NCBI RefSeq assembly: GCF_010646885.2
Contig: NZ_CP050700.1
Location: forward strand, 6,020,001 to 6,084,000
Reading direction: 5' to 3'
Length of the DNA stretch: 64,000 bases
Origin: Desulfopila sp. IMCC35008
GTDB taxonomy: Bacteria; Desulfobacterota; Desulfobulbia; Desulfobulbales; Desulfocapsaceae
This document shows positions 1-64,000 of this stretch, one piece after another. How positions within the stretch are numbered: position 1 is the stretch's first letter; each line of letters starts with the position of its first letter. A program made the translations under genes and the position numbers. The notes beneath the pieces were generated by a model, which did no database searches, was not told the DNA's origin, and saw only the letters and a program-made list of their open reading frames with translations.

Positions 1-2
1 TT

Positions 3-1052
3 GACCTCACAGGACAATCGTCGGTGAGGTTCAGTGATACGACCCTGGCCCGTACATTTATCAGCAATTTTGATGTGGATACCCTGTCGGCGCGTGATAT
101 TGATTTGAATAAACCGGAACAGCCTTTCAGTTATGTGTTGAAGGGCCGGTTCGACAAGTATACCCCACTGGAGGTTACGGGAGAATGCGCCCCGCTGGCC
201 AAAGAGTTTGCGATACGTCAGAAGGTGACACTCAGGAATTATTCAATGCTGCACATTTCACCCTATGTGGTTGAAGCCATTGGGGCCTTCTTTCCTTCCG
301 GGGTACTCGATTTTCACTCAACCCTCGAGATTGCAGAGGGAAATATTGACATGAAAAACAACCTGGTGCTGAAAGATCTTGTGACTGAAGGAGTGAAGGG
401 GGAACTGGCGTCGGAACTGGACAACCAGCTTCCGGTGCCGCTGAACCTTGCCTTGGCGATGCTCGAGGATAGCGAGGGCGTGGTTGATCTTGATGTACCG
501 ATTCAGGGTAAACTCTCTGAGGTAAGTATAGGTACAGCTGACCTCATCTGGACCCCGATTTCTAAGGCAATCAGTATCGCGGTTACACCTTATCTGGCCT
601 ATACTGCTCTTGGCCCGGCCGGAGCAATGTATTATCTCGGGGCAAAAATTGGTACAGGCCTGCTTAAGACGAATCTGCCGGTGCTTGAGTTTGAAAAAGG
701 AGAGAGGGAGCTTACCGAGAAGCATGTTAAACAACTCCAGAAGGCGGCAAAGATCATCGCAAAAGATCTGGAAAAGAATGGTGATTCCGATCCCGAATAT
801 GGTTATTCGATATGTGCCAAGGTCGCGTTGACGGAGTTGGCATCCGTCAGCAGCGACAGAGAAGAAAACCAAGAGATTCTTCGTAACGAGGCGATCAGAA
901 AGGAACTGTTCAAGCTTGGTGAAGCTCGCTCTCTGGTCGTGAAGGAGTATCTGGTTGAGAACTTCGCTATTGATGAATCACGGTTAATGATTTGCAATCC
1001 GGGCCTCAACTTCGATGAAGATGCGAATCCGCTGGTTGAGTTCAAGAAGTAA
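3..1052 (+). CDS. DUF748 / AsmA-like protein, C-terminal part (5' truncated)
   Basis: The reading frame is open to the left edge, so this is the tail of a longer gene; the GTG at 24 is not a convincing start. The visible part is rich in beta-type AsmA/DUF748 sequence, with a stretch of small and hydrophobic residues (SIAVTPYLAYTALGPAGA, about residues 190-210). The C-terminus (REL..KHVKQLQKAAKI, then RSLVVKEYLVENFAIDESRL) resembles the OmpA-like tail common in DUF748 proteins. Such proteins are large envelope proteins related to AsmA/YhdP, thought to act in lipid traffic across the periplasm. No partner gene is visible. The family call is good; the exact role is unknown. Confidence 0.7.
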   Translation, partial: DLTGQSSVRFSDTTLARTFISNFDVDTLSARDIDLNKPEQPFSYVLKGRFDKYTPLEVTGECAPLAKEFAIRQKVTLRNYSMLHISPYVVEAIGAFFPSGVLDFHSTLEIAEGNIDMKNNLVLKDLVTEGVKGELASELDNQLPVPLNLALAMLEDSEGVVDLDVPIQGKLSEVSIGTADLIWTPISKAISIAVTPYLAYTALGPAGAMYYLGAKIGTGLLKTNLPVLEFEKGERELTEKHVKQLQKAAKIIAKDLEKNGDSDPEYGYSICAKVALTELASVSSDREENQEILRNEAIRKELFKLGEARSLVVKEYLVENFAIDESRLMICNPGLNFDEDANPLVEFKK

Positions 1053-1106
1053 GTTGCAATTAGTTTTAGGGCGTGAACTATGTAGCCAGGAATTCCGGCG
1101 TGGTGT

Positions 1107-3617
1107 TCAACGCTTTCGCTTCGGTTTTGTTCCGGATGTCGCCTTTGCCTGAAAGGGATCTATCGGCCAGTAGTGCTTAGGGTAGCGTCCGGCGAGTTCC
1201 TTGCGTACTTCACGATAACTGTTTTTCCAGAATGAGTTGAGATCAGTAGTAACCTGCAATGGTCTGCGAGCGGGTGAGAGCAGGTGGAGCAGTACGGGGA
1301 TCTCTCCTCTGCAGATGGTGGGTGTTTGCAAAAGCCCGAACATTTCCTGGAGACGGACTGCCAGTACGGGTGGTTCCCCTGCAGAGTAGGAGAGTCGGAT
1401 TTTCGATCCGCTCGGTACTCGCAGGTGGGCAGGGGCAAGCATGTCCAGCTGCTGTTGTTGCTGCCAGTCGAGCCGGGAAAGCAGGATTGTTTTTAAATCA
1501 AGTCTTTTTAGACCTGCGAGAGTTCGAATATTATTGCAATAGGGTGTGAGCCAGTCGAGGTCATCCAGGAGTGCCGAATCGGACCAGTCGGGCCAGTCAT
1601 CGGGACGCCAGTGATGAAGAAAACAGATCCGGGACTGCATATCTTTGGCTTCCCTGGTGAACGGCAGACAGCTGATACCATGCAACCGGATTCCGACAAG
1701 AAGCCCTGCCAGTATCTTTTCAGATGAGGGGTTCTTGAGTGGCTTGCTTTGCAGGATAATATGACCAAGCTGCCAGGTTGCTGTTGCTTCAATTCTCCCT
1801 GTTTTTTCATTCCATACAACGTTTTTCGATTCTCTCAGCAGGTTGGTGTGATGTTCATAAAGGTCATCTCCGGAGAGGGACGCCGCAAGGAAAATCCGGC
1901 CGTCACCCTTTCTGCCATCTACTGCGGGTGCTACCAGTAATTCGCTACCGCATAGCAGGTCGCCTGCCGGTAATTCCACCCCTTTTCCGGATGAAAGCTG
2001 ATAGCGAAAACCTGAGCCAGGACGTAATTTGCCGATACGATCGGGGAAGCCGTACACTAGGAGATGGCCGATTCGGTCGTAGGCAATCTTCTTTTCGAAC
2101 GGCTGGTTCAGGGCCTTAGACCATTTTGTCGCCTGCAGCTGTAACCGTCTGACCTGCTGCCGGTCCGTGATATCGGAAGACATCAGCTTTCGGTCTTCGA
2201 TGTTTTCAAGCATCCGGAGGCGCATTTCAAGATCACAACTTGTGGCCTCTCCCTTGATGATATCGCGCTCTGAGAGAAGAGCAGCCAGCAGGCAGGCTGT
2301 GCGTGCCATTCCCTGTTCGCTACCTGCGAGGAGCAACACTCCCAGGCGAGGGTGTAGAGGTAATGCGGCAACGTGTCGTCCTCTGTCTGTTATCCTGCCT
2401 TTGGCGTCAAGAAGTGACAGGTGTTGCAGTAACGACTGTGTTGATTTCCAGGCTGGGGCGCGCGGCGGATCGAGCCAGCGTAGCGTTGTTGGGTCAGTGA
2501 CTCCCCAGAGTGCAAGTTCCAGAGTCAGGGAGCAGAGGTCGCCGTTCACAATCTCCGGTGTGGTGCGGGGGAGCAGGCCGTTTTCTTCCTCCCGACTCCA
2601 GAGGCGGTAACATGCTCCAGGACCTGTCCTGCCAGCCCGGCCGGTGCGCTGGTCTGCCGATGCCCGTGATATTCGCATGGTCGTAAGTCGGGAGAGGCCA
2701 CTGCCTGGATCGTGGACGGGCCGCCTGTACAGTCCACTATCTACTACACAGCCTATATTTTCAATGGTAAGGCTGGTCTCCGCTATAGGGGTGGCGAGGA
2801 TGATCCGCCGCACTTTCGAACGTTCAAATACCTTATCCTGCTCTTTTGGGGTCAAGTCGCCGTACAGCGGGAGAAGCAAGGCTTCAGGAAGTTGGTCTGC
2901 AAGCAGAGTGCGGCACCTGTTGATGTCACCCACACCAGGGAAAAAGGAAAGAATATCCCCTTGTTCTTCCAGCCAGACGTTCCTGATGAGTCTGGCCATC
3001 TGGCTTGATATATTTGAATGAGTTGAGGAAGGCGGGGAATGGTGGATGGTGACGGGATAACTCCTGCCGGAAGCGGAGATATGAGGTGCATTGCCGAGCA
3101 ACTTGCAAATCTCCTTACTTTCAAGTGTTGCCGACATGACCAGTAAACGGAGATCGTCGCGGAGCTCACAGAGGTCCAGACAGAGGGCCAGGCCGAGATC
3201 GGCCTGAATGGAGCGCTCGTGAAATTCGTCGAAAATGATAAGGCCGACACCTTCAAGGCCGGGATCGTGTTGCAGTCTCCTGATGAGGATTCCTTCGGTG
3301 ACAACCTCTATTCTGGTTTCCTTCGATACTTTTGATTCGAACCGTGTTCGGTAGCCGACTAGTGAACCCAGGCTGCAGTCAAGCATAATGCTGATTCGCC
3401 GGGCCGCTGCACGGGCAGCAACCCGGCGAGGTTCTAAGAGGAGGATGGTGCTGCAGGCTGCCGGGATTTCGTCAAGAAGTGCTGGTGGAATCAGCGTGGT
3501 TTTACCGGAGCCTGTCGGCCCGGTAAGTACGGTATGTCTCTCAAGGAGCTCATCCCGTAAACGAGGAAGCACCTTGGCGACAGGGAGGTGTTGGTACTGA
3601 CTGAGTGAATCTTTCAA
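1107..3617 (-). CDS. hrpB: ATP-dependent helicase HrpB
   Basis: A DEAH/RHA-family helicase of 836 residues, the usual length for HrpB. It has Walker A GPTGSGKT near residues 33-40, DEFH at 130-133 as the DEAH-type Walker B, an SAT motif (VMSATLE), and motif VI QRTGRAGRTGPG. These are followed by the long HrpB-specific C-terminal half (LDWLTPYCNNIRTLAGLKRLDL). The start is TTG at 3617, the only start between the upstream stop and the conserved LPVAKVLPRL segment. It lies 12 bp after the cupin gene in the same reading frame, so the two are probably co-transcribed. The physiological role of HrpB is poorly known; a role in RNA processing is usually proposed. Confidence 0.93.
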   Translation of the reverse strand: MKDSLSQYQHLPVAKVLPRLRDELLERHTVLTGPTGSGKTTLIPPALLDEIPAACSTILLLEPRRVAARAAARRISIMLDCSLGSLVGYRTRFESKVSKETRIEVVTEGILIRRLQHDPGLEGVGLIIFDEFHERSIQADLGLALCLDLCELRDDLRLLVMSATLESKEICKLLGNAPHISASGRSYPVTIHHSPPSSTHSNISSQMARLIRNVWLEEQGDILSFFPGVGDINRCRTLLADQLPEALLLPLYGDLTPKEQDKVFERSKVRRIILATPIAETSLTIENIGCVVDSGLYRRPVHDPGSGLSRLTTMRISRASADQRTGRAGRTGPGACYRLWSREEENGLLPRTTPEIVNGDLCSLTLELALWGVTDPTTLRWLDPPRAPAWKSTQSLLQHLSLLDAKGRITDRGRHVAALPLHPRLGVLLLAGSEQGMARTACLLAALLSERDIIKGEATSCDLEMRLRMLENIEDRKLMSSDITDRQQVRRLQLQATKWSKALNQPFEKKIAYDRIGHLLVYGFPDRIGKLRPGSGFRYQLSSGKGVELPAGDLLCGSELLVAPAVDGRKGDGRIFLAASLSGDDLYEHHTNLLRESKNVVWNEKTGRIEATATWQLGHIILQSKPLKNPSSEKILAGLLVGIRLHGISCLPFTREAKDMQSRICFLHHWRPDDWPDWSDSALLDDLDWLTPYCNNIRTLAGLKRLDLKTILLSRLDWQQQQQLDMLAPAHLRVPSGSKIRLSYSAGEPPVLAVRLQEMFGLLQTPTICRGEIPVLLHLLSPARRPLQVTTDLNSFWKNSYREVRKELAGRYPKHYWPIDPFQAKATSGTKPKRKR

Positions 3618-3629
3618 CCCGGATGGTAG

Positions 3630-3980
3630 TTACAGTTCGGCGACGCCAGAGGGAATCAGACAAATGAAAACGAAATCTTCAGCCCCGGCATTCATAAACT
3701 GGTGCTCTTCGTTTCCCGGGATAAAAACCACAGTACCGCTTGTGACCGGTGCCCACTCTCCGTTCTTGAATACTTGACCTTTGCCGGAATGAATGAAAAT
3801 TTCATGCTCCCATTCATGGGCATGGCGTGGGCTGAAACCACCTGGCTCCAGGGTAAAGACACGCATGCAGAAGTTGTGGGCCTCGTCTTCTTTGCCAATG
3901 ACTACACGGCCGGTTACGCCTTTGGCAAGCTCACTGTCGAAGGTGGTGGATGGTGCGTCGGTATAGTTTAATATTTTCAT
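3630..3980 (-). CDS. Small cupin-domain protein
   Basis: A 116-residue single-domain cupin. Motif 1 is visible as PRHAHEWEHEIFIHSGKG (two His and a Glu as metal ligands) and motif 2 as PGNEEHQFMN. The preferred start is the ATG at 3980 (MKILNYTD), preceded by a purine-rich GGCGG; an upstream in-frame start would add 23 low-complexity residues. Such cupins bind a divalent metal and can be isomerases, dioxygenases or sensors, so no substrate can be given. It precedes hrpB by 12 bp. A second unrelated small cupin lies at 41333-41698. Confidence 0.85.
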   Translation of the reverse strand: MKILNYTDAPSTTFDSELAKGVTGRVVIGKEDEAHNFCMRVFTLEPGGFSPRHAHEWEHEIFIHSGKGQVFKNGEWAPVTSGTVVFIPGNEEHQFMNAGAEDFVFICLIPSGVAEL

Positions 3981-4092
3981 GATGATTCCGCCTGGTGGTT
4001 GTTGTTCAATTGAATGGTTCGCCTCTTGGTAAGAGGTAAAATAAAACAATACATCTTCTGTCTATAATTTCAATATATCCGGCAACCCAAGG

Positions 4093-4980
4093 CTAGCTGT
4101 TTCCTCTTGAACCGGTCAAGCCAAGATAAATGGCCCAAAGGGTGATGATTGTACCTGCCCACTGCAGGCCCGTTGTCGGCCTTGCAAAAAACAGCACGTC
4201 CCAGACAAATGAAAGGGATGGCTGAAGGAGCAGGATGAGGCCAGTGAATGAAGCAGGGATTTTCGGCATTGAGGCTGCAATTAGCAACCATCCGATGGCT
4301 TGGCTGAGTAGGCCTAGAGAAACAAGCGCCGCTGCACTTTTAAGAGTTGGGATGCTAAATGAAATGTCGCCAAACAGCATATAAATGCCGAGAAAGAACG
4401 CTGTGAAAAAGCTTATAAGCAGGAGAGGGGAGCAGTGGTCGTCCTGGGCTTTCCTGAGCTGCATTTTGCGGAGCAAAAGTAAGAATCCTGTATAAGCGAA
4501 GGCTGTAAGGAAACCATAAAAAACTCCGAGTCTGTAGTTTGCTTCCAGAGCAGACCAGTGAAAGCCAATAACCAGGAAAAGACCGAAAAATGCCAGCGGC
4601 ATCGCAAACAGGAAGCGCAGCAGCAACCTTTCATTAAAGAAGAGGAAACCGCATGCAGCCATAAGAAAGACCTGGAAGTTGCCAATAATTGTAGCCAGTC
4701 CGGGACCAATATAGCTGATACTGAGATGCCAGAAGTGCAGATCAAGGGCAAAGGTGAAACCACAGGCCATGGCTGGAAGAAGCATGGCGCTAATGTGGCG
4801 TATACGGGTCGGTGAATACAGCCAGGGAGCAAGCAGGAAGACAAAGCCGAAGAACACCCGGTAAAAGGCTGAGGTCGTTGGGGGAACATCGGATACTTTT
4901 ACCCAGATTGCTGAGAAGCTGATCATAAAAGCACCGAGAAGCACCATTGGAACGGGTTTTCCTGAAAGTCGATTAAGCAT
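4093..4980 (-). CDS. DMT-family (EamA) membrane transporter
   Basis: A 295-residue hydrophobic protein with about ten membrane segments in two halves, each an EamA domain. It opens with PVPMVLLGAFMISFSAIWVKV, and the second half holds PASFTGLILLLQPSLSFVWDV, the conserved EamA segment before the last helices. Family members export amino acids or other small metabolites; the substrate cannot be read from sequence. It is transcribed away from the dihydroorotate-dehydrogenase-like gene and stands alone. It is the first of four EamA transporters in the window (also 26003, 40369 and 45769). Confidence 0.85.
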   Translation of the reverse strand: MLNRLSGKPVPMVLLGAFMISFSAIWVKVSDVPPTTSAFYRVFFGFVFLLAPWLYSPTRIRHISAMLLPAMACGFTFALDLHFWHLSISYIGPGLATIIGNFQVFLMAACGFLFFNERLLLRFLFAMPLAFFGLFLVIGFHWSALEANYRLGVFYGFLTAFAYTGFLLLLRKMQLRKAQDDHCSPLLLISFFTAFFLGIYMLFGDISFSIPTLKSAAALVSLGLLSQAIGWLLIAASMPKIPASFTGLILLLQPSLSFVWDVLFFARPTTGLQWAGTIITLWAIYLGLTGSRGNS

Positions 4981-5618
4981 TATCGGGTCAATCCTTGCAC
5001 AGTATGCATGAATCGCACTGTGTATTGATTAGTTTTTATTTGAAGGCCTCTTGTTCGAAATCTCATTACAAAGGGAAAAACAAGAAGATGGTTGAAAACA
5101 GGTAAATGTGTGGTATTGTGCAAAATGGACCGGATGAGCACCTGGCGGCACAAGTGGTTGTTTTTTCATCATATTGGTAAAGTTTTTTTTGCACGCGGTG
5201 ATGATTGATCTATCTGCTGTGTTAACGGTGTCTTAGGCTCCTCAACTTCTGGGAAGTTGGTCTTTGGTCTATTTTTCATACCTTGACCAAACAGGTAAAA
5301 GCAGGTAGAGAACCAATTTGCCGTGGTTTTTTGGAAACCTGGTTTTTTATTTGACCTCTCATTGGGGTGTATCATAAACGGTTTACAGGCAGGAAGGAAC
5401 AAAATGTCTGGTGTACTCAGGCCTTTATTGATTTTTTTTGAATCTGGCGAGGCTGATTGTGTCGAAATATGCAATACCGGATTGCGGAATCGGCAAGGTG
5501 AAGATGCCTATTATCCTTGCATTTCGCCATGCTTTTTGTTACCAACCCCCTTTACGATTTGCATGAGGCAGGACCGAAAAGCAGTTACATTTCAGAACCT
5601 GAAGTAGAGAAAAATACC
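4981..5618. other. Divergent intergenic region (about 640 bp)
   Basis: AT-rich gap between divergently transcribed genes. A perfect 7-bp inverted repeat with a 3-base loop lies at 5243-5259 (CAACTTC-TGG-GAAGTTG), with no T tract in either direction. Short open frames here have no recognisable domain and no good ribosome binding site. No riboswitch or tRNA was recognised. Confidence 0.5.
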
Positions 5619-6608
5619 ATGAAAGATCTTTCCACAACCTATTTGGGTCTCAGACTCAAAAACCCGATTGTCGTCGGCAGTTGCGGGCTCACCAATTCGG
5701 TAGAGAAAATCAAGGAATTCGCGGATAACGGCGCGGCTGCGATTGTGCTCAAGTCTCTTTTCGAAGAGCAGATCGAGGCCGAGCTTAATGCAAATATGGA
5801 CAGCTATCACACGGATTACCCTGATGCCTTTGACTATATCAAAGAATATACCAGAGGAAGTGCGCTGGACGATCATCTCAATCTAATCCGTGAAACCAAG
5901 AAAAGTGTCGATATCCCTATTATCGGCAGCATCAACTGCGTATCCGGTAGTGAGTGGGTCTCCTTCGCGGAGTCTATCCAGAAGGCTGGTGCTGATGCCC
6001 TGGAAATCAACGTGTCACTGTTGCCAAGCAACCCGGATGTAAAGAGTGAGCACAACGAGAAACTCTACTTTGAGATCCTCGAGAAGGTGTGCGCAAAAGT
6101 TTCAATTCCCGTGGCCCTCAAGATGAGTCGCTATTCTGCCGGGCTGGCCAATCTGGTGACAAGGTTGAGCTGGTCAACGGAGAACAGTGTTGCCGGTTTT
6201 GTTCTTTTTAACCGGTATTACAGGCCGGATATCAATATTGACAAGGTGGAGATAACCACCGCCGATATCTACTCAACACCGACTGAAATAACAGAATCCT
6301 TACGTTGGATCGCACTTCTGTCCGGTAAGGTTGAGAAAGATTTTGCTGCCTCCACAGGTGTTCATGACAGCGAGGGGGTTATCAAGCAGTTGCTGGCCGG
6401 GGCCAATGCGGTCCAGATCGTTTCCACCTTGTATAAAAACGGTGCAGGACAGATTCAGTCGATACTCACCGGTCTTGAAGAGTGGATGGAGAACAAGTCG
6501 TATGACAGTGTGGATGCTTTCCGCGGCAAGCTTGCTTATGACAATGCCGATAATCCCGCTGCTTATGAGCGAATCCAGTTCATGAAGCAGTTTGCCGGGA
6601 TTTCCTGA
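5619..6608 (+). CDS. Dihydroorotate dehydrogenase-like flavoprotein
   Basis: A 329-residue TIM-barrel protein of the PyrD superfamily. Visible features are LRLKNPIVVGSCGLTNSVEKI at the N-terminus, IIGSINCVSGSEWVSFA, ALEINVSLLP, PVALKMSR (flavin-phosphate region) and a C-terminal STGVHDSEGVIKQLLAGANAVQIVSTLYKNG glycine-rich segment. The start is the ATG at 5619 (MKDLSTTYLGL), because upstream in-frame residues do not match the family. It belongs to the PyrD-like subgroup seen alone in many anaerobes, not to the true pyrimidine enzyme; its substrate is unknown. It lies 95 bp upstream of rnfC on the same strand, so a link with flavin-based redox at the membrane is possible but unproven. Confidence 0.85.
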   Translation: MKDLSTTYLGLRLKNPIVVGSCGLTNSVEKIKEFADNGAAAIVLKSLFEEQIEAELNANMDSYHTDYPDAFDYIKEYTRGSALDDHLNLIRETKKSVDIPIIGSINCVSGSEWVSFAESIQKAGADALEINVSLLPSNPDVKSEHNEKLYFEILEKVCAKVSIPVALKMSRYSAGLANLVTRLSWSTENSVAGFVLFNRYYRPDINIDKVEITTADIYSTPTEITESLRWIALLSGKVEKDFAASTGVHDSEGVIKQLLAGANAVQIVSTLYKNGAGQIQSILTGLEEWMENKSYDSVDAFRGKLAYDNADNPAAYERIQFMKQFAGIS

Positions 6609-6703
6609 TCCCCACCCGAAAAGTTTCCTGGATAGTATGGAACGGATACGGGTCGGATCGTGGTTTGCCCGTATTGGAGATACCTTATTTAAATAAATTG
6701 AAC

Positions 6704-8026
6704 ATGAAATCTTTACTAACGTTTCCCAAAGGTGGTGTTCATCCGCCAGAAAAAAAGGACCAGACGGCTTCGCTGCCCATTGAGCGAATGCCCGTTCCGG
6801 ACGAGCTGGAGATTATTCTCGGCCAGCATATCGGTGCCCCATGTACAGTTACCGTCAATAAGAGGGACGAGGTAACGGAAGGGGCCCAGATCGGTGAGGT
6901 GAAGAGGGGCCTCGGTGTACCGTTGCATGCACCCGCTGCCGGCAAGATAAAAGCGATCGGCACATCGGCTCATCCCATGCGGGTCTCTGCTCCGTCTGTG
7001 ACGATTGCGGTGGATCATGAAGCCGCTGCAGTGGAGCCGCACAAACAGGATTGGACCTCGATGTCAGGGAAGGACCTGCTTACTAAAGTACATGAAGCAG
7101 GGATTATCGGTATCGGTGGTGCCGGCTTCCCGACTCATGTCAAGCTCAATCCTCCTGCTGATAACAAGATCGACCTTCTGCTCTTAAACGGTGCGGAGTG
7201 TGAACCGTACATTACTGCCGATCACAGGCAGATGCTCGAACATGCTGAGAGCGTCGTGGAAGGTGCCGCTATCATCATGAGAATCCTTGGTGTGAAGCAG
7301 TGCCGTATCGGCATCGAGCAAAATAAGCCGGACGCAATTGCGGCGATGGACAAGGTTGCGTCATCCTTTTCCTCAGCAGAGTGTGATATTGCCGTGCAGC
7401 CACTTGAGGTAAAATATCCGCAAGGTTCTGAAAAACAGCTCATTCAGGCGATCAGTGGCCGCAAGGTTCCGGCCATGGCGCTACCATCGGCGGTAGGTGT
7501 GGTGGTACAGAATGTTTCGACGGCGAGTGCCATCTTCGATGCTGTTGTGTATGAAAAGCCTCTTTACGAAAAAGTTGTCACCATTTCCGGAGGTGGTATC
7601 AACAAACCTGCCAACCTGCTGGTGAAGGTCGGGACCAGGGTCGAGGATATCGTCGAGTACTTAGGCGGTGTGAAACCGGGGTTGAAAAAAATCATCATGG
7701 GTGGCCCCATGATGGGATTTGCCATCTCCGACCTCAGTGTTCCGGTTACCAAGACAACATCTTCGGTGCTTTTTCTGACAGAAGATGAGATCGATTCCAC
7801 TCCTCATTCCCAGTGCATACGTTGTGGTTGGTGTCTCGACGCCTGTCCGATGGGACTGGAACCCAAGGAGATCGGTATCTATGTTGAGGCCAACCGGGCT
7901 GAAGATACCGAACCGTTCGGGGTGTTCGAGTGTTTTGAGTGTGGCAGCTGTGCCTATATCTGTCCCGCCAAGAGGCCGCTTGTGCAGTTTGTACGGTTGG
8001 CCAAGATGAAGGCCAAGAGACAGTAA
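6704..8026 (+). CDS. rnfC: Rnf complex subunit RnfC
   Basis: The NADH-facing peripheral subunit of the Rnf ferredoxin:NAD oxidoreductase, 440 residues from the ATG at 6704 (MKSLLTFPKGGVHPPEKK). The TTG at 6665 is in frame but would add an uncharacteristic leader. The glycine-rich GIGGAGFPTHVKL segment binds FMN/NADH; an SLBB-like region follows (ISGGGINKPANLLVKVG). Two ferredoxin-type 4Fe-4S motifs lie near residues 371 (CIRCGWCLDACP) and 410 (CFECGSCAYICP). It is the first gene of the rnfCDGEAB order. The ribosome binding site is weak. Confidence 0.95.
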   Translation: MKSLLTFPKGGVHPPEKKDQTASLPIERMPVPDELEIILGQHIGAPCTVTVNKRDEVTEGAQIGEVKRGLGVPLHAPAAGKIKAIGTSAHPMRVSAPSVTIAVDHEAAAVEPHKQDWTSMSGKDLLTKVHEAGIIGIGGAGFPTHVKLNPPADNKIDLLLLNGAECEPYITADHRQMLEHAESVVEGAAIIMRILGVKQCRIGIEQNKPDAIAAMDKVASSFSSAECDIAVQPLEVKYPQGSEKQLIQAISGRKVPAMALPSAVGVVVQNVSTASAIFDAVVYEKPLYEKVVTISGGGINKPANLLVKVGTRVEDIVEYLGGVKPGLKKIIMGGPMMGFAISDLSVPVTKTTSSVLFLTEDEIDSTPHSQCIRCGWCLDACPMGLEPKEIGIYVEANRAEDTEPFGVFECFECGSCAYICPAKRPLVQFVRLAKMKAKRQ

Positions 8027-8113
8027 AATAGGAAAGAAATTGGTCATGCGGCAGGTGCTTCAGACCGGCCGTATGTGAGTAATAAATACGTTTTAGGGAG
8101 AATCTTCAAGGAC

Positions 8114-9160
8114 ATGCAAGTGCCAGAGAGCCAGTCATTACCATCACAGCCGGAGTGGATCGTTTCTGTATCCCCCCATGTGAAGAGTAATGAAACGGTT
8201 GCTAAAATCATGTGGACCGTGGTGGCCTGCCTGATGCCGCCGCTGCTATTGTCGGTGTTTATTTTCGGGATCCAGACCCTTGTTATCACCGCTATATCGG
8301 TAATCAGCTGTGTGGTAGTCGAGGTTGTGAGCCAGAAAGCATTGAAACGACCAGTAACCATCAGTGACGGCAGCGCCGTCCTGACAGGTATGTTAATGGC
8401 GTTTATCATTCCACCCGGAGTCTCGGTTTTTGTGCCGGTCCTTGGTGCGGTGATGGCTATCTATATAGCCAAACACCTTTTCGGTGGAATCGGCTTCAAT
8501 ATCTTTAACCCTGCACTTATGGGAAGGGCCTTCTTACTGGCCACTTTTCCTGTGGCAATGACTTCAGCCTGGCTGCCGCCTGTCGAGGGTATGGCCATCT
8601 TTAGTTATTTCAGCGGGGTGGATGCAGTTTCTACTGCGACCCCGCTCGCCGTAATCAAAGAGCAGGGTTTTGCCGCATTTACAGAAATGTTCGGGTCCGG
8701 GGGCAGTCTCTACGGGTCCTTTTTCCTCGGCTGGCGTCCCGGTTGTATCGGTGAAACCTCCGGTTTCCTGCTGGTGCTGGGCGGATGTTTTCTTATCTAT
8801 AAGAAATACATAACCTGGCATACCCCGGTTTCCGTCCTCGGGTCCATAGCTGTTCTGACCTGGATTTTCGGTGGGGAGCAGGGGTGGATGAGTGGAGATC
8901 CGCTGCTGGCAATGCTCAGTGGTGGCGCTATTCTCGGAGCCTTTTTTATGGCGACCGACTATGTCACCTCTCCATCAACCAGGACGGGCCAGATTGTGTA
9001 TGGTGTTGGCATTGGCGCACTGACGGTGCTGATTCGACTGAAGGGCGGTTATCCTGAAGGTATCTGTTACGCCATCCTGCTGATGAATCCGCTTGCTACG
9101 GTGATTGATGGTTTCTTTAAGCCGAAGCGGTTCGCCCTGCCTGTGGGAGGTGACAAATGA
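8114..9160 (+). CDS. rnfD: Rnf complex membrane subunit RnfD
   Basis: An integral membrane subunit carrying covalently bound FMN. The sequence shows about eight to ten hydrophobic segments and STATPL near residues 173-178, where Thr176 is the expected flavin attachment site for ApbE. GGIGFNIFNPALMGRAF and MATDYVTSPSTRTGQIVYG are typical RnfD segments. The ATG at 8114 is preferred (AGGGAG at 8095-8100, 13 bases upstream); a GTG at 8075 is in frame and would add 13 residues. The stop overlaps the rnfG start (ATGA), showing translational coupling. Confidence 0.94.
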   Translation: MQVPESQSLPSQPEWIVSVSPHVKSNETVAKIMWTVVACLMPPLLLSVFIFGIQTLVITAISVISCVVVEVVSQKALKRPVTISDGSAVLTGMLMAFIIPPGVSVFVPVLGAVMAIYIAKHLFGGIGFNIFNPALMGRAFLLATFPVAMTSAWLPPVEGMAIFSYFSGVDAVSTATPLAVIKEQGFAAFTEMFGSGGSLYGSFFLGWRPGCIGETSGFLLVLGGCFLIYKKYITWHTPVSVLGSIAVLTWIFGGEQGWMSGDPLLAMLSGGAILGAFFMATDYVTSPSTRTGQIVYGVGIGALTVLIRLKGGYPEGICYAILLMNPLATVIDGFFKPKRFALPVGGDK

Positions 9161-10053
9161 AGGAAATATTAAATATAACATTTCGCCTCACCGTTTCCTG
9201 TCTGCTGGCGGCGGTGGTAATGGGATCGACCTTTATCATCACCAACAATGCCAAAAAACATAATGAGCATGTTCGTGAAGAGAGGGTGATGTATTCCCTG
9301 CTCGGATATGGCGAGCAGAATCCGGCACCAGAATCCCTCCATATGCACGAGGTTTACCGCTATGTCGTGGCTGAGGCCGGAAGCCAGTTTATCGGTTACC
9401 TGCTACCGACTGCTGCGAGTGCCGAAGCACCGTTTGTGTTTGTTGTCCTTGACTTGAATGGCAAAATGGCCTGGCAGAAACCTGTAGATGTTGAGGAAGA
9501 CAAGGTTCGTGAGAAAGAGGATCGTGACCAGGCAATTATCGCTGCCATCGGGCCGGGTAAGGATATTACCTTCGCCGAGCAGACCATTATCGTTACCGAC
9601 GGTGATGAACGAGTTGCCTATCTGATGGGTGGCAAGTTCCAGGGCTTTAAGGTGCTGATCGCCGTAATGATGGCCATGGATCCGAATTATACCCTGATGG
9701 GCTTTGAGGTGCTGGAGCATGAGGAAGACCCGGGTCTGGGAGCGGAAATCGAACAGGATTATTTCCAGAATCAGTTTAAGGATAAGCCTTTTGAGGTGTT
9801 GAAGGGACTGGATGTTGTCAAGGAACCGCTGCCGTCTGAATACGAGAAGGCGCTGGAAGGCGAGTTGAGTGAAACGGAAACCGAGAAGATGATGGACAAA
9901 TACCGGGAGCAGGATATTTACGCTCTGACCGGTGCGACCATTTCCTCCAAACTGGTTACCGATGGTCTCAAGGGTATTGGTAAAAAGTTTGCATACCGGC
10001 TCGACACCTTGGATGTTGTCCTTAAAGAGCAGCAGATAGCTGTTTCATTCTAA
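9157..10053 (+). CDS. rnfG: Rnf complex flavoprotein subunit RnfG
   Basis: A 298-residue protein with an N-terminal membrane anchor (LLAAVVMGSTFIITNNA) and an extracytosolic FMN-binding domain. The flavinylation motif is LTGATISS, with Thr261 as the expected FMN-phosphodiester residue. The glycine-rich GFEVLEHEEDPGLGAEIEQD matches the FMN_bind domain. At 298 residues it is longer than the roughly 200 residues of proteobacterial RnfG, with an inserted acidic segment before the flavin site (residues about 225-245). It overlaps rnfD by ATGA and precedes rnfE by 17 bp. Confidence 0.94.
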   Translation: MKEILNITFRLTVSCLLAAVVMGSTFIITNNAKKHNEHVREERVMYSLLGYGEQNPAPESLHMHEVYRYVVAEAGSQFIGYLLPTAASAEAPFVFVVLDLNGKMAWQKPVDVEEDKVREKEDRDQAIIAAIGPGKDITFAEQTIIVTDGDERVAYLMGGKFQGFKVLIAVMMAMDPNYTLMGFEVLEHEEDPGLGAEIEQDYFQNQFKDKPFEVLKGLDVVKEPLPSEYEKALEGELSETETEKMMDKYREQDIYALTGATISSKLVTDGLKGIGKKFAYRLDTLDVVLKEQQIAVSF

Positions 10054-10070
10054 ATTGTAGAGGAAGTAAA

Positions 10071-10691
10071 GTGGCTAACGATAAGTCTGTTTTCCAACTA
10101 CTTAGTCGCGGTATCTTAAGTGAGAACCCGATTTTTAAGCTGGCACTCTCCATGTGTCCGGCTGTGGGTATCTCTACCACCGTTATGAACGGCATTTTGC
10201 TCGGTATCGCGGTCTTTTTCGTTCAGGTATTTTCCAGTGTGACCATCTCTTGTTTTAAGAACTATATCCATCCTCGAATTCGTATCCCTTCATATACGTT
10301 GACGATTGCTACCTGGGTTACGGTTATTGACCTGGTGCTGGCGGCCTATATGCCGATGGCGTATGCCAAGATGGGTATCTTCGTTAAATTGATCGTGGCG
10401 TTCGCGATTATCACCATGCGTCTTGAGATGTTCGCCTGTAAGGAAAAGGTGACCGATTCTTTCTGGGATGCTGTGGGAATGGGCCTTGGTTTTATGGTGG
10501 GTATGGTTGTTATCGGCGCCTTCCGTGAGTTATTCGGCTCAGGTATGATTCTTGGTTACGATGTGCTGGGATATAAACCGTTGTTATTCTTCATCCTGCC
10601 TAGTGCCGGTTTCTTTGTGGTCGGGTTGATGATGGCCTTTTTCAACTGGATCGAGGTCGTTTATAAGCGCAAAAAAGGGGTGACCGCATGA
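10071..10691 (+). CDS. rnfE: Rnf complex membrane subunit RnfE
   Basis: A 206-residue integral membrane protein with six hydrophobic segments. It is related to RnfA and inserted in inverted topology. Typical motifs are LGMCPA-like LSMCPAVGIST, IRIPSYTLTIATWVTVIDLVL and GAFRELFGSGMILGY. The start is the GTG at 10071, preceded by GAGGAAG. The stop overlaps the rnfA start (ATGA). In the complex, RnfA and RnfE together hold a membrane-embedded iron-sulfur centre that passes electrons across the membrane (known for the family). Confidence 0.95.
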   Translation: MANDKSVFQLLSRGILSENPIFKLALSMCPAVGISTTVMNGILLGIAVFFVQVFSSVTISCFKNYIHPRIRIPSYTLTIATWVTVIDLVLAAYMPMAYAKMGIFVKLIVAFAIITMRLEMFACKEKVTDSFWDAVGMGLGFMVGMVVIGAFRELFGSGMILGYDVLGYKPLLFFILPSAGFFVVGLMMAFFNWIEVVYKRKKGVTA

Positions 10692-11629
10692 AAATGTCTA
10701 GTTATGGCCGCATAATCGGTATTATGCTGGCAGCACTCCTGATCCCGGTTTGGCTGCAGGCAGCCGACTTTATTACCGGCAAGAGTTTCGGGGATGCCAA
10801 TGAGATCCTCGTTGAGTTTGCCGCCCCGGCTGATAAAGCTGTTGCCGGGGATATCACCAGATATACCGTCTATGAAGAGCCGGATCCGGATATTCGTTTA
10901 CAGCTCGTTGCCGCCGATGTGGCAGAGGACGCGAAATCCGTATCGCTCAAATTTGCAGAGTCGTTGAATACGGTTCAGACCCATGTGGTCTCCATTGCCG
11001 GGCTGACCGGCGAGAAAACCACTGAATTTACTGTGGCCAAATCTTATATCGGCTATCTGCTGTCTATCATGATTTCGGCTCTGCTCATTCAGAACTTTGT
11101 ATTTACCAAGTATCTGGGGCTTTGTGTTTTCTTCGGTACCTCGAAGAGAAAGAGTACTGCCAAGGGTATGGGCGTAGTGTTTACCCTTGTCATGGTGATT
11201 TCAGCGACCATGAGCTGGTTCCTGTTCCAGTATGTGCTGGTGCCATTTAACCTTGGGTTCCTGCAGATTGTTATCTTTATCGGTCTCACCTCGCTCACGG
11301 TGCAGGCGGTTGATACCATACTGCGAAAGGTGAATCCGGTGCTGTTCAATTCGTTCGGTGTATACCTGGTATTGGTTATCGCCAACTGTATTGTTATCGC
11401 GGTACCGCTGATCCTCGCTGGTCAGAATTACAACTTCTTTGAGACGATAATGCTTGCGCTTGGTGCGGGTGGCGGTTTTCTTCTGGCCCTGTACCTGATG
11501 AGTTCTGTGAGTGAACGTCTTGAGCTTGCAAATATCCCGCCGTCGTTTAAGGGCCTGCCAATAGCCTTTATCGTTGCCGGGCAATTTGCCATGGCTTTTC
11601 TTGGTTTCTCGGGTCTCCAGCTGTTCTAG
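10688..11629 (+). CDS. rnfA: Rnf complex subunit RnfA with exported N-terminal extension
   Basis: Residues about 119-313 are a complete RnfA (YIGYLLSIMISALLIQNF, TKYLGLCVFFGTS, six membrane segments) of the usual length of about 193. In front lie a signal-like stretch (residues 1-25, ending LPVWLQA-type VWLQAADF) and about 90 soluble, beta-rich residues (ILVEFAAPADKAVAG through TTEFTVAKS). The frame is continuous and starts in an ATGA overlap with rnfE, so the extension is part of the gene and not a mis-called start. It would place an extra domain on the outer face of the membrane. Its function is not recognised; the fold may be Ig- or fibronectin-like. Confidence 0.93.
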   Translation: MKMSSYGRIIGIMLAALLIPVWLQAADFITGKSFGDANEILVEFAAPADKAVAGDITRYTVYEEPDPDIRLQLVAADVAEDAKSVSLKFAESLNTVQTHVVSIAGLTGEKTTEFTVAKSYIGYLLSIMISALLIQNFVFTKYLGLCVFFGTSKRKSTAKGMGVVFTLVMVISATMSWFLFQYVLVPFNLGFLQIVIFIGLTSLTVQAVDTILRKVNPVLFNSFGVYLVLVIANCIVIAVPLILAGQNYNFFETIMLALGAGGGFLLALYLMSSVSERLELANIPPSFKGLPIAFIVAGQFAMAFLGFSGLQLF

Positions 11630-11676
11630 GGCCTGGAATTCCGAAAACTGTTAACGGATGAATATGAGAGTTTGAA

Positions 11677-12552
11677 ATGGATCCGGCATTACTGAAAATA
11701 GCATTAGGTGGCGTTGTCCTGCTTGGCTGTATCGGGCTGTTTTTCGGCATCGGTCTGGCCATTGCAGCAAATAAATTTGCGGTAGAGGTTAACCCGCTTA
11801 TCGAAGAGGTGACCGAATCGTTGCCGATGGCCCAGTGCGGCGGGTGCGGATATCCCGGTTGTGAGGGGTATGCAATTGCGGTTGTTACCGACCCTGATGT
11901 TCCGCCCAATCTTTGTTTTCCCGGGAAGGAACCGGTCGCCAACCTGGTGGCTGAACTGACCGGCAAAAAGATGGCCGCGGTTGAAGACCAGATGGCAGTT
12001 GTTCGCTGCTCAAGGGTTGAGGGACGCGTGAGCCATAAACACGAGTATATCGGTTTCTCTTCATGTACCGCTGCAAATCTCGGTTTCGGTGGACCATCCA
12101 AGTGCCAATACGCATGTATCGGGCTAGGAGAGTGCGCTGATGTCTGCCCGTTCGATGCCATTGAGATGGTGGAGAACTTCCCGGTGATCAACCCAGACAA
12201 ATGTGTGAGTTGCGGGCAGTGCGTGAAGGCATGCCCTAAAGCTATAATCGAATTACAGACCCTGAAGGCAAGGGTCTGGGTACCATGCTCCACCAAGGAT
12301 CTCGGCAAAGTTGTCAAGTCTGTCTGTAAGGTGGGTTGTATCGGTTGCAAGATGTGTGTAAAGGCTTGTCCTGCCGATGCTATTGCATATGAAGATAATA
12401 AGGTACAAATTGACCATAAAAAGTGTATTGATTACGGCCCTTCATGTGAAGAGGCTTGCATGGCCAAATGTCCGCGTGATATTGTCAAAGCGTACGGTGA
12501 AAAACAGGTCATTGCACGAGATCAATCTGCCGGCCTGAAAATGGCTGGATGA
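11677..12552 (+). CDS. rnfB: Rnf complex iron-sulfur subunit RnfB
   Basis: A 291-residue protein with an N-terminal membrane anchor (residues 5-30) and then a four-cysteine cluster at Cys54, Cys57, Cys62 and Cys80 (QCGGCGYPGCEG). Ferredoxin-type motifs follow at CIGLGECADVCP (about 147-157) and CVSCGQCVKACP (176-187). The C-terminal part adds CKVGCIGCKMCVKACP and CIDYGPSCEEACMAKCP, giving several further 4Fe-4S sites. RnfB accepts electrons from cytosolic ferredoxin. It is the last gene before the terminator at 12595-12628. Confidence 0.95.
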   Translation: MDPALLKIALGGVVLLGCIGLFFGIGLAIAANKFAVEVNPLIEEVTESLPMAQCGGCGYPGCEGYAIAVVTDPDVPPNLCFPGKEPVANLVAELTGKKMAAVEDQMAVVRCSRVEGRVSHKHEYIGFSSCTAANLGFGGPSKCQYACIGLGECADVCPFDAIEMVENFPVINPDKCVSCGQCVKACPKAIIELQTLKARVWVPCSTKDLGKVVKSVCKVGCIGCKMCVKACPADAIAYEDNKVQIDHKKCIDYGPSCEEACMAKCPRDIVKAYGEKQVIARDQSAGLKMAG

Positions 12553-12594
12553 ACAGATAAAGCTCTTCGCCTCTTTGGCGTCGCTTCATAAAGG

Positions 12595-12628
12595 GGGATG
12601 TCCAGAAATGGGCATCCCTCTTTTTTTT
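12595..12628 (+). terminator. Intrinsic terminator between rnfB and apbE
   Basis: Nine-base-pair stem GGGATGTCC / GGGCATCCC (one wobble pair) with loop AGAAAT, followed by TC and eight T. It lies 17 bases before the apbE start, directly upstream of its AGGGAG ribosome binding site, so it should end the rnf transcript or reduce read-through into apbE. Confidence 0.85.
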
Positions 12629-12644
12629 AGGGAGTTTATCGTTA

Positions 12645-13667
12645 GTGAAAGGCAAGAACAACCATGTCATCCTCTTTGTTGTTGCGATCTGTATCCCCAT
12701 GCTCTTGTTGACAGGCTGCGGCCGGGAAGTGAGCAGGACGGAGTTTGTTCTCGGCACCATATGCACCATACGCATCTTTGGCGGAAATGAATCTGACCTG
12801 GATGCTGCGTTCGCACGTATCCGCCAAATAGAAAAGGCAATGAGTCGGCATCGCAGCGATAGTGAAGTAACGAAAATCGGCCGTGATGGTGCTGAGGGAA
12901 TGCAATTGACCACGGAAACCTGCCAGGTGATGAAGAAGGGTCTGGAGTATGGGCGGCTGTCTGATGGATTGTTTGATATCACCATTGCACCGGTGGCGGA
13001 ATTATGGGGCTTTGAAACCGAGCATGCGGCGGTCCCAGCTAGCGAAGCGATGCATGATGCTCTTACCAAAGTAGACTATAGACAGGTCCGGCTTCATAAT
13101 GATTGCAGACTAACTTCCGCCCCCGGGCAGCGCATCGATCTCGGTGCGATCGCCAAGGGGTATGCTTCAGACGAGGTGGCCAGGCTGCTGCAGAAGGCAG
13201 GCGTACAGCGAGCCTTGATAAACCTGGGTGGGAATGTCTTTGTTTATGGCAAAAAGAACGATGGTAAACCGTGGAAGCTTGGCATTCAGGATCCGCTAGA
13301 GCAGACCGGAATCCCCATGGGTACACTGGACGTTGAAGGCGGGGCAGTGGTTACATCCGGTATCTACGAACGATTTGTGGAGCAGGACGGAAAGAAATAT
13401 CACCACCTCCTTGATCCCCGCACTGGCTATCCTATTGCCAATAACCTTGCGGGGGTTTCGATCACAACCCCCTCAGGAATAGATGCCGACGCCCTCTCCA
13501 CATCCTTATTTTTACTCGGTATGGATAAGGGGTGTGCACTGCTCAATCGCTTTCCAGACAGTGGTGCGGTGTTTATCACCAAAGACCGGGAGATAACAAC
13601 CTGCGGTACCGCCTCCACAGTTTTTACATCGCTTAACGACGTCTATACTGTGGTGGATCGACGTTGA
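12645..13667 (+). CDS. apbE: FAD:protein FMN transferase ApbE (lipoprotein)
   Basis: The flavin transferase that attaches FMN from FAD to threonines of RnfD and RnfG outside the cytoplasm. The N-terminus is a lipoprotein signal (MLLLTGC, lipid-modified Cys25). ApbE motifs are present: GAIAKGYASDEVARLL, INLGGNVFVYG, HHLLDPRTGYPI and SGIDADALSTSLFLLG (Mg- and FAD-binding acidic residues). The start is GTG at 12645 behind AGGGAG. It lies just downstream of rnfB but after a terminator hairpin, so its dose may be set apart from the complex. The 340-residue length is normal. Confidence 0.95.
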   Translation: MKGKNNHVILFVVAICIPMLLLTGCGREVSRTEFVLGTICTIRIFGGNESDLDAAFARIRQIEKAMSRHRSDSEVTKIGRDGAEGMQLTTETCQVMKKGLEYGRLSDGLFDITIAPVAELWGFETEHAAVPASEAMHDALTKVDYRQVRLHNDCRLTSAPGQRIDLGAIAKGYASDEVARLLQKAGVQRALINLGGNVFVYGKKNDGKPWKLGIQDPLEQTGIPMGTLDVEGGAVVTSGIYERFVEQDGKKYHHLLDPRTGYPIANNLAGVSITTPSGIDADALSTSLFLLGMDKGCALLNRFPDSGAVFITKDREITTCGTASTVFTSLNDVYTVVDRR

Positions 13668-13736
13668 CAGAACCTTTCAAAGGTGGGATCAGACTCCAGC
13701 TGGGCCGCTTTGTGGCCAGGCCCCTCATGAGCGGGT

Positions 13737-14321
13737 TCAAAGAAGAAGAAATATCCAGCACGTAATAGAGATGAGAAGAGGCAGTATCAGAGGTATACGA
13801 CCCTCCCTTTTTGCTTGAGCCATGTTCTCGTCATCACTGCTGGTTTCTGAAACCTTAAGCAGAAGAGTATCGAGACTGCCGGGAAGATCCCTGATCGAAA
13901 CCTGTGAATAATGCTCTGAGAATCGCTCGAAATAGAAAAATACTTTTGCGAGTCCGTTTCCGGTTTTTCCAGGCAGGACAAGCCCCTGCACGACCGTAAA
14001 CTTTGAGAGATAGAACAGGCCTAAAAGCAATATTCCACGGGAAAAACCCATTTTCAGTGCGCCGAGGGTGATGGGGAAACCAAAGACGCTTATCAGGACC
14101 TTGCCGCTGGGTACTAAAAGAGCGGCGGCAGTCACCGAAGCCAGCAGCACCATGGCTGGTAAAGGCAGTATCCGCTTGCCTGAGTAAAGTGCCAGAATCA
14201 AAAAAAACAGACCATCCATGAGCCGATAGGGCAGTTTCTCCTGAAAAAGAAACGCTGGTAGGGTGAACAATCCCAGGATAAACAGGGCTTCGGGAGAGGC
14301 TTTTGCCAATAGCTTATTCAT
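13737..14321 (-). CDS. Membrane protein of unknown function, possibly ECF T-like
   Basis: A 194-residue protein with about five hydrophobic segments, a central polar stretch (FFYFERFSEHYSQVSIRDLPGSLDTLLLKV) and a final membrane anchor. The start is the ATG at 14321, which overlaps the stop of the upstream gene (ATGA), so it is translated with the Gx-transporter gene. The order S-component-like protein then membrane protein recalls energy-coupling-factor transporters. The typical EcfT Ala-Arg-Gly motifs are not visible, however, and no ATPase gene is adjacent. The position next to apbE hints at flavin or quinone-type chemistry; that is inference. Confidence 0.7.
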   Translation of the reverse strand: MNKLLAKASPEALFILGLFTLPAFLFQEKLPYRLMDGLFFLILALYSGKRILPLPAMVLLASVTAAALLVPSGKVLISVFGFPITLGALKMGFSRGILLLGLFYLSKFTVVQGLVLPGKTGNGLAKVFFYFERFSEHYSQVSIRDLPGSLDTLLLKVSETSSDDENMAQAKREGRIPLILPLLISITCWIFLLL

Positions 14322-14842
14322 GATCCGGGCTCCGGTATGGGGCTGCACCATTTGGATTTTTCAACAAATAATGCCGCCAAGGCCCCAAGCGCGAGGGAAC
14401 TCAACAACCCCATGATCAGGAACGGGGGAGCCATAATCCAGACCTGCTCACCGAAGAGGACGTAGCGCGCCAGATAGAGCCGTACCATATTACCAGCAAA
14501 GGCACCACAGACACTTATGCCAATCAGGCCGGTCCATCGTCCGAGAAACTGATAGATCACAAGCATGGCCAGGCTGCCCGCAAAGGAACCGGCAGCGGAA
14601 AATAGAAAGATATATGAGAATATCGTCCCCTGTAACAATCCCTGCCCTATCACTTTGTACAAGGTGAGCAAAAGGACTTGTCGGGGGCTGAAGAGTGCAA
14701 GTGAGATCAGGATCGGCAGGTTCGCGAGCCCCAATCGCATAAACGGTAAGGGTTTGGGTATCATATATTCGACGCCTGCAAGAAAGAGCGCAAAAGCGGC
14801 CAGAATAAAGATACGCTCGTCCCTTTCAGTAGCTGAGCTCAT
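14318..14842 (-). CDS. Gx transporter family / heptaprenyl diphosphate synthase component I-like protein
   Basis: A 174-residue membrane protein with five or six helices. It matches the Hpre_diP_synt_I (Gx transporter) family: YMIPKPLPFMRLGLANLPIL, LLTLYKVIGQGLLQGT, FLFSAAGSFAGSLAM and ISVCGAFAGNMVRLYLAR. The family has an ECF S-component-like fold and despite its name is unlikely to be an enzyme. The start chosen is the ATG at 14842 (MSSATERDE), which overlaps the end of the NusG-II gene by 17 bases; a longer frame to 14998 would lie wholly inside that gene. It is coupled to the downstream gene by ATGA. Confidence 0.85.
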   Translation of the reverse strand: MSSATERDERIFILAAFALFLAGVEYMIPKPLPFMRLGLANLPILISLALFSPRQVLLLTLYKVIGQGLLQGTIFSYIFLFSAAGSFAGSLAMLVIYQFLGRWTGLIGISVCGAFAGNMVRLYLARYVLFGEQVWIMAPPFLIMGLLSSLALGALAALFVEKSKWCSPIPEPGS

Positions 14843-15200
14843 CCAGTTCCTCCTCTTTTCCTCCCTCAATACCGACATAAATCCGGTTGGGCATGCAGGC
14901 GGTCCAGTCACCGTTTTTTTTGAGGACTCCTTTGATAATACATAATTTATCCCGGCAGGGAGATGAGACCACCCGCGCCTGTTTATTAACAATTTCAACG
15001 ACCGTAAGACCTTGGGGCCCCTCTACCTCCAGTCGCTGGGGCTGGTTGAGTGGATAGATGCTCAGGCCCGATTCGGACTGTATGCTTACGGCCACAGGTT
15101 GGCCGTCGACCGTGTATACCCTGAAGGATATTACAGTGATGGCAATACAGACCATGATGGTGATGACAACATCAAAAGGTTTAACAATTCTCTTCCACAT
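14826..15200 (-). CDS. NusG domain II-containing membrane-anchored protein
   Basis: A 124-residue protein with one N-terminal membrane helix (VVITIMVCIAITVISF) and an extracytosolic NusG_II domain. The hallmark motif is SPCRDKLCIIKGVL followed by WTACMPNRIYVGIEGG. Three cysteines are conserved in this family, which often lies beside Gx-type transporters and flavin-transfer genes in anaerobes. It is the first gene of a three-gene cluster running toward apbE from the other strand. The molecular role is unknown; a substrate-binding or redox role outside the membrane is possible. Confidence 0.87.
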   Translation of the reverse strand: MWKRIVKPFDVVITIMVCIAITVISFRVYTVDGQPVAVSIQSESGLSIYPLNQPQRLEVEGPQGLTVVEIVNKQARVVSSPCRDKLCIIKGVLKKNGDWTACMPNRIYVGIEGGKEEELDELSY

Positions 15201-15306
15201 ACCGGAAAGTTCAGATGTCTAGACTGTTTGGAATTCGGTGTAGGCGTGAATGATATACTGTTGTTGTAAGTTCCAACACCTTATAGCATATTTTGTGGCA
15301 AGTGTT

Positions 15307-16296
15307 TTAAACAAGTGACCACCGTATCTCTTTTCCGGCATAAAAAGGTCTGATGCTGCCGTATCTCTCGGGTACCCGCCAGGCCTTCCTGGTCAGCGTA
15401 ATATTCTTCTCAGGAGGGACAAGTCCGTAGCGCCTGCAAGCAATATCCGAGATAAAGCCCTGCAGTTTGTCAAGGCACTCTGCCTCCTCAAAAACCTGGG
15501 CCAGCAATGGCAAGGCAACAGGGGAGGAGAAGATACCGGCAGCGCATCCTACACATTCCTTTTTATGGCGGGGATGGGGTGCTGAGTCTGATCCGAACAT
15601 AATCCTTGGATGACCTCCAAATACGACTTCGCGTAACGCTTCGCGGTCGTCAGGAGTCTTGGCAATAGGTTTGCAGAACAGGTCAGGCTCAAGCATCCCA
15701 CCTGCAACGTCATCGAGAGTTATCAGCAGGTGGTGAAGAGTAATGGTCGCTGATAGGTTTTCATATTCCTCGAGTAAATCAACAGCATTTCGGGTCGTGA
15801 TATGCTCCATGATGATGTGGAGTTTGGGAAATCGTTGTGCGAGATCCCTGTAAACAAAACAAAACTCCTTTTCCCTGTCCATGACAAATCCACCGGATTC
15901 CCCGTGTACCAACAGTGGTATCTCCAGCTCTTCCATGGCTTCCAACGTTGCCATGATGTCATTGAAATCTGTTACGCCATTCTCCGATTGAGTCGTAATT
16001 CCAGCTGGGTAGAGTTTTATTCCAATGATGTCATCCCTTACGCTTTCAAGCTCTTCCCTGGAAAATGGTTTAAAGAACAGGGTCATGAACGGTGTGAATG
16101 TATCACTGTGACTGGCATCAATAATTTTCTCCCGGTACGCAAGCAGCTTACGCTTTGTATCCACCGGGTCGATAAGGTTCGGCATGATAACTCCACCACA
16201 AAACGAATGTGCTGAAAGTGGAGTGACGAGTGAGAGTATCTCGTCCTCGCGAAGGTGAAGATGCATGTCCAGGGGGGAGGTGAGGTGTATGTTCAT
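15307..16296 (-). CDS. pyrC: Dihydroorotase (type II)
   Basis: Catalyses reversible cyclisation of carbamoyl aspartate to dihydroorotate in pyrimidine synthesis. The 329 residues and motifs fit the PyrC homodimeric class: zinc-ligand DMHLHLR near residue 10, GIKLYPAG with the lysine that becomes carbamylated, LVHGE, MEHITTR and GSDSAPH with the catalytic aspartate. The start is the ATG at 16296 (MNIHLTSPLDMHLHLR). The gene stands alone, and no other pyr gene is near. Confidence 0.95.
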   Translation of the reverse strand: MNIHLTSPLDMHLHLREDEILSLVTPLSAHSFCGGVIMPNLIDPVDTKRKLLAYREKIIDASHSDTFTPFMTLFFKPFSREELESVRDDIIGIKLYPAGITTQSENGVTDFNDIMATLEAMEELEIPLLVHGESGGFVMDREKEFCFVYRDLAQRFPKLHIIMEHITTRNAVDLLEEYENLSATITLHHLLITLDDVAGGMLEPDLFCKPIAKTPDDREALREVVFGGHPRIMFGSDSAPHPRHKKECVGCAAGIFSSPVALPLLAQVFEEAECLDKLQGFISDIACRRYGLVPPEKNITLTRKAWRVPERYGSIRPFYAGKEIRWSLV

Positions 16297-17229
16297 CGCA
16301 GTATATTCTTAGGTTGAGGCCTTGGGAGGTTATTGTTCATCAATAGGTCGAGGGCCCCATTTCAACTATGCCCTTTATAGTAACACTTTTTACTCCAGCT
16401 TGCTTATTATCAGAAAAGAGGTAGGTACATTCTATGGCTGAATACAACCTCACGATGTGCCTTTAGTAATAATAAATGGGTGAGGCATTATTTCTAAAAC
16501 GAATTTGCATAAAATGGAAATGTTTGACTACCAGTGCCTGCTGAGAAAGATACCTGATATTCATTGATTGAATAAGAGGCGGAGCTAATTACGAAAAAGT
16601 AATTACTAACTTGTAATTGTGGTTACGATTTTGAGCTTGGGGCCGAGTTTAAAGGTGTGAGGAATCTCAAACTATAAATAGTACATTTTTGTAAATGTTG
16701 TCAGGTGTAATGGAGTGTGAGCAGCAATGCATAACAGAGAGCTGGAGTAATGCTAATGATAGCTTATGGTTACCTGACCAATAGTTGCCTTCTTCAGGAG
16801 CAGAGTACTATTTAATTGAGCCTAGCCCTTTTTTGAATCGAAAGATTATTCGAACACCATTGGTTCATTGAGTCATACTCTATTTAAGGTATGAACATTG
16901 CATGTGTTATCTCAATTCCGGTGGCAATAATTACCAAACCTTTACTGGTTATGTCGGTTTTTCTATAGTATTTAAGAAATATTACTATGTACAGTTAGGG
17001 CTTCTGTTGTGTCACCCTGTAGCTGGTGATGAAGTTTGGGTGTTTGTTGCAAGGAATAGAACGGAAAATCTAAATGTTTGACAGATGTGGCGATTGCCCT
17101 TACATTCTGCCACTTTGTGGTAGGGGGGCAGGTGGATGGAGCGCATTGTAAGACAATTTTCAAGCTGCCGGTTGAACCGGTTGGCAGTTTATAAACGCAG
17201 GGCGTAAACGAGGCAAGGAAAAAAACATT
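16297..17229. other. Long AT-rich intergenic region upstream of the adhesin
   Basis: About 930 bp without a credible gene. It holds a perfect 7-bp inverted repeat at 16586-16605 (TAATTAC, 6-base loop, GTAATTA). It also holds an imperfect hairpin at 17164-17186 (CTGCC...GGCAG around AACCGGTT), 40 bases before the adhesin start. No c-di-GMP riboswitch (GEMM) core was found. The length suggests several regulatory inputs for the adhesin gene. Confidence 0.5.
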
Positions 17230-20200
17230 ATGAATACTATCGGCACCAATGAGATGAATGGAACGCATATAAATCCGATAGGAACTGCAATGATTGTCAA
17301 TGGTACGGTTATGGTTGAAAGGGCATCCGGGGAGAAAGCGACTCTTGTGCCGAGTAATCCCGTTTACCTTAACGACAGAATCCAGACTGGCTTCAACGGG
17401 TCCGTATCAATTCTCCTCAATGATGGGGAGTCTGACCTTCTTGCTCTCGGTAAAATGACCGACATGGTGCTTGATAGTGATGTTGTGCCGGAAAATGCCT
17501 TAGCTGCAAATTTCGATTCAGTTGCAGATGCTGAGGAGATTCAGAACCTGCTCCTCGATGATGATTATGATCCGACCATAGAACTTGAGGCACCGGCAGC
17601 GGGCCCTGCAGGCGGTGTTGCTAATGCAGGTGGTGGTACCTCGCAGGTTCGTTTTAACCTGACTGCAGGTGAGGTTACGCCGGAATCTGGGGCTGAAACT
17701 ATTGGGATTCAAAATGAATTTGCGAACCTGGACATTCGGGCACAAGAGGTCGAGGTCGAACCTGTCATTGTTGAAGAATTTACAGTCGATGCCCAGGAAG
17801 AGCCAACAGTGGCGGCAGTCGCTGCACCTGAACTTTCGCCTCCTGCCGATCCTGATCCTGTTGTTCCTGAGATACCAACATCTAGCCTCCCAGGTGAACC
17901 CACAGCAGGAGTTTATGAATCTTCAGTGGATGAGAGAGGCCTTGAAGAAGGTACCGGAAACCCAATTGATAACCCTATCCAGACGAGTGGAACACTTGAA
18001 CAGCTTGGTATAAGCGGCGGACCAAATGGTCTGGATTATGTAACTTTCACCAGTACGCTGACCAACAATGAGGGTGATTATGATCCGGGAATGTCTGGTT
18101 CAGTTGTGGTTCAAGGTGAGTATGGGAATCTTACCATCTTTGCAGATGGTACGTGGGAATATGAGCTGACGGATAATACGACAGATCATAGTGAGGCTGG
18201 TAAAACAGGAGACAATGACGTTGTTACAGACGAGTTCTCATTTACTGTTGTAGATAATGCGGGGCAGACAGTGACCGGTGGGCTCAGTGTTGATGTTTAT
18301 GATGATGGGCCGGTCGTAAGCATTGATACTGTCACAGGAGCCCAGGTTGCAGTTACAGTTGAAGAGGACGGGATGTCGCTGTTCGAACGTGGCGATAATG
18401 ATGGTTCGGAAGGCAATAAGTCAGCAACAGAGGAGAGTAACAGTGATGATGAATTCGTGTCTGGTGCCGCAGAAAGTCTTCATTCCCTGTTCAGCGCTGA
18501 TGTTACTGTAGGTGCCGACGAACCTGCCGGTACCCCTACGATCATGACCAGTTTGGCTAGTGATACGTCAGAACTGGTCAGCCTGTACTCAAACGGTAAA
18601 TTGGTAGAGTACGAAGTAGATGGGAATACACTTACCGGAACGGTAGATGCTGGTGCGACGCCGGTATTTACCCTGACAGTGAACGATGACGGCAGCTGGA
18701 GTTTTGACCTTGATGACCAGCTGGATCATGTTGAAGACGGCAATAGTGAAGGTACGCTTCTGAAAACGAGTCTGAATGACGATGTAGGAGTAGACGGTAT
18801 AGACTTTAGTTCGGTGTTGCAGGGCACAGTAACTGCATCAGATAACGACGGTGACGAAGCGAGTGAAACGATAGGAGCAGCTGCCGGCTCTTTTGTCGTA
18901 AAAGTAGAGGATGATGTACCAGTAGCAAGTGCAGATACAGTTATAGGGGCCAAAGTTGAAGCGACGGTTGAAGAGGACGGTATGTCTCTTCTTGATCGTG
19001 GCGATAATGATGGTTCGGAAGGCAATAAGTCAGCAACAGAGGAGAGTAACAGTGATGATGAATTCGTGTCTGGTGCCGCAGAAAGTCTTCATTCCCTGTT
19101 CAGCGCTGATGTTACTGTAGGTGCCGACGAACCTGCCGGTACCCCTACGATCATGACCAGTTTGGCTAGTGATACGTCAGAACTGGTCAGCCTGTACTCA
19201 AACGGTAAATTGGTAGAGTACGAAGTAGATGGGAATACACTTACCGGAACGGTAGATGCTGGTGCGACGCCGGTATTTACCCTGACAGTGAACGATGACG
19301 GCAGCTGGAGTTTTGACCTTGATGACCAGCTGGATCATGTTGAAGACGGCAATAGTGAAGGTACGCTTCTGAAAACGAGTCTGAATGACGATGTAGGAGT
19401 AGACGGTATAGACTTTAGTTCGGTGTTGCAGGGCACAGTAACTGCATCAGATAACGACGGTGACGAAGCGAGTGAAACGATAGGAGCAGCTGCCGGCTCT
19501 TTTGTCGTAAAAGTAGAGGATGATGTACCAGTAGCAAGTGCAGATACAGTTATAGGGGCCAAAGTTGAAGCGACGGTTGAAGAGGACGGTATGTCTCTTC
19601 TTGATCGTGGCGATAATGATGGTTCGGAAGGCAATAAGTCAGCAACAGAGGAGAGTAACAGTGATGATGAATTCGTGTCTGGTGCCGCAGAAAGTCTTCA
19701 TTCCCTGTTCAGCGCTGATGTTACTGTAGGTGCCGACGAACCTGCCGGTACCCCTACGATCATGACCAGTTTGGCTAGTGATACGTCAGAACTGGTCAGC
19801 CTGTACTCAAACGGTAAATTGGTAGAGTACGAAGTAGATGGGAATACACTTACCGGAACGGTAGATGCTGGTGCGACGCCGGTATTTACCCTGACAGTGA
19901 ACGATGACGGCAGCTGGAGTTTTGACCTTGATGACCGGCTGGATCATGTTGAAGACGGCAATAGTGAAGGTACGTTTCTGAAAACGAGTCTGAATGACGA
20001 TGTAGGAGTAGACGGTATAGACTTTAGTTCGGTGTTGCAGGGCACAGTAACTGCATCAGATAACGACGGTGACGAAGCGAGTGAAACGATAGGAGCAGCT
20101 GCCGGCTCTTTTGTCGTAAAAGTAGAGGATGATGTACCAGTAGCAAGTGCAGATACAGTTATAGGGGCCAAAGTTGAAGCGACGGTTGAAGAGGACGGTA

Positions 20201-23200
20201 TGTCTCTTCTTGATCGTGGCGATAATGATGGTTCGGAAGGCAATAAGTCAGCAACAGAGGAGAGTAACAGTGATGATGAATTCGTGTCTGGTGCCGCAGA
20301 AAGTCTTCATTCCCTGTTCAGCGCTGATGTTACTGTAGGTGCCGACGAACCTGCCGGTACCCCTACGATCATGACCAGTTTGGCTAGTGATACGTCAGAA
20401 CTGGTCAGCCTGTACTCAAACGGTAAATTGGTAGAGTACGAAGTAGATGGGAATACACTTACCGGAACGGTAGATGCTGGTGCGACGCCGGTATTTACCC
20501 TGACAGTGAACGATGACGGCAGCTGGAGTTTTGACCTTGATGACCAGCTGGATCATGTTGAAGACGGCAATAGTGAAGGTACGCTTCTGAAAACGAGTCT
20601 GAATGACGATGTAGGAGTAGACGGTATAGACTTTAGTTCGGTGTTGCAGGGCACAGTAACTGCATCAGATAACGACGGTGACGAAGCGAGTGAAACGATA
20701 GGAGCAGCTGCCGGCTCTTTTGTCGTAAAAGTAGAGGATGATGTACCAGTAGCAAGTGCAGATACAGTTATAGGGGCCAAAGTTGAAGCGACGGTTGAAG
20801 AGGACGGTATGTCTCTTCTTGATCGTGGCGATAATGATGGTTCGGAAGGCAATAAGTCAGCAACAGAGGAGAGTAACAGTGATGATGAATTCGTGTCTGG
20901 TGCCGCAGAAAGTCTTCATTCCCTGTTCAGCGCTGATGTTACTGTAGGTGCCGACGAACCTGCCGGTACCCCTACGATCATGACCAGTTTGGCTAGTGAT
21001 ACGTCAGAACTGGTCAGCCTGTACTCAAACGGTAAATTGGTAGAGTACGAAGTAGATGGGAATACACTTACCGGAACGGTAGATGCTGGTGCGACGCCGG
21101 TATTTACCCTGACAGTGAACGATGACGGCAGCTGGAGTTTTGACCTTGATGACCAGCTGGATCATGTTGAAGACGGCAATAGTGAAGGTACGCTTCTGAA
21201 AACGAGTCTGAATGACGATGTAGGAGTAGACGGTATAGACTTTAGTTCGGTGTTGCAGGGCACAGTAACTGCATCAGATAACGACGGTGACGAAGCGAGT
21301 GAAACGATAGGAGCAGCTGCCGGCTCTTTTGTCGTAAAAGTAGAGGATGATGTACCAGTAGCAAGTGCAGATACAGTTATAGGGGCCAAAGTTGAAGCGA
21401 CGGTTGAAGAGGACGGTATGTCTCTTCTTGATCGTGGCGATAATGATGGTTCGGAAGGCAATAAGTCAGCAACAGAGGAGAGTAACAGTGATGATGAATT
21501 CGTGTCTGGTGCCGCAGAAAGTCTTCATTCCCTGTTCAGCGCTGATGTTACTGTAGGTGCCGACGAACCTGCCGGTACCCCTACGATCATGACCAGTTTG
21601 GCTAGTGATACGTCAGAACTGGTCAGCCTGTACTCAAACGGTAAATTGGTAGAGTACGAAGTAGATGGGAATACACTTACCGGAACGGTAGATGCTGGTG
21701 CGACGCCGGTATTTACCCTGACAGTGAACGATGACGGCAGCTGGAGTTTTGACCTTGATGACCGGCTGGATCATGTTGAAGACGGCAATAGTGAAGGTAC
21801 GTTTCTGAAAACGAGTCTGAATGACGATGTAGGAGTAGACGGTATAGACTTCTCCTCTGTTTTACAGGGCACTGTAAATACAATGGATCAAGACGGCGAT
21901 GTAGCGAGTGATACGATAGGAGCAGCGATGGGTAGTTTTGTTGTTACTGTCGAGGATGATGTGCCGGAATCAAGCTACAATGCATCTACTTATTTTGTTT
22001 CAGAATATGCAGGTTATAACAGCGTAGTTGGCACCTATACTATTGATGAGAGTGGCAATCCTGTATTTCAAGAAATCATTATTGAAAGTACGAATACTCT
22101 TGTCGGTGGATCACAGGGTGAAAATGAACAGTCTTTAGATCAACTGATTGATCCTGGAACTAAATTCTTCTTGCTGGCAAATGGGGCAGGTCCACTTTCC
22201 CAGACAATTCTTACCGATAACTCTGTGGTGGAATTTGTAAAAAATGATGCCGAAACGGGGTGGGTGTTACAGATTGATGGGTCGATTTTGGTACGCCAAG
22301 CCAACAATAACCAAGTTGAAGTTCCGGCATACTTCATGGACTCGTCAATGAATGCAGATGGAGCTGAACACTTTCAGGATGAGAATGGTAATTTTTTGAA
22401 TGAGGTACCTGCTGAAGGTGCGGAAATACGAATAGAAGATTTGCCTAACCCTGGTAGCGGGAGTGATTATAATGACCTTGTCCTCCGGGTTGAGGTTGGA
22501 CCAGTAGTAGATGAAACTGATTTGAGTGATGATGATCCAGATACACCGACAGTCTTTGGTAATTTATTTGATGGGACGGGAGGATTCAAAATTGCCTCGG
22601 GTGCAGACGGCCCAGGCCAGTTACATGTTAATGCAAACGTCATTAATGTCACAAATACTGGTGCTGATTATTATGATCCAAATAGTTCTGACCCGACTGT
22701 ACCTCTTGTTATGGATGGAAATGGAGATTCTTCAATAACCACTCATAGTCAGGTTGGAACATTAGTTATTTATGATAATGGAGACTGGGAGTATAAATTA
22801 ACTGACAATACCACGATACATCCAGATAATGACCCTGGCGGGGGAGACCATACGGATGGTGACTCTGATCATGGCAGTGGCGATCAGGTCCAGGACCTTT
22901 TTGACATCGTGTTTTCTGATGCAGATGGAGACAGTGTTACCTCACAACTTGTCGTCAATATCAATGATGACAGCCCAGTGGTGACGTTCATGGCTAACGG
23001 AGGTACAAGCCTGTCAGTAGATGAAGATGCGCTTGGTAACACAGTTGGTGTAGAGGCCTCCCTGAATAATATCGACACTGATCTTACAACCGGTTTGGTC
23101 GATGCTGACGGAAGTGATACAGATCAGGACAGATTTGATTTGTCGGCTCTTGTTGATTCGGCCAGTTTTGGTGCCGATGGGCCAGCTTCTTCAGGGTCGG

Positions 23201-25218
23201 TAGGATTTTCGATAGTAGATGCCTTTTTGGTGGACGGTGCAGAAGTTCTGAAATCAGATGGCAGTGCATTGAAATCAGGTGATGCTACTGTTCAGTACAA
23301 GGTTGTTTCTGGTGATTTGATAGGAGTAACAGGTTTTAATAGCGCAGACGAGACGGAAATATTCCGTTTTAGTGTTGAGCAGGAGGGTGACAACTGGTAC
23401 GGCACCTTCAACCTTCAGGGTCCAGTGGATCATACTGGGATCAATGACGATGGTGAGGGCCTGACCCTTTCAGGACTGGGTGAGTATATAGAGGTCCTGT
23501 TGACAGATGGCGATGGAGATACTGCTACCTCCAATCTTGGATCATTGGAGTTGACGATAGATATCGAAAATGATGTGCCAAAAATTGGATCTACTCAAGA
23601 TAGTCTCTTGGCTAATGAGATAGGTAACAGTGTTACTGGGGATTTAGGGGTTCTGCCAGGTGCTGATGGACTATCGGGAGCAGATTTAGGTTTTAATTCT
23701 GGTGAGGCAGTAACAGCGACATTTTTAGATGAACAAAGTATTCAACAATCCTATACAATTAAGAGTAATGGTGATGATCTGCAGTGGGTGAAAAATTCTG
23801 AAGGCAACTGGTCTGCAGTACCTGGAGGTGTTGGGCAAGCTGCATTTACAGTGGTTCTTGATAGTGACTCAGGAAGTTATACTGTAACACAAACAGGAGC
23901 GATTGATGGGGTTGAGGAGTATGGTGGAGTTTTTGGTAATGACAATGATATCGTCAGAAGTGAAGATAAGTCACCAGAAATGCTGATTATTGGTGCTGAT
24001 TATTCTGACGTTGTCAGTAATTCCACTACATATACCGATGGGGTCTTTGTTTTGGCCGAGGCTTTCGGTAGGACCCCTTCAGAGAGCGTGTACGTAAAAA
24101 CTTCTAATGAAGGAATAGGTGTTGGGTATATTTCTAATCAAGGAGGGAACGGGCAGTTTTTAGCTGGTAACTACAATGATACTCATGTTTGGGAATCTCA
24201 ATCTGTGTCATTTAAGTTTTTGTCAGAGGCCACTGTTGTTAACGGGGAAGTACAAGATTCTGGTTCTAATCTCTTACCTGCAACTTCGGTCACAGTTGCT
24301 TTTAATATGTTGGGGTTTGGAGAAACAGCTTCTGCAACACTATGGCTTGATGATCAACTAGTTGGTGCCGTTAACTTTACTCCTTCTGAAGATCTCTTTA
24401 CCGGAAATGGGCAGGGGAATGCACTGGGGAACTCAAATGTTGAACCAACATATACCTTCACAACTGATGACACAGGTGGCAGTGCATTTGACGAAATACG
24501 GTTAGCGGTCGCCGACCCAAACACTTCAGATGAGGTCGACTTTGATTTTGAAGCTGATTACAGGATCGCATCGATCGAAGTAGATTCTTATTTAGAAGAT
24601 ACAGATCATACTATAACTATACCATTTGAGGTTGTTGATAGCGATGGTGACACAGCAACTGGAGAAATCAATGTAACTTTTGATTCTGTTGGAGACTTGG
24701 ATGCAACAGAGGTTTATGAGGATCAAAATGATCCCAACAACCCAGGAATGGCAATATCCGGGAGCACTGACTCGGATGTGATAATTGGTACTTCGGGTAA
24801 TGATTCAATCATAGCCGAGGAAGGGGATGATGTTATTTTTGGTGGAGAAGGAGACGACATTATTTTCGGTGGAACCGGAGGAGATGAACTCTATGGTGGT
24901 GGTGGAAATGACCAGCTTATAGGTGGTGACGGTGAAGATGAATTAGATGGTGGTGCTGGCAACGATATACTGATAGGAGATGATATCCTTTTTGGCGATA
25001 CTGGAGACCCCAATGTTATCGTAGAAGATGATGATCTTGTTGACACACTTATCGGTGGAGATGGTCTAGGTGATGTTGCTGGTGATGCGGATTCAAATGA
25101 CGATGTAGATGATGGGAACAATGATAATATTAATGACCCAGATATCGCAACTGTCGAGGATTATATTACTCAGGATGAACTTGATGCGTTAATACCTCCA
25201 ACTGGTGATATTGTATAA
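17230..25218 (+). CDS. LapA-type giant RTX adhesin with six near-identical repeats
   Basis: A 2,662-residue, highly acidic secreted protein. Residues 1-110 form an N-terminal retention-like module (GTAMIVNGTVMVERASGEK, NDRIQTGFNGSVSILLNDG). A PAAG site follows at 122-125 in the context DPTIELEAPAAGPAGG, matching the di-alanine site where LapG cuts LapA. Next come a VCBS-like domain (about 250-355), six 203-residue tandem repeats (about 364-1581) of T1SS-143/DUF5801 or VCBS type, and a DUF4114-like domain ending DYNDLVLRV (about 1590-1757). Further VCBS/T1SS repeats lead to RTX nonapeptides (GGEGDDIIFGGTGGDELYGG) near 2510-2593. The RTX part implies type I secretion and calcium binding. The start has AAGGA 11 bases upstream. 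No exporter, lapD or lapG is adjacent. Confidence 0.93.
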   Translation: MNTIGTNEMNGTHINPIGTAMIVNGTVMVERASGEKATLVPSNPVYLNDRIQTGFNGSVSILLNDGESDLLALGKMTDMVLDSDVVPENALAANFDSVADAEEIQNLLLDDDYDPTIELEAPAAGPAGGVANAGGGTSQVRFNLTAGEVTPESGAETIGIQNEFANLDIRAQEVEVEPVIVEEFTVDAQEEPTVAAVAAPELSPPADPDPVVPEIPTSSLPGEPTAGVYESSVDERGLEEGTGNPIDNPIQTSGTLEQLGISGGPNGLDYVTFTSTLTNNEGDYDPGMSGSVVVQGEYGNLTIFADGTWEYELTDNTTDHSEAGKTGDNDVVTDEFSFTVVDNAGQTVTGGLSVDVYDDGPVVSIDTVTGAQVAVTVEEDGMSLFERGDNDGSEGNKSATEESNSDDEFVSGAAESLHSLFSADVTVGADEPAGTPTIMTSLASDTSELVSLYSNGKLVEYEVDGNTLTGTVDAGATPVFTLTVNDDGSWSFDLDDQLDHVEDGNSEGTLLKTSLNDDVGVDGIDFSSVLQGTVTASDNDGDEASETIGAAAGSFVVKVEDDVPVASADTVIGAKVEATVEEDGMSLLDRGDNDGSEGNKSATEESNSDDEFVSGAAESLHSLFSADVTVGADEPAGTPTIMTSLASDTSELVSLYSNGKLVEYEVDGNTLTGTVDAGATPVFTLTVNDDGSWSFDLDDQLDHVEDGNSEGTLLKTSLNDDVGVDGIDFSSVLQGTVTASDNDGDEASETIGAAAGSFVVKVEDDVPVASADTVIGAKVEATVEEDGMSLLDRGDNDGSEGNKSATEESNSDDEFVSGAAESLHSLFSADVTVGADEPAGTPTIMTSLASDTSELVSLYSNGKLVEYEVDGNTLTGTVDAGATPVFTLTVNDDGSWSFDLDDRLDHVEDGNSEGTFLKTSLNDDVGVDGIDFSSVLQGTVTASDNDGDEASETIGAAAGSFVVKVEDDVPVASADTVIGAKVEATVEEDGMSLLDRGDNDGSEGNKSATEESNSDDEFVSGAAESLHSLFSADVTVGADEPAGTPTIMTSLASDTSELVSLYSNGKLVEYEVDGNTLTGTVDAGATPVFTLTVNDDGSWSFDLDDQLDHVEDGNSEGTLLKTSLNDDVGVDGIDFSSVLQGTVTASDNDGDEASETIGAAAGSFVVKVEDDVPVASADTVIGAKVEATVEEDGMSLLDRGDNDGSEGNKSATEESNSDDEFVSGAAESLHSLFSADVTVGADEPAGTPTIMTSLASDTSELVSLYSNGKLVEYEVDGNTLTGTVDAGATPVFTLTVNDDGSWSFDLDDQLDHVEDGNSEGTLLKTSLNDDVGVDGIDFSSVLQGTVTASDNDGDEASETIGAAAGSFVVKVEDDVPVASADTVIGAKVEATVEEDGMSLLDRGDNDGSEGNKSATEESNSDDEFVSGAAESLHSLFSADVTVGADEPAGTPTIMTSLASDTSELVSLYSNGKLVEYEVDGNTLTGTVDAGATPVFTLTVNDDGSWSFDLDDRLDHVEDGNSEGTFLKTSLNDDVGVDGIDFSSVLQGTVNTMDQDGDVASDTIGAAMGSFVVTVEDDVPESSYNASTYFVSEYAGYNSVVGTYTIDESGNPVFQEIIIESTNTLVGGSQGENEQSLDQLIDPGTKFFLLANGAGPLSQTILTDNSVVEFVKNDAETGWVLQIDGSILVRQANNNQVEVPAYFMDSSMNADGAEHFQDENGNFLNEVPAEGAEIRIEDLPNPGSGSDYNDLVLRVEVGPVVDETDLSDDDPDTPTVFGNLFDGTGGFKIASGADGPGQLHVNANVINVTNTGADYYDPNSSDPTVPLVMDGNGDSSITTHSQVGTLVIYDNGDWEYKLTDNTTIHPDNDPGGGDHTDGDSDHGSGDQVQDLFDIVFSDADGDSVTSQLVVNINDDSPVVTFMANGGTSLSVDEDALGNTVGVEASLNNIDTDLTTGLVDADGSDTDQDRFDLSALVDSASFGADGPASSGSVGFSIVDAFLVDGAEVLKSDGSALKSGDATVQYKVVSGDLIGVTGFNSADETEIFRFSVEQEGDNWYGTFNLQGPVDHTGINDDGEGLTLSGLGEYIEVLLTDGDGDTATSNLGSLELTIDIENDVPKIGSTQDSLLANEIGNSVTGDLGVLPGADGLSGADLGFNSGEAVTATFLDEQSIQQSYTIKSNGDDLQWVKNSEGNWSAVPGGVGQAAFTVVLDSDSGSYTVTQTGAIDGVEEYGGVFGNDNDIVRSEDKSPEMLIIGADYSDVVSNSTTYTDGVFVLAEAFGRTPSESVYVKTSNEGIGVGYISNQGGNGQFLAGNYNDTHVWESQSVSFKFLSEATVVNGEVQDSGSNLLPATSVTVAFNMLGFGETASATLWLDDQLVGAVNFTPSEDLFTGNGQGNALGNSNVEPTYTFTTDDTGGSAFDEIRLAVADPNTSDEVDFDFEADYRIASIEVDSYLEDTDHTITIPFEVVDSDGDTATGEINVTFDSVGDLDATEVYEDQNDPNNPGMAISGSTDSDVIIGTSGNDSIIAEEGDDVIFGGEGDDIIFGGTGGDELYGGGGNDQLIGGDGEDELDGGAGNDILIGDDILFGDTGDPNVIVEDDDLVDTLIGGDGLGDVAGDADSNDDVDDGNNDNINDPDIATVEDYITQDELDALIPPTGDIV
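18319..21972 (+). repeat. Six tandem 609-bp repeats within the adhesin gene
   Basis: Units begin near 18319, 18928, 19537, 20146, 20755 and 21364 with a strict 609-base period. From the shared GGCGATAATGATGG anchor (18391, then 19000 and onward) they are nearly identical in DNA. Unit 1 differs at its 5' end and unit 6 from about 21849. Units 3 and 6 alone carry CGG for CAG (Arg for Gln) and TTT for CTT (Phe for Leu), so the array reads as two copies of a three-unit block. Confidence 0.95.
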
Positions 25219-25269
25219 TTCTCATAAGATATAAAATATCTTCATATGATATTTGCGTAAAATAATTCT

Positions 25270-25311
25270 ATATAAGGCGAGACAGGTTCATCTGTATCGC
25301 CTTATATTTTT
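25270..25311. terminator. Bidirectional terminator after the adhesin
   Basis: Perfect arms ATATAAGGCGA (25270-25280) and TCGCCTTATAT (25297-25307), with an inner ACAG/CTGT pairing and T or A tracts on both sides. The right arm contains the stop codon of the racemase gene on the other strand. Confidence 0.8.
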
Positions 25312-25997
25312 AGTGCCATCCGAACAGCTGCTTCGGCATGTATATCCGTTGTGTTGAACAACTGAATATCCACATCGCCCGGCCCAACCAGCATACAAAT
25401 CTCTGTACATCCTAAGATTATCCCTTTGGCACCCTGTTCCTGCAGGGTTCCAATAATTCGTTGATACTCGATTCTGGATTCCTCACTCACAATACCTTTG
25501 CACAGTTCGTCAAAAATAATCCGGTCGACAATATCCATGTCATCATCTGATGGCGTAACGACGTTCAGACCGTGTTGTTCAATGAGTCTTCCCTTGTAAA
25601 AATCCTCGGTCATGGTGACCTTGGTTCCCAGCAGCCCGATTGTATTTTTTTTCTCAGACTTGACCTTCTCTGCAGTTGCATCAGCAAGATGAAGCAATGG
25701 GATGGATATGGCACCCTGGATCTGGTCGGCCAGTTTGTGCATGGTGTTGGTGCAGATCAACAGGAAGTCGGCTCCACCTTTTTCGATCTGGGTCGCGTAC
25801 TGGCAAAGGTGTTTTTCCAGTTCTTTCCAGTTGCCTTCAGCCATCAACTGCTCCAGTGGGTGAAAATCCACACTGTACATGGCTATTTGTGCCGAATGCA
25901 GACCACCCAGCTCCTTGCGGATACCTTCGTTAATCAGTTTGTAATAGAGGGCGGTAGATTCCCAGCTCATACCGCCAAGCAGGCCAATTGTCTTCAT
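25302..25997 (-). CDS. Aspartate/glutamate racemase family protein
   Basis: A 231-residue cofactor-independent amino-acid racemase. The N-terminus MKTIGLLGGMSWESTALYY is typical of the aspartate racemase (YgeA-type) group. The two catalytic cysteines are visible: Cys82 in LICTNTMHK and Cys197 in LGCTEICML. It would interconvert L- and D-aspartate, glutamate or a related amino acid; broad-specificity racemases share these motifs, so the substrate is open. The gap to the DMT exporter upstream is only 5 bp, so the two are probably one operon and the exporter might handle the same amino acid (inference). Confidence 0.9.
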   Translation of the reverse strand: MKTIGLLGGMSWESTALYYKLINEGIRKELGGLHSAQIAMYSVDFHPLEQLMAEGNWKELEKHLCQYATQIEKGGADFLLICTNTMHKLADQIQGAISIPLLHLADATAEKVKSEKKNTIGLLGTKVTMTEDFYKGRLIEQHGLNVVTPSDDDMDIVDRIIFDELCKGIVSEESRIEYQRIIGTLQEQGAKGIILGCTEICMLVGPGDVDIQLFNTTDIHAEAAVRMALKI

Positions 25998-26002
25998 GAT
26001 AC

Positions 26003-26956
26003 TCAGCTCCGTAGTGGTTGGACTGTTCCGGGTTCAATTGTTTCCAGGGATGGTTCCGGCAGGGACTCGTCCATAGCTTTGGTCTGTTTCTTGCGCTGCA
26101 GCATCAGCAGGTTGCCAAGGAGAATTAGTCCCACCCCGCAGAGTGCCGAACCGGACCAGTGATAGTTTTCCCAGATAGTAGAAATTCCAAGCGCTACCAG
26201 GGGAAAGAGCAAGGTCGCATAGGCCGCACGGTCAGCACCAATGTTGCCTATTAAGGTGAGGTAACAGCCAAAGGCGATGATCGAACCGAAGATCGACAGA
26301 TAGAAGAGAGAACCGATATAGATAAAGGAGGTGTCGATGGAGAATTCCTTGCCTGTGACGATCGCAATAAACAGCATGATCGCAGCTCCGTAGGCCATGC
26401 CGTAACTGTTTGTCTGCACCACCGGCAGTCCATGTTTCTGGTTCCTGGCAGAGAGGATATTACCCAAAGAAGCAAGGTAGGTCGCAACAATACAGAGCAG
26501 TATGCCTTGCATCGACTCATCGTTTAAGGAGAGTGATGTTATCTCCGGCCTGAAGACAAGGATGATGCCGAGAAGTCCCAAAATACCTCCGATAATGACC
26601 CGTCTGTCCAGTGGTGATCGTAAAAAGAGAAAGCCGTTAATCATGTTCATCAACAGGATGGTCGAGAATATAACCGCTGCCAACCCGCTATTGATCTGCA
26701 GTTCGGCCAGGTAGAACAGGAGATAGTTGAATCCGAACAGGAAGGTTCCCTGTAAAGCGATGAAAAAATGATCGTTGCCGGTGAAACGCATTCGCAGCTT
26801 ACGGAACCGGCACCAGATAAACAAAAGAGCTGCAGCCAGGGCAAAACGATAAGCCACGCTGACCACCGGGTCGATTTGGCCGAGTTGCAGTTTGATGCCT
26901 ATCCAGGTGGAGCCCCAGATAAAAACCGTGGCAAAATAAAAGAGGAAATTCTTCAC
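26003..26956 (-). CDS. DMT-family (EamA) membrane transporter
   Basis: A 317-residue protein with ten predicted membrane segments and two EamA domains. It begins with FLFYFATVFIWGSTWIGIKLQLGQIDPVVS, a classical EamA opening, and ends with a polar tail. The start is the GTG at 26956, the only start compatible with the first helix. It lies 5 bp upstream of the racemase gene in the same direction. Likely an exporter of an amino acid or similar metabolite; the substrate is unknown. Confidence 0.87.
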   Translation of the reverse strand: MKNFLFYFATVFIWGSTWIGIKLQLGQIDPVVSVAYRFALAAALLFIWCRFRKLRMRFTGNDHFFIALQGTFLFGFNYLLFYLAELQINSGLAAVIFSTILLMNMINGFLFLRSPLDRRVIIGGILGLLGIILVFRPEITSLSLNDESMQGILLCIVATYLASLGNILSARNQKHGLPVVQTNSYGMAYGAAIMLFIAIVTGKEFSIDTSFIYIGSLFYLSIFGSIIAFGCYLTLIGNIGADRAAYATLLFPLVALGISTIWENYHWSGSALCGVGLILLGNLLMLQRKKQTKAMDESLPEPSLETIEPGTVQPLRS

Positions 26957-27102
26957 GACATTGTATCCTGTATTGAGATATGAGATGCTGCCAACCGGTG
27001 ACAGTGTGGAGCGTCCCTGTTTGTTTTCATCTCATGGTACAATACTGCCGTTAATGGAAAAGAACAGATGCAGAAAAATGTTTTTTGAACCGGTACAGAT
27101 TG

Positions 27103-27324
27103 CTATTCTTTTGCTGCCTCCTCGAGCTGTTTGTTGTGTCCTTCCTGCAATTGACCTGCTAATTCTGCTTTATTGATACTGCTCTTGATCTCTTCGGCGG
27201 CATTATGACCGACCTGCTCCATCTGTTCCTGAACGGTTGGTTTGTCCTTTTTCTCCTCACTGGAGCATCCGTTGAAAAGAGACAAGAGTAGAACGCAGGC
27301 CGAGATATGGATTAATGATTTCAT
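27103..27324 (-). CDS. Small lipoprotein of unknown function
   Basis: A 73-residue protein with a lipoprotein signal (LLLSLFNGC, lipidated Cys20) and a charged, probably helical remainder (EEKKDKPTVQEQMEQVGHNAAEEI). Its ATG overlaps the stop of the ModF-like gene (ATGA), so it is translationally coupled to it. No known domain was recognised. It is the third gene of a thioesterase/ModF-like/lipoprotein unit. Confidence 0.75.
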   Translation of the reverse strand: MKSLIHISACVLLLSLFNGCSSEEKKDKPTVQEQMEQVGHNAAEEIKSSINKAELAGQLQEGHNKQLEEAAKE

Positions 27325-28718
27325 TGTTTACTCCCTTTTGAGTCGGCAAATTGCTCAAGCCTGATGTGTTGTTGAAAAAACGACCGGTATTCATCCTGAC
27401 GGTGAGACACATAGAGAATAGTGCTCAAGGTATTGCCCGAAATCCGTTCCAGGTAATCGAGTAGCGACATGCGGGCGGTGTCATCCAGTCCCTGGGTCGG
27501 TTCATCAAGGATGAGGAGGGGGGGATTCTTGATCAGGGCTCGCGCAATCAGAACGAGACGTTGATCACCATATGGAAGTTTTCTGAACGGCGTATCCTTT
27601 AAATTTTCGAGATGAATAGAAGCCAGCCACTCGTAAGCCTTCTTTTTTTGCTGCGGTGTCACCTTGTCATAGAGGCCGATGGAGTCGAAATAACCGGACA
27701 ATACCACTTGAAGGAGGGATCCGGGAACCCGGTAATTTCGATGCAGGTCCGCCGAGACGATTCCCATACGTTTCTTGATATCCCAGATCGATTCACCGCT
27801 CCCTCTCCGGATACCGAAAATGTGCAGGTCATTGGCATAACACTTTGGGTTGTCGCCGGTCAGCATTTGCAGCAGGGAGGATTTGCCGCAACCGTTGGGG
27901 CCGGTGATCAGGGTGTGGTCGCCTGGCCTGACGGTAAGGTTCAGGCCGCTGAAAATTTTATCGGAACCATAGTGGACAAAACCGTTCTGTAAGGTAATTA
28001 ACTCTTTTGGCAGGTTCGTGGCAGGAGAGTGGCAAACCTTATCGTTGGTGAGCAGGCGGCTTTCATCATTAGCAAGTTTAGACAGTTGCTCGAGAGTGCC
28101 TGACAGGGTGCCCTGCAGCCGGATCGTTCGTTCTTTGAAAACGGCGAGATGGCTGCACCAGGTCGGGATATCGTCCCGGTTGCGTACTAATACCAGGATA
28201 CAGTACTTATTTTTTGGTACCTGTGAGAAGATGTGGTTCAGTTCTTCACAGCTGCTTGTATCCAGACCATCGTAGGGTGAGTCGAGGATGATAGTTGGAG
28301 TGTCACCGAGTAGTGCGCGCAGCAGCAGGAGTTTCCGCGCCTGTCCGGAGCTGAGTTGCCGATAGCCGCTCTGCAGCTGGTTGTACATGTCGAATTGACT
28401 GATGAGAGGATCAGAGAGTCTGGTCTGGGGCAGAAACTCGCTGGCGGGAGTGCCGGGGTCAATTCGGTCCATGAAATCGGTATCGTCTTTTTCGATTTCA
28501 GCCTCAAATATATTTTGTTGTTCTGCAAAGGAAATTTCGGATGGTGCGACAGGAAGCACGATTTGCTCAGCCTGTTCGGGCTGCAACCTGCCGGTGATAA
28601 GTTCCAGGAACTCGTTGATACCGGACTTGCCGGTACCGTAGAGGCACCAGAATTCTCCTATTCGAGCAGTAAAAGTATTTACAGATAAGAGGGGGTGTCG
28701 AACATTTCTGAGCAGCAT
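27321..28718 (-). CDS. ModF-like protein with two ABC ATPase domains
   Basis: 465 residues with two nucleotide-binding domains and no membrane segment, as in ModF. The C-terminal domain is intact: GPNGCGKSSLL (Walker A), a degenerate signature LPYGDQRLVLIARAL, and LLILDEPTQGLD (Walker B). The N-terminal domain is degenerate: CLYGTGKSG lacks the first Walker A glycine, and the Walker B end IILDSPYDGLD has Ser where the catalytic Glu is expected, although LSSGQARKLLLLRAL is kept. The start is the ATG at 28718; a TTG 9 bases upstream is less likely. ModF is linked to molybdate transport in E. coli, but its function is unclear, and no mod genes are near here. Confidence 0.83.
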   Translation of the reverse strand: MLLRNVRHPLLSVNTFTARIGEFWCLYGTGKSGINEFLELITGRLQPEQAEQIVLPVAPSEISFAEQQNIFEAEIEKDDTDFMDRIDPGTPASEFLPQTRLSDPLISQFDMYNQLQSGYRQLSSGQARKLLLLRALLGDTPTIILDSPYDGLDTSSCEELNHIFSQVPKNKYCILVLVRNRDDIPTWCSHLAVFKERTIRLQGTLSGTLEQLSKLANDESRLLTNDKVCHSPATNLPKELITLQNGFVHYGSDKIFSGLNLTVRPGDHTLITGPNGCGKSSLLQMLTGDNPKCYANDLHIFGIRRGSGESIWDIKKRMGIVSADLHRNYRVPGSLLQVVLSGYFDSIGLYDKVTPQQKKKAYEWLASIHLENLKDTPFRKLPYGDQRLVLIARALIKNPPLLILDEPTQGLDDTARMSLLDYLERISGNTLSTILYVSHRQDEYRSFFQQHIRLEQFADSKGSKQ

Positions 28719-28736
28719 GGTTGCCAACCTGTGGAT

Positions 28737-29165
28737 TTATGATAAGGGGGGCAGTGGACAACTGCTCTTATTGATCGGTTGCTTCTTTCCGTCATTATCA
28801 ACGGAAACATAGGTAAAGGCAGCCTCGGTAACCTTGAACAGGTTATTCCTGCCGCTGGGGGTGTGCATGACCGGACGGACCCAAACTTCAAGCCGGATCG
28901 TCATAGATGTTGTACCGATACGTTCAAGTTGGCCATAGCAGCAGACGACATCACCCACCTGGACAGGTTTAATGAAATGAATGGAATCGACGGCCACCGT
29001 GACGATACGCGATTGCGATATCTCTCGCGCCAGGATACCGCCGGCGATATCCATCTGTGACATTATCCAGCCGCCAAAGATATCTCCTGCCGGATTGGTG
29101 TCCGCGGGCATTGCAAGGGTCTGCAAGAGCCTGTCGCCCTGAGGTTGTTCATGTTCTTTTTTCAT
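28737..29165 (-). CDS. Acyl-CoA thioesterase (YciA-like hotdog fold)
   Basis: 142 residues of a hotdog-fold thioesterase that hydrolyses acyl-CoA to acid and CoA. The family motif TNPAGDIFGGWIMSQMDIAGG contains the catalytic aspartate, and VAVDSIHFIKPVQVGDVV is the second conserved block. The start is the ATG at 29165 (MKKEHEQPQGDRLLQ); further upstream residues do not fit the family. It lies 18 bp upstream of the ModF-like gene and is likely the first gene of that operon. Confidence 0.9.
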   Translation of the reverse strand: MKKEHEQPQGDRLLQTLAMPADTNPAGDIFGGWIMSQMDIAGGILAREISQSRIVTVAVDSIHFIKPVQVGDVVCCYGQLERIGTTSMTIRLEVWVRPVMHTPSGRNNLFKVTEAAFTYVSVDNDGKKQPINKSSCPLPPLS

Positions 29166-29238
29166 AGTGCAAGTGTACAGGCCGCCTGGGTAAAGTGTAA
29201 AGTGAAATCGCTCAATTAGCCAGAATTCGGGTTTACCT

Positions 29239-29262
29239 GGGGGCAGGCTTAAGCCTGACCCC
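29239..29262. repeat. REP-like palindrome, copy 1
   Basis: A 24-base near-perfect palindrome with core CAGGCTTAAGCCTG and flanking G and C runs. It differs from copy 2 (30596-30619) by a G in place of the T left of the core. It lies 17 bp past the stop of the radical SAM gene. Confidence 0.8.
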
Positions 29263-29278
29263 ACCCGAGAGATCCAGG

Positions 29279-30559
29279 CTACAGGCAACGAATAGCGTCG
29301 TAGCACCAGAGGCAGTGCCCGCAGGGGACGGGGATGCCGAAACAGTCGTTAATGAAGGGGCCTGCCTCGCCGGTAATGTCAGGGCATGGACCGGGATTGC
29401 AGCTATGACAGTACGGGAACTCGTTGCTGCCTGAATGGGCACGGAATTCGACCAGGTCTGTATCGGTACAGATATCGTCAAGTTCGCGGTCGATGATGTT
29501 GCCAAAACTCTTTGCGTGAAAGTGCTTGGGTTGACCATTCATGTGCAAGGTGTAATCGTGCCAGAGGGCGTGACACGGCATTACATAACCGCGGGTATTG
29601 ATAAAAAGCGCCTTATCTCGAATAAATTTGCAGGAACGGCCAAGTGTTGCGGTGAGGGGGGGCAGGTCGAGTTCGATACCATATTCACCGGCTGTCTCAT
29701 AACTGCGCCGGTAGTATGTTTCTGCCTCCTGGGTGATGGTTTCATCGAACGTTTCCAGATGATTGACATGCAGCCAGGTGTCGTCTTTCCTGGCTTCTCC
29801 AAGCATCTGTTTAAAAATGTTTTTCAGGAGATGCTCTTTGGGGTGCCGGGGGGCGATCCAGGTTTTTCCCGTGAGTTGCTTCAACTCGATCCCTTCATCG
29901 GTGCAGAACTTTTTGTACTTGTTGTAGATCTTTCTCGCCTTATCACTATTTGTGTCAAAGAGGGTAGATGCCTCATTTTCAGGCTGAAAGGCAAGCAGGT
30001 GAGAGCCTATGATAAAGTCGGCCCCTTCATCACCGAGTTGACGCACCAGGTCGGGCAGATTGGGGAGGGTTTCCCGGGTGAGAACGACTTCTCCACCGAG
30101 TCGGAAGTCGGCACATCCTTTTCTCTTGCGAATTGAATCGACCATTTTAACAGGGGAATGTGGTAACACCTGATGCTGAAAAGGTTTGCCTGGTGCCGAT
30201 TCTTTACAGGTGGAACCATCCACGGAGATGCAGAGCAGGTTCAGCCCTGCATCAATCAATTCGTTACTGTTCTTCTCATCGAGCAGGATGCCGTTGGTCT
30301 GGAATCCTCTCCTGCTGTTTTTCGGCATATGCTTTCTGGCAGTAGAAAGCATCTCAACCAGGTTGGGGTGGAGCAGGGGTTCTCCGATGCCGTTAAGGAT
30401 AAGTTCTTCGATTTCGGCAAGATGGGGAATAAGGCGCATAAAGACTGCAGGGTCTAAGTCCTCGTTGCTGATACGGCTCTCCGGGACGTGTTTAATACAC
30501 ATGCCACAGCGCATATTGCAGCGGGTGGTTATCTCGACATATAATTTCCTGGCAAACAT
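29279..30559 (-). CDS. Radical SAM protein with cysteine-rich C-terminal domain
   Basis: 426 residues from the ATG at 30559 (MFARKLYVEITTRCNMRC). The radical SAM cluster motif CNMRCGMC gives Cys14, Cys18 and Cys21. NGIGEPLLHPNLVEML follows as the SAM-binding GxGEP-type motif. The last 110 residues hold many cysteines (CKFIRDK, MPCHALWHDYT, FPYCHSCNPGPCPDITG, NDCFG, VPCGHCLWCYDAIRCL), probably ligands of additional iron-sulfur clusters as in SPASM domains. It resembles maturases reported near tungsten or molybdenum aldehyde oxidoreductases, but no such enzyme is in the window, so the substrate is unknown. It stands alone between two copies of one palindrome. Confidence 0.87.
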   Translation of the reverse strand: MFARKLYVEITTRCNMRCGMCIKHVPESRISNEDLDPAVFMRLIPHLAEIEELILNGIGEPLLHPNLVEMLSTARKHMPKNSRRGFQTNGILLDEKNSNELIDAGLNLLCISVDGSTCKESAPGKPFQHQVLPHSPVKMVDSIRKRKGCADFRLGGEVVLTRETLPNLPDLVRQLGDEGADFIIGSHLLAFQPENEASTLFDTNSDKARKIYNKYKKFCTDEGIELKQLTGKTWIAPRHPKEHLLKNIFKQMLGEARKDDTWLHVNHLETFDETITQEAETYYRRSYETAGEYGIELDLPPLTATLGRSCKFIRDKALFINTRGYVMPCHALWHDYTLHMNGQPKHFHAKSFGNIIDRELDDICTDTDLVEFRAHSGSNEFPYCHSCNPGPCPDITGEAGPFINDCFGIPVPCGHCLWCYDAIRCL

Positions 30560-30595
30560 GAAAATAGGGTCGGGGCAATGGCTTGATGGGGTGAT

Positions 30596-30619
30596 GGGGT
30601 CAGGCTTAAGCCTGACCCC
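30596..30619. repeat. REP-like palindrome, copy 2
   Basis: A perfect 24-base palindrome with core CAGGCTTAAGCCTG flanked by GGGGT and ACCCC. It lies 37 bp upstream of the radical SAM start. With copy 1 it brackets the gene. Confidence 0.85.
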
Positions 30620-30711
30620 GGCAACCACGGATATAAATATACTCCATATGTGCATACTTATATGAAGTATTTTCCCTGTCGCCTAACGAGGGCGTTTATG
30701 AGAAATACCGG

Positions 30712-31827
30712 CTAGATCTGGTCAGCGATAATTTTCAGTACCCTGCGTACCGGTTCGGCGGCACCCCAGAGCAGCTGGTCTCCGACTGAGAAGGCGGTAA
30801 GGTATTCAGGTCCGATATTCATCTTGCGGATCCGGCCAATGGGTATGGTCAGGGTTCCGGATGTTTTTTGTGGTGTTAACTCGCTCATGGTCACCTCTTT
30901 CTCGTTGGGAACTATCTTCACCCATTCGTTATGACTGCCGATGAGTTGCTCAGCCTCGGCAACAGAAATGTCCTTTTTGAGTTTAATTGTATAGGCTTGG
31001 GAGTGACAGCGCATAGCACCTATCCGTACGCATTGACCGTCGATGGGAATGATATTGTCTCCCGTTCTGCCGAGTATTTTATTGGTTTCGGCAATGCCCT
31101 TCCATTCTTCCCTGGTCTGGCCGTTTTCCATGGGGCGGTCGATCCATGGGATAAGGCTTGCTGCCAGAGGTACTCCCCAGTTATCGGTGCTAAGAGAAGA
31201 ATCGTTCAATTTAGCGGTGATACGGCTATCGATTTCGCCTATAGCGGAGGCGGGGTCGGAGAGCAGGCTGCTTACTTCCTGTTCAAGTTCGCCCATCTGG
31301 GAGATAAGTTCCCGCATATTTTTGGCACCTGCACCGCTGGCCGCCTGGTAAGTCATGGTGCTCAGCCATTCGACGAGGTCGTTTTCAAAAAGTCCACCGA
31401 GGCCCATCATCATGAGTGAGACAGTACAGTTCCCGCCGATATAATTCCTGATGCCCTCTTCCAGGCCTTTATCAATCACCTTTCTGTTGACAGGGTCTAG
31501 TACAATGATCGCATCATCCTGCATGCGCAGGGTAGAGGCGGCATCTATCCAGTATCCGTTCCATTTTTTGCGAAGCTTGTCGTATACGGAGGAGGTGTAC
31601 CCGCCACCCTGGCAACTGAGGATGATGTCCATGTCGGTAAGGGTCTCGATGTCCATGGCGTCCAGCAGCGGATGGGGGCCTGAACCGACATCTGGGCCGT
31701 CCTGGCCGACCTGTGAGGTAGTAAAGAAAAACGATTGTATATTTGCAAAATCGTTTTCTGAACGCATGCGGTCCATGAGCACTGAACCGACCATCCCCCG
31801 CCATCCGATAAAACCTACCTTAATCAT
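30712..31827 (-). CDS. asd: Aspartate-semialdehyde dehydrogenase
   Basis: Reduces aspartyl phosphate to aspartate semialdehyde for lysine, methionine, threonine and diaminopimelate synthesis. At 371 residues it has the length of the proteobacterial type. NADP-binding [19 protein letters not shown] is at the N-terminus, the catalytic cysteine is in [20 protein letters not shown], and the substrate region is [19 protein letters not shown]-like. The start is the ATG at 31827 with GGAG 8-9 bases before; a GTG 9 bases upstream is in frame. It stands alone. A cluster of hairpins lies 60-150 bases upstream. Confidence 0.95.
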
Positions 31828-31890
31828 TTGAATCACTCCGTAATTAATCGTTACCTGGTGTTTAGGAAAATACCGCTACGATACCCGTCT

Positions 31891-31971
31891 GCTCCTGATG
31901 AGCCGCAAGGGAGCCCGTCATCTGACGGTGTACGATTGAGAGCGCACCCAGCAGGGAAGCGCAGTTGGTGC
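31891..31971. other. Cluster of three hairpins between asd and the M20 peptidase gene
   Basis: Paired arms GCTCC/GGAGC (31891-31895 with 31910-31914), CCGTCA/TGACGG (31915-31920 with 31923-31928) and GCACC/GGTGC (31944-31948 with 31967-31971). It lies in the leader of either divergent gene. It does not match a lysine, SAM or other riboswitch core that I know. Confidence 0.35.
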
Positions 31972-32095
31972 CATATATGTTACACAAAAAAATCACAATT
32001 GCTCGAAAATTCATAGCCTCTGAACGAAAACTGGTTTATTCCTGCCTCGAATAAGAGTGTACCTACCCAACTGGCATATATTGAGGAAAACAAAG

Positions 32096-33463
32096 ATGAG
32101 CAAAGCGACCATCTACATGGAGAAAAATTTCGAGAGGTTTACAGATGAATTACAGCAATGGTTGAGGGTGCCGAGTATCAGCGCACTGCCCGAGCACAAG
32201 GAGGATGTCCGGGCTGCGGCTGAATGGGTTGAAAAGAAGCTGATTGGGATCGGTTTCCAGGAAACAACTTTGATCGAAACAGCGGGACATCCGATGGTCT
32301 ATGCGGAATATAGGCATGATGCGTCACAACCTACCTTGCTTATTTACGGTCACTATGATGTCCAACCTGCTGACCCCCTGGAAGAGTGGCTGTCGCCTCC
32401 GTTTGAACCCCAGATCCGTGATAACAATATGTACGGTCGTGGAGCCTCGGATGATAAGGGGCAAGTCATGCTTGTGCTTGCCGCCCTGGAAACACTCCTT
32501 GCTACCACCGGGACCCTGCCGATCAATGTCCGTATCCTGCTAGAAGGTGAAGAGGAGTCGGGCGGTGCGGGTATAGATCAATATGTGCGTCAAAACGGGC
32601 ACAAGCTTGCAGCAGATGCTGTACTGATATGCGATACCCATATGGTCAGCACCAGACAGCCTTCCCTGATTAATGGGCTCAGGGGTATCTTGTATGGGGA
32701 AGTGGTGGTGTTCGGAGCTGCCAGTGATCTTCATTCCGGAAGTTATGGTGGTGTTGCACCCAACCCTCTGCATGCGCTTTGTCTCCTTTTCAGCCGGTTG
32801 AAAGGGGAGGATGGGATCATCAATATACCGGAGTTGATGGATGTGGCTGAAGAAGTCTCCGATGACGAGAAAACATTTTTTAATGATGATCCCCTTGGGA
32901 TAGAGCGGTGCCTGAAAAAGGAAATGGGTGTTGATCGTCTTGTAGGTGATCTCAGGCACGCACCTTTAGAGCGGCTTGGGATTCGCCCGACGTTCGAGGT
33001 CCATGGCATTCGTGGCGGCTTTGTTGGTGAGGGGGCGAAGACAGTTATTCCTGCATCTGCGCTGGCCAAGGTCAGTATGCGGCTTCCTGCGTATTTGGAT
33101 ACCGGCGAGGTTTTCGGCTGGCTTGAAAAGGCGATAGTTGCCAATATGCCAAAGGGGTACAGGGTGGAGGTCCGCAATCTTCACAGTGGTCGCGGGATCT
33201 CAGTCGCGGCCGATAATCCTTTTATCCAGGCGGCTTCTGACTCCCTGGCACATGTCTATGGTACGAAGCCTGTTTTTATGAGGGAGGGTGGTTCGATCCC
33301 GGTCGCGGCATTATTTGATAGTATTCTTGAAGTCCCGGTTATCCTTATGGGGTTTGGTTTGTCCGATGATGGTGCCCATGGACCCAATGAGAAGTTCAGT
33401 ATGGATCAGTTCCGTCTCGGAATTGAGGCGGTGGTTGATTATCTTGTCAGGCTTGGCCGGTAA
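32096..33463 (+). CDS. M20 family dipeptidase
   Basis: 455 residues of a zinc metallopeptidase of the M20 family. Metal-ligand motifs are visible: LLIYGHYDVQPADP (His and catalytic Asp), GRGASDDKGQ (bridging Asp) and EGEEESGG (general-base Glu plus ligand). Near the C-terminus MREGGSIPVAALF is also family-typical. The start is the ATG at 32096 (MSKATIYMEKN) with GAGG upstream. Likely a cytosolic dipeptidase or carboxypeptidase; the substrate preference cannot be read. Confidence 0.92.
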   Translation: MSKATIYMEKNFERFTDELQQWLRVPSISALPEHKEDVRAAAEWVEKKLIGIGFQETTLIETAGHPMVYAEYRHDASQPTLLIYGHYDVQPADPLEEWLSPPFEPQIRDNNMYGRGASDDKGQVMLVLAALETLLATTGTLPINVRILLEGEEESGGAGIDQYVRQNGHKLAADAVLICDTHMVSTRQPSLINGLRGILYGEVVVFGAASDLHSGSYGGVAPNPLHALCLLFSRLKGEDGIINIPELMDVAEEVSDDEKTFFNDDPLGIERCLKKEMGVDRLVGDLRHAPLERLGIRPTFEVHGIRGGFVGEGAKTVIPASALAKVSMRLPAYLDTGEVFGWLEKAIVANMPKGYRVEVRNLHSGRGISVAADNPFIQAASDSLAHVYGTKPVFMREGGSIPVAALFDSILEVPVILMGFGLSDDGAHGPNEKFSMDQFRLGIEAVVDYLVRLGR

Positions 33464-33598
33464 GGAGAAAAAACGGATATTTTTTTGTTCATTTCCTGTT
33501 TCGTAGTATGATAAGGGATCTACCCAGGAATTCCCTGCTGTTTTCGGTGGGAGCAGGTTGTATGTTAACTAATCACCGGCATGAACGAGGACTATTTC

Positions 33599-33967
33599 AT
33601 GACAGAAGAGAAACGGCGGTTCAGCCGTGTTGTGTTTGGCATGAACGCAAAACTGATCCTGGCCGATCAGGAAATTACAGTAGGCGAGATTATCAACCTG
33701 AGTGTGGGAGGATGCCAGCTCGATATTACAGCAGCACTTGAGGCCGGGTCAAAATGCAGGATGCTGATCGAATTAAACCCGGCAGACAGGAGAATGAATG
33801 TGGAGGTGGATGGGGAAATTGTTCGGGTCGAAGAGAGCTCCGCCAGTATTCGCTTCTTATCCATCAATCCCGAGGATCTCGTCCATCTGCAGAATATCAT
33901 CCGGTATAATTCCCCGGATCCTGACAAGGTTGAAAAGGAGATTGACGAGCATCCCGGCCTGGTTTAA
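33599..33967 (+). CDS. PilZ-domain protein (c-di-GMP binding)
   Basis: 122 residues forming a single PilZ domain. The RxxxR motif is in EEKRRFSRVVFG and the (D/N)xSxxG motif in NLSVGGCQLDI, both needed for cyclic di-GMP binding. The start is the ATG at 33599, which has GAGGA 8 bases upstream; the ATG at 33581 has no ribosome binding site. It is probably a small signal receiver acting on another protein. It converges with the hybrid histidine kinase gene. Confidence 0.9.
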   Translation: MTEEKRRFSRVVFGMNAKLILADQEITVGEIINLSVGGCQLDITAALEAGSKCRMLIELNPADRRMNVEVDGEIVRVEESSASIRFLSINPEDLVHLQNIIRYNSPDPDKVEKEIDEHPGLV

Positions 33968-33977
33968 ATCAGTGGGT

Positions 33978-36446
33978 TCAGCCTTTTTCTAATTCCTCTT
34001 TTACGGCCCGAGCGAGAGAGAGTACGGTATATGGTTTTCTGATATATTGCCCGGCACCCAGCTGCTGGGCATCTACAATATTCCTGGTTTCCGAATAGCC
34101 GCTGGCAATAATCGCTTTCTGTTTCGGTTGTATTTGTATAGCCTGCTCAAAAGTGTCCCGTCCATTCATGCCACCCGGCATGATCATGTCCAGGACCAGG
34201 ATGTCGTATTGGTTCCTCTTCATGAGGGCCAGGGCCTCTTCACCGCTTTCAGCGCTGTAAACCGAATACTTCAGTTTTTCCAGAATCTCCGTTGCAAACT
34301 GACGCTGCTCCTCCATGTCGTCAATTACAAGCACCGTTTCGCCTGCACCCTGGTAATCGTTGATCCGCTCGATCACTTGTGGGATGATGTCCTTTCTTGA
34401 GGCGGGGAAATAGAGAGAAAAAGTGGTTCCCTGCCCAGGCCTGGTATCGATATCAATGTGGCCGTCATGATCCCTTACAGTGTTCCACACCAGGGTCATG
34501 CCAAGGCCTGTACCGCTTCTGCCCATTATCTTTGAGGTGTAAAATGGTTCGAAAATATGGTTGAGTTCTTCTGCAGAAATGCCTGTTCCGGTATCCTTGA
34601 CAATCAGCAATACGTACTCTCCGGCTGGCATACCCGGTACGGGAAAGTCCGTTTCGATATACCTGTTTTCTGTTGCGACACTGAGAATACCGCCATCCGC
34701 CATTGCTTCGATGCTATTGGTTATAAGGTTGAGCAAACATTTTGAGAGGTGGACGGGCGACCCTTGGAGGTTGAGCAGGTCATCGGCCAGGGTGAGGTGG
34801 ACGGTTATAGTACTGCTCTCTTTAAGGAGTGAGGTGTATTCGGGGCTTTCTTTCAGTTCGGAGATTATGTGATTAAGGTTGATGGTCGTTTTGTTGTCCA
34901 CGCTGTGTCGGGCAAGGGTCAGTAAGTCAGAGACAATTGCGGCGGCCCGGATACCTGATTGTTTAATTGTCTGAAGGGGACGATACATCGGATCCGTTTC
35001 CGGCCTTTCGACCAGCAGCATGTCCGGATAACTCACCAGGCCGGAGAGGATATTGTTCAGGTCATGGGCGACGCCACCAGCCAGCAAACCGATAGCTTCC
35101 ATCTTCTGGGCGTTTTTCAGTTTTTCCTCAAGTTCTTTCATCTGGGTTATGTCGTGAATATCCAGGGTGTACCCTATAACGTTATTGTCCAGGGTCGTAT
35201 AGGGGGCAAGATGAATATGCCAGTGTCGTTTCGTCTCACCAGGCCGTTCATAGATTCCTGTTACGTGTGATTGTTCTCCCTGGAGGCATGCTGCAGTATG
35301 GTCATCCAGACATATGTTGAAAAAAGGCTGGCTGATGACATCGGGAAGGGTTTTGGTTTCAAGCTCTTGGCGGCTCTGGCCAACCAGTTCACGATAGGTG
35401 CGGTTGACCAGCAGGTGTTTGTGACTCGTGTCAAAGAGGGCAATGGCGTCAGGCGATGTTTCTACAACCCTGGCGTATTTCTGAAGTTCCTCGGTTACTG
35501 CCCTGTTTTTTTCTATTTCCTGCTGTAATTCACTATTTGCTTTAACCAATGATTTTGTCTGTCTGGAAACCTGGCTTCTGAGAAACATGCTGATGGCACA
35601 GAGCAGGGACAGGGTAATTAATATGACTGCAATAAGATACTGTACGGACTTGGGAATGGTGTTTTCCTGCTCAAGTCTGAGCCATTTTTCGAGCGCCTTG
35701 TAATAGGGTGAGTCCGAGTGGTTCTTGTATTGAACCAGCTTGGTGTCTAAAATAGTGAGCAGATCCCTGTGACGATCCTTGGGTGCAGCGTAGCGAACCT
35801 CGATAGGGTTGAAGATTATTGGCGAAATCAGGGTCTTATATTTTTTTTGATTAGCCCGGCCGAACATCCTATTGACCACGCCTATATCGAGGTACCCTGT
35901 GTCAAGCATTTCAAAGATGGTCTGGTAGCCGTCTGTTTCTATGAACCTGCAGGTGACGTTGAATTTCTGGGTGAGTTCCTTGAGTGCCTTAAAATGAATA
36001 TCTCCCATTTTTACCGCAACGCGTTTTCCCTCAAGATCGAGGAGAGAGGAGAGATGTTTGGCGTGGGAAGAGTATATCTCGGCCCAGTTGGCCATGACCG
36101 TCTCGTCGTTAAAATCCAGGAATTTTGCGCGCTCACTGCTGAACGCAACAACGGGTAGCAGGTCTATTTCCCCGGCAGCGACTTTTTCGAACAATGAGTC
36201 CCAATGTCCCTGCTCAAACTCGAGTTGCCATCCTTCCTCTGTAGCTAGAGCTTGCAGGATGTCAATAAAAAGGCCGGCTGCTTTACCGTCATCAGCGGTG
36301 AAGATGAGAGGTTTGTTGTCATATACCCCAACTCTTAATGGTTTTGCTGCCCATGCCGTAATGACGGTCGAGAGCAGCAGGAGGACTATGCAGATGGGTG
36401 TCAGATAACGGTCAGGCAGCAGTGTCTTTATCAAAGTAGTGGGCAT
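33978..36446 (-). CDS. Hybrid histidine kinase with periplasmic substrate-binding domain
   Basis: 822 residues. Signal/anchor at 1-33, then a periplasmic SBP_bac_3 domain (LRVGVYDNKPLIFTADDGK, GEIDLLPVVAFSSERAKFLDF, about residues 35-270). A membrane helix at about 290 (IAVILITLSLLCAISMFL) and a short coiled coil follow, then a PAS domain (YARVVETSPDAIALFD). The kinase core has its phospho-accepting His in LAGGVAHDLNNILSGLV and ATP-binding G boxes (DTGTGIS, GTGLGMTLVW). A receiver domain closes the protein (VIDDMEEQRQFA, phosphorylated Asp in LVLDMIMPGG). The start is the ATG at 36446; a TTG at 36509 is in frame. The periplasmic ligand is unknown and no cognate regulator is adjacent. Confidence 0.92.
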   Translation of the reverse strand: MPTTLIKTLLPDRYLTPICIVLLLLSTVITAWAAKPLRVGVYDNKPLIFTADDGKAAGLFIDILQALATEEGWQLEFEQGHWDSLFEKVAAGEIDLLPVVAFSSERAKFLDFNDETVMANWAEIYSSHAKHLSSLLDLEGKRVAVKMGDIHFKALKELTQKFNVTCRFIETDGYQTIFEMLDTGYLDIGVVNRMFGRANQKKYKTLISPIIFNPIEVRYAAPKDRHRDLLTILDTKLVQYKNHSDSPYYKALEKWLRLEQENTIPKSVQYLIAVILITLSLLCAISMFLRSQVSRQTKSLVKANSELQQEIEKNRAVTEELQKYARVVETSPDAIALFDTSHKHLLVNRTYRELVGQSRQELETKTLPDVISQPFFNICLDDHTAACLQGEQSHVTGIYERPGETKRHWHIHLAPYTTLDNNVIGYTLDIHDITQMKELEEKLKNAQKMEAIGLLAGGVAHDLNNILSGLVSYPDMLLVERPETDPMYRPLQTIKQSGIRAAAIVSDLLTLARHSVDNKTTINLNHIISELKESPEYTSLLKESSTITVHLTLADDLLNLQGSPVHLSKCLLNLITNSIEAMADGGILSVATENRYIETDFPVPGMPAGEYVLLIVKDTGTGISAEELNHIFEPFYTSKIMGRSGTGLGMTLVWNTVRDHDGHIDIDTRPGQGTTFSLYFPASRKDIIPQVIERINDYQGAGETVLVIDDMEEQRQFATEILEKLKYSVYSAESGEEALALMKRNQYDILVLDMIMPGGMNGRDTFEQAIQIQPKQKAIIASGYSETRNIVDAQQLGAGQYIRKPYTVLSLARAVKEELEKG

Positions 36447-36617
36447 TGTTTGCTGTGAAAGAAAAAACAACGTTTTGTGGACTATATTGTTTACAGAGAC
36501 GATGGTCAAATATGAATCAACAGGTCCGTGATACCGAGAGACGGAAAATACAAAAAGGCGATTCCGTTTATTTCGAAAACGCCCTTCTGGATTGGATCTT
36601 ATACTGGTAAATATAGG

Positions 36618-37030
36618 CTACTGCTTATAAATGTAGGTTCCTACATGCTCCCCGTTAATGGCCTTGGTTATATTGCCCGGGACCATGCCGTTTATTACAT
36701 GGAGTTTTTCTATAACCTCTCTGTTCTGCAGGATTTCCAGGCAGGGCCGCTCGACGACCAGGTCGTCCTGGTCCTTGTCGAGGAGATCCTGGGCACCAAT
36801 TTCCGGGATAAATGTAGCGTCCGGATCTTTTTTGGGATCGCAGGCAACGCCTTTGCCCCTCGATCACAGATCGACTGGCCGCCTATTTTAAGTACCACCA
36901 CATCAGGATAAAGTCTTTCCTGCGGCGCGATATCCAGTTTGTCAATAAACTCCTTGCTGACAAGACTTTCGCCCATAAGCGCGCTCTTCACATGCAGTCT
37001 TTTACCGTCTTTTACACGGACGAGTGCCAT
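36618..37030 (-). pseudogene. Molybdenum storage protein subunit, internally deleted
   Basis: Two pieces of one gene in different frames. The 5' piece starts at 37030 (MALVRVKDGKRLHVKSALMG) and reaches VVVLKIGGQSICDRG, the N-terminal amino-acid-kinase motif of molybdenum storage subunits (MosA/MosB-like). The 3' piece, one frame over, reads DPKKDPDATFIPEIG, DLVVERPCLEILQN and VINGMVPGNITKAINGEHVG, the C-terminal part of the same family, and stops at 36618. About 125 middle residues (nucleotide- and metal-binding core) are missing compared with the family. The join is near 36860, so the product cannot be functional. Confidence 0.8.
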
Positions 37031-37122
37031 GTAGATCTCCTTATTTCAGGCTGCGTGTGCCTGGGATTGGTTATAATGAGAAGATGTTACTACAGTTGTG
37101 AGCAGAAATACTGCGTGCCTGA

Positions 37123-37530
37123 GAAGAGAGAAAAGTCTTTGAAGAGTACGCAAATCCAATTATTTTTGCGAAACTTTTGGGAGTTCATTTATCCGAGCAT
37201 GGAGGAACCGGGGAGGGGGTAATCGGTGCTCTTGCAGGGGTTGGGCTCAGGTTGTTTGGTTCGGACGGCAGGATGCGGGGCTGGTACACTGACTGTTTTC
37301 AAGGAGAAGAAATTTCGGCAATAGAGTTGCTGCAGCGAACAGGGCACGCAAGGGTGGTTAATCAAGAATGTATGGATGTCCCCGGCTCCGACATTATCAG
37401 GATCGAAGATAGAAGGGTTAAGAAAGTGCTCATGGGCGGCAAAGAGGTCATACCCTTGGTCAAAGCAGCCGAAGGAGGAGTTCAGGCTAAATGGGCTACT
37501 TTGACCAAGGAGGAGGTGAAGCGGTTTTAA
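37123..37530 (+). pseudogene. C-terminal gene fragment with GGTGEGVIGALAGVG motif
   Basis: An open frame starting after a stop, with no good ribosome binding site; the first plausible start is TTG at 37177. The sequence LGVHLSEHGGTGEGVIGALAGVGLRLFGSDG and the charged tail (VLMGGKEVIPLVKAAEGG) look like the conserved C-terminal end of a larger protein. The glycine motif recalls agmatinylcytidine synthase (TiaS/DUF1743)-like proteins. Upstream frames are interrupted, so the front of the gene seems lost. It lies head-to-head with the molybdenum-storage pseudogene. The family is uncertain. Confidence 0.5.
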
Positions 37531-37713
37531 GCGTCATCGGTTGCGGTCATCAACCGGGGTGACACCACTTCTTGGTATGACATCACAGGTGGAGGGCAGA
37601 CTCTCATCTGTGACTATTCCTTTGCCGGATAAACGTTCTGGCCGGCAAAAGTGAGGAGTTGTCCGGATATGGTCGGACAACCAGTACAGCGATTTATTGG
37701 TCCTACACGTTAC

Positions 37714-37724
37714 TGGTCTGACCA
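37714..37724. promoter_or_regulatory. FadR/GntR-type operator, site 1
   Basis: Palindrome TGGTCTGACCA, matching the TGGTnnnACCA half-site pattern bound by FadR-subfamily regulators such as PdhR, GlcC and LldR. It lies 172 bases before the GntR start. Confidence 0.7.
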
Positions 37725-37852
37725 CAATATATTTTATCTTTACCTGCTTGTCAAGCGCCATATTTATCTTTCTTGTTCTTTTTTTATCTGCTATTATCAG
37801 CCCAATTAAAAGGACTAAGGTATTAATAGGCTGAACTGCCTGCAATGCAATA

Positions 37853-37863
37853 TGGTCTGACCA
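37853..37863. promoter_or_regulatory. FadR/GntR-type operator, site 2
   Basis: A second identical TGGTCTGACCA, 23 bases before the start codon of the GntR gene. It is well placed for autoregulation, and the two sites together may allow looping. Confidence 0.75.
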
Positions 37864-37885
37864 TCATTGAATCTCTGGAATATTT

Positions 37886-38620
37886 ATGGATGCAGTATTT
37901 AAAGAAGTAAAAGTAGAGAAGGTCTCAGATAAAATAGTCAATCAACTGATCGACCTGATTACCGAGGGCAAGCTCCTGCCCGGTGAAAAGCTGCCGAGCG
38001 AAAGGCGGCTGACCGACCTGTTCGGGGTTGGGCGCTCATCCTTGCGGGAAGCCTTAAACACCCTGGAAACCTTGGGTTTTATCGAGATTAAGAAACGGAA
38101 AGGCAACTATGTAAAAAATATGGATGGGGCGGTTGCCCTCAATCCATTGAAGAAGATTATGCAGGTTGATCAGAAGCGTATCGTCGAGCTTTATGAGGTG
38201 CGCAGGAGCATTGAGCAGTCATCAGCAAGGGAGGCAGCCGAAAACAGGACCGGTGAGGATCTTGCAGCCATGCATAAAGCGCTGCACCTGTTTAATCATT
38301 CAGCTGAAAAGCTTGTTTTTTCATGGGATGATGAAATTGCCTTTCATCTGGCGATAGCCCGGGCTTCCCATAATTTCCTTCGGCTGCATACATTGAAATC
38401 CATCTTTGATTTTGCCCGGGAATTCCTGGAGCCGGTCCTGCATGGGTTTATCTGCAGTGAAGAGCGCATGAACACGGTATTTAGCCAACACACTGCAATC
38501 TATGAGGCCATCGAGGCTCAGGATAAGGATCTCTCCCGTCATCTCATGCGAGAGCATTTGTTCGGCACCAATAAAAAACTCTCAGATTTCTTCCAGGAAA
38601 AAAAGATGAGGCTTTTGTGA
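37886..38620 (+). CDS. GntR-family (FadR subfamily) regulator with FCD domain
   Basis: 244 residues. N-terminal winged helix (residues about 10-80) with the conserved LLPGEKLPSERRLTDLFGVG and SSLREALNTLETLGFIE. The C-terminal all-helical FCD ligand domain follows (LYEVRRSIEQSSAREAAENR, WDDEIAFHLAIARASHN, HTAIYEAIEAQD), with metal-binding His and Asp typical of regulators of organic-acid use. Two identical TGGTCTGACCA operators lie in its own promoter region. The genes it would normally control are not next to it: the neighbouring locus is decayed and the next gene is convergent. The inducer is unknown, possibly lactate, glycolate or pyruvate. Confidence 0.92.
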   Translation: MDAVFKEVKVEKVSDKIVNQLIDLITEGKLLPGEKLPSERRLTDLFGVGRSSLREALNTLETLGFIEIKKRKGNYVKNMDGAVALNPLKKIMQVDQKRIVELYEVRRSIEQSSAREAAENRTGEDLAAMHKALHLFNHSAEKLVFSWDDEIAFHLAIARASHNFLRLHTLKSIFDFAREFLEPVLHGFICSEERMNTVFSQHTAIYEAIEAQDKDLSRHLMREHLFGTNKKLSDFFQEKKMRLL

Positions 38621-38647
38621 AAAGGCTAAAGTGTTGGCCACATATGC

Positions 38648-38689
38648 ATAAAGAAAAGCGGTGTGATGTAATCTGCTGCTTTTCTTTAT
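38648..38689. terminator. Bidirectional terminator after the GntR gene
   Basis: Perfect 12-bp arms ATAAAGAAAAGC (38648-38659) and GCTTTTCTTTAT (38678-38689). It lies between convergent genes, and the right arm includes the stop codon of the gene on the other strand. Confidence 0.75.
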
Positions 38690-39117
38690 AGATCGAACAA
38701 TTTATTCAATTCCACAACCAGCGGGTGTTTTCCTATGCCCGGTGACATCCTGCGTTCAGGGATAAAAGATATTTTCCTGCCGAATGGTGAATTGTTTTTT
38801 AATGTAAACCATACCAGCCTGGGGCTGAGATAAGTCGAGCCGTCGACCGTCTCAATGTCCGCAACCTGGATTTCTACTTCTTTTAGAAAATTCGATACGA
38901 TAAGGCCTTCTTTTCCAAGGGATACCTTTTTGATGTTGCCGGTGGTGAAAAATATAAATGTGGCAAACAGGACCCATATTACCATGTACTGAATCCACTT
39001 TGGGTCTGAAGGCCCAGCAAGAAGGACCTCACGGGTGCCAAAACCAAAGCCGGCAATCCATATCAGGATAACAATATATTTGTAAAAAAATGTCAGTGAT
39101 GACGAAAGCTCTTTCAT
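38686..39117 (-). CDS. Two-helix membrane protein of unknown function
   Basis: 143 residues. Two membrane helices (YKYIVILIWIAGFGFG and WIQYMVIWVLFATFIFFTTG) are followed by about 80 soluble residues with beta character (VSLGKEGLIVSNFLKEVEIQVADIETVDG) resembling a PH-like domain. No catalytic motif is visible. It stands alone, convergent with the GntR gene, and its stop codon sits in the shared terminator stem. Confidence 0.7.
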   Translation of the reverse strand: MKELSSSLTFFYKYIVILIWIAGFGFGTREVLLAGPSDPKWIQYMVIWVLFATFIFFTTGNIKKVSLGKEGLIVSNFLKEVEIQVADIETVDGSTYLSPRLVWFTLKNNSPFGRKISFIPERRMSPGIGKHPLVVELNKLFDL

Positions 39118-39328
39118 GTGGTCCGTTCCTTTGCTTGCATCTGTTATGGTATGCTACAGGCGGGTTTTCATATTACCCTTTCCGTTCTGTTGGTACAATC
39201 TTATATGAACTGTAACGGTTTGATTTTCGAGAAACTGTATCTGTTCAGTTTTATTTGAGATGATATTGTAAATAATACAGGATCAAGGTGCCAATGATTT
39301 TCCAGGAACACTGGTAAGGAGAGAGAAG

Positions 39329-40009
39329 GTGATTGTTCAGATAGTAAACGGGATGCGCCAGGCTGTGCCTATTGTCCTTGGGTATATACCCGTAGGGTTT
39401 GCTTATGGAGTACTTGCGGAGAAAAGCGGACTTGGTCCGCTTACCGGTATTGGCATGTCCATTATCGTTTTTGCCGGTAGTGCCCAGTTGATAGGAGCCG
39501 GTCTTTTTGCTGCTGGGGCATCACCGCTTACCTTGATAGTGACTACTTTTGTGGTCAATTTACGGCATTTGTTAATGTCCGCTGCACTGGCGCCAAAGTT
39601 GCACGGCTGGAAGAAGTGGCAGCTTGCCCTTTTTGGGTATGAGTTGACGGATGAAACATTTGCCCTCCACACCATGCGGATGAAAGAAGAGTCGCCGCCA
39701 AAAGCAGAAACATTTGCTGTTAATGTAACGGCCCAGTCCTCATGGGTTTTCGGGTCAATAATCGGGTATCTGTTGGGGGGGCAAATCGCAGATGTGCGAC
39801 CAATCGGACTAGACTACGCCCTGCCGGCTATGTTTATTGCTTTGCTCGTTCCCCAGTTCGTTAAGCCGGTGTACCTGGTGACGGCGGTTGTTTCCGGTCT
39901 GCTTTCGGTTACCCTTTACTTGCTTGGTTTTAGCCAGTCGCATGTTATTGCCGCGACTGTAATTGCATCAACACTTGGACTGGGTGTGGAACAATGGATG
40001 AAAAAGTAA
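39329..40009 (+). CDS. azlC: AzlC family branched-chain amino acid exporter subunit
   Basis: 226 residues with about six membrane segments. Family motifs are visible: AVPIVLGYIPVGFAYGVLAEKSG, FAGSAQLIGAGLFAAGASPLT, TTFVVNLRHLLMSAAL and GYELTDETFAL. The start is GTG at 39329 behind GAGAGAGAAG. It pairs with AzlD, encoded next with a 16-base overlap; the two form an exporter of branched-chain amino acids or related compounds (AzlCD, YgaZH). Confidence 0.92.
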   Translation: MIVQIVNGMRQAVPIVLGYIPVGFAYGVLAEKSGLGPLTGIGMSIIVFAGSAQLIGAGLFAAGASPLTLIVTTFVVNLRHLLMSAALAPKLHGWKKWQLALFGYELTDETFALHTMRMKEESPPKAETFAVNVTAQSSWVFGSIIGYLLGGQIADVRPIGLDYALPAMFIALLVPQFVKPVYLVTAVVSGLLSVTLYLLGFSQSHVIAATVIASTLGLGVEQWMKK

Positions 40010-40329
40010 TCTTTCTGACAATTTGCGGGATGGGGCTTGTTACCTATATTCCCAGAATTGTGCCGATGATGCTTCTGTCCGGGCGGCAACTGGCTCCCTG
40101 GATCGTCCGTTGGCTAAGTTTTGTACCGGCAACAGTGCTGTCAGCCCTGTTGCTGCCGGGGCTGATCTGCTCTGATGGCTCTCTGGTCATTTCATCTGAA
40201 AATGTATTCCTGCTGGCGGCAGTTCCTACCTTTCTGGTTGCCTGGCGGACAGGTTCATTCTTTGGGACCGTCGCAACTGGCATGATATTGGTTGCCCTGA
40301 TGCGTTATTTTGGTCTGGGTGCTGTATAA
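39994..40329 (+). CDS. azlD: AzlD family exporter small subunit
   Basis: 111 residues with three or four membrane segments. MGLVTYIPRIVPMMLLSGR and IVRWLSFVPATVLSALLLPGL are AzlD/YgaH hallmarks. The start overlaps the azlC stop by 16 bases, so the two are made together. Confidence 0.9.
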   Translation: MDEKVIFLTICGMGLVTYIPRIVPMMLLSGRQLAPWIVRWLSFVPATVLSALLLPGLICSDGSLVISSENVFLLAAVPTFLVAWRTGSFFGTVATGMILVALMRYFGLGAV

Positions 40330-40368
40330 AGCGCACAGGCATTTTCGTTAGTTCATCCTCAATCATCC

Positions 40369-41238
40369 TTATTCAATGCTTCTGGCTTGAACCCTCAGGC
40401 TGAGCAGGGAGTGAACAGTCAAGGCACCTATTACAACAGTCCCGCCAATAAGTGCGTTGGTTCCGGGCTCTTCCCCCATTACAAGCCAGATGAAGAGTGG
40501 GCCGAGGACTGTTTCAATGGGCATGAGCAAGCTGACTTCCGGGGAGGAAAGATATCGGGGGCCAAGTGTCACCAGACCGAAAGCAACCACCAGAACGATC
40601 CCGAGCAGCAGCAGCAGGATAACGGTGCGTGGCTGTGGATCCGGAAAATCAGCGGGGAAAAAAGTCACAATACCAACCATAAAGCCGCTCAATGCCGTGG
40701 CCGGGACCATATTCCTGGCTCGACTTTTTCTGGTGATAGTGAAGGCACCCGCCATGGCCATGGAGGATATAGTGGCGAACATATCACCGACGAGGTAGCC
40801 TTCACCAACACTGTCTGAGACGATATATACAATGGCCAGTGTTACCACAATCATGGTGACATAGCTTCTCGGGAAGATATGCTCTTTTAAGAACAGTCTG
40901 CTGAAAAATGCTGCAAACATAGACGATGCGCTGACAATTATCAGGGTATTGGCTACCGTGGTGAAATAGAGGGCGCTGACAAAGCAGACCGTGCTGACAG
41001 AAAAGAGACAGGCGATATACATACCGTTTTTACCTATACCCAGGAATTGTTGCGGTGTCTCTCTCCGGTAGTAGAGCCAGGTGAGAAAGGTAAGGCCGAT
41101 ACCGATCATGAATCCCCTGCAGGACAGAAGCGCCCAGCGGTCAATAGCCAGCAGTCTCACCAGCAGTGTATCCGGGGAAATAGCCAGAACTCCGGCAGTG
41201 GTAATAAGCAGGCCTTTTGCCTGTGTACTGAGTTTCAA
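40369..41238 (-). CDS. DMT-family (EamA) membrane transporter
   Basis: 289 residues with ten membrane segments and two EamA domains. Visible are KGLLITTAGVLAISPDTLLVRLLAIDRWALLSCRG at the start and SPEVSLLMPIETVLGPLFIWLVMGEEP in the second half, the family's end signature. It converges with azlD, 39 bp apart. It is the third EamA transporter in the window; the substrate is unknown. Confidence 0.87.
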   Translation of the reverse strand: MKLSTQAKGLLITTAGVLAISPDTLLVRLLAIDRWALLSCRGFMIGIGLTFLTWLYYRRETPQQFLGIGKNGMYIACLFSVSTVCFVSALYFTTVANTLIIVSASSMFAAFFSRLFLKEHIFPRSYVTMIVVTLAIVYIVSDSVGEGYLVGDMFATISSMAMAGAFTITRKSRARNMVPATALSGFMVGIVTFFPADFPDPQPRTVILLLLLGIVLVVAFGLVTLGPRYLSSPEVSLLMPIETVLGPLFIWLVMGEEPGTNALIGGTVVIGALTVHSLLSLRVQARSIE

Positions 41239-41332
41239 TGAACTGTTATCCCTGCAGTAAAGGTTTGTCGGATGTAAATGTATCTACCACGCTCATTGAG
41301 AGAGTACCAGTGTGGAGCAAAAACGGTTGGTG

Positions 41333-41698
41333 TTATTCCAGGGAGATATAGCAGTCAGGAGTGAATCGTGGTGTGCACAACGCATAAAAGGTAAGATCGT
41401 CAGAACCATGATTAGCTATTCGTTGTCGAATACCGGCCGGAATAAACACAACATCGCCGGTTGCAATCGGCACTGGTTGATCCTCGCCGATTTCAACCTG
41501 TCCGGTTCCGGAAATTATCAGATATCTTTCATCGACATCGCGCAGCACATGCCAGGCCGTAGTTATCCCGGGTTCGACGCGGGCTATGGCAACCGAGAGG
41601 GCTTCGTTTTCCGGGTCGTTCGCCACCTCGGTAATATAACACCTTTCCCGGGTGAAGTATTCACGTGCATTGCTGGCTTTATATACGTGCTTTGACAT
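41333..41698 (-). CDS. Small cupin-domain protein
   Basis: 121 residues forming one cupin fold. GITTAWHVLRDVDERYLIISGTGQVEIG is motif 1 (only one clear metal-ligand His), and FIPAGIRQRIANHGSDDL is motif 2, where the expected His is replaced. Metal binding may thus be weak or altered. ITTAWHVLRDVDERY resembles cupins that act as mannose-6-phosphate isomerase-like proteins. It lies on the same strand as the dodecin gene, with a 9-bp-stem hairpin between them. Confidence 0.83.
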   Translation of the reverse strand: MSKHVYKASNAREYFTRERCYITEVANDPENEALSVAIARVEPGITTAWHVLRDVDERYLIISGTGQVEIGEDQPVPIATGDVVFIPAGIRQRIANHGSDDLTFYALCTPRFTPDCYISLE

Positions 41699-41720
41699 AC
41701 AGGGTCGCGGGGTTCGGTTC

Positions 41721-41755
41721 CCGGCGGTCTCGAGTAAAAAGGTGGTGACCGCCGG
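41721..41755. other. Hairpin between cupin and dodecin genes
   Basis: Perfect 9-bp arms CCGGCGGTC (41721-41729) and GACCGCCGG (41747-41755). No T tract follows on the minus strand and an A run follows on the plus strand, so terminator activity is uncertain. Confidence 0.5.
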
Positions 41756-41768
41756 AAAAAAGAGTCGT

Positions 41769-41981
41769 TTATTCAGAGACGATCTTAAACGAAATTTTCA
41801 CCTTGGCACGAAAGCAAAGAACATCTTCATCATCAAGTTTCATGTCAAGGGTGCCGATCTCTGCGATTCGCATATCCCTTATACTGAGACCTGCTGACTT
41901 CACTGCGTTTTTTGCAGCGTCCTCCCAGGATACAGGGCTAGATCCAACGAGTTCTATGACTTTGTAGACACTTTCCGGCAT
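41769..41981 (-). CDS. Dodecin-family protein lacking the flavin-stacking tryptophan
   Basis: 70 residues from the ATG at 41981, which has a strong AAGGAGG ribosome binding site 6-7 bases upstream; an upstream start would add 16 unrelated residues. VYKVIELVGSSPVSWEDAAKNAV is the dodecin N-terminal block. Flavin-binding dodecins have LRWFEV in the next strand; here it is MRIAEI, so the Trp that stacks on flavin is replaced by Ile. The protein may still form the 12-subunit shell but bind another ligand. Confidence 0.88.
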   Translation of the reverse strand: MPESVYKVIELVGSSPVSWEDAAKNAVKSAGLSIRDMRIAEIGTLDMKLDDEDVLCFRAKVKISFKIVSE

Positions 41982-42301
41982 GACATCCCTCCTTATTGGG
42001 GTTTTGGGGCTGGAAGACAGTAGCGACACGTGTGTAAACCGCTCAGATTACTGCCCGTTGCAAAACAGATCACGTCGACATCTACAAAAGATCAGGCGCG
42101 TTTCGCCTGTTAATTATAATTATGGAACTGATAAAGAATTACTTCATAATGCTATTGTAGCAGGCGTCGAAAAAAAACAGAAGGCGAAAGCGGATTTCTC
42201 TTTGTCTTGCTTGCCTCATAGGTTGGCAGAACATATTGTGTGATCTTTAATGAGTCTGCAGGATGCAAGGTTAACAATAATAAAACACAAGAGGAGCAAT
42301 C
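41982..42301. other. Divergent intergenic region, dodecin / flavoprotein
   Basis: About 320 bp between divergent genes. A hairpin with arms CAGGCG (42093-42098) and CGCCTG (42104-42109) and a 5-base loop is followed by TTAATTATAATTATG-type AT-rich DNA. No gene is supported here. Confidence 0.45.
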
Positions 42302-42901
42302 ATGTACGCTTTGGCCATAAACGGTAGTCCCCGAAAAGGGGGCAATACAGAAATACTGCTGCAACACGCTCTCAAGCCTCTTGATGATGCAGGCTGGGAA
42401 ACGGAATTTATTCAGGTTGGCGGCAAAAATATCCGGGGTTGTATGGCCTGTGGTAAATGTCGCGAGAAGCAGAATCAGCGCTGTGCCATAAAGAACGATA
42501 TTTTTAATGATATCATGGCAAAAATGCTCAAGGCTGACGCCCTTATTTTGGGGTCACCAACATATTTCACCGATGTGAGTGCTGAGATGAAAGCGCTACT
42601 GGATCGTTCGGGTTTTGTGGCTGTTACCAACGGTCGGTTGTTTAAAGGCAAGATAGGTGCTGCGGTCGTGGCGGTCCGCAGGGGGGGAGCCACCCATGTG
42701 TATGATACCATCAATCACATGTACCTCATGAACCAGATGATCGTGCCCGGCTCAACCTACTGGAATTTTGGTATAGGGCTGGATAAGGGAGACGTGGAGT
42801 CGGATGAAGAAGGGTTGAACAATATGCGGAACCTGGGCGAGACTATTGACTGGCTGGGAAAAGCCATTGCCCCTCATATGGCGAGCTTGCCGCAACCCTG
42901 A
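42302..42901 (+). CDS. Iron-sulfur flavoprotein / NADPH-dependent FMN reductase family
   Basis: 199 residues of flavodoxin fold. INGSPRKGGNTEILL binds the FMN phosphate. GCMACGKCREKQNQRCAIKND is the compact cysteine motif of the Isf family, able to bind one 4Fe-4S cluster. LILGSPTYFTDVSAEMKALLDR is the second FMN-contact block. The start is the ATG at 42302 with AGAGGAG upstream. Proteins of this kind pass electrons between ferredoxin and other acceptors or reduce oxygen species in anaerobes. The partner is unknown. Confidence 0.92.
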   Translation: MYALAINGSPRKGGNTEILLQHALKPLDDAGWETEFIQVGGKNIRGCMACGKCREKQNQRCAIKNDIFNDIMAKMLKADALILGSPTYFTDVSAEMKALLDRSGFVAVTNGRLFKGKIGAAVVAVRRGGATHVYDTINHMYLMNQMIVPGSTYWNFGIGLDKGDVESDEEGLNNMRNLGETIDWLGKAIAPHMASLPQP

Positions 42902-42952
42902 TTGGGAGTTCTCAATACCTTGACGACGGCCAGGCATCCTGACCTGACAGGA

Positions 42953-43432
42953 TTACTTCCTGCTGTAATAGTGAACAGTAAACGGCTCGCTTCCCCCTTC
43001 GTACCGAATGGAATCTGTTTCCCTGTAAAGGGAGGTTGAGAATTCGGGGAAGGAACAGTCGCCATCTACATCACGGTCCAGAATCGTCAGGATAAGCGTG
43101 TCGGCTTTATCCAGTGCGATCTCAAAAATCTGGCTGCCGCCGAGAATAAACGCTTTCTTGGTACTTTTGGGACAGAGCGCTAACGCCGCTTCAAAAGAAC
43201 TCGCGTTGTCAGCGCCTGGACTGTGGTATTGACTGTTTCGGCTGATGACGATGTTTTGTCTTCCTGGGAGCGGCTTTTTAAGTGATTCAAATGTCTTCCG
43301 TCCCATGATGACCGGGTAGCCCATGGTTGTCTCCTTGAAAAAACGGAGTTCTTCCGGGATGTGCCAGGGGATGATGTTGTCCCGACCGATTATTCGGTTT
43401 TTTGCCATGGCTGCAATCAGGATGATTTCCAT
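42953..43432 (-). CDS. folA: Dihydrofolate reductase
   Basis: Reduces dihydrofolate to tetrahydrofolate with NADPH. 159 residues, the normal length. Motifs are IIAAMAKNRIIGRDNIIPWHIPEELRFFK (substrate site with the Trp and acidic residue region), MGYPVIMGRKTFESL (NADPH site) and FILGGSQIFEIAL. The catalytic acidic residue lies in HIPEELRFF (Glu instead of Asp, as in many bacteria). No thyA gene is beside it. Confidence 0.95.
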   Translation of the reverse strand: MEIILIAAMAKNRIIGRDNIIPWHIPEELRFFKETTMGYPVIMGRKTFESLKKPLPGRQNIVISRNSQYHSPGADNASSFEAALALCPKSTKKAFILGGSQIFEIALDKADTLILTILDRDVDGDCSFPEFSTSLYRETDSIRYEGGSEPFTVHYYSRK

Positions 43433-43749
43433 AAATTGATACCCTTATTGTGACTATCCGGACTGAGGGTGGTCCGAAGTGTCCTGAATCATAGAAGATA
43501 AGAAATGTGTTGTGTTTCCCGCATGTTCTGTTAGATAATGGAACTATATAGGTCCGTGAGGTCGATTGTCAAGAATTGTTGATTTGCTCTGAACAACATG
43601 GCTTGATGTTTGATACGGCACAACATATATTTTTGTGTTTTTTAAAGGGCCGGGCAGTTAGCGAGCGAGCGAGCGAGGGAGTTCATGAACAGAAGGTTGA
43701 TAGTTATCGATAAAGTATGGCGAAACTGTCTGCGGGGCAGAGGGACACG
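43433..43749. other. Divergent intergenic region with a GCGA tandem repeat
   Basis: About 317 bp between folA and the zinc-ribbon gene. It contains four GCGA units at 43661-43677, about 70-90 bases before the next start. A short T-rich stretch lies at 43626-43643. An in-frame ATG at 43717 lacks a ribosome binding site. Confidence 0.45.
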
Positions 43750-44244
43750 ATGAGGATAGCGTGTCCGTGCTGCGGGGTTTTCGGAACAGCAGATGATTCC
43801 TATAGTGGAAGGAAAATACGCTGCCCGAAATGTGACGAGGTGTTTCGTTGCATGGAAGAAGATGTCGAAATTACTCTTCCTGATGATATCGCAGACCCGG
43901 CCTGTGTAGACGAGACCACAGAGGAAGTGACAGCGGAACTTTTTGATCTTCCGGATTCGGTGCCCGAGCAGGCTCCGGATGATGATTTGATAGTCGAGTT
44001 TTGCGATTACTGTAGTAGTGAAGGGAAACCCGGGGAACGCCTTGAGATTGTCGATATGAAAAAAGCCTGCGCCGATTGTTTGCCTTTACTGACCGGGTCA
44101 GGCGGCAAAACGGCCAACGGATTTCAACCTGACGCCGATTGGGCTTTGGAAACCCAAAGAACGCTTACGTTACATAGAAAGCAGGGAAGAAAATCTCTGG
44201 TAGAAAATGTTGTTGGCCTCTTTAAGAGGCTCTTTTCACGATAA
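43750..44244 (+). CDS. Zinc-ribbon protein of unknown function
   Basis: 164 residues from the ATG at 43750 (MRIACPCCGVFGTADD), which has GAGGG 5 bases upstream; the ATG at 43717 has none. An MJ0042-type zinc ribbon (CPCCGVF...KIRCPKCDEVF) starts the protein. A long acidic stretch follows, then a second cysteine set (FCDYCSSEG...KACADCLPLL). The protein ends in an amphipathic, basic tail (VENVVGLFKRLFSR) that could touch the membrane. It lies 25 bp before the NfeD gene in an apparent three-gene operon. Confidence 0.75.
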   Translation: MRIACPCCGVFGTADDSYSGRKIRCPKCDEVFRCMEEDVEITLPDDIADPACVDETTEEVTAELFDLPDSVPEQAPDDDLIVEFCDYCSSEGKPGERLEIVDMKKACADCLPLLTGSGGKTANGFQPDADWALETQRTLTLHRKQGRKSLVENVVGLFKRLFSR

Positions 44245-44269
44245 AATAGTTTACATAAGGGAATGCACA

Positions 44270-44722
44270 ATGGATTTCACGACCCCGCCACTGTTCTGGT
44301 TTCTTTCCGGAGTTGTCCTGTTTATTCTGGAGATGGTGGTACCCGGTTTTGTCCTCTTTTTCTTTGGTGTCGGTGCCTGGATCACGGCATTGTTGAGTTG
44401 GCTGTTGCCGATCGGGATTAACAGCCAGATCCTGATCTTTACTGTCTTCTCAGTTGTTGCCCTTCTTGTCTTACGACGACTGGTGAAGAAATCCTTTAGT
44501 GGTGATTCCACGAACGAGAACGAGGAAGATTCTCTTGCAGAAAAGGGAGCCCTCGTAGAGATCATACAGGATATTGTTCCACCGGCCGAAGGGAAAGTAA
44601 AATATTCGGGTACAACCTGGCGGGCTACTGCGGATAGTGCCATGAGAGATGGAGATCTTGCCGAAATTGTGGAACAACAGGGGCTTGTAATCAAGGTGAA
44701 GCCCGTTACCAATAACCAATAA
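44270..44722 (+). CDS. NfeD-family membrane protein
   Basis: 150 residues: three membrane helices (PPLFWFLSGVVLFILEMVVPGFVLFFFGVGAW and the next) and a C-terminal OB-fold NfeD domain (EKGALVEIIQDIVPPAEGKVKYSGTTWRATAD). The start is the ATG at 44270 (MDFTTPPLFW) behind AAGGGA. NfeD proteins partner with SPFH proteins, and one is encoded 27 bp downstream. The pair is thought to organise membrane microdomains or protein quality control. Confidence 0.92.
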   Translation: MDFTTPPLFWFLSGVVLFILEMVVPGFVLFFFGVGAWITALLSWLLPIGINSQILIFTVFSVVALLVLRRLVKKSFSGDSTNENEEDSLAEKGALVEIIQDIVPPAEGKVKYSGTTWRATADSAMRDGDLAEIVEQQGLVIKVKPVTNNQ

Positions 44723-44749
44723 TAGTTTTTTATAGAGGGAGGTGTAACC

Positions 44750-45709
44750 GTGGAAAATCTTGTCGCATTAGTGTTTTTGTTTATCCTGGTTCTGGTTATC
44801 CTGGTCAAGACGGCTGTTGTCGTGCCGCAGCGTAAGGAGTTTGTGGTTGAGAGACTCGGTAAATACCGGAAGACGCTTTCAGCCGGTTTCCATATCCTGA
44901 TTCCTTTTATGGATAAGGTTGCCTATAGACGGTCCCTGAAAGAAGAGCCGATTGATATTGCAGCTCAGACCTGCATCACTGCAGATAACGTTACCCTTGA
45001 GGTTGATGGTATTCTCTATCTCCAGGTTATGGATTCCAAGAAGTCGGCCTACGGCATTGAGGATTATCATTTTGCAGCTTCGCAGTTGGCTCAGACCAGC
45101 CTGCGTTCGGCAATCGGTAAGATTACCCTTGATTCCACCTTTGAGGCACGGGAGACCCTTAACGGCCAGGTTGTGGATGCCCTTGACGAGGCGGCCCGAA
45201 ACTGGGGTGTTAAGGTTCTTCGCTATGAGATAAAGGATATTCAGCCGCCCCGTACGGTACTTGAGGCGATGGAAAAGCAGATGAAGGCCGAACGTGAAAA
45301 ACGTGCTGACATTGCCCGCTCGGAAGGTGAGAAGCAGGCAGTGATCAACCGTGCCGAGGGTGACAAGTCAGAGGCGATTTCACTTTCCGAGGGTGAAAAG
45401 ATGAAGCGCATTAACGAGGCAGAAGGTCGCGCCCAGGAGATCCTCCGGGTTGCCGAGGCCACCGCTGAAGGTATTCAGAAGGTTGCCAAGGCGCTCTCAT
45501 CGGAAGGGGGGATGGAGGCAGCCAACCTGGAAGTAGCCAAGAAGTATATCGATGAGTTCGGGAAGCTGGCCAAGGAAAACAACACTATGATTATCCCCGG
45601 CAACATCACCGATGTGAGTTCCATGGTGGCCACCGCCATGGCCACGGTCGGCCACGTCAAGAAAAAGGGTGAGGATGGGGAACCGGAAATCCGGTTTTCA
45701 GCTTCATAA
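44750..45709 (+). CDS. SPFH/Band 7 domain protein (QmcA/stomatin-like)
   Basis: 319 residues: one N-terminal membrane helix, then the SPFH domain (VVVPQRKEFVVERLGKYRKTL, GFHILIPFMDKVAYRRSLKE, ITADNVTLEVDGILYLQV). A long coiled coil of Glu/Ala/Arg repeats follows (MEKQMKAEREKRADIARSEG). The start is GTG at 44750 with GAGGGAGG upstream. It would form large rings on the membrane with the NfeD protein. The terminator hairpin at 45749-45798 ends the operon. Confidence 0.93.
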   Translation: MENLVALVFLFILVLVILVKTAVVVPQRKEFVVERLGKYRKTLSAGFHILIPFMDKVAYRRSLKEEPIDIAAQTCITADNVTLEVDGILYLQVMDSKKSAYGIEDYHFAASQLAQTSLRSAIGKITLDSTFEARETLNGQVVDALDEAARNWGVKVLRYEIKDIQPPRTVLEAMEKQMKAEREKRADIARSEGEKQAVINRAEGDKSEAISLSEGEKMKRINEAEGRAQEILRVAEATAEGIQKVAKALSSEGGMEAANLEVAKKYIDEFGKLAKENNTMIIPGNITDVSSMVATAMATVGHVKKKGEDGEPEIRFSAS

Positions 45710-45748
45710 CAACTGGTGAGCAATTCACCTGTTGTTAGCAAAATACAT

Positions 45749-45798
45749 AAAAAGGGAATGAGGGACTTATGACTGAAAGACCTCGTTCCCTTTTTTTT
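45749..45798 (+). terminator. Terminator hairpin overlapping the start of the next gene
   Basis: 15-bp stem AAAAAGGGAATGAGG (45749-45763) with CCTCGTTCCCTTTTT (45781-45795), one T-G wobble, followed by T residues. The 17-base loop contains the ATG of the EamA gene (45769), and the left arm contains its GAGGG ribosome binding site. Confidence 0.8.
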
Positions 45799-46671
45799 AT
45801 CCACCTGCTGATGGTGATATGTGCCACCCTGGTGTCGACTTCATTTACCGTCTGTGCAGCAGTATCGAATGCACTTGACCCGCTGGTCCTTACCTTTATT
45901 CGTTTTATTATGGCTTCCCTGTTGCTCCTGCCTGTGGTTATGGTCAGGTTTGAGCTGCACCTTTCCGCTTCCCTGTTTTTTCGTTCGTCAGTTATCAGTA
46001 GCTGCCTGGTCCTTTTTTTCTGGTGCATGTTTTTATCATTGAGATACACAACAGCCCTGAATACAAGCGTTATTTTTGCTATTGTCCCTGTTATCTCCTG
46101 GGGGTATAGCATGGTGTTGTTGAAGGAGCGTATCGGTCGGGCCCAATCTGTGGCACTCTTTCTTGGTATGGCCGGGGCTATCTGGGTTATCTTTCGGGGA
46201 AATCCGTTACAGTTGGTGGATGTGGATTTGAATAGGGGGGACCTGATTTTTCTGGCTGGCTGTTTTGCCATGGGGCTTTATACCCCTTTGATAAAGTTGC
46301 TCTATCGAGGAGAGCCAATGCTGGTCCTCACCTTCTGGATACTGGTGACAGGGACTATCTGGCTCGGACTATTCGGGGCTGGGAAGATTCTGGCAACCGG
46401 TTGGTCTTCAATTCCGCTTAGTATCTGGGGCTGGGTTGGATATCTGGCTTTTTTCACCACGGTCGTCACATTTTTCCTGACGCAGTATTGCATCCTTTTT
46501 ATCGGTCCGACCCGGGCCATGGCCTACTCGTATCTCTACCCCTGTCTGGTTCTTTTGCAGGATTTGGCGCTGGGCAAGGGAATGCCCCCGCCGGCAATCA
46601 TTCCGGGTATTGTTATTGTTCTGGCTGCAATGGTTGTCCTCCAGTATACGACGGGGAGGCTGGGCAAATAG
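45769..46671 (+). CDS. DMT-family (EamA) membrane transporter
   Basis: 300 residues with ten membrane segments and two EamA domains. It opens FFIHLLMVICATLVSTSFTV and its second half holds FFLTQYCILFIGPTRAMAYSYLYPCLVLLQDL. The ATG at 45769 has GAGGG 5-6 bases upstream but lies in the loop of a strong terminator hairpin. The Met at 45811 would be an alternative start inside the first helix. Translation may be held down unless the hairpin is opened. The substrate is unknown. Confidence 0.85.
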   Translation: MTERPRSLFFIHLLMVICATLVSTSFTVCAAVSNALDPLVLTFIRFIMASLLLLPVVMVRFELHLSASLFFRSSVISSCLVLFFWCMFLSLRYTTALNTSVIFAIVPVISWGYSMVLLKERIGRAQSVALFLGMAGAIWVIFRGNPLQLVDVDLNRGDLIFLAGCFAMGLYTPLIKLLYRGEPMLVLTFWILVTGTIWLGLFGAGKILATGWSSIPLSIWGWVGYLAFFTTVVTFFLTQYCILFIGPTRAMAYSYLYPCLVLLQDLALGKGMPPPAIIPGIVIVLAAMVVLQYTTGRLGK

Positions 46672-46702
46672 GAGACTGCTGGTGAAGCTACCGATTCAGG
46701 TT

Positions 46703-47566
46703 CTATGCTTCCAGCACCATTGTCCCGGCCACACGATCATGAAGGCACCTTCTTTCCTTACCGAAGATGAACAGTACGTCGATGATGGAAACCAACCCAC
46801 CGATAAATGGAATATTGCCTATGACGGAGGTGAATCCATATCTGACGAGAATATTTCTCTTAAATGAGGGGAGGTTTCCCTGAAGGTCGGTGATTTTAAT
46901 CCCAACCATCTTTTTGCCTATGGTCTGGCCATAAAGAGCGAGATACCTGCCATGAATAAGGAAGAAAAACACGATACCAAACACACCTAAAAGGGCATTG
47001 TATCCGTAGTTGGTTGTGCCACTGGTAATGATGTCGAATCCACCGGTGAAATACATCAATGGCAGTATGAGCGCTATTGAAATTATGGTGTCAATTATGA
47101 CTGCACCCAAGCGTTTTCCGCGGGAGGCAAGTATTGTTGTTCGATTCTCGTCGGCGAGCAGCTCTGCTGTTGGTGCGGCATATGGATTATCGTTCTTTTC
47201 AATCTTTGTTTGAACATTTTCCTTGAGAGGAAACGCTTGGGGCGTTGGTTTTGTGGTCTCCTGAGTCAGTGGGGATACTATGCCTGAGTTCAAGCTATTG
47301 GATTCTGGAGCATTACCGGTAGGGACAGGTGCGGTCTTTCTTGTCACTTGTACCTGCAGGCCGATGCTTTCCAGTTTCTTTTTATAGATACCAGCCTCTC
47401 TGGAGGATAATCCGGACTTTATTGTCTGAGCTGTTGGGGAGGAGAGAAATGATTCGGCCTTGTCGGCAGATACCTTGAACAAGATAGAAAAACTTTTGAT
47501 CGCTTCATATTTGTCTATTTCGGGCTGCAGCTGGCCTGCATATCTGATTGTATACTTATCGTCCAT
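46703..47566 (-). CDS. RDD-family membrane protein
   Basis: 287 residues from the ATG at 47566 (MDDKYTIRYAG), with GAGAG upstream. Residues 1-75 form a soluble domain (KYEAIKSFSILFKVSADKAESFL) of a type often fused in front of RDD domains. A proline/threonine-rich linker (about 80-130) follows, then the RDD domain with Arg-Asp-Asp-type residues (GKRLGAVIIDTIISIAL) and three or four helices. RDD proteins are poorly characterised; ion transport has been suggested for some. The end HDRVAGTMVLEA is family-typical. Confidence 0.88.
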   Translation of the reverse strand: MDDKYTIRYAGQLQPEIDKYEAIKSFSILFKVSADKAESFLSSPTAQTIKSGLSSREAGIYKKKLESIGLQVQVTRKTAPVPTGNAPESNSLNSGIVSPLTQETTKPTPQAFPLKENVQTKIEKNDNPYAAPTAELLADENRTTILASRGKRLGAVIIDTIISIALILPLMYFTGGFDIITSGTTNYGYNALLGVFGIVFFFLIHGRYLALYGQTIGKKMVGIKITDLQGNLPSFKRNILVRYGFTSVIGNIPFIGGLVSIIDVLFIFGKERRCLHDRVAGTMVLEA

Positions 47567-47734
47567 TTTATCTCTCGTTGCGAAGTGATCTGTATGATTG
47601 GGGGGAACTTTTATGTCGTAGCAAGAGAATAGCAACTATAATAATTATGTGCAATAAAACGTGTATTTACTTACTGTTGTTGGCGGGATGATGACATTTG
47701 TTTAATAAAACAGGTTTCTCCGGCATATTGGGTT

Positions 47735-48280
47735 TTATGCTTTTTCCGAGAGCGGGAATGTCTCCTGAATTGTATGAACAGCACCCTTTGGGGTCAATAT
47801 ACTGGAGTAGAGCTTGAATTCGCTCATCGTAAATTCAGGTGTATTGAAAAGAGCATTGTCAGAGAGGAAGCGGGTGACCCGCTTGAGTGGACTGTTTTTG
47901 AGACGGCACAGGGTTAAATGCGGTGCGAATTTACGACGGTCTCGCTCGATGCCGATATCTGCGAGTGCCTTTTCTATCTTGTTTCTGAGAGCTACTGTCT
48001 CGGTGCTTGGATATATGCCAGCCCACAGGACTCTCGGCATACCTCGGGGCGGGAAGTGTCCAACGCCGTTCAGTTTAATACTAAAGGCAGGAAATAGAAC
48101 AGTATGAAGTGCCTCCTTTATGTCGAGGAGAAGTGCTGTATCTGTGTCGCCGATAAACTTTATGGTGAGGTGAAGCTGATCCTCTGGCACCGGTCGGCTT
48201 CCGGGGATGGAACCGCCCATTCCGGCAATAAAGGGTTTCATTTCCTGTGGCAGGTCGAGTGCGATAAAGAGTCGTATCAT
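47735..48280 (-). CDS. thpR: RNA 2',3'-cyclic phosphodiesterase (2H family)
   Basis: 181 residues of the 2H phosphoesterase fold. The two catalytic HxTx motifs are HLTIKFIG and HLTLCRLKN. It opens RLFIALDLPQEMK, as in ThpR/LigT. It opens 2',3'-cyclic phosphates on RNA ends; the biological substrate in bacteria is not settled. It lies on the same strand as tcdA, about 80 bp downstream. Confidence 0.93.
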   Translation of the reverse strand: MIRLFIALDLPQEMKPFIAGMGGSIPGSRPVPEDQLHLTIKFIGDTDTALLLDIKEALHTVLFPAFSIKLNGVGHFPPRGMPRVLWAGIYPSTETVALRNKIEKALADIGIERDRRKFAPHLTLCRLKNSPLKRVTRFLSDNALFNTPEFTMSEFKLYSSILTPKGAVHTIQETFPLSEKA

Positions 48281-48361
48281 CTTTTTCTATTGTGTTGGGA
48301 ACTTTGACTGGCTCAGGGGTAATTTCACTTATACCGGAGTGCGAGTTGGTCTTTACTCTTT

Positions 48362-49138
48362 TCACAACTCAGTCAGTCGGTGAATTGCCTCGTTCGCCAG
48401 GGTAAGTCCGAAAATTCCGGTGAGTGTGGGCAGGCTGCCAAGCACATTCCGTTCCCTGCCCCGATCACTAAAGGGTGTTTCCCCAATCTTGACCTCTTCA
48501 TTTGGTTCGGTGTAGTCGAAGTTCACTTTTTCCGTTGAGTACACACAGGTGATACCCCGGCCAATTTCCTGTCTTCGGAGTCGTTTACGGACATGTTTTG
48601 CCAATGGGCAGTTGGTGGAGTCGAAAATATCACCTAAGCGAATCCTGGCCGGATCGGTCCTGAGGGCTGCTCCCATTGAAGAGAGCGTCGGAATCTGTCT
48701 TCTGTAAGCTTCAGCAAGAAGTTGAACTTTCGGGTTAAGGGCGTCTATGGCGTCGATCAGCAGATCCGGGCGCGGCGTAAAGATCTCATCAAGCGTTTCC
48801 GTCGCAGCAAAGAGCGGTAGGTCCTCGACATGGCAGGCCGGGTTGATATCGAGAACCCTGTTACGTGCGCTGGCCGCTTTTAACGAGCCGAGAGTGGATT
48901 CAAGGGCAAAAATCTGGCGGTTGATATTGGTAGGTTGGATTGTGTCGAAATCAACCAGGCGCAGATTTCCTATGCCAGCCCTTGCCAGCCCTTCCACAAC
49001 ATAGCCACCGACAGCGCCGAGACCGACAACGGTAACCCTGCTATTACAGAGCTTCTCAAATCGGTCCTGGCCAAGTATTCTCCTCGTACGCGAGAATCTT
49101 GCAGAGTTGGTTTTAATAATGTCTGTCCCTGGGTTCAT
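48362..49138 (-). CDS. tcdA: tRNA threonylcarbamoyladenosine dehydratase
   Basis: 258 residues of the ThiF/E1-like family. RFSRTRRILGQDRFEKL is the TcdA opening, then the nucleotide-binding VTVVGLGAVGGYVVEGLARAG and the conserved DFDTIQPTNINRQIFA. ASARNRVLDINP and the cysteine of DSTNCPLAKHVRKRLR complete the signature. It converts t6A37 in tRNA to its cyclic form using ATP. Confidence 0.94.
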   Translation of the reverse strand: MNPGTDIIKTNSARFSRTRRILGQDRFEKLCNSRVTVVGLGAVGGYVVEGLARAGIGNLRLVDFDTIQPTNINRQIFALESTLGSLKAASARNRVLDINPACHVEDLPLFAATETLDEIFTPRPDLLIDAIDALNPKVQLLAEAYRRQIPTLSSMGAALRTDPARIRLGDIFDSTNCPLAKHVRKRLRRQEIGRGITCVYSTEKVNFDYTEPNEEVKIGETPFSDRGRERNVLGSLPTLTGIFGLTLANEAIHRLTEL

Positions 49139-49173
49139 AATTGTTTAATAGAGGTTGATAAAATATAATCGGT

Positions 49174-50223
49174 TTATGCATTCCATGAGAATATCCGTGA
49201 TGCGATAAAGAGAAATAGAATTGTCGAAACGGTGAGCAGTATGCATTCAAGCCGGACGTCATAGAGTGTTGCCGCATCGTTCATGACGGCTCGTATTCCG
49301 GTCAACAGGTGGGTCAACGGAAAGAGCTGGGAAATTTTAAGGATCCATTCCGGACTGCCTTCCAGTGAGAACCAGACCTCTGAGAGGAACATCATTGGCC
49401 AGGATATAAAGTTGAGGGTGCCGCTGGCAAATTCCTCGCTGGTTCCACGGGCCGCAAGAATGAGTCCCATGGCAGAGAGGTTCAGGCCACCAAGGAAAAA
49501 AAGGAAAAAAACGAGCCACAGGGAACCGGCTACCCGGAAATCAAAAATCAGATCGGCCCCAAACCAGACGATAATCAGGGTAAACATCAACAGGAAGATC
49601 CGTGAGAGTATCTGGGCGCTCAGGTATTCAAAAGCCGTGAGTGGTGTGGCTTTTAACCTCTTCAGTGCTCCGTTTTTCCGGTAACGGACAACAATGTAAC
49701 CGACTCCCCAGAGTGCGGAAAACATCATGTTCATGGCAAGTATGCCAGGAAACAGCCAATCGAGGTAGCGTACCTGGTAGCCGTTGAGAAGCTTTTTCTC
49801 GGCGGGCAGGTCCGCTCCAAGAAATGAGGTGAGGAATATTTTTTCGGCCAGCGCACCGTTGGGGGATGAGTCGTTAAGCCAGTAGGCGTGAGTAGGGGAG
49901 GTGGCGGCAACAAGGAGGTCCAGCTTATGATTTAGGAGTTTTTTTTCACCTGCTTCAAGTGATTCAACGGGGATGATAACAATATGTTTATCGTTCAGAA
50001 ACGAGTCAGGAAGTGTGGTCTCCGCCTGTTGTTCTGGCTGCTGCGCACTGAAGACACCTACCTTGAATTGTTGATATTCCCTGTCGTTGAACATCAGGCC
50101 GAAACCGACAATAAGCATGAAGGGAAACATAAAGTTCCAGCCAAAGGCGGCTCTGTCACGGAAAAATTCGTAATTTCGGGCAATAAACATAGCCCATATA
50201 CGTCTGAAGGATGGCAGGTTCAT
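49174..50223 (-). CDS. ABC-2 type exporter permease
   Basis: 349 residues: one N-terminal helix after a short cytosolic segment, a large extracytosolic loop (about residues 45-170), then five helices at the C-terminus. NFISWPMMFLSEVWFSLEGSPEW is the ABC2_membrane signature region. The start is the ATG at 50223 (MNLPSFRRIW), two bases after the upstream stop, so it is coupled with the ATPase gene. The cargo is unknown; such pairs export drugs, lipids or polysaccharides. Confidence 0.92.
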   Translation of the reverse strand: MNLPSFRRIWAMFIARNYEFFRDRAAFGWNFMFPFMLIVGFGLMFNDREYQQFKVGVFSAQQPEQQAETTLPDSFLNDKHIVIIPVESLEAGEKKLLNHKLDLLVAATSPTHAYWLNDSSPNGALAEKIFLTSFLGADLPAEKKLLNGYQVRYLDWLFPGILAMNMMFSALWGVGYIVVRYRKNGALKRLKATPLTAFEYLSAQILSRIFLLMFTLIIVWFGADLIFDFRVAGSLWLVFFLFFLGGLNLSAMGLILAARGTSEEFASGTLNFISWPMMFLSEVWFSLEGSPEWILKISQLFPLTHLLTGIRAVMNDAATLYDVRLECILLTVSTILFLFIASRIFSWNA

Positions 50224-50225
50224 AA

Positions 50226-51110
50226 TCAATCCCTGAGAGTCCTGCCGGTGAGATGGAGGAATACATCCTCCATGGTCGGTGAATGTATTGTCATTTCGGC
50301 GAGTGGTATGTTGTTGTCGGTAAAAAAGTGAACCACTTCCTCAATATGCTTGGTCTTGATCCTGATGGTATCCTCTTCGGTGTTATATATAAAGGGTATG
50401 GATGGAGTTGAGGGCGGCAGGGCGCGTGCCGGTAGTGAAATTGTGGCAACAGGGCAATAGTGACGGATTAGCTCTTCAGGAGAACCTTCAGCTATGATGA
50501 GGCCACGGTCCATAATCGCGATCCGGTCACACAGGTATTGCGCTTCCTCCATAGAGTGGGTGGTCATGATGATCGTTTTTTCACGGCTCTTGATATCATC
50601 CACCAGAGCCCACATGTTTCTCCTGGACTGTGGGTCGAGACCGGTAGATGGTTCATCGAGAAAAATGAGCTCCGGATCGTTGATGAGGGCAAGTGCCAGC
50701 ATCAACCGTTGCAACTGACCGCCAGACAACTCTGTGTTTTTACGTTTATGAAGACTGGTCAGGTCACAGCTGAGCATAAGCTGGTCGAGATCTACCGGTG
50801 AAGTGAATAATTTCGCAAATGCCTGCAGTGTTTCCTCCACGGAGAGATAGTTGAGGAGGGAGGTATGTTGAAACTGAATACCTATCTCCTCCCTGAAGGA
50901 TACGGAACGGGGCGCGCCCTTGAAGGTTATGGTACCGCGGGTCGGGGGAATAATGTCCTCTATGATCTCAATGGTTGTGGTTTTGCCGGCACCGTTTGGT
51001 CCCAACAGGCCAAAACAGGAGCCTCTTTCAACCTGGAAAGAGACATCCTGTACCGCAACTGTTTGACGGTACTCTTTTCGTAAATGTTCAACAGTCAGTA
51101 ATATTTCCAT
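50226..51110 (-). CDS. ABC exporter ATP-binding protein
   Basis: 294 residues. Walker A GPNGAGKTTTIEI, a GIQFQHTSLL Q-loop, signature ELSGGQLQRLMLALAL, Walker B ELIFLDEPSTGLDPQ and the H-loop His in TTHSMEEAQYL are all present. A C-terminal regulatory extension (about 80 residues, ending MEDVFLHLTGRTLRD) is common in ABC-2 partners. It is the first gene of the two-gene exporter unit. Confidence 0.95.
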   Translation of the reverse strand: MEILLTVEHLRKEYRQTVAVQDVSFQVERGSCFGLLGPNGAGKTTTIEIIEDIIPPTRGTITFKGAPRSVSFREEIGIQFQHTSLLNYLSVEETLQAFAKLFTSPVDLDQLMLSCDLTSLHKRKNTELSGGQLQRLMLALALINDPELIFLDEPSTGLDPQSRRNMWALVDDIKSREKTIIMTTHSMEEAQYLCDRIAIMDRGLIIAEGSPEELIRHYCPVATISLPARALPPSTPSIPFIYNTEEDTIRIKTKHIEEVVHFFTDNNIPLAEMTIHSPTMEDVFLHLTGRTLRD

Positions 51111-51215
51111 GTTTCAGCAGTGATTATCCAGAAGTTATGGGTCTGCCACTCTCAGCAGAATACTATGGAAATTTGATCGCCGATGTCAATACCAATTGCA
51201 TATACAGGAAAAGCA

Positions 51216-51244
51216 TTGACAATAATTCAGCAAAACGATACTTA
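51216..51244 (+). promoter_or_regulatory. Probable sigma70-type promoter of the Fur-family gene
   Basis: A perfect -35 TTGACA (51216-51221), 17 bases, then a weak TACTTA -10 (51239-51244), just upstream of the Fur-box-like site and the ATG at 51276. Confidence 0.5.
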
Positions 51245-51245
51245 T

Positions 51246-51260
51246 AGATAATAATTATCA
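51246..51260. promoter_or_regulatory. Fur/PerR box-like operator
   Basis: AGATAATAATTATCA follows the 7-1-7 Fur consensus (TGATAAT-A-ATTATCA) with one mismatch. It is a near-perfect palindrome placed between the -10 region and the start codon, as expected for autoregulation. Confidence 0.75.
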
Positions 51261-51275
51261 ATTGCAGGTGGACCC

Positions 51276-51662
51276 ATGCAACTCAGAATGACAAATCAGC
51301 GTGAAATAATTCTTCGTGAGCTCCGCAAAAGCAGGCAGCACCTCAGCGCAGATGAACTTTATGAGCGTGTGAAGAAGACGATGCCCCGTATCAGCCTGGC
51401 AACTGTGTACAGGAATCTGGAAATCCTGTCCGAGGCCGGGCTTATCGCGAAGCTGGAAATCAGCGGCAGGCAGAAGCGATTCGATTATGACGTGGTTGAT
51501 CATGATCATATATATTGCGTGGTATGTCATCGCATAGATAACCTTGAAATGAAACGACAATCATTTGAAGAAATTCCGGACGATTCCCGCAGGGGGTATT
51601 CAATTACCGGATACCGTGTTGAAGTTGCAGGCATCTGCCCTGAATGTAAGAAAAAAAAGTGA
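51276..51662 (+). CDS. Fur-family regulator (PerR/Fur type)
   Basis: 128 residues. The N-terminal winged helix holds RMTNQREIILRELRKSRQHLSADELYE and ISLATVYRNLEILSEAGL (recognition helix). The C-terminal metal domain has DYDVVDHDHIYCVVCHRIDN, giving His and Asp ligands and the first CxxC, and GICPECKKKK as the second CxxC for the structural zinc. It resembles peroxide-responsive PerR proteins of anaerobes, though iron-responsive Fur cannot be excluded. The start is the ATG at 51276 behind AGGTGGA. The operator in its own promoter implies autoregulation. The next gene starts 17 bp after its stop. Confidence 0.92.
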   Translation: MQLRMTNQREIILRELRKSRQHLSADELYERVKKTMPRISLATVYRNLEILSEAGLIAKLEISGRQKRFDYDVVDHDHIYCVVCHRIDNLEMKRQSFEEIPDDSRRGYSITGYRVEVAGICPECKKKK

Positions 51663-51679
51663 TTATAGGAGACTATTCA

Positions 51680-51904
51680 ATGAGCTGCAAGCCGAAACCA
51701 CTGACCGATGAACACCTTAAAATCCTTGAAGCTATGGCAAATACCAGTGAGCCCTGTGGTTCAAAAGATATCGCCACTACAACCGGACTTGAATCGAAAG
51801 TTGTCAGCTCTCGGATTACTGCTCTCAAGAAAAAAGGACTGGTAGAGAGTCCGGTAAGGTGTAAATACGCAATTACTGATGATGGGCGTGCAGAATTGAA
51901 GTAG
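51680..51904 (+). CDS. Small winged-helix DNA-binding protein
   Basis: 74 residues from the ATG at 51680, which has ATAGGAG 8 bases upstream; an upstream in-frame GTG lies inside the previous stop region. The whole protein is a MarR/HTH-type fold: EHLKILEAMANTSEPCGSKDIATTTGLESKVVSSRITALKKKGLVESPVRCKYAITDDGRAEL. Cysteines at positions 3 and about 26 and 57 could bind metal or sense oxidation. It lies in the same operon as the Fur-family gene and may be controlled by the same operator. Confidence 0.85.
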   Translation: MSCKPKPLTDEHLKILEAMANTSEPCGSKDIATTTGLESKVVSSRITALKKKGLVESPVRCKYAITDDGRAELK

Positions 51905-51929
51905 CTGGCATTGGGTGATATAGAATTTG

Positions 51930-51963
51930 AGGCCGATAGGACTATTCCTGTCGGCCTTTTTGT
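51930..51963 (+). terminator. Terminator after the Fur/HTH operon
   Basis: Stem AGGCCGATAGGA with TCCTGTCGGCCT (one wobble) and a 4-base loop, followed by TTTTTGTG. It ends the two-gene operon. Confidence 0.8.
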
Positions 51964-52197
51964 GTTTTGGATTCAGGTATATCAGAATAATTGAATTTTA
52001 AAACCAGTATTTATTTGATTTCTGTTGCTGACAGGCCCGGGCCGCATTATATTCAACCCGATATTATTTAGTGCCGGAAAGAGCGAAATAGTTATGTCAG
52101 GAACTATGTGACAGCCTCCCCACCATATCCGGTATACCGGATGAGCTTTGGTCTGGTGAAAGACTAAACTCGTACACAACTTTTTCAACAAGAAGAT

Positions 52198-53076
52198 ATG
52201 AAAGAAGACAAATCACAACAGGGCGGGTCCATTTTTAAGTCAATTTTCAGCAAGCTTACCGGTGGGGGAACAAAGCAAGAGGGCAGCAGTGGCGCAGCGC
52301 TGGATTCATCGAATCCTACAGAGAACCTGAAGGCCCTGGAAGAGTATGAGGCAATACGCCAGCAACCTGAAGCGCTCTCCGGTTGGGATTTTGATCGCGC
52401 CTTTGCCTTTCTCGAGAATCATCCCGACTCAAATCTTGCCGAAAAGCTGAAGGAGGAGATGTATTCTACCAACAGCAATACCCTCAAAGGATTGAGTTAT
52501 GCAAGTGCTGTTAAAGTGTTGGAGATAATGCCCGACCATCCGGGTTCCGAGTCCATACTCAAAGGGTTCAATAAACTTGAGAAAGACTATATCAAGGAGC
52601 TGACATCGGATGTCATCGCGTATATCCTGAACCGGATCCCCGACCATCCGCTGCATCAGGAACTGACGACCGCTCTGGCCACGAAAAACCTGACAAACGC
52701 CTACGATTTTGTCGAAAATAATCCGGATCATCCCTGTACACCCCTGGTCATTCAGGCGATGTTTGACCGGGACGCTAATATTGCGACCCTGCTATTGCAT
52801 GAGCGTATGGATCATCCGCGGGTAGATGCGATTTTCAAGGGTATCTATTCAATCTCTAGAGAGGCTGCCGGTAGGCTGATGCCTGATGCCATTATGTTTA
52901 TCATGGATGTTGCCTCAGATCATTCGTATGCGGAAGAGATGATTCAGCGGCTGGTCGACGTCAACTACATCAAGGCGTTTGATTTCGTGCAGGGTAATCC
53001 TGAGCATGCCCATGCGGCTCGGATAAAGGAGTTGATTGCTGTCGAGCATCCTGAGCTGGTTGCGCTGATGAGCTGA
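52198..53076 (+). CDS. Repeat protein with PDHP motifs, unknown function
   Basis: 292 residues with no known domain that I recognise. After a low-complexity N-terminus (SIFKSIFSKLTGGG), about seven repeats of 28-38 residues run to the end, each with a helix-like segment then a (N/I)PDHP-like turn: LENHPDS, LEIMPDHPGS, LNRIPDHPLH, VENNPDHPCT, LHERMDHPRV, MDVASDHSYA, VQGNPEHAHA. The pattern suggests an all-helical solenoid, perhaps a binding scaffold. The ATG at 52198 follows AGAAGAT. It stands alone between two terminators. Confidence 0.85.
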   Translation: MKEDKSQQGGSIFKSIFSKLTGGGTKQEGSSGAALDSSNPTENLKALEEYEAIRQQPEALSGWDFDRAFAFLENHPDSNLAEKLKEEMYSTNSNTLKGLSYASAVKVLEIMPDHPGSESILKGFNKLEKDYIKELTSDVIAYILNRIPDHPLHQELTTALATKNLTNAYDFVENNPDHPCTPLVIQAMFDRDANIATLLLHERMDHPRVDAIFKGIYSISREAAGRLMPDAIMFIMDVASDHSYAEEMIQRLVDVNYIKAFDFVQGNPEHAHAARIKELIAVEHPELVALMS

Positions 53077-53111
53077 CAATTCCTGCAACTCACCTCTGTC
53101 TTTCTATATGG

Positions 53112-53153
53112 CCGGCAAACCGTTATGTAATCACGGTTTGCCGGTCTTTTTTT
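53112..53153. terminator. Terminator between the repeat-protein gene and acnA
   Basis: Perfect 12-bp arms CCGGCAAACCGT (53112-53123) and ACGGTTTGCCGG (53133-53144), followed by TCTTTTTTTATT. It serves the plus-strand gene and reaches the acnA stop codon. Confidence 0.85.
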
Positions 53154-55827
53154 ATTCTTCAAGCATCTGTCGCAATACAAAAGGAAGTATACCACCATGC
53201 CGGTAGTAGGTAACATCCACTTCCGTATCCAGCCTGGACTGTACGGTAAAAACAGTTTCTTTGCCATCCGGTGCAACGGCCCGGACTTCATGTTTGCCAC
53301 GTGGTTTGAGATTCGCCAGTCCACTGATATGAATGGTCTCGTCTCCCTTGAGGCCGAGTGAATCGATGGAATCGCCTTCCTGGAAGAGAAGCGGCAGAAC
53401 ACCCATGCCTACAAGGTTGTTGCGGTGGATACGTTCGTATGATTCGGCGATAACGGCTTGAACACCCAGCAGGTTGGAGCCTTTGGCCGCCCAGTCGCGG
53501 GAAGAACCGGTACCGTATTCCTTGCCACCGAGCACCACCAGTGGCACGTGTTCCTTCTTGTATTGCATGGCCGCATCAAAATTATACATCTCGATACTTT
53601 CCGGGTACTTGAGGGTGAAACTCCCCTCTTTGGGGTTCACCATCCTGTTTTTTATGCGGATATTGCCAAAGGTGCCTCGCATCATCACCTCATGATTTCC
53701 CCGTCGCGAACCATAGGAGTTGAAGTGCTCCTTCTGCACTCCCTGCTCAATCAGGTATTTCCCGGCAGGGTAATCTTCCGGAATCGCGCCGGCCGGTGAG
53801 ATGTGGTCGGTAGTGACACTGTCACCAAGTACCAAAAATGTTCGTGCCTCGTGAATATCTGAAAGTTCAAGCGGTTTATCCGTAAATTGATCGAAGTAGG
53901 GAGGTTTCTTTATATAGGTAGATCTATCGTCCCAGTTGTAGGTCGTGCTTTCGGCCGCGTTCAGCTCATCCCAGAAGCGATCGCCGCTGAAAATTCGGCT
54001 GTACTGACTGGTAAAGCAGTCGAGTGTGACATAGGATTGAGTAAGTTGGTTAATTTCGTCGTTTTCAGGCCATAAGTCCTGCAGAAACACTGCCTGCCCG
54101 TTGGGGTCAAACCCAAGTGGTTCACTGGTCAGGTCCAGATCGACCCGGCCTGCAAGTGCGTAGGCAATAACCAGCATGGGGGAGGCCAGAAAGTTCGATT
54201 TGATACGCTGATGAATGCGGGCTTCAAAATTCCGATTGCCGGAGAGGACAGCGGCAACGTTGAGCTGGCTGCTGCTGATAGCCTCCTCTATTACTGGGAT
54301 GAGTGGTCCGCTATTTCCTATACAAGTGGTGCAGCCAAAGGCTGTTATATGAAAACCAAGAGCCTCAAAATAGGGCATGAGCCCGGCATTCTCAAGGTAG
54401 CTGCTGACGACCCTGGAGCCGGGTGCGAAAGATGTTTTCACGTAAGAGGGAACCCGCAATCCTTTTTGTACCGCCGCTTTTGCCATAAGGCCTGCGCCTA
54501 TCAGTACATGAGGGTTTGAGGTGTTCGTACAGGAGGTGATAGCTGCTATGACAACACTGCCGTCCCCGATTGATTCGTGCCGGTTGTTTATCTCGATGCT
54601 GACCTGTTTCGGTTCTCGGCGCCCTCCATGGCCCGGTGAGTTTTCAAGTAGTTGACCAAAAGTCTCTTTCATATCGCCAAGGGCTATTCTGTCCTGGGGT
54701 CGGGCGGGGCCTGCGAGGGAGGGGTGCACGCTGGAGAGATCAAGCTCCAGCGTTTCAGTGTACTCAATGTTACTATTATCGCTATAAAAGAGGCCGTTAG
54801 CCTTATTGTACTTCTCGGTCAGCTGTGCGTATTCTGAGCGGCCGGTTATCTCCAGGTATTCAAGCGTCTTGTCGTCAACCGGGAAGAAACCAAGTGTGGC
54901 CCCATATTCCGGCGTCATGTTAGAGATAGTAGCACGGTCGGGAACGGAGAGGCTTGCCACCCCCGGCCCGAAAAACTCGACGAATTTCTCAACCACTTTA
55001 TGGTGGCGGAGCATTTCGGTAATGGTGAGTACCATATCCGTGGCAGTGACACCTGGGCGGAGACTTCCAGTCAGCCGGACGCCGATAACCTCAGGTATAG
55101 ACATATAATATGGCTGGCCCAGCATAACCGCTTCTGCTTCGATACCACCAACACCCCACCCCATGACGCCAATCGCGTTTATCATGGGTGTATGAGAATC
55201 GAGTCCGACTACAGTGTCGGGATAGGCGACAAAACCATCGTCTGTCGGGGCAGCAATCACAACGCGGCCGAGATGTTCAAGGTTTACCTGGTGGCAGATG
55301 CCGGAGTTGGGCGGGACCACCCGGAAATTATCGAAACTTTTTTGTGCCCATTTTAGTAACGTGTAACGCTCACTGTTTCGCTCGTACTCTTTACTCACAT
55401 TCAAATCAAGGCTGCCGGTGGTTCGGGAGTGGTCGACCTGGACAGAGTGATCGACAACGAGCTCCACCGGTACCCTGGGGTTGACCTTGGATGGGTCCCC
55501 GCCTAATGCTTTTACGGCGTCGCGCATGGCAGCAAGATCGACAACCGCAGGTACACCGGTAAAATCCTGCATCAGGACCCGGGCCGGATGGTACGGAATC
55601 TCAACCGGTGTTTCATAGCGTGGCGCCCAGTTGCAAATTGTGGTGATGTCGTCTTCAGTGACAATGGAGCCGTCGAATTTCCTGAGCATGTTTTCAACAA
55701 GTATTCTGATCGAATATGGAAGCCGTGCTATGGAGCCTATCCCCCGACGCTCAAGTTCTTGTATGTCGTAGTAGGAATAGACTTTATCGTTGGCCGTAAC
55801 TGTTTTAAGAAAATCCTGGCGATTCAT
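53152..55827 (-). CDS. acnA: Aconitate hydratase AcnA
   Basis: Interconverts citrate and isocitrate. 891 residues, the AcnA/IRP1 length. The 4Fe-4S cluster cysteines are in ITSCTNTSNPHVLIGAG and FGCTTCIGNSGPL. GGKEYGTGSSRDWAAKGSNLLG and AESYERIHRNNLVGMGVLPL are the swivel-domain signatures. The start is the second Met (ATG at 55827), 8 bases after GAGAGG; the ATG 6 bases earlier sits on the ribosome binding site. No other citric acid cycle gene is adjacent. Confidence 0.95.
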   Translation of the reverse strand: MNRQDFLKTVTANDKVYSYYDIQELERRGIGSIARLPYSIRILVENMLRKFDGSIVTEDDITTICNWAPRYETPVEIPYHPARVLMQDFTGVPAVVDLAAMRDAVKALGGDPSKVNPRVPVELVVDHSVQVDHSRTTGSLDLNVSKEYERNSERYTLLKWAQKSFDNFRVVPPNSGICHQVNLEHLGRVVIAAPTDDGFVAYPDTVVGLDSHTPMINAIGVMGWGVGGIEAEAVMLGQPYYMSIPEVIGVRLTGSLRPGVTATDMVLTITEMLRHHKVVEKFVEFFGPGVASLSVPDRATISNMTPEYGATLGFFPVDDKTLEYLEITGRSEYAQLTEKYNKANGLFYSDNSNIEYTETLELDLSSVHPSLAGPARPQDRIALGDMKETFGQLLENSPGHGGRREPKQVSIEINNRHESIGDGSVVIAAITSCTNTSNPHVLIGAGLMAKAAVQKGLRVPSYVKTSFAPGSRVVSSYLENAGLMPYFEALGFHITAFGCTTCIGNSGPLIPVIEEAISSSQLNVAAVLSGNRNFEARIHQRIKSNFLASPMLVIAYALAGRVDLDLTSEPLGFDPNGQAVFLQDLWPENDEINQLTQSYVTLDCFTSQYSRIFSGDRFWDELNAAESTTYNWDDRSTYIKKPPYFDQFTDKPLELSDIHEARTFLVLGDSVTTDHISPAGAIPEDYPAGKYLIEQGVQKEHFNSYGSRRGNHEVMMRGTFGNIRIKNRMVNPKEGSFTLKYPESIEMYNFDAAMQYKKEHVPLVVLGGKEYGTGSSRDWAAKGSNLLGVQAVIAESYERIHRNNLVGMGVLPLLFQEGDSIDSLGLKGDETIHISGLANLKPRGKHEVRAVAPDGKETVFTVQSRLDTEVDVTYYRHGGILPFVLRQMLEE

Positions 55828-56035
55828 GAACATCCTCTCTAACAGCTGGGTGAAGGAGCATTCGGAGCTTCTTGAGAATTTTGAGTTGAAGTATCAAATC
55901 CGCCGAGAAACCCTGGAGGTCAAAGTTCCGATATTGGTGATTATAATCATTATAAGGCTATTGACCCAAGAAATATTACAACATCGGGGTGTGCTGGTGT
56001 TCAATATGCAGCAATCAGGAAAAAAACAGGTTGTC

Positions 56036-56065
56036 TTGACTTTTAACTTTATGAAATTGTATTAC
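56036..56065 (+). promoter_or_regulatory. Probable lon promoter
   Basis: TTGACT (56036-56041) with TATTAC 18 bases downstream (56060-56065). The -35 region GTCTTGAC also fits a heat-shock (sigma32) -35 element, but no CCCCAT-type -10 is visible. Confidence 0.4.
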
Positions 56066-56133
56066 TTATAATTGAAGAGAGAAGATTTGACTGTACCAAT
56101 TCCCCCCCCTGGCAAGGATGAAAGGAGAAATAG

Positions 56134-58587
56134 ATGGCTGAGAAACCCGAGAAAGCAACCCTGTTAACACCCGATGGCATTGATTCCGTTGACGAAGGAA
56201 AAAGTGAGAATGATGAAAACAAATCACTGGTCGTCTCCCAGGACCTGCTTCCGGAAAATTTGCTCATAATTCCTCTTCACGACAGGCCCATGTTTCCAAA
56301 GATGATGGGCCCGATCTTTGTCGATGATCCCAGGATCCAGGAGGCAATATATAAGCTTACCGAGGAGTCGACACCACTCTATCTCGGGCTGGTGTTGACC
56401 CAGCCGGCCGAAGACTCCATGCCAAAAAAACCACAAGATCCCGAGGAATTTTTTAATGTCGGTGTGGTGGTTCGAGTGGTCCAGGCAACCCCGCCTGGTA
56501 AGCCGGGCGAGCCGCTCCAGCTCATGGCCCAGGCCCTGGAGAGAATGGAGGTGTTGCATCTGTACAGGAAGGATACGGTCTTTTATGCCGATGTGAATTA
56601 TCTCTATGAACAAAAAGTAGAGAACAGTGACGAATTAAAAGCGTATGCTGTGGCAATTATCGACGCTATCAAGGAGTTGGTCAATCTTAATCCGCTATTT
56701 AAGGAAGGGCTTTCTTTATTGATTGAGCGGATCAACTTGAGTGATCCGGGGGCACTTGCAGATTTCGCCGCCTCAATGACCACCTCGTCCGGGGTGGAAA
56801 TTCAGGAGGTACTGGAGACTGAGAAGGTCCGAAAGCGTCTTGAAATGGTCTTGCTGCTCCTTAGGAAGGAGCTGGAGATTTCTAAGCTCAAGGCCAAGAT
56901 TTCCAAGCGCATTGAAGAACAGCTCTCCAAGCAGCAACGGGAATTCTTTTTAAAACAGCAGCTTGAGGAGATCAAGAAAGAGCTTGGCCTTGCCAAGGAT
57001 GACACCCAGGCGGAAATTGAAAAGTATGAAAGCCGCTTAAAGAAACTGGTTCTGTCAGATGAGGCGAGGGAGAAGGTCCGGGAGGAAATAGAGAAACTCA
57101 GGCTCCTGGGACCGTCATCCGCCGAGTTTAATGTGAGCCGGGCCTATCTTGACTGGCTTACTATCCTGCCATGGGGGGTGATGTCCAAGGATAATTATAA
57201 TGTGACCAAGGCGGAGAAAATCCTCAATCATGATCACTACGGTCTTGAGGACGTTAAGAACAGAATTCTGGAGTTGATTTCCGTTGGTATCGTTAAAGGT
57301 GACCTGAGTGGCTCGATTATACTACTCACTGGTCCTCCTGGGGTGGGGAAGACCTCCATCGGCCAGTCTATCGCCAGAAGCCTTGGTCGGGAATTTTATC
57401 GATTCTCCCTGGGTGGAATGCGGGACGAGGCAGAGATAAAAGGGCATCGCCGGACCTATATCGGTGCTATGCCGGGAAAATTTATCCAGGCCATTAAAAC
57501 CTGCAAGACTTCCAATCCGCTCATCATGCTTGATGAGATCGATAAGATCGGGGCCAGTTTCAGGGGCGATCCCGCTTCCGCCCTGCTGGAGGTTCTCGAC
57601 CCTGAACAGAACAAGGATTTTCTTGATCATTACCTTGATGTGCGGTTCGATCTCTCAAAAGTGCTGTTTATATGTACCGCTAACCAGCTTGAAACAATAC
57701 CTGGACCACTGCTCGATCGTATGGAAATGATTAAGTTGCCCGGTTATATACTCAAGGAAAAAGTGGAGATTGCCGCCAGGCACCTGGTACCGAAACAGCT
57801 CAGACAGCATGGTCTCACCTCCAGACAGGTGAAGATCTCCCGCCCTGTTCTTACCTCCATTGTTGACGGTTGGGCACGTGAGGCCGGTGTGCGCGGCCTG
57901 GAAAATTGTATCAAGAAAATTATCCGCAAATCGGTCAAGCATATTGTAAGCGATCCGGATGAGGTGGTGAAAATCACCAAGGGTGAGCTGACCGACCTGC
58001 TGGGTAAACGGGTTTTTACGGAAGGCCAGGCGTTTAAAAAACCTCGGATAGGTGTGATACGGGGCCTGGCTTACACCTCCATGGGTGGGACGACACTCCA
58101 TATCGAATCTATCCCGGTTCCTGGGAATCCTGGTTTTAAGCAGACAGGGCAACTCGGAGCGGTAATGGTGGAATCTTCCGAAATTGCTTATAGTTACTTG
58201 CGCTCATTCCTTAGAGATGATGAGCAGGCGCGGGAGTTTTTTAAGAACAATTTCATTCATCTCCATGTTCCTGCGGGCGCAACACCCAAAGACGGTCCTT
58301 CGGCGGGTATTACCATGGCCTGCTCGCTCTACTCCCTTGCCAAGAATGTGCCGATTGTGGCTGATACTGCCATGACCGGAGAGCTTACGCTCAGTGGCCT
58401 CGTTATGCCCATAGGCGGGGTGAAGGAGAAAATTATCGCCGCCAAACGGTCAGATGTAAAGCAGGTCCTGTTGCCCGCTGAAAATGAGGGTGATTTTGAT
58501 ATGTTACCTGAGCACATCAAGGAAGGGATCAAGGCGCACTTTGTGGCATCTTTCGATGAGGTGTTGAAAATCTGTTTTCCGAAATAA
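56134..58587 (+). CDS. lon: Lon protease (endopeptidase La)
   Basis: An ATP-dependent serine protease of protein quality control, 817 residues. The N-terminal substrate domain (about 45-240, [20 protein letters not shown]) leads to a coiled coil ([20 protein letters not shown]). The AAA module has Walker [10 protein letters not shown] near residue 400 and Walker [14 protein letters not shown]. In the protease domain the catalytic dyad is Ser723 in KDGPSAGIT and Lys766 in [13 protein letters not shown]. The start has AAGGAG upstream. A promoter-like TTGACT lies about 95 bases before. Confidence 0.96.
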
Positions 58588-58608
58588 CAGCGTCTGATGA
58601 TAAAACAA

Positions 58609-58650
58609 TGGTTGGCCCGGATGCTTCATCCGGGCCAACCAGCTATTTTA
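58609..58650 (+). terminator. Terminator-like hairpin after lon
   Basis: Perfect 14-bp stem TGGTTGGCCCGGAT (58609-58622) with ATCCGGGCCAACCA (58628-58641) and loop GCTTC. A short, imperfect T stretch follows. Confidence 0.7.
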
Positions 58651-58736
58651 CAGGAAGTACACTGACTAACTGACAGGTATATCATAATAACCAGGACAGA
58701 GTCAGTTCTTCATAAAGTACCCGGGCTGAAGGGGCG

Positions 58737-60038
58737 CTATTCAGGTAGCAGATCGTAAAAATAGTTGAGGACATCAGTTCTGGTTACAATCCCGATAACC
58801 TTACCGTCCTGGACAACGGGCAGATGGCCGATGTCTGAGTCAAGCATCAATTTTGCCACCTGGGCCGGAATGGCATCGGGTGCAACGGTTGTCAGCTTTC
58901 GTGCCATATAGGCCTTGACCGGTCTTTCCCAGTGTTTTTCGTACTTCAGCTTCTTGAAATCCCAGAGGACCACGATCCCGAGCAGGTTCTCTTCTTCCAT
59001 GACCAGTACACCGCGTATTTTCTTCTCGGCCATAATGGCGTGGACTTCACGCATGGGGGTGTCCGGTAACACACTGAAAACCGGAAAAGACATCAGGTCG
59101 GCGATGTGCACCCCTTCCCGTTGTTCCGATTCCAGCAGTTCCATTATTTGCTTCTTTATTTCTTCCGGGCTGGTTTGGTCACTTTTTAAGGTTGCCGATC
59201 CCGCACCCGCATGACCTCCTCCACCCAGCTGCCCCATGATGCGGCCGACGTTGATACTCTCCACGCCGCTCCGGGCAATAACGGTGGAGCGACCGTTCAT
59301 GATGAAGATGACAAAGATTGCATCGACATTGATGATGGACCGGTACATGGAAACAATACCGGAGAATGTGGTCGTTTTCCCTTCTAGGGTCACGATGTTA
59401 AAACCGACCTGGTAATTGTTGACGGCAACCTTTTCGGTTCCCTTCATCATCTCGAACAGTACTTCTTTTTGTTTTTCTTCATATGGCGGGTTAAGGAAAA
59501 ACGTGGCAACATTAAGGTCCGCCCCATGTTCCAGGAGAAAGGCAGCGGCGTAGGCATCTTCAGCTGTTGTGGATGGGTAGGTCAGATGTCCCGTATCTTC
59601 ATAAAGTCCGATGAGCATAACCGTGGAAGTGAGGGGAGTAAGCTGGATACCCTGTTTCTTGAATTCCCTTACCAGTAATGTAACCGTTGCCCCGATATGT
59701 TCCTGGCAGTACCAGTCAGCCTGTATAGTCCCTGCGGACGGGTGGTGGTCCCATAAATGGATTTCCAGGTTTTCTTTTTCCTTGAGTTTGTCCATCCTGT
59801 CGAGTCGGTGCCAGGAGCCAGCGTCGACAACCACCAGCTTGTCCACTTTGTCATGTTCGACCTCGTTTGGCAGGATCAGTTCGAAGGCCGTTTTGTGGGT
59901 TGAGAGAAAGCGGCTTACATTTCGGCTCACCTGTTTGGGAACCACCCCTATACTGTCTGGATACAGTTGGGTGGCGGCGATGATGGAGGCCAATCCATCG
60001 AAGTCAGTTTGCTTGTGGCTGGTGATGATTGTGTGCAT
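58737..60038 (-). CDS. DHH-family phosphoesterase with tandem CBS domains
   Basis: 433 residues. The DHH domain has TDFDGLAS, VVVDAGS, LWDHHPS and LYEDTGHLTYPS as the metal-binding motifs. The DHHA1 domain ends with MGQLGGGGHAGAGSATL. Two CBS domains follow (IADLMSFPVFSVLPDTPM and KLTTVAPDAIPAQVAKLM), likely binding an adenine nucleotide. In related bacteria the same DHH-CBS block precedes a poly(A)/CCA-adding polymerase domain; here the protein ends after the second CBS (RTDVLNYFYDLLPE). It may thus be a regulated nuclease or cyclic-nucleotide phosphodiesterase. Confidence 0.9.
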   Translation of the reverse strand: MHTIITSHKQTDFDGLASIIAATQLYPDSIGVVPKQVSRNVSRFLSTHKTAFELILPNEVEHDKVDKLVVVDAGSWHRLDRMDKLKEKENLEIHLWDHHPSAGTIQADWYCQEHIGATVTLLVREFKKQGIQLTPLTSTVMLIGLYEDTGHLTYPSTTAEDAYAAAFLLEHGADLNVATFFLNPPYEEKQKEVLFEMMKGTEKVAVNNYQVGFNIVTLEGKTTTFSGIVSMYRSIINVDAIFVIFIMNGRSTVIARSGVESINVGRIMGQLGGGGHAGAGSATLKSDQTSPEEIKKQIMELLESEQREGVHIADLMSFPVFSVLPDTPMREVHAIMAEKKIRGVLVMEEENLLGIVVLWDFKKLKYEKHWERPVKAYMARKLTTVAPDAIPAQVAKLMLDSDIGHLPVVQDGKVIGIVTRTDVLNYFYDLLPE

Positions 60039-60082
60039 GGTTCCTATATAACCGGCAGGCCAGCTTTATGGGTATCCTTTTT

Positions 60083-60892
60083 TTAGTCGAGAGGGTAGAT
60101 AGGTCTCTCTGTTTTCTCAAGGTAATAGGGCATCATCTGCGCTGCAAGCTGTTGCAGCGTCTCCTGACGGTTTGTTGGTGAGGGATGGGTGGAGAGGAAC
60201 TGAGGAGGGCCGCCACCGCCTGCTTTCTCCATTTTCTGCCAGAGTGTTGCCGCAGCATGCGGGTTGTAGCCTGCCCGGGCAGCGAGTTCAATACCCATCA
60301 GGTCAGCTTCTGACTCTGAAGAACGACTGTTGGGCAGGTTGATGGCCAGTGCCGCAGCCAGGGCAGAGCCGGTCAGGGCCAGTCCTGCGTGGTCACTGTC
60401 ACCGACTGCGATAGCCACGCCCAACATGCCGATCTGTGTTGCCATGGCCATGGACATCCGTTCAGCTGTGTGGTTGGCAAGTGCGTGGGAAATCTCATGT
60501 CCCATGACCTGGGCCAGTTCATCGTCTGTGGGTTGAACCTTCTCGAGCAGGCCGGTGTATACTGCCATTTTACCTCCCGCCATGCACCAGGCATTAACGG
60601 TTTCCGGATCATCAATGACTTTTACCGACCACTCCCAGTCCCGGCTCTGCGGGAAGAGAATGATTGCCTGGGTGATGATCCTGCCGGTAATGTCCCGCAC
60701 CCTTTGTGAGGCTCTGTTGTCGTTATCGATTTTTCCTTCTTTTTGCAGGGGAAGGAGCGTCTGGGCATAGGCCTCGCGGGAGGCGGAAATGGCATGTTCA
60801 GGAGATATCAGCATCAATTGCGATCTGCCTGTCGGACTGGTGGCACAGGCGGTCAGCAGGAGCAGGATAGTTATAATGAGCCAGTTTTTCAT
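60083..60892 (-). CDS. M48-family metallopeptidase (lipoprotein)
   Basis: 269 residues from the ATG at 60892 (MKNWLIITILLLLTAC), with a lipoprotein signal and lipidated Cys16. The zinc site HExxH is in VMGHEISHALANHTAERM, and the third ligand is the Glu of SSESEADLMGIEL. FLSTHPSPTNRQETL near the end is conserved in this group. An in-frame GTG at 60928 would add 12 residues before the signal. It is likely anchored in the envelope and acts on misfolded proteins, like LoiP/YcaL. Confidence 0.9.
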   Translation of the reverse strand: MKNWLIITILLLLTACATSPTGRSQLMLISPEHAISASREAYAQTLLPLQKEGKIDNDNRASQRVRDITGRIITQAIILFPQSRDWEWSVKVIDDPETVNAWCMAGGKMAVYTGLLEKVQPTDDELAQVMGHEISHALANHTAERMSMAMATQIGMLGVAIAVGDSDHAGLALTGSALAAALAINLPNSRSSESEADLMGIELAARAGYNPHAAATLWQKMEKAGGGGPPQFLSTHPSPTNRQETLQQLAAQMMPYYLEKTERPIYPLD

Positions 60893-61192
60893 AGACTTTG
60901 TGTATTTGTAGTGTGATTTTCCTTTCACCGCAGGAAATCCGGAAAATCTCTTAAGTGCTTCAATAATACTAATAATTAATCATTTTTGGTAGATAGTATA
61001 CCATATTGGCTACATAAATTATACTTCAGAGGGGAGTATGTTTACTGGAAATTTACTTTAAGTCTACCCGCTTTATGTGTTAAAATTAATGTATTGCCGA
61101 AGCTTTATTCGCCCATTTGGTGATCGCCTGGAAGGTTGTCACCACTTTTTTTATTGGGCAGACAGTCCGTCTTGTGAGGTTGAAAAGCAGCT
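60893..61192. other. Divergent AT-rich intergenic region
   Basis: About 300 bp between the M48 peptidase gene and the response-regulator gene. Strongly AT-rich around 60960-61020. No gene, hairpin or RNA motif was recognised. Confidence 0.5.
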
Positions 61193-62299
61193 ATGATCCG
61201 AAAGGTTCTCTTCGTTGATGATGATCAAATATTGCAGCTTGCGATCGAAAAGCGACTCAGTGCGTATCGTGACCAGTTTTCCATTGTCCTGGCCAACGAC
61301 GGTTTTGATGCACTGAAGAAACTGGCGGAGACGCCTGTTTCGGTCATCTGTATGGACCTCATGATGCCGCGTATGGACGGTATGGGACTGCATAGTAATG
61401 TTCGGGAGCGATACCCCGATATTCCCATTATTATCATCTCCGGGATGAAAGAGGAAAATGCCAGGCACCTGACGGAAGCTGAAGGGGTCGTCGGCTATTT
61501 CAAGAAACCGTTTGATGCAGATGAGCTCGGAAAAAAGATTATCAGCATTCTGCAGGAAGAGGCCAAGTCAGGAATTATGCACAATGTTTCTCCTACCATG
61601 TTCATGCAGCTTATGGAGATGGAAGGAAAAACCTGTACCATAAGAATGATAGATAATACTTCCGGCGAGGGAGGTATCCTTTACCTTCTTGACGGTCAGC
61701 TGCTTGATGCACGTGTCGGTGACAAAAAGGCAATGGATGCGGCCTATCATGTTTTCTCCTGGGATGAGGTTACTGTATTTTTCCGTAACGAATGCGAGGT
61801 GCAGGAAAACAGGATCAACAGTGAGTTGCAATCCATCATCATGGGTGCCCTGGCTGCAAAAGATGAGTTGGATGACTCTCTTTTCGGAGACGAGGAGGGG
61901 AGTCCCGTTGCCGGATCAATAGCCGGGGTAGATGGTGAAGATCTGGGGTTGCCTATGGAGCTGCTGGATGATGCGCCGAAAGACCTGGATCAGGCACTCA
62001 CCGGTAAGAACCTGGCCGAAGATGATCCGATGGCCGACCTGAGGGCATTTATCCGTGATGAGCTTGGCGGTGAGGGCGAAATAGAGGCGGTCTATAAGGA
62101 TGAAAAGCTTGATCCTGCCGCTGAAAAAATAAACAAGGTTGGCGAACTTTCCAACCTTGGCACGTTTAAGGCAGGATATGTGGAGAATGAAAGAGGTGCC
62201 GGGAAGTTGATTATTCCTGAGAGTCCTTCAACAGTTCTGGATGTCGGGCCGGAGTTTCCTGTCAATAAGACCTTAAAGGCAATACAAAAACGCAAATAG
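61193..62299 (+). CDS. Response regulator with DUF4388 domain
   Basis: 368 residues. The receiver domain (1-120) shows VLFVDDDQILQLAIEKRL, the phosphorylated Asp in VICMDLMMPRMDGMGL, and the switch Ser and Lys in IIISGMK and YFKKPFDADEL. Residues about 130-230 are a DUF4388 domain (PTMFMQLMEMEGKTCTIRMID, GGILYLLDGQLLDARVGDKKA). The acidic C-terminal third ends in a short basic tail. DUF4388 proteins are linked to gliding, motility and protein interaction in related bacteria. The gene converges with the cyclic-nucleotide/PilZ gene, 9 bp apart. Confidence 0.9.
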   Translation: MIRKVLFVDDDQILQLAIEKRLSAYRDQFSIVLANDGFDALKKLAETPVSVICMDLMMPRMDGMGLHSNVRERYPDIPIIIISGMKEENARHLTEAEGVVGYFKKPFDADELGKKIISILQEEAKSGIMHNVSPTMFMQLMEMEGKTCTIRMIDNTSGEGGILYLLDGQLLDARVGDKKAMDAAYHVFSWDEVTVFFRNECEVQENRINSELQSIIMGALAAKDELDDSLFGDEEGSPVAGSIAGVDGEDLGLPMELLDDAPKDLDQALTGKNLAEDDPMADLRAFIRDELGGEGEIEAVYKDEKLDPAAEKINKVGELSNLGTFKAGYVENERGAGKLIIPESPSTVLDVGPEFPVNKTLKAIQKRK

Positions 62300-62308
62300 A
62301 ATTCTCGG

Positions 62309-63859
62309 CTACACGGATTTGCTATTGGCATTTAAGGCTTGTTGCATCTCAGAACCGGTCAGTTTGGTAGTAAACATAAGGTGCAGTGAGTATTCGTTTC
62401 CAATCAGGTCTTGATCCCGTACAGCTCGTACCACACCGGCTCGAATCAAAAGTCCGGTCGCGATGCCCGCATTGATACTGACCCGCAGTTTTCTGCCGAA
62501 AAGGTTGACTGCGTTTTTTTTCTGCGACGAGTGGATGGAAAAGGCAACGCCTCCCCTGGATATATCGAGAAGGTGACCTTTAGCGACAATACCCGTTTCG
62601 TTTCCTGCTTTGTCAAGTACGGCGAATGAGAGCCTTCCAGACAATTTTTTTCTCTCTAGCTGGCGACGGTTGCGTCGAATCTTTTGTACCAGCGCACTTG
62701 TGGATTCAAAATTATTGCAGAAATGAGAGAGTTTTGATTCAAGTGACGGGTGAGCTTCCCTGAGATTGTCTAATGTGTTACGCGACAATTGAAAAACTTC
62801 AGTACCAAGGCTCTTGGCGTTGATGGTCCAGACGGAAGCTTCGAAAAATGTCCCTGCGCCGATAATCTCTCCTGCTTCCTTAATCTTTAGGGGGAGTGAA
62901 GAATTTTGCTGCATGGCCTGGATCTGTACACTGCCGCTATTGATGAAAAAGAGGGCGGCCATAAATGTACCCTGCTTTGCCAGCATCTCTCCTGCCGGGT
63001 AAGTTTTGAGAGTCATGGCGTGATATAGGGCCGAAAACTCTTCCTCGGTAAGATGTTCGGTAAGAACCTTCCAGACTTCGAGATGGTCCTTGTTGATACT
63101 GGCTATTTTCTCTTCCTGAATTATTTCAGCAGCCCGTACGATCTGTATGAGGGCCATGGAATCTATCGTCATAAGCCAGTTGCGCAAACTGTCAGCAGTC
63201 GTGAAATCTTTTTGAGCGGCGCTCTCTTCAATGAGCTGCATGATGAGCGCTATTGCCTGATCTTTCTTGCCCTCATCTACCAGCGCAATAATCTTTGGCA
63301 CCTCGGGAATATCGATTTTTGGCGCAGCTGTTGGCTCTTTCCTTTTAGTTGATTGAGGTGTCGGAGGTGCTTCCGGATTAGTCAAGGGAGGTGTGACAGA
63401 AGCTGGCTGAGGAGTAGCTGGTCGCGGACGTGGAGGAGGCGTGGTGGGTGGTCTGGGCGCTGCTTTCTGCAACTGACGGATTGAGATTCGTACCGCCTCG
63501 CGGATCTCCACATTGAAAGGGGCACCGGGAATCGATTCATGATCGTTCAGAAATGTTTTGAGAGGCCTAATTGCCTGATAAGCTTGACAGTGGCCAAGTG
63601 CCTGGCAGATGTAGAGCTGCAATTTCGCCCGCACTTCCGGGTTAAAATTCCGCTCTTGCTGCAGCAGGTTTATGAGGGTGGCAGCAACCTCGGCGTCTGC
63701 AAACGGAACCAACTCCTTAATAAGGTTCGGCTTGAGCTGATCGTTGCAGTCAGTCAGCATTTTCAGCAGGATCTTCTTGCGCAGGCTGGGTTCTCTCAGC
63801 TTGTGCAGGGTGCTGTCGCAAGCTGCTCTGATTTTAGGCAGGTTCCGGTCATGATTCAT
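62309..63859 (-). CDS. HEAT-like / cyclic-nucleotide-binding / PilZ protein
   Basis: 516 residues of unusual make-up. Residues about 10-135 form helical HEAT-like repeats (LRKKILLKMLTDCNDQLKPNL, AAPRP boundary). A proline-rich linker follows (about 135-180). Then come a helical region, a cyclic-nucleotide-binding domain (about 270-370, EEFSALYHAMTLKTYPAGEM, FFINSGSVQIQAM, GEIIGAGTFFEASVWTINA) and a C-terminal PilZ domain (RQLERKKLSGRLSFAV, LLDISRGGVAFSI). The phosphate-binding arginine of the usual cNMP cassette is not clear. The protein could join c-di-GMP and a second signal. Confidence 0.87.
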   Translation of the reverse strand: MNHDRNLPKIRAACDSTLHKLREPSLRKKILLKMLTDCNDQLKPNLIKELVPFADAEVAATLINLLQQERNFNPEVRAKLQLYICQALGHCQAYQAIRPLKTFLNDHESIPGAPFNVEIREAVRISIRQLQKAAPRPPTTPPPRPRPATPQPASVTPPLTNPEAPPTPQSTKRKEPTAAPKIDIPEVPKIIALVDEGKKDQAIALIMQLIEESAAQKDFTTADSLRNWLMTIDSMALIQIVRAAEIIQEEKIASINKDHLEVWKVLTEHLTEEEFSALYHAMTLKTYPAGEMLAKQGTFMAALFFINSGSVQIQAMQQNSSLPLKIKEAGEIIGAGTFFEASVWTINAKSLGTEVFQLSRNTLDNLREAHPSLESKLSHFCNNFESTSALVQKIRRNRRQLERKKLSGRLSFAVLDKAGNETGIVAKGHLLDISRGGVAFSIHSSQKKNAVNLFGRKLRVSINAGIATGLLIRAGVVRAVRDQDLIGNEYSLHLMFTTKLTGSEMQQALNANSKSV

Positions 63860-63980
63860 GCCAATAATTACATAACCGAGCTCAGTGTTTCTCAGGTAAT
63901 ATCTGCCGCTTGTGAAAATAAGTTCCAGTGTTTTCGGTCTGCAGAGCTCGTTAAGGATTTCATGCCAGAGGAGGACTTGT

Positions 63981-64000
63981 ATGTTGTTTGACTGGGTGCC
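63981..64000 (+). CDS. Start of a gene running off the right edge
   Basis: ATG at 63981 with GAGGAGG 6 bases upstream, an excellent ribosome binding site, and an open frame (MLFDWV) to the edge. Too short to identify. It is divergent from the cyclic-nucleotide/PilZ gene. Confidence 0.4.

Follow-up and report, generated by a model that had tools for sequence, protein, structure and literature searches.

A MosB-like molybdenum storage gene reduced to a pseudogene by a single internal deletion, and the remains of its locus in the genus Desulfosediminicola

To our knowledge, the storage of molybdenum (Mo) or tungsten (W) in an ATP-loaded protein cage has been characterized experimentally in one organism. 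The closest described system to the locus considered here is the molybdenum storage protein MoSto (MosA/MosB) of Azotobacter vinelandii. MoSto was said in 2019 to have no known homologues, and an A. vinelandii mosAB deletion is viable, with impaired Mo accumulation and impaired resilience to Mo starvation (PMC6448029). The TOBE storage proteins Mop and Tub, whose family is unrelated to MosB, represent an alternative solution to Mo/W storage (PMC11980592). UMP kinase PyrH and isopentenyl phosphate kinase, both of the amino-acid-kinase family, belong to the same fold family as MosB and match the tail of our relic weakly.

Here we describe a broken gene of the MosB type and the remains of its locus in a 64,000-nucleotide stretch of the Desulfopila sp. 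IMCC35008 genome (hereafter the window), whose genus is Desulfosediminicola in the taxonomy used. The best explanation of our observations, to which we assign a probability of roughly nine in ten, is that an ancestral locus with a gene X on one side and a gene pair Y-mosB on the other suffered two deletions in the window species, that the loss is recent, and that a sister species carries different lesions. The features are collected in Table 1.

Table 1. Features of the relic locus and its surroundings, in window coordinates
Feature	Position	Strand	Basis or remark
Hybrid histidine kinase, second flanking anchor	33978..36509	-	same place in G002
mosB-like pseudogene, ATG to TAG, 413 nt	36618..37030	-	831-nt gene minus 418 nt
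3' piece, codons 204-276 + stop, frame differs from the start codon's	36618..36839	-	E=1.4e-22 to MosB
Deletion junction with GATCC	36835..36839	-	5-nt microhomology, inferred from relatives
5' piece, codons 1-63 + 2 nt, start-codon frame	36840..37030	-	tblastn to intact relatives
Second deletion scar; Y, intergenic region and 5' half of X missing	37031..37164	.	distance compared with intact loci
Ribosome-binding site AAGGAG, intact, ahead of broken mosB	37037..37042	-	sequence
X relic, last 121 residues (C-terminal part) of a TiaS-like protein of ~250 aa	37165..37530	+	divergent from mosB in intact loci
Conserved structured block, single copy; overlaps X at its 3' end and precedes the GntR gene	37452..37618	+	in all four congeners
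GntR/FCD regulator, syntenic anchor	37886..38620	+	77-83% identical in congeners

Read from 37030 to 36618 on the minus strand, the relic passes through MALVRVKDGKRLHVKSALMGESLVSKEFIDKLDIAPQERLYPDVVVLKIGGQSICDRGAKALPA, a change of frame and DPKKDPDATFIPEIGAQDLLDKDQDDLVVERPCLEILQNREVIEKLHVINGMVPGNITKAINGEHVGTYIYKQ to a TAG stop. A joint search of solved structures with its two pieces returned matches only to subunits of the molybdenum storage protein, with MosB the best. The 5' piece corresponds to A. vinelandii MosB residues ~9-56 (~20 bits) and the 3' piece to residues ~196-267 of the MosB chain (E=1.4e-22 in the joint search), so that the pieces lie in order along MosB with the middle absent. 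A chance match is excluded by these E-values and by the tail, which is 72-88% identical to that of intact relatives. The first-pass annotation, made from the DNA letters alone, had set the relic at exactly 36618-37030 and recognized in it both ends of a MosA/MosB-like subunit in different frames; the alignment to molybdenum storage subunits that it recommended bears this out, as MosB is matched by each piece in turn. Intact relatives of 276 aa occur in Desulfobulbales genomes and are homologous to MosB over the whole chain; one of them, used as query, scores 221 bits to MosB (E=1.6e-64, 260 ungapped residues, 14-273 against 8-267), compared with 157 bits to MosA. Desulfoprunum benzoelyticum and Desulforhopalus singaporensis are two of the species with an intact gene. 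The assignment to the MoSto type therefore holds, with MosB and not MosA as the closest solved subunit.

The intact genes comprise 831 nt with the stop, whereas the relic comprises 413 nt from ATG to TAG. A single internal deletion of 418 nt (3 x 139 + 1), leaving nucleotides 1-191 and 610-831, accounts for both the gap and the frame change, and since the relic measures exactly 831 - 418 = 413 nt, nothing else has been inserted or lost in it. In all 19 of the intact mosB genes, the ALP motif falls on codon 61 and DPKK on codon 204. The earlier proposal that an internal deletion had destroyed a MoSto-type gene is thus confirmed as one 418-nt lesion with no second lesion in the remaining 413 nt, while its estimate of about 125 missing core residues should be corrected to 139-140. 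The window contains no complete mosB-type open reading frame, as 418 nt are missing and the frame is broken; with a disabling lesion here and intact orthologues elsewhere, this is a pseudogene by deletion, and a case of ordinary gene decay. The junction itself reads GATCC, with GCG-ATC-CTC on the 5' side in two relatives and GAT-CC or GAC-CC on the 3' side in all. It is plausible from these relatives that a 5-nt GATCC repeat stood at both breakpoints, and the 418-nt deletion would probably have taken place between two such short repeats, removing mosB codons 64-203 and shifting the frame. Slippage as the mechanism, and the order of the deletion events, are what we infer. The shortened gene would encode a peptide of 106 aa that lacks the amino-acid-kinase fold core, in which case no Mo/W storage protein of the MosB type would be made.

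The neighborhood of mosB has been damaged as well; the first-pass annotation overlooked this damage, to X and Y alike, and also the separate decay of mosB in a sister species. Upstream of mosB, each of the six intact loci examined has a divergently oriented gene X (~250 aa), whose N-terminal region resembles those of TiaS and methanogenesis marker 11. The IDDTD N-terminal region of X matches these families at E 5e-8 to 5e-13, but at ~250 aa X remains far under both family cut-offs (32-35 bits to TiaS NF040849, against a curated cut-off of 600 bits), and the half retained in the window lies mostly outside the match. The relic open reading frame of X is ~41-47% identical to intact X proteins, and full X (E<1e-70) is present in 11 of the 97 genomes, every one of which has mosB. 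Its companion Y, a protein of ~65 residues, is encoded on the same strand as mosB and 5-80 nt upstream of it in intact loci (L010:5157-5360, L012:4850-5053 and L013:5155-5349, among others). Across the 97 genomes, Y sits directly 5' of mosB in 16/16 mosB-bearing relatives, in which mosB is intact or truncated at a contig end, and occurs in 0/81 of the others. Nine Y sequences share 18 invariant positions, and a confident prediction (pLDDT 85.5) gives a fold of beta hairpin, helix and strand, for which no relatives were found in the PDB at E<=0.001; a Pfam scan of the first 42 residues gave no match. Y and mosB also occur together on a contig assigned to a Synergistaceae MAG (L011:1851-2985), either by inter-phylum transfer or because the contig is mis-binned.

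Y was not found in any of the four genus members, including the whole genome of the window species, where the mosB start is separated from the xLSEHGG codon of X by 156 nt, as opposed to 912-1107 nt in intact loci. In our model, X and Y-mosB would have stood on opposite strands in the genus ancestor, the latter pair probably as an operon, and a deletion of ~0.8-0.9 kb in the window species would have taken the first half of X, all of Y and the intergenic region shared between them. As a conserved gene set, the intact X-Y-mosB locus has apparently not been described before, and it is of more interest than the relic itself.

Overlapping the end of X is a conserved block of ~170 nt, for which RNAalifold predicts three hairpins, and for 12 of the 36 pairs both partners are changed in one or more of the four sequences. 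A covariance model of the block recovered this site only, other matches being near noise; no Rfam family covers it, and it is restricted to the genus. Its encoded end, WATLTKEEVKRF, matches X proteins, which suggests that the block is probably derived in part from X, and with such an origin the ancestor would have had X at this site. The block is retained also in congeners where X is gone.

The first-pass annotation had further claimed that this copy was lost, and suggested looking for an intact one elsewhere. The host genome is a single contig of 6,316,145 bp, and a direct search of it with an intact relative produced nothing else significant, nor was the missing middle part of mosB found at any other place, so the claim stands for the genome as a whole. 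Five AA_kinase family matches, considered as possible intact copies, lie at other loci and were rejected. One strong mosB copy per genome is likewise the rule among the relatives, the only further clear match being a degraded tail fragment of 33 codons (L045:1501-1599; G029:C23:25535-25633) from a genome where an intact mosB is present as well.

The surviving part of the gene is well preserved. Its 136 codons show a mean pN of 0.111 against intact genes, compared with 0.113 for the intact genes among themselves, with synonymous sites near saturation in the same comparison. Of 72 residues invariant across 19 intact genes, 2 are changed in the relic, whereas intact genes left out one at a time show 0-4 changes. 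As the surviving codons are as conserved as those of intact genes, mosB would have been under purifying selection until recently and its loss, to judge from these codons, is evolutionarily recent.

Comparison of the four members of the genus, among them D. flagellatus IMCC35005, shows that the flanking genes are syntenic in all of them. D. flagellatus retains, in unchanged orientation and flanked by the same anchors, a mosB fragment that covers the gene from ~codon 196 onward; it contains frameshifts, and both the 5' part and a stop codon at the usual position are missing. The other two congeners (G001 and G002) have no recognizable mosB. A deletion common to the window species and D. flagellatus was rejected, as the latter keeps the sequence from ~codon 196 on, which is partly deleted in the window, and lacks the 5' part that the window relic keeps. 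The lesions are independent: neither broken allele can be derived from the other, so at least two inactivations are needed within the genus, and the codon conservation of the window relic makes it unlikely that the gene had already been inactivated, without visible trace, in their common ancestor. In an rpoB tree the genus (support 98/98) splits first into the window species and the other three, which group together with support of 100/99. Loss of mosB by way of nitrogenase loss was also rejected, since nifD is present in 4/4 genus members and shows no association with mosB, occurring in 10/16 genomes with mosB and 45/81 without (Fisher p=0.78, 97 genomes). This same lack of association means that service to nitrogenase alone is not supported as the role of mosB. 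On present comparisons, the genus has kept nitrogenase but lost the putative storage gene on at least two occasions, and the viability of the A. vinelandii deletion is in line with such occasional loss.

The role of the intact locus is suggested by its surroundings. Genes of modA type lie near intact mosB in L009 and L013, the latter also with a Tup-like ABC set nearby (matched by the TupA, TupB and TupC models below cut-off), and MOT1-family molybdate transporters lie near it in L010 and L017. In the last of these, from Desulfofustis glycolicus, mosB adjoins a MOT1-family molybdate transporter, nifB and nifN-like genes (L017:6795-12169). A gene between the mosB relic and the GntR gene of D. 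flagellatus (L078:11229-12287) encodes a tyrosine-recombinase-like domain followed by two Mop/TOBE domains, which we take to be the architecture of tungstate-responsive TunR regulators. Together, the Mo/W-transport and nif neighbors and the TunR-like protein support a role for the mosB locus in Mo/W homeostasis. The host genome itself keeps nifD and TOBE proteins of ModE-like and ModC-like size, and has none of Mop size. No MosA-like partner was found in the 97 genomes or beside mosB, so the two paralogues of an (alpha-beta)3 cage are not found together. The first-pass annotation had proposed that the host or its ancestor once stored Mo or W in a protein cage. The loss of the gene is borne out, while for storage the full-length MosB homology and the Mo/W-transport and nif neighbors give good grounds for thinking that the ancestor may have had this function, although MosA is absent from the whole lineage.

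Two alternatives concern the relic itself. It is very improbable that the cell has an intact gene from which 418 nt were lost by collapse during assembly: the mosB junction may contain a short repeat, but 5 nt is far too short to collapse an assembly, and a single-contig genome, a truncated X next door, a Y missing genome-wide and a broken mosB in a sister species as well all argue against such an error. It is scarcely credible that the shortened gene is still used, with the 106-aa open reading frame or the tail fragment acting as a functional small protein. The start codon, ribosome-binding site and protein-level conservation are indeed intact, but recency fully accounts for the conservation; reading on from the start codon beyond the junction gives out-of-frame sequence, no separate start is evident for the tail, the partners X and Y are broken or gone, and the sister species has kept a different fragment.

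A third alternative accepts the decay and questions the function, holding that the lost protein was another protein of the amino-acid-kinase fold, a MosB-like enzyme with a role other than Mo/W storage. The absence of a MosA partner throughout the order, the independence of mosB from nitrogenase noted above, and the presence of Y as a strict companion and of the TiaS-like X, which are not known to be part of the Azotobacter system, would all fit such an enzyme. We nonetheless consider it unlikely, if deserving of attention, as MosB is by far the closest solved protein to the intact relative (1.6e-64, against the far weaker ~5e-9 of UMP kinase) and the neighbors are molybdate/tungstate transport genes and nifB/nifN-like genes. 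With recent decay of an ancestral X/Y-mosB locus as the preferred reading, we tentatively propose, at rather less than even odds, that the Desulfobulbales possess an undescribed single-subunit Mo/W storage system, consisting of a MosB-like protein with an obligate 65-residue Y and often a TiaS-like X, which would have been repeatedly dismantled in the window's genus while the Mo nitrogenase was kept.

Set against MoSto of A. vinelandii, the intact relatives come from sulfate reducers; they are homologous to MosB along their full length, and a new partner gene is strictly linked to them. Genomes that carry nif genes and have recently lost mosB in nature would make it possible to test when a cell can do without storage. 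Unlike the Azotobacter system, the Desulfobulbales loci contain a single subunit type without MosA and are linked to Y and X, and the copy in the window is a pseudogene.
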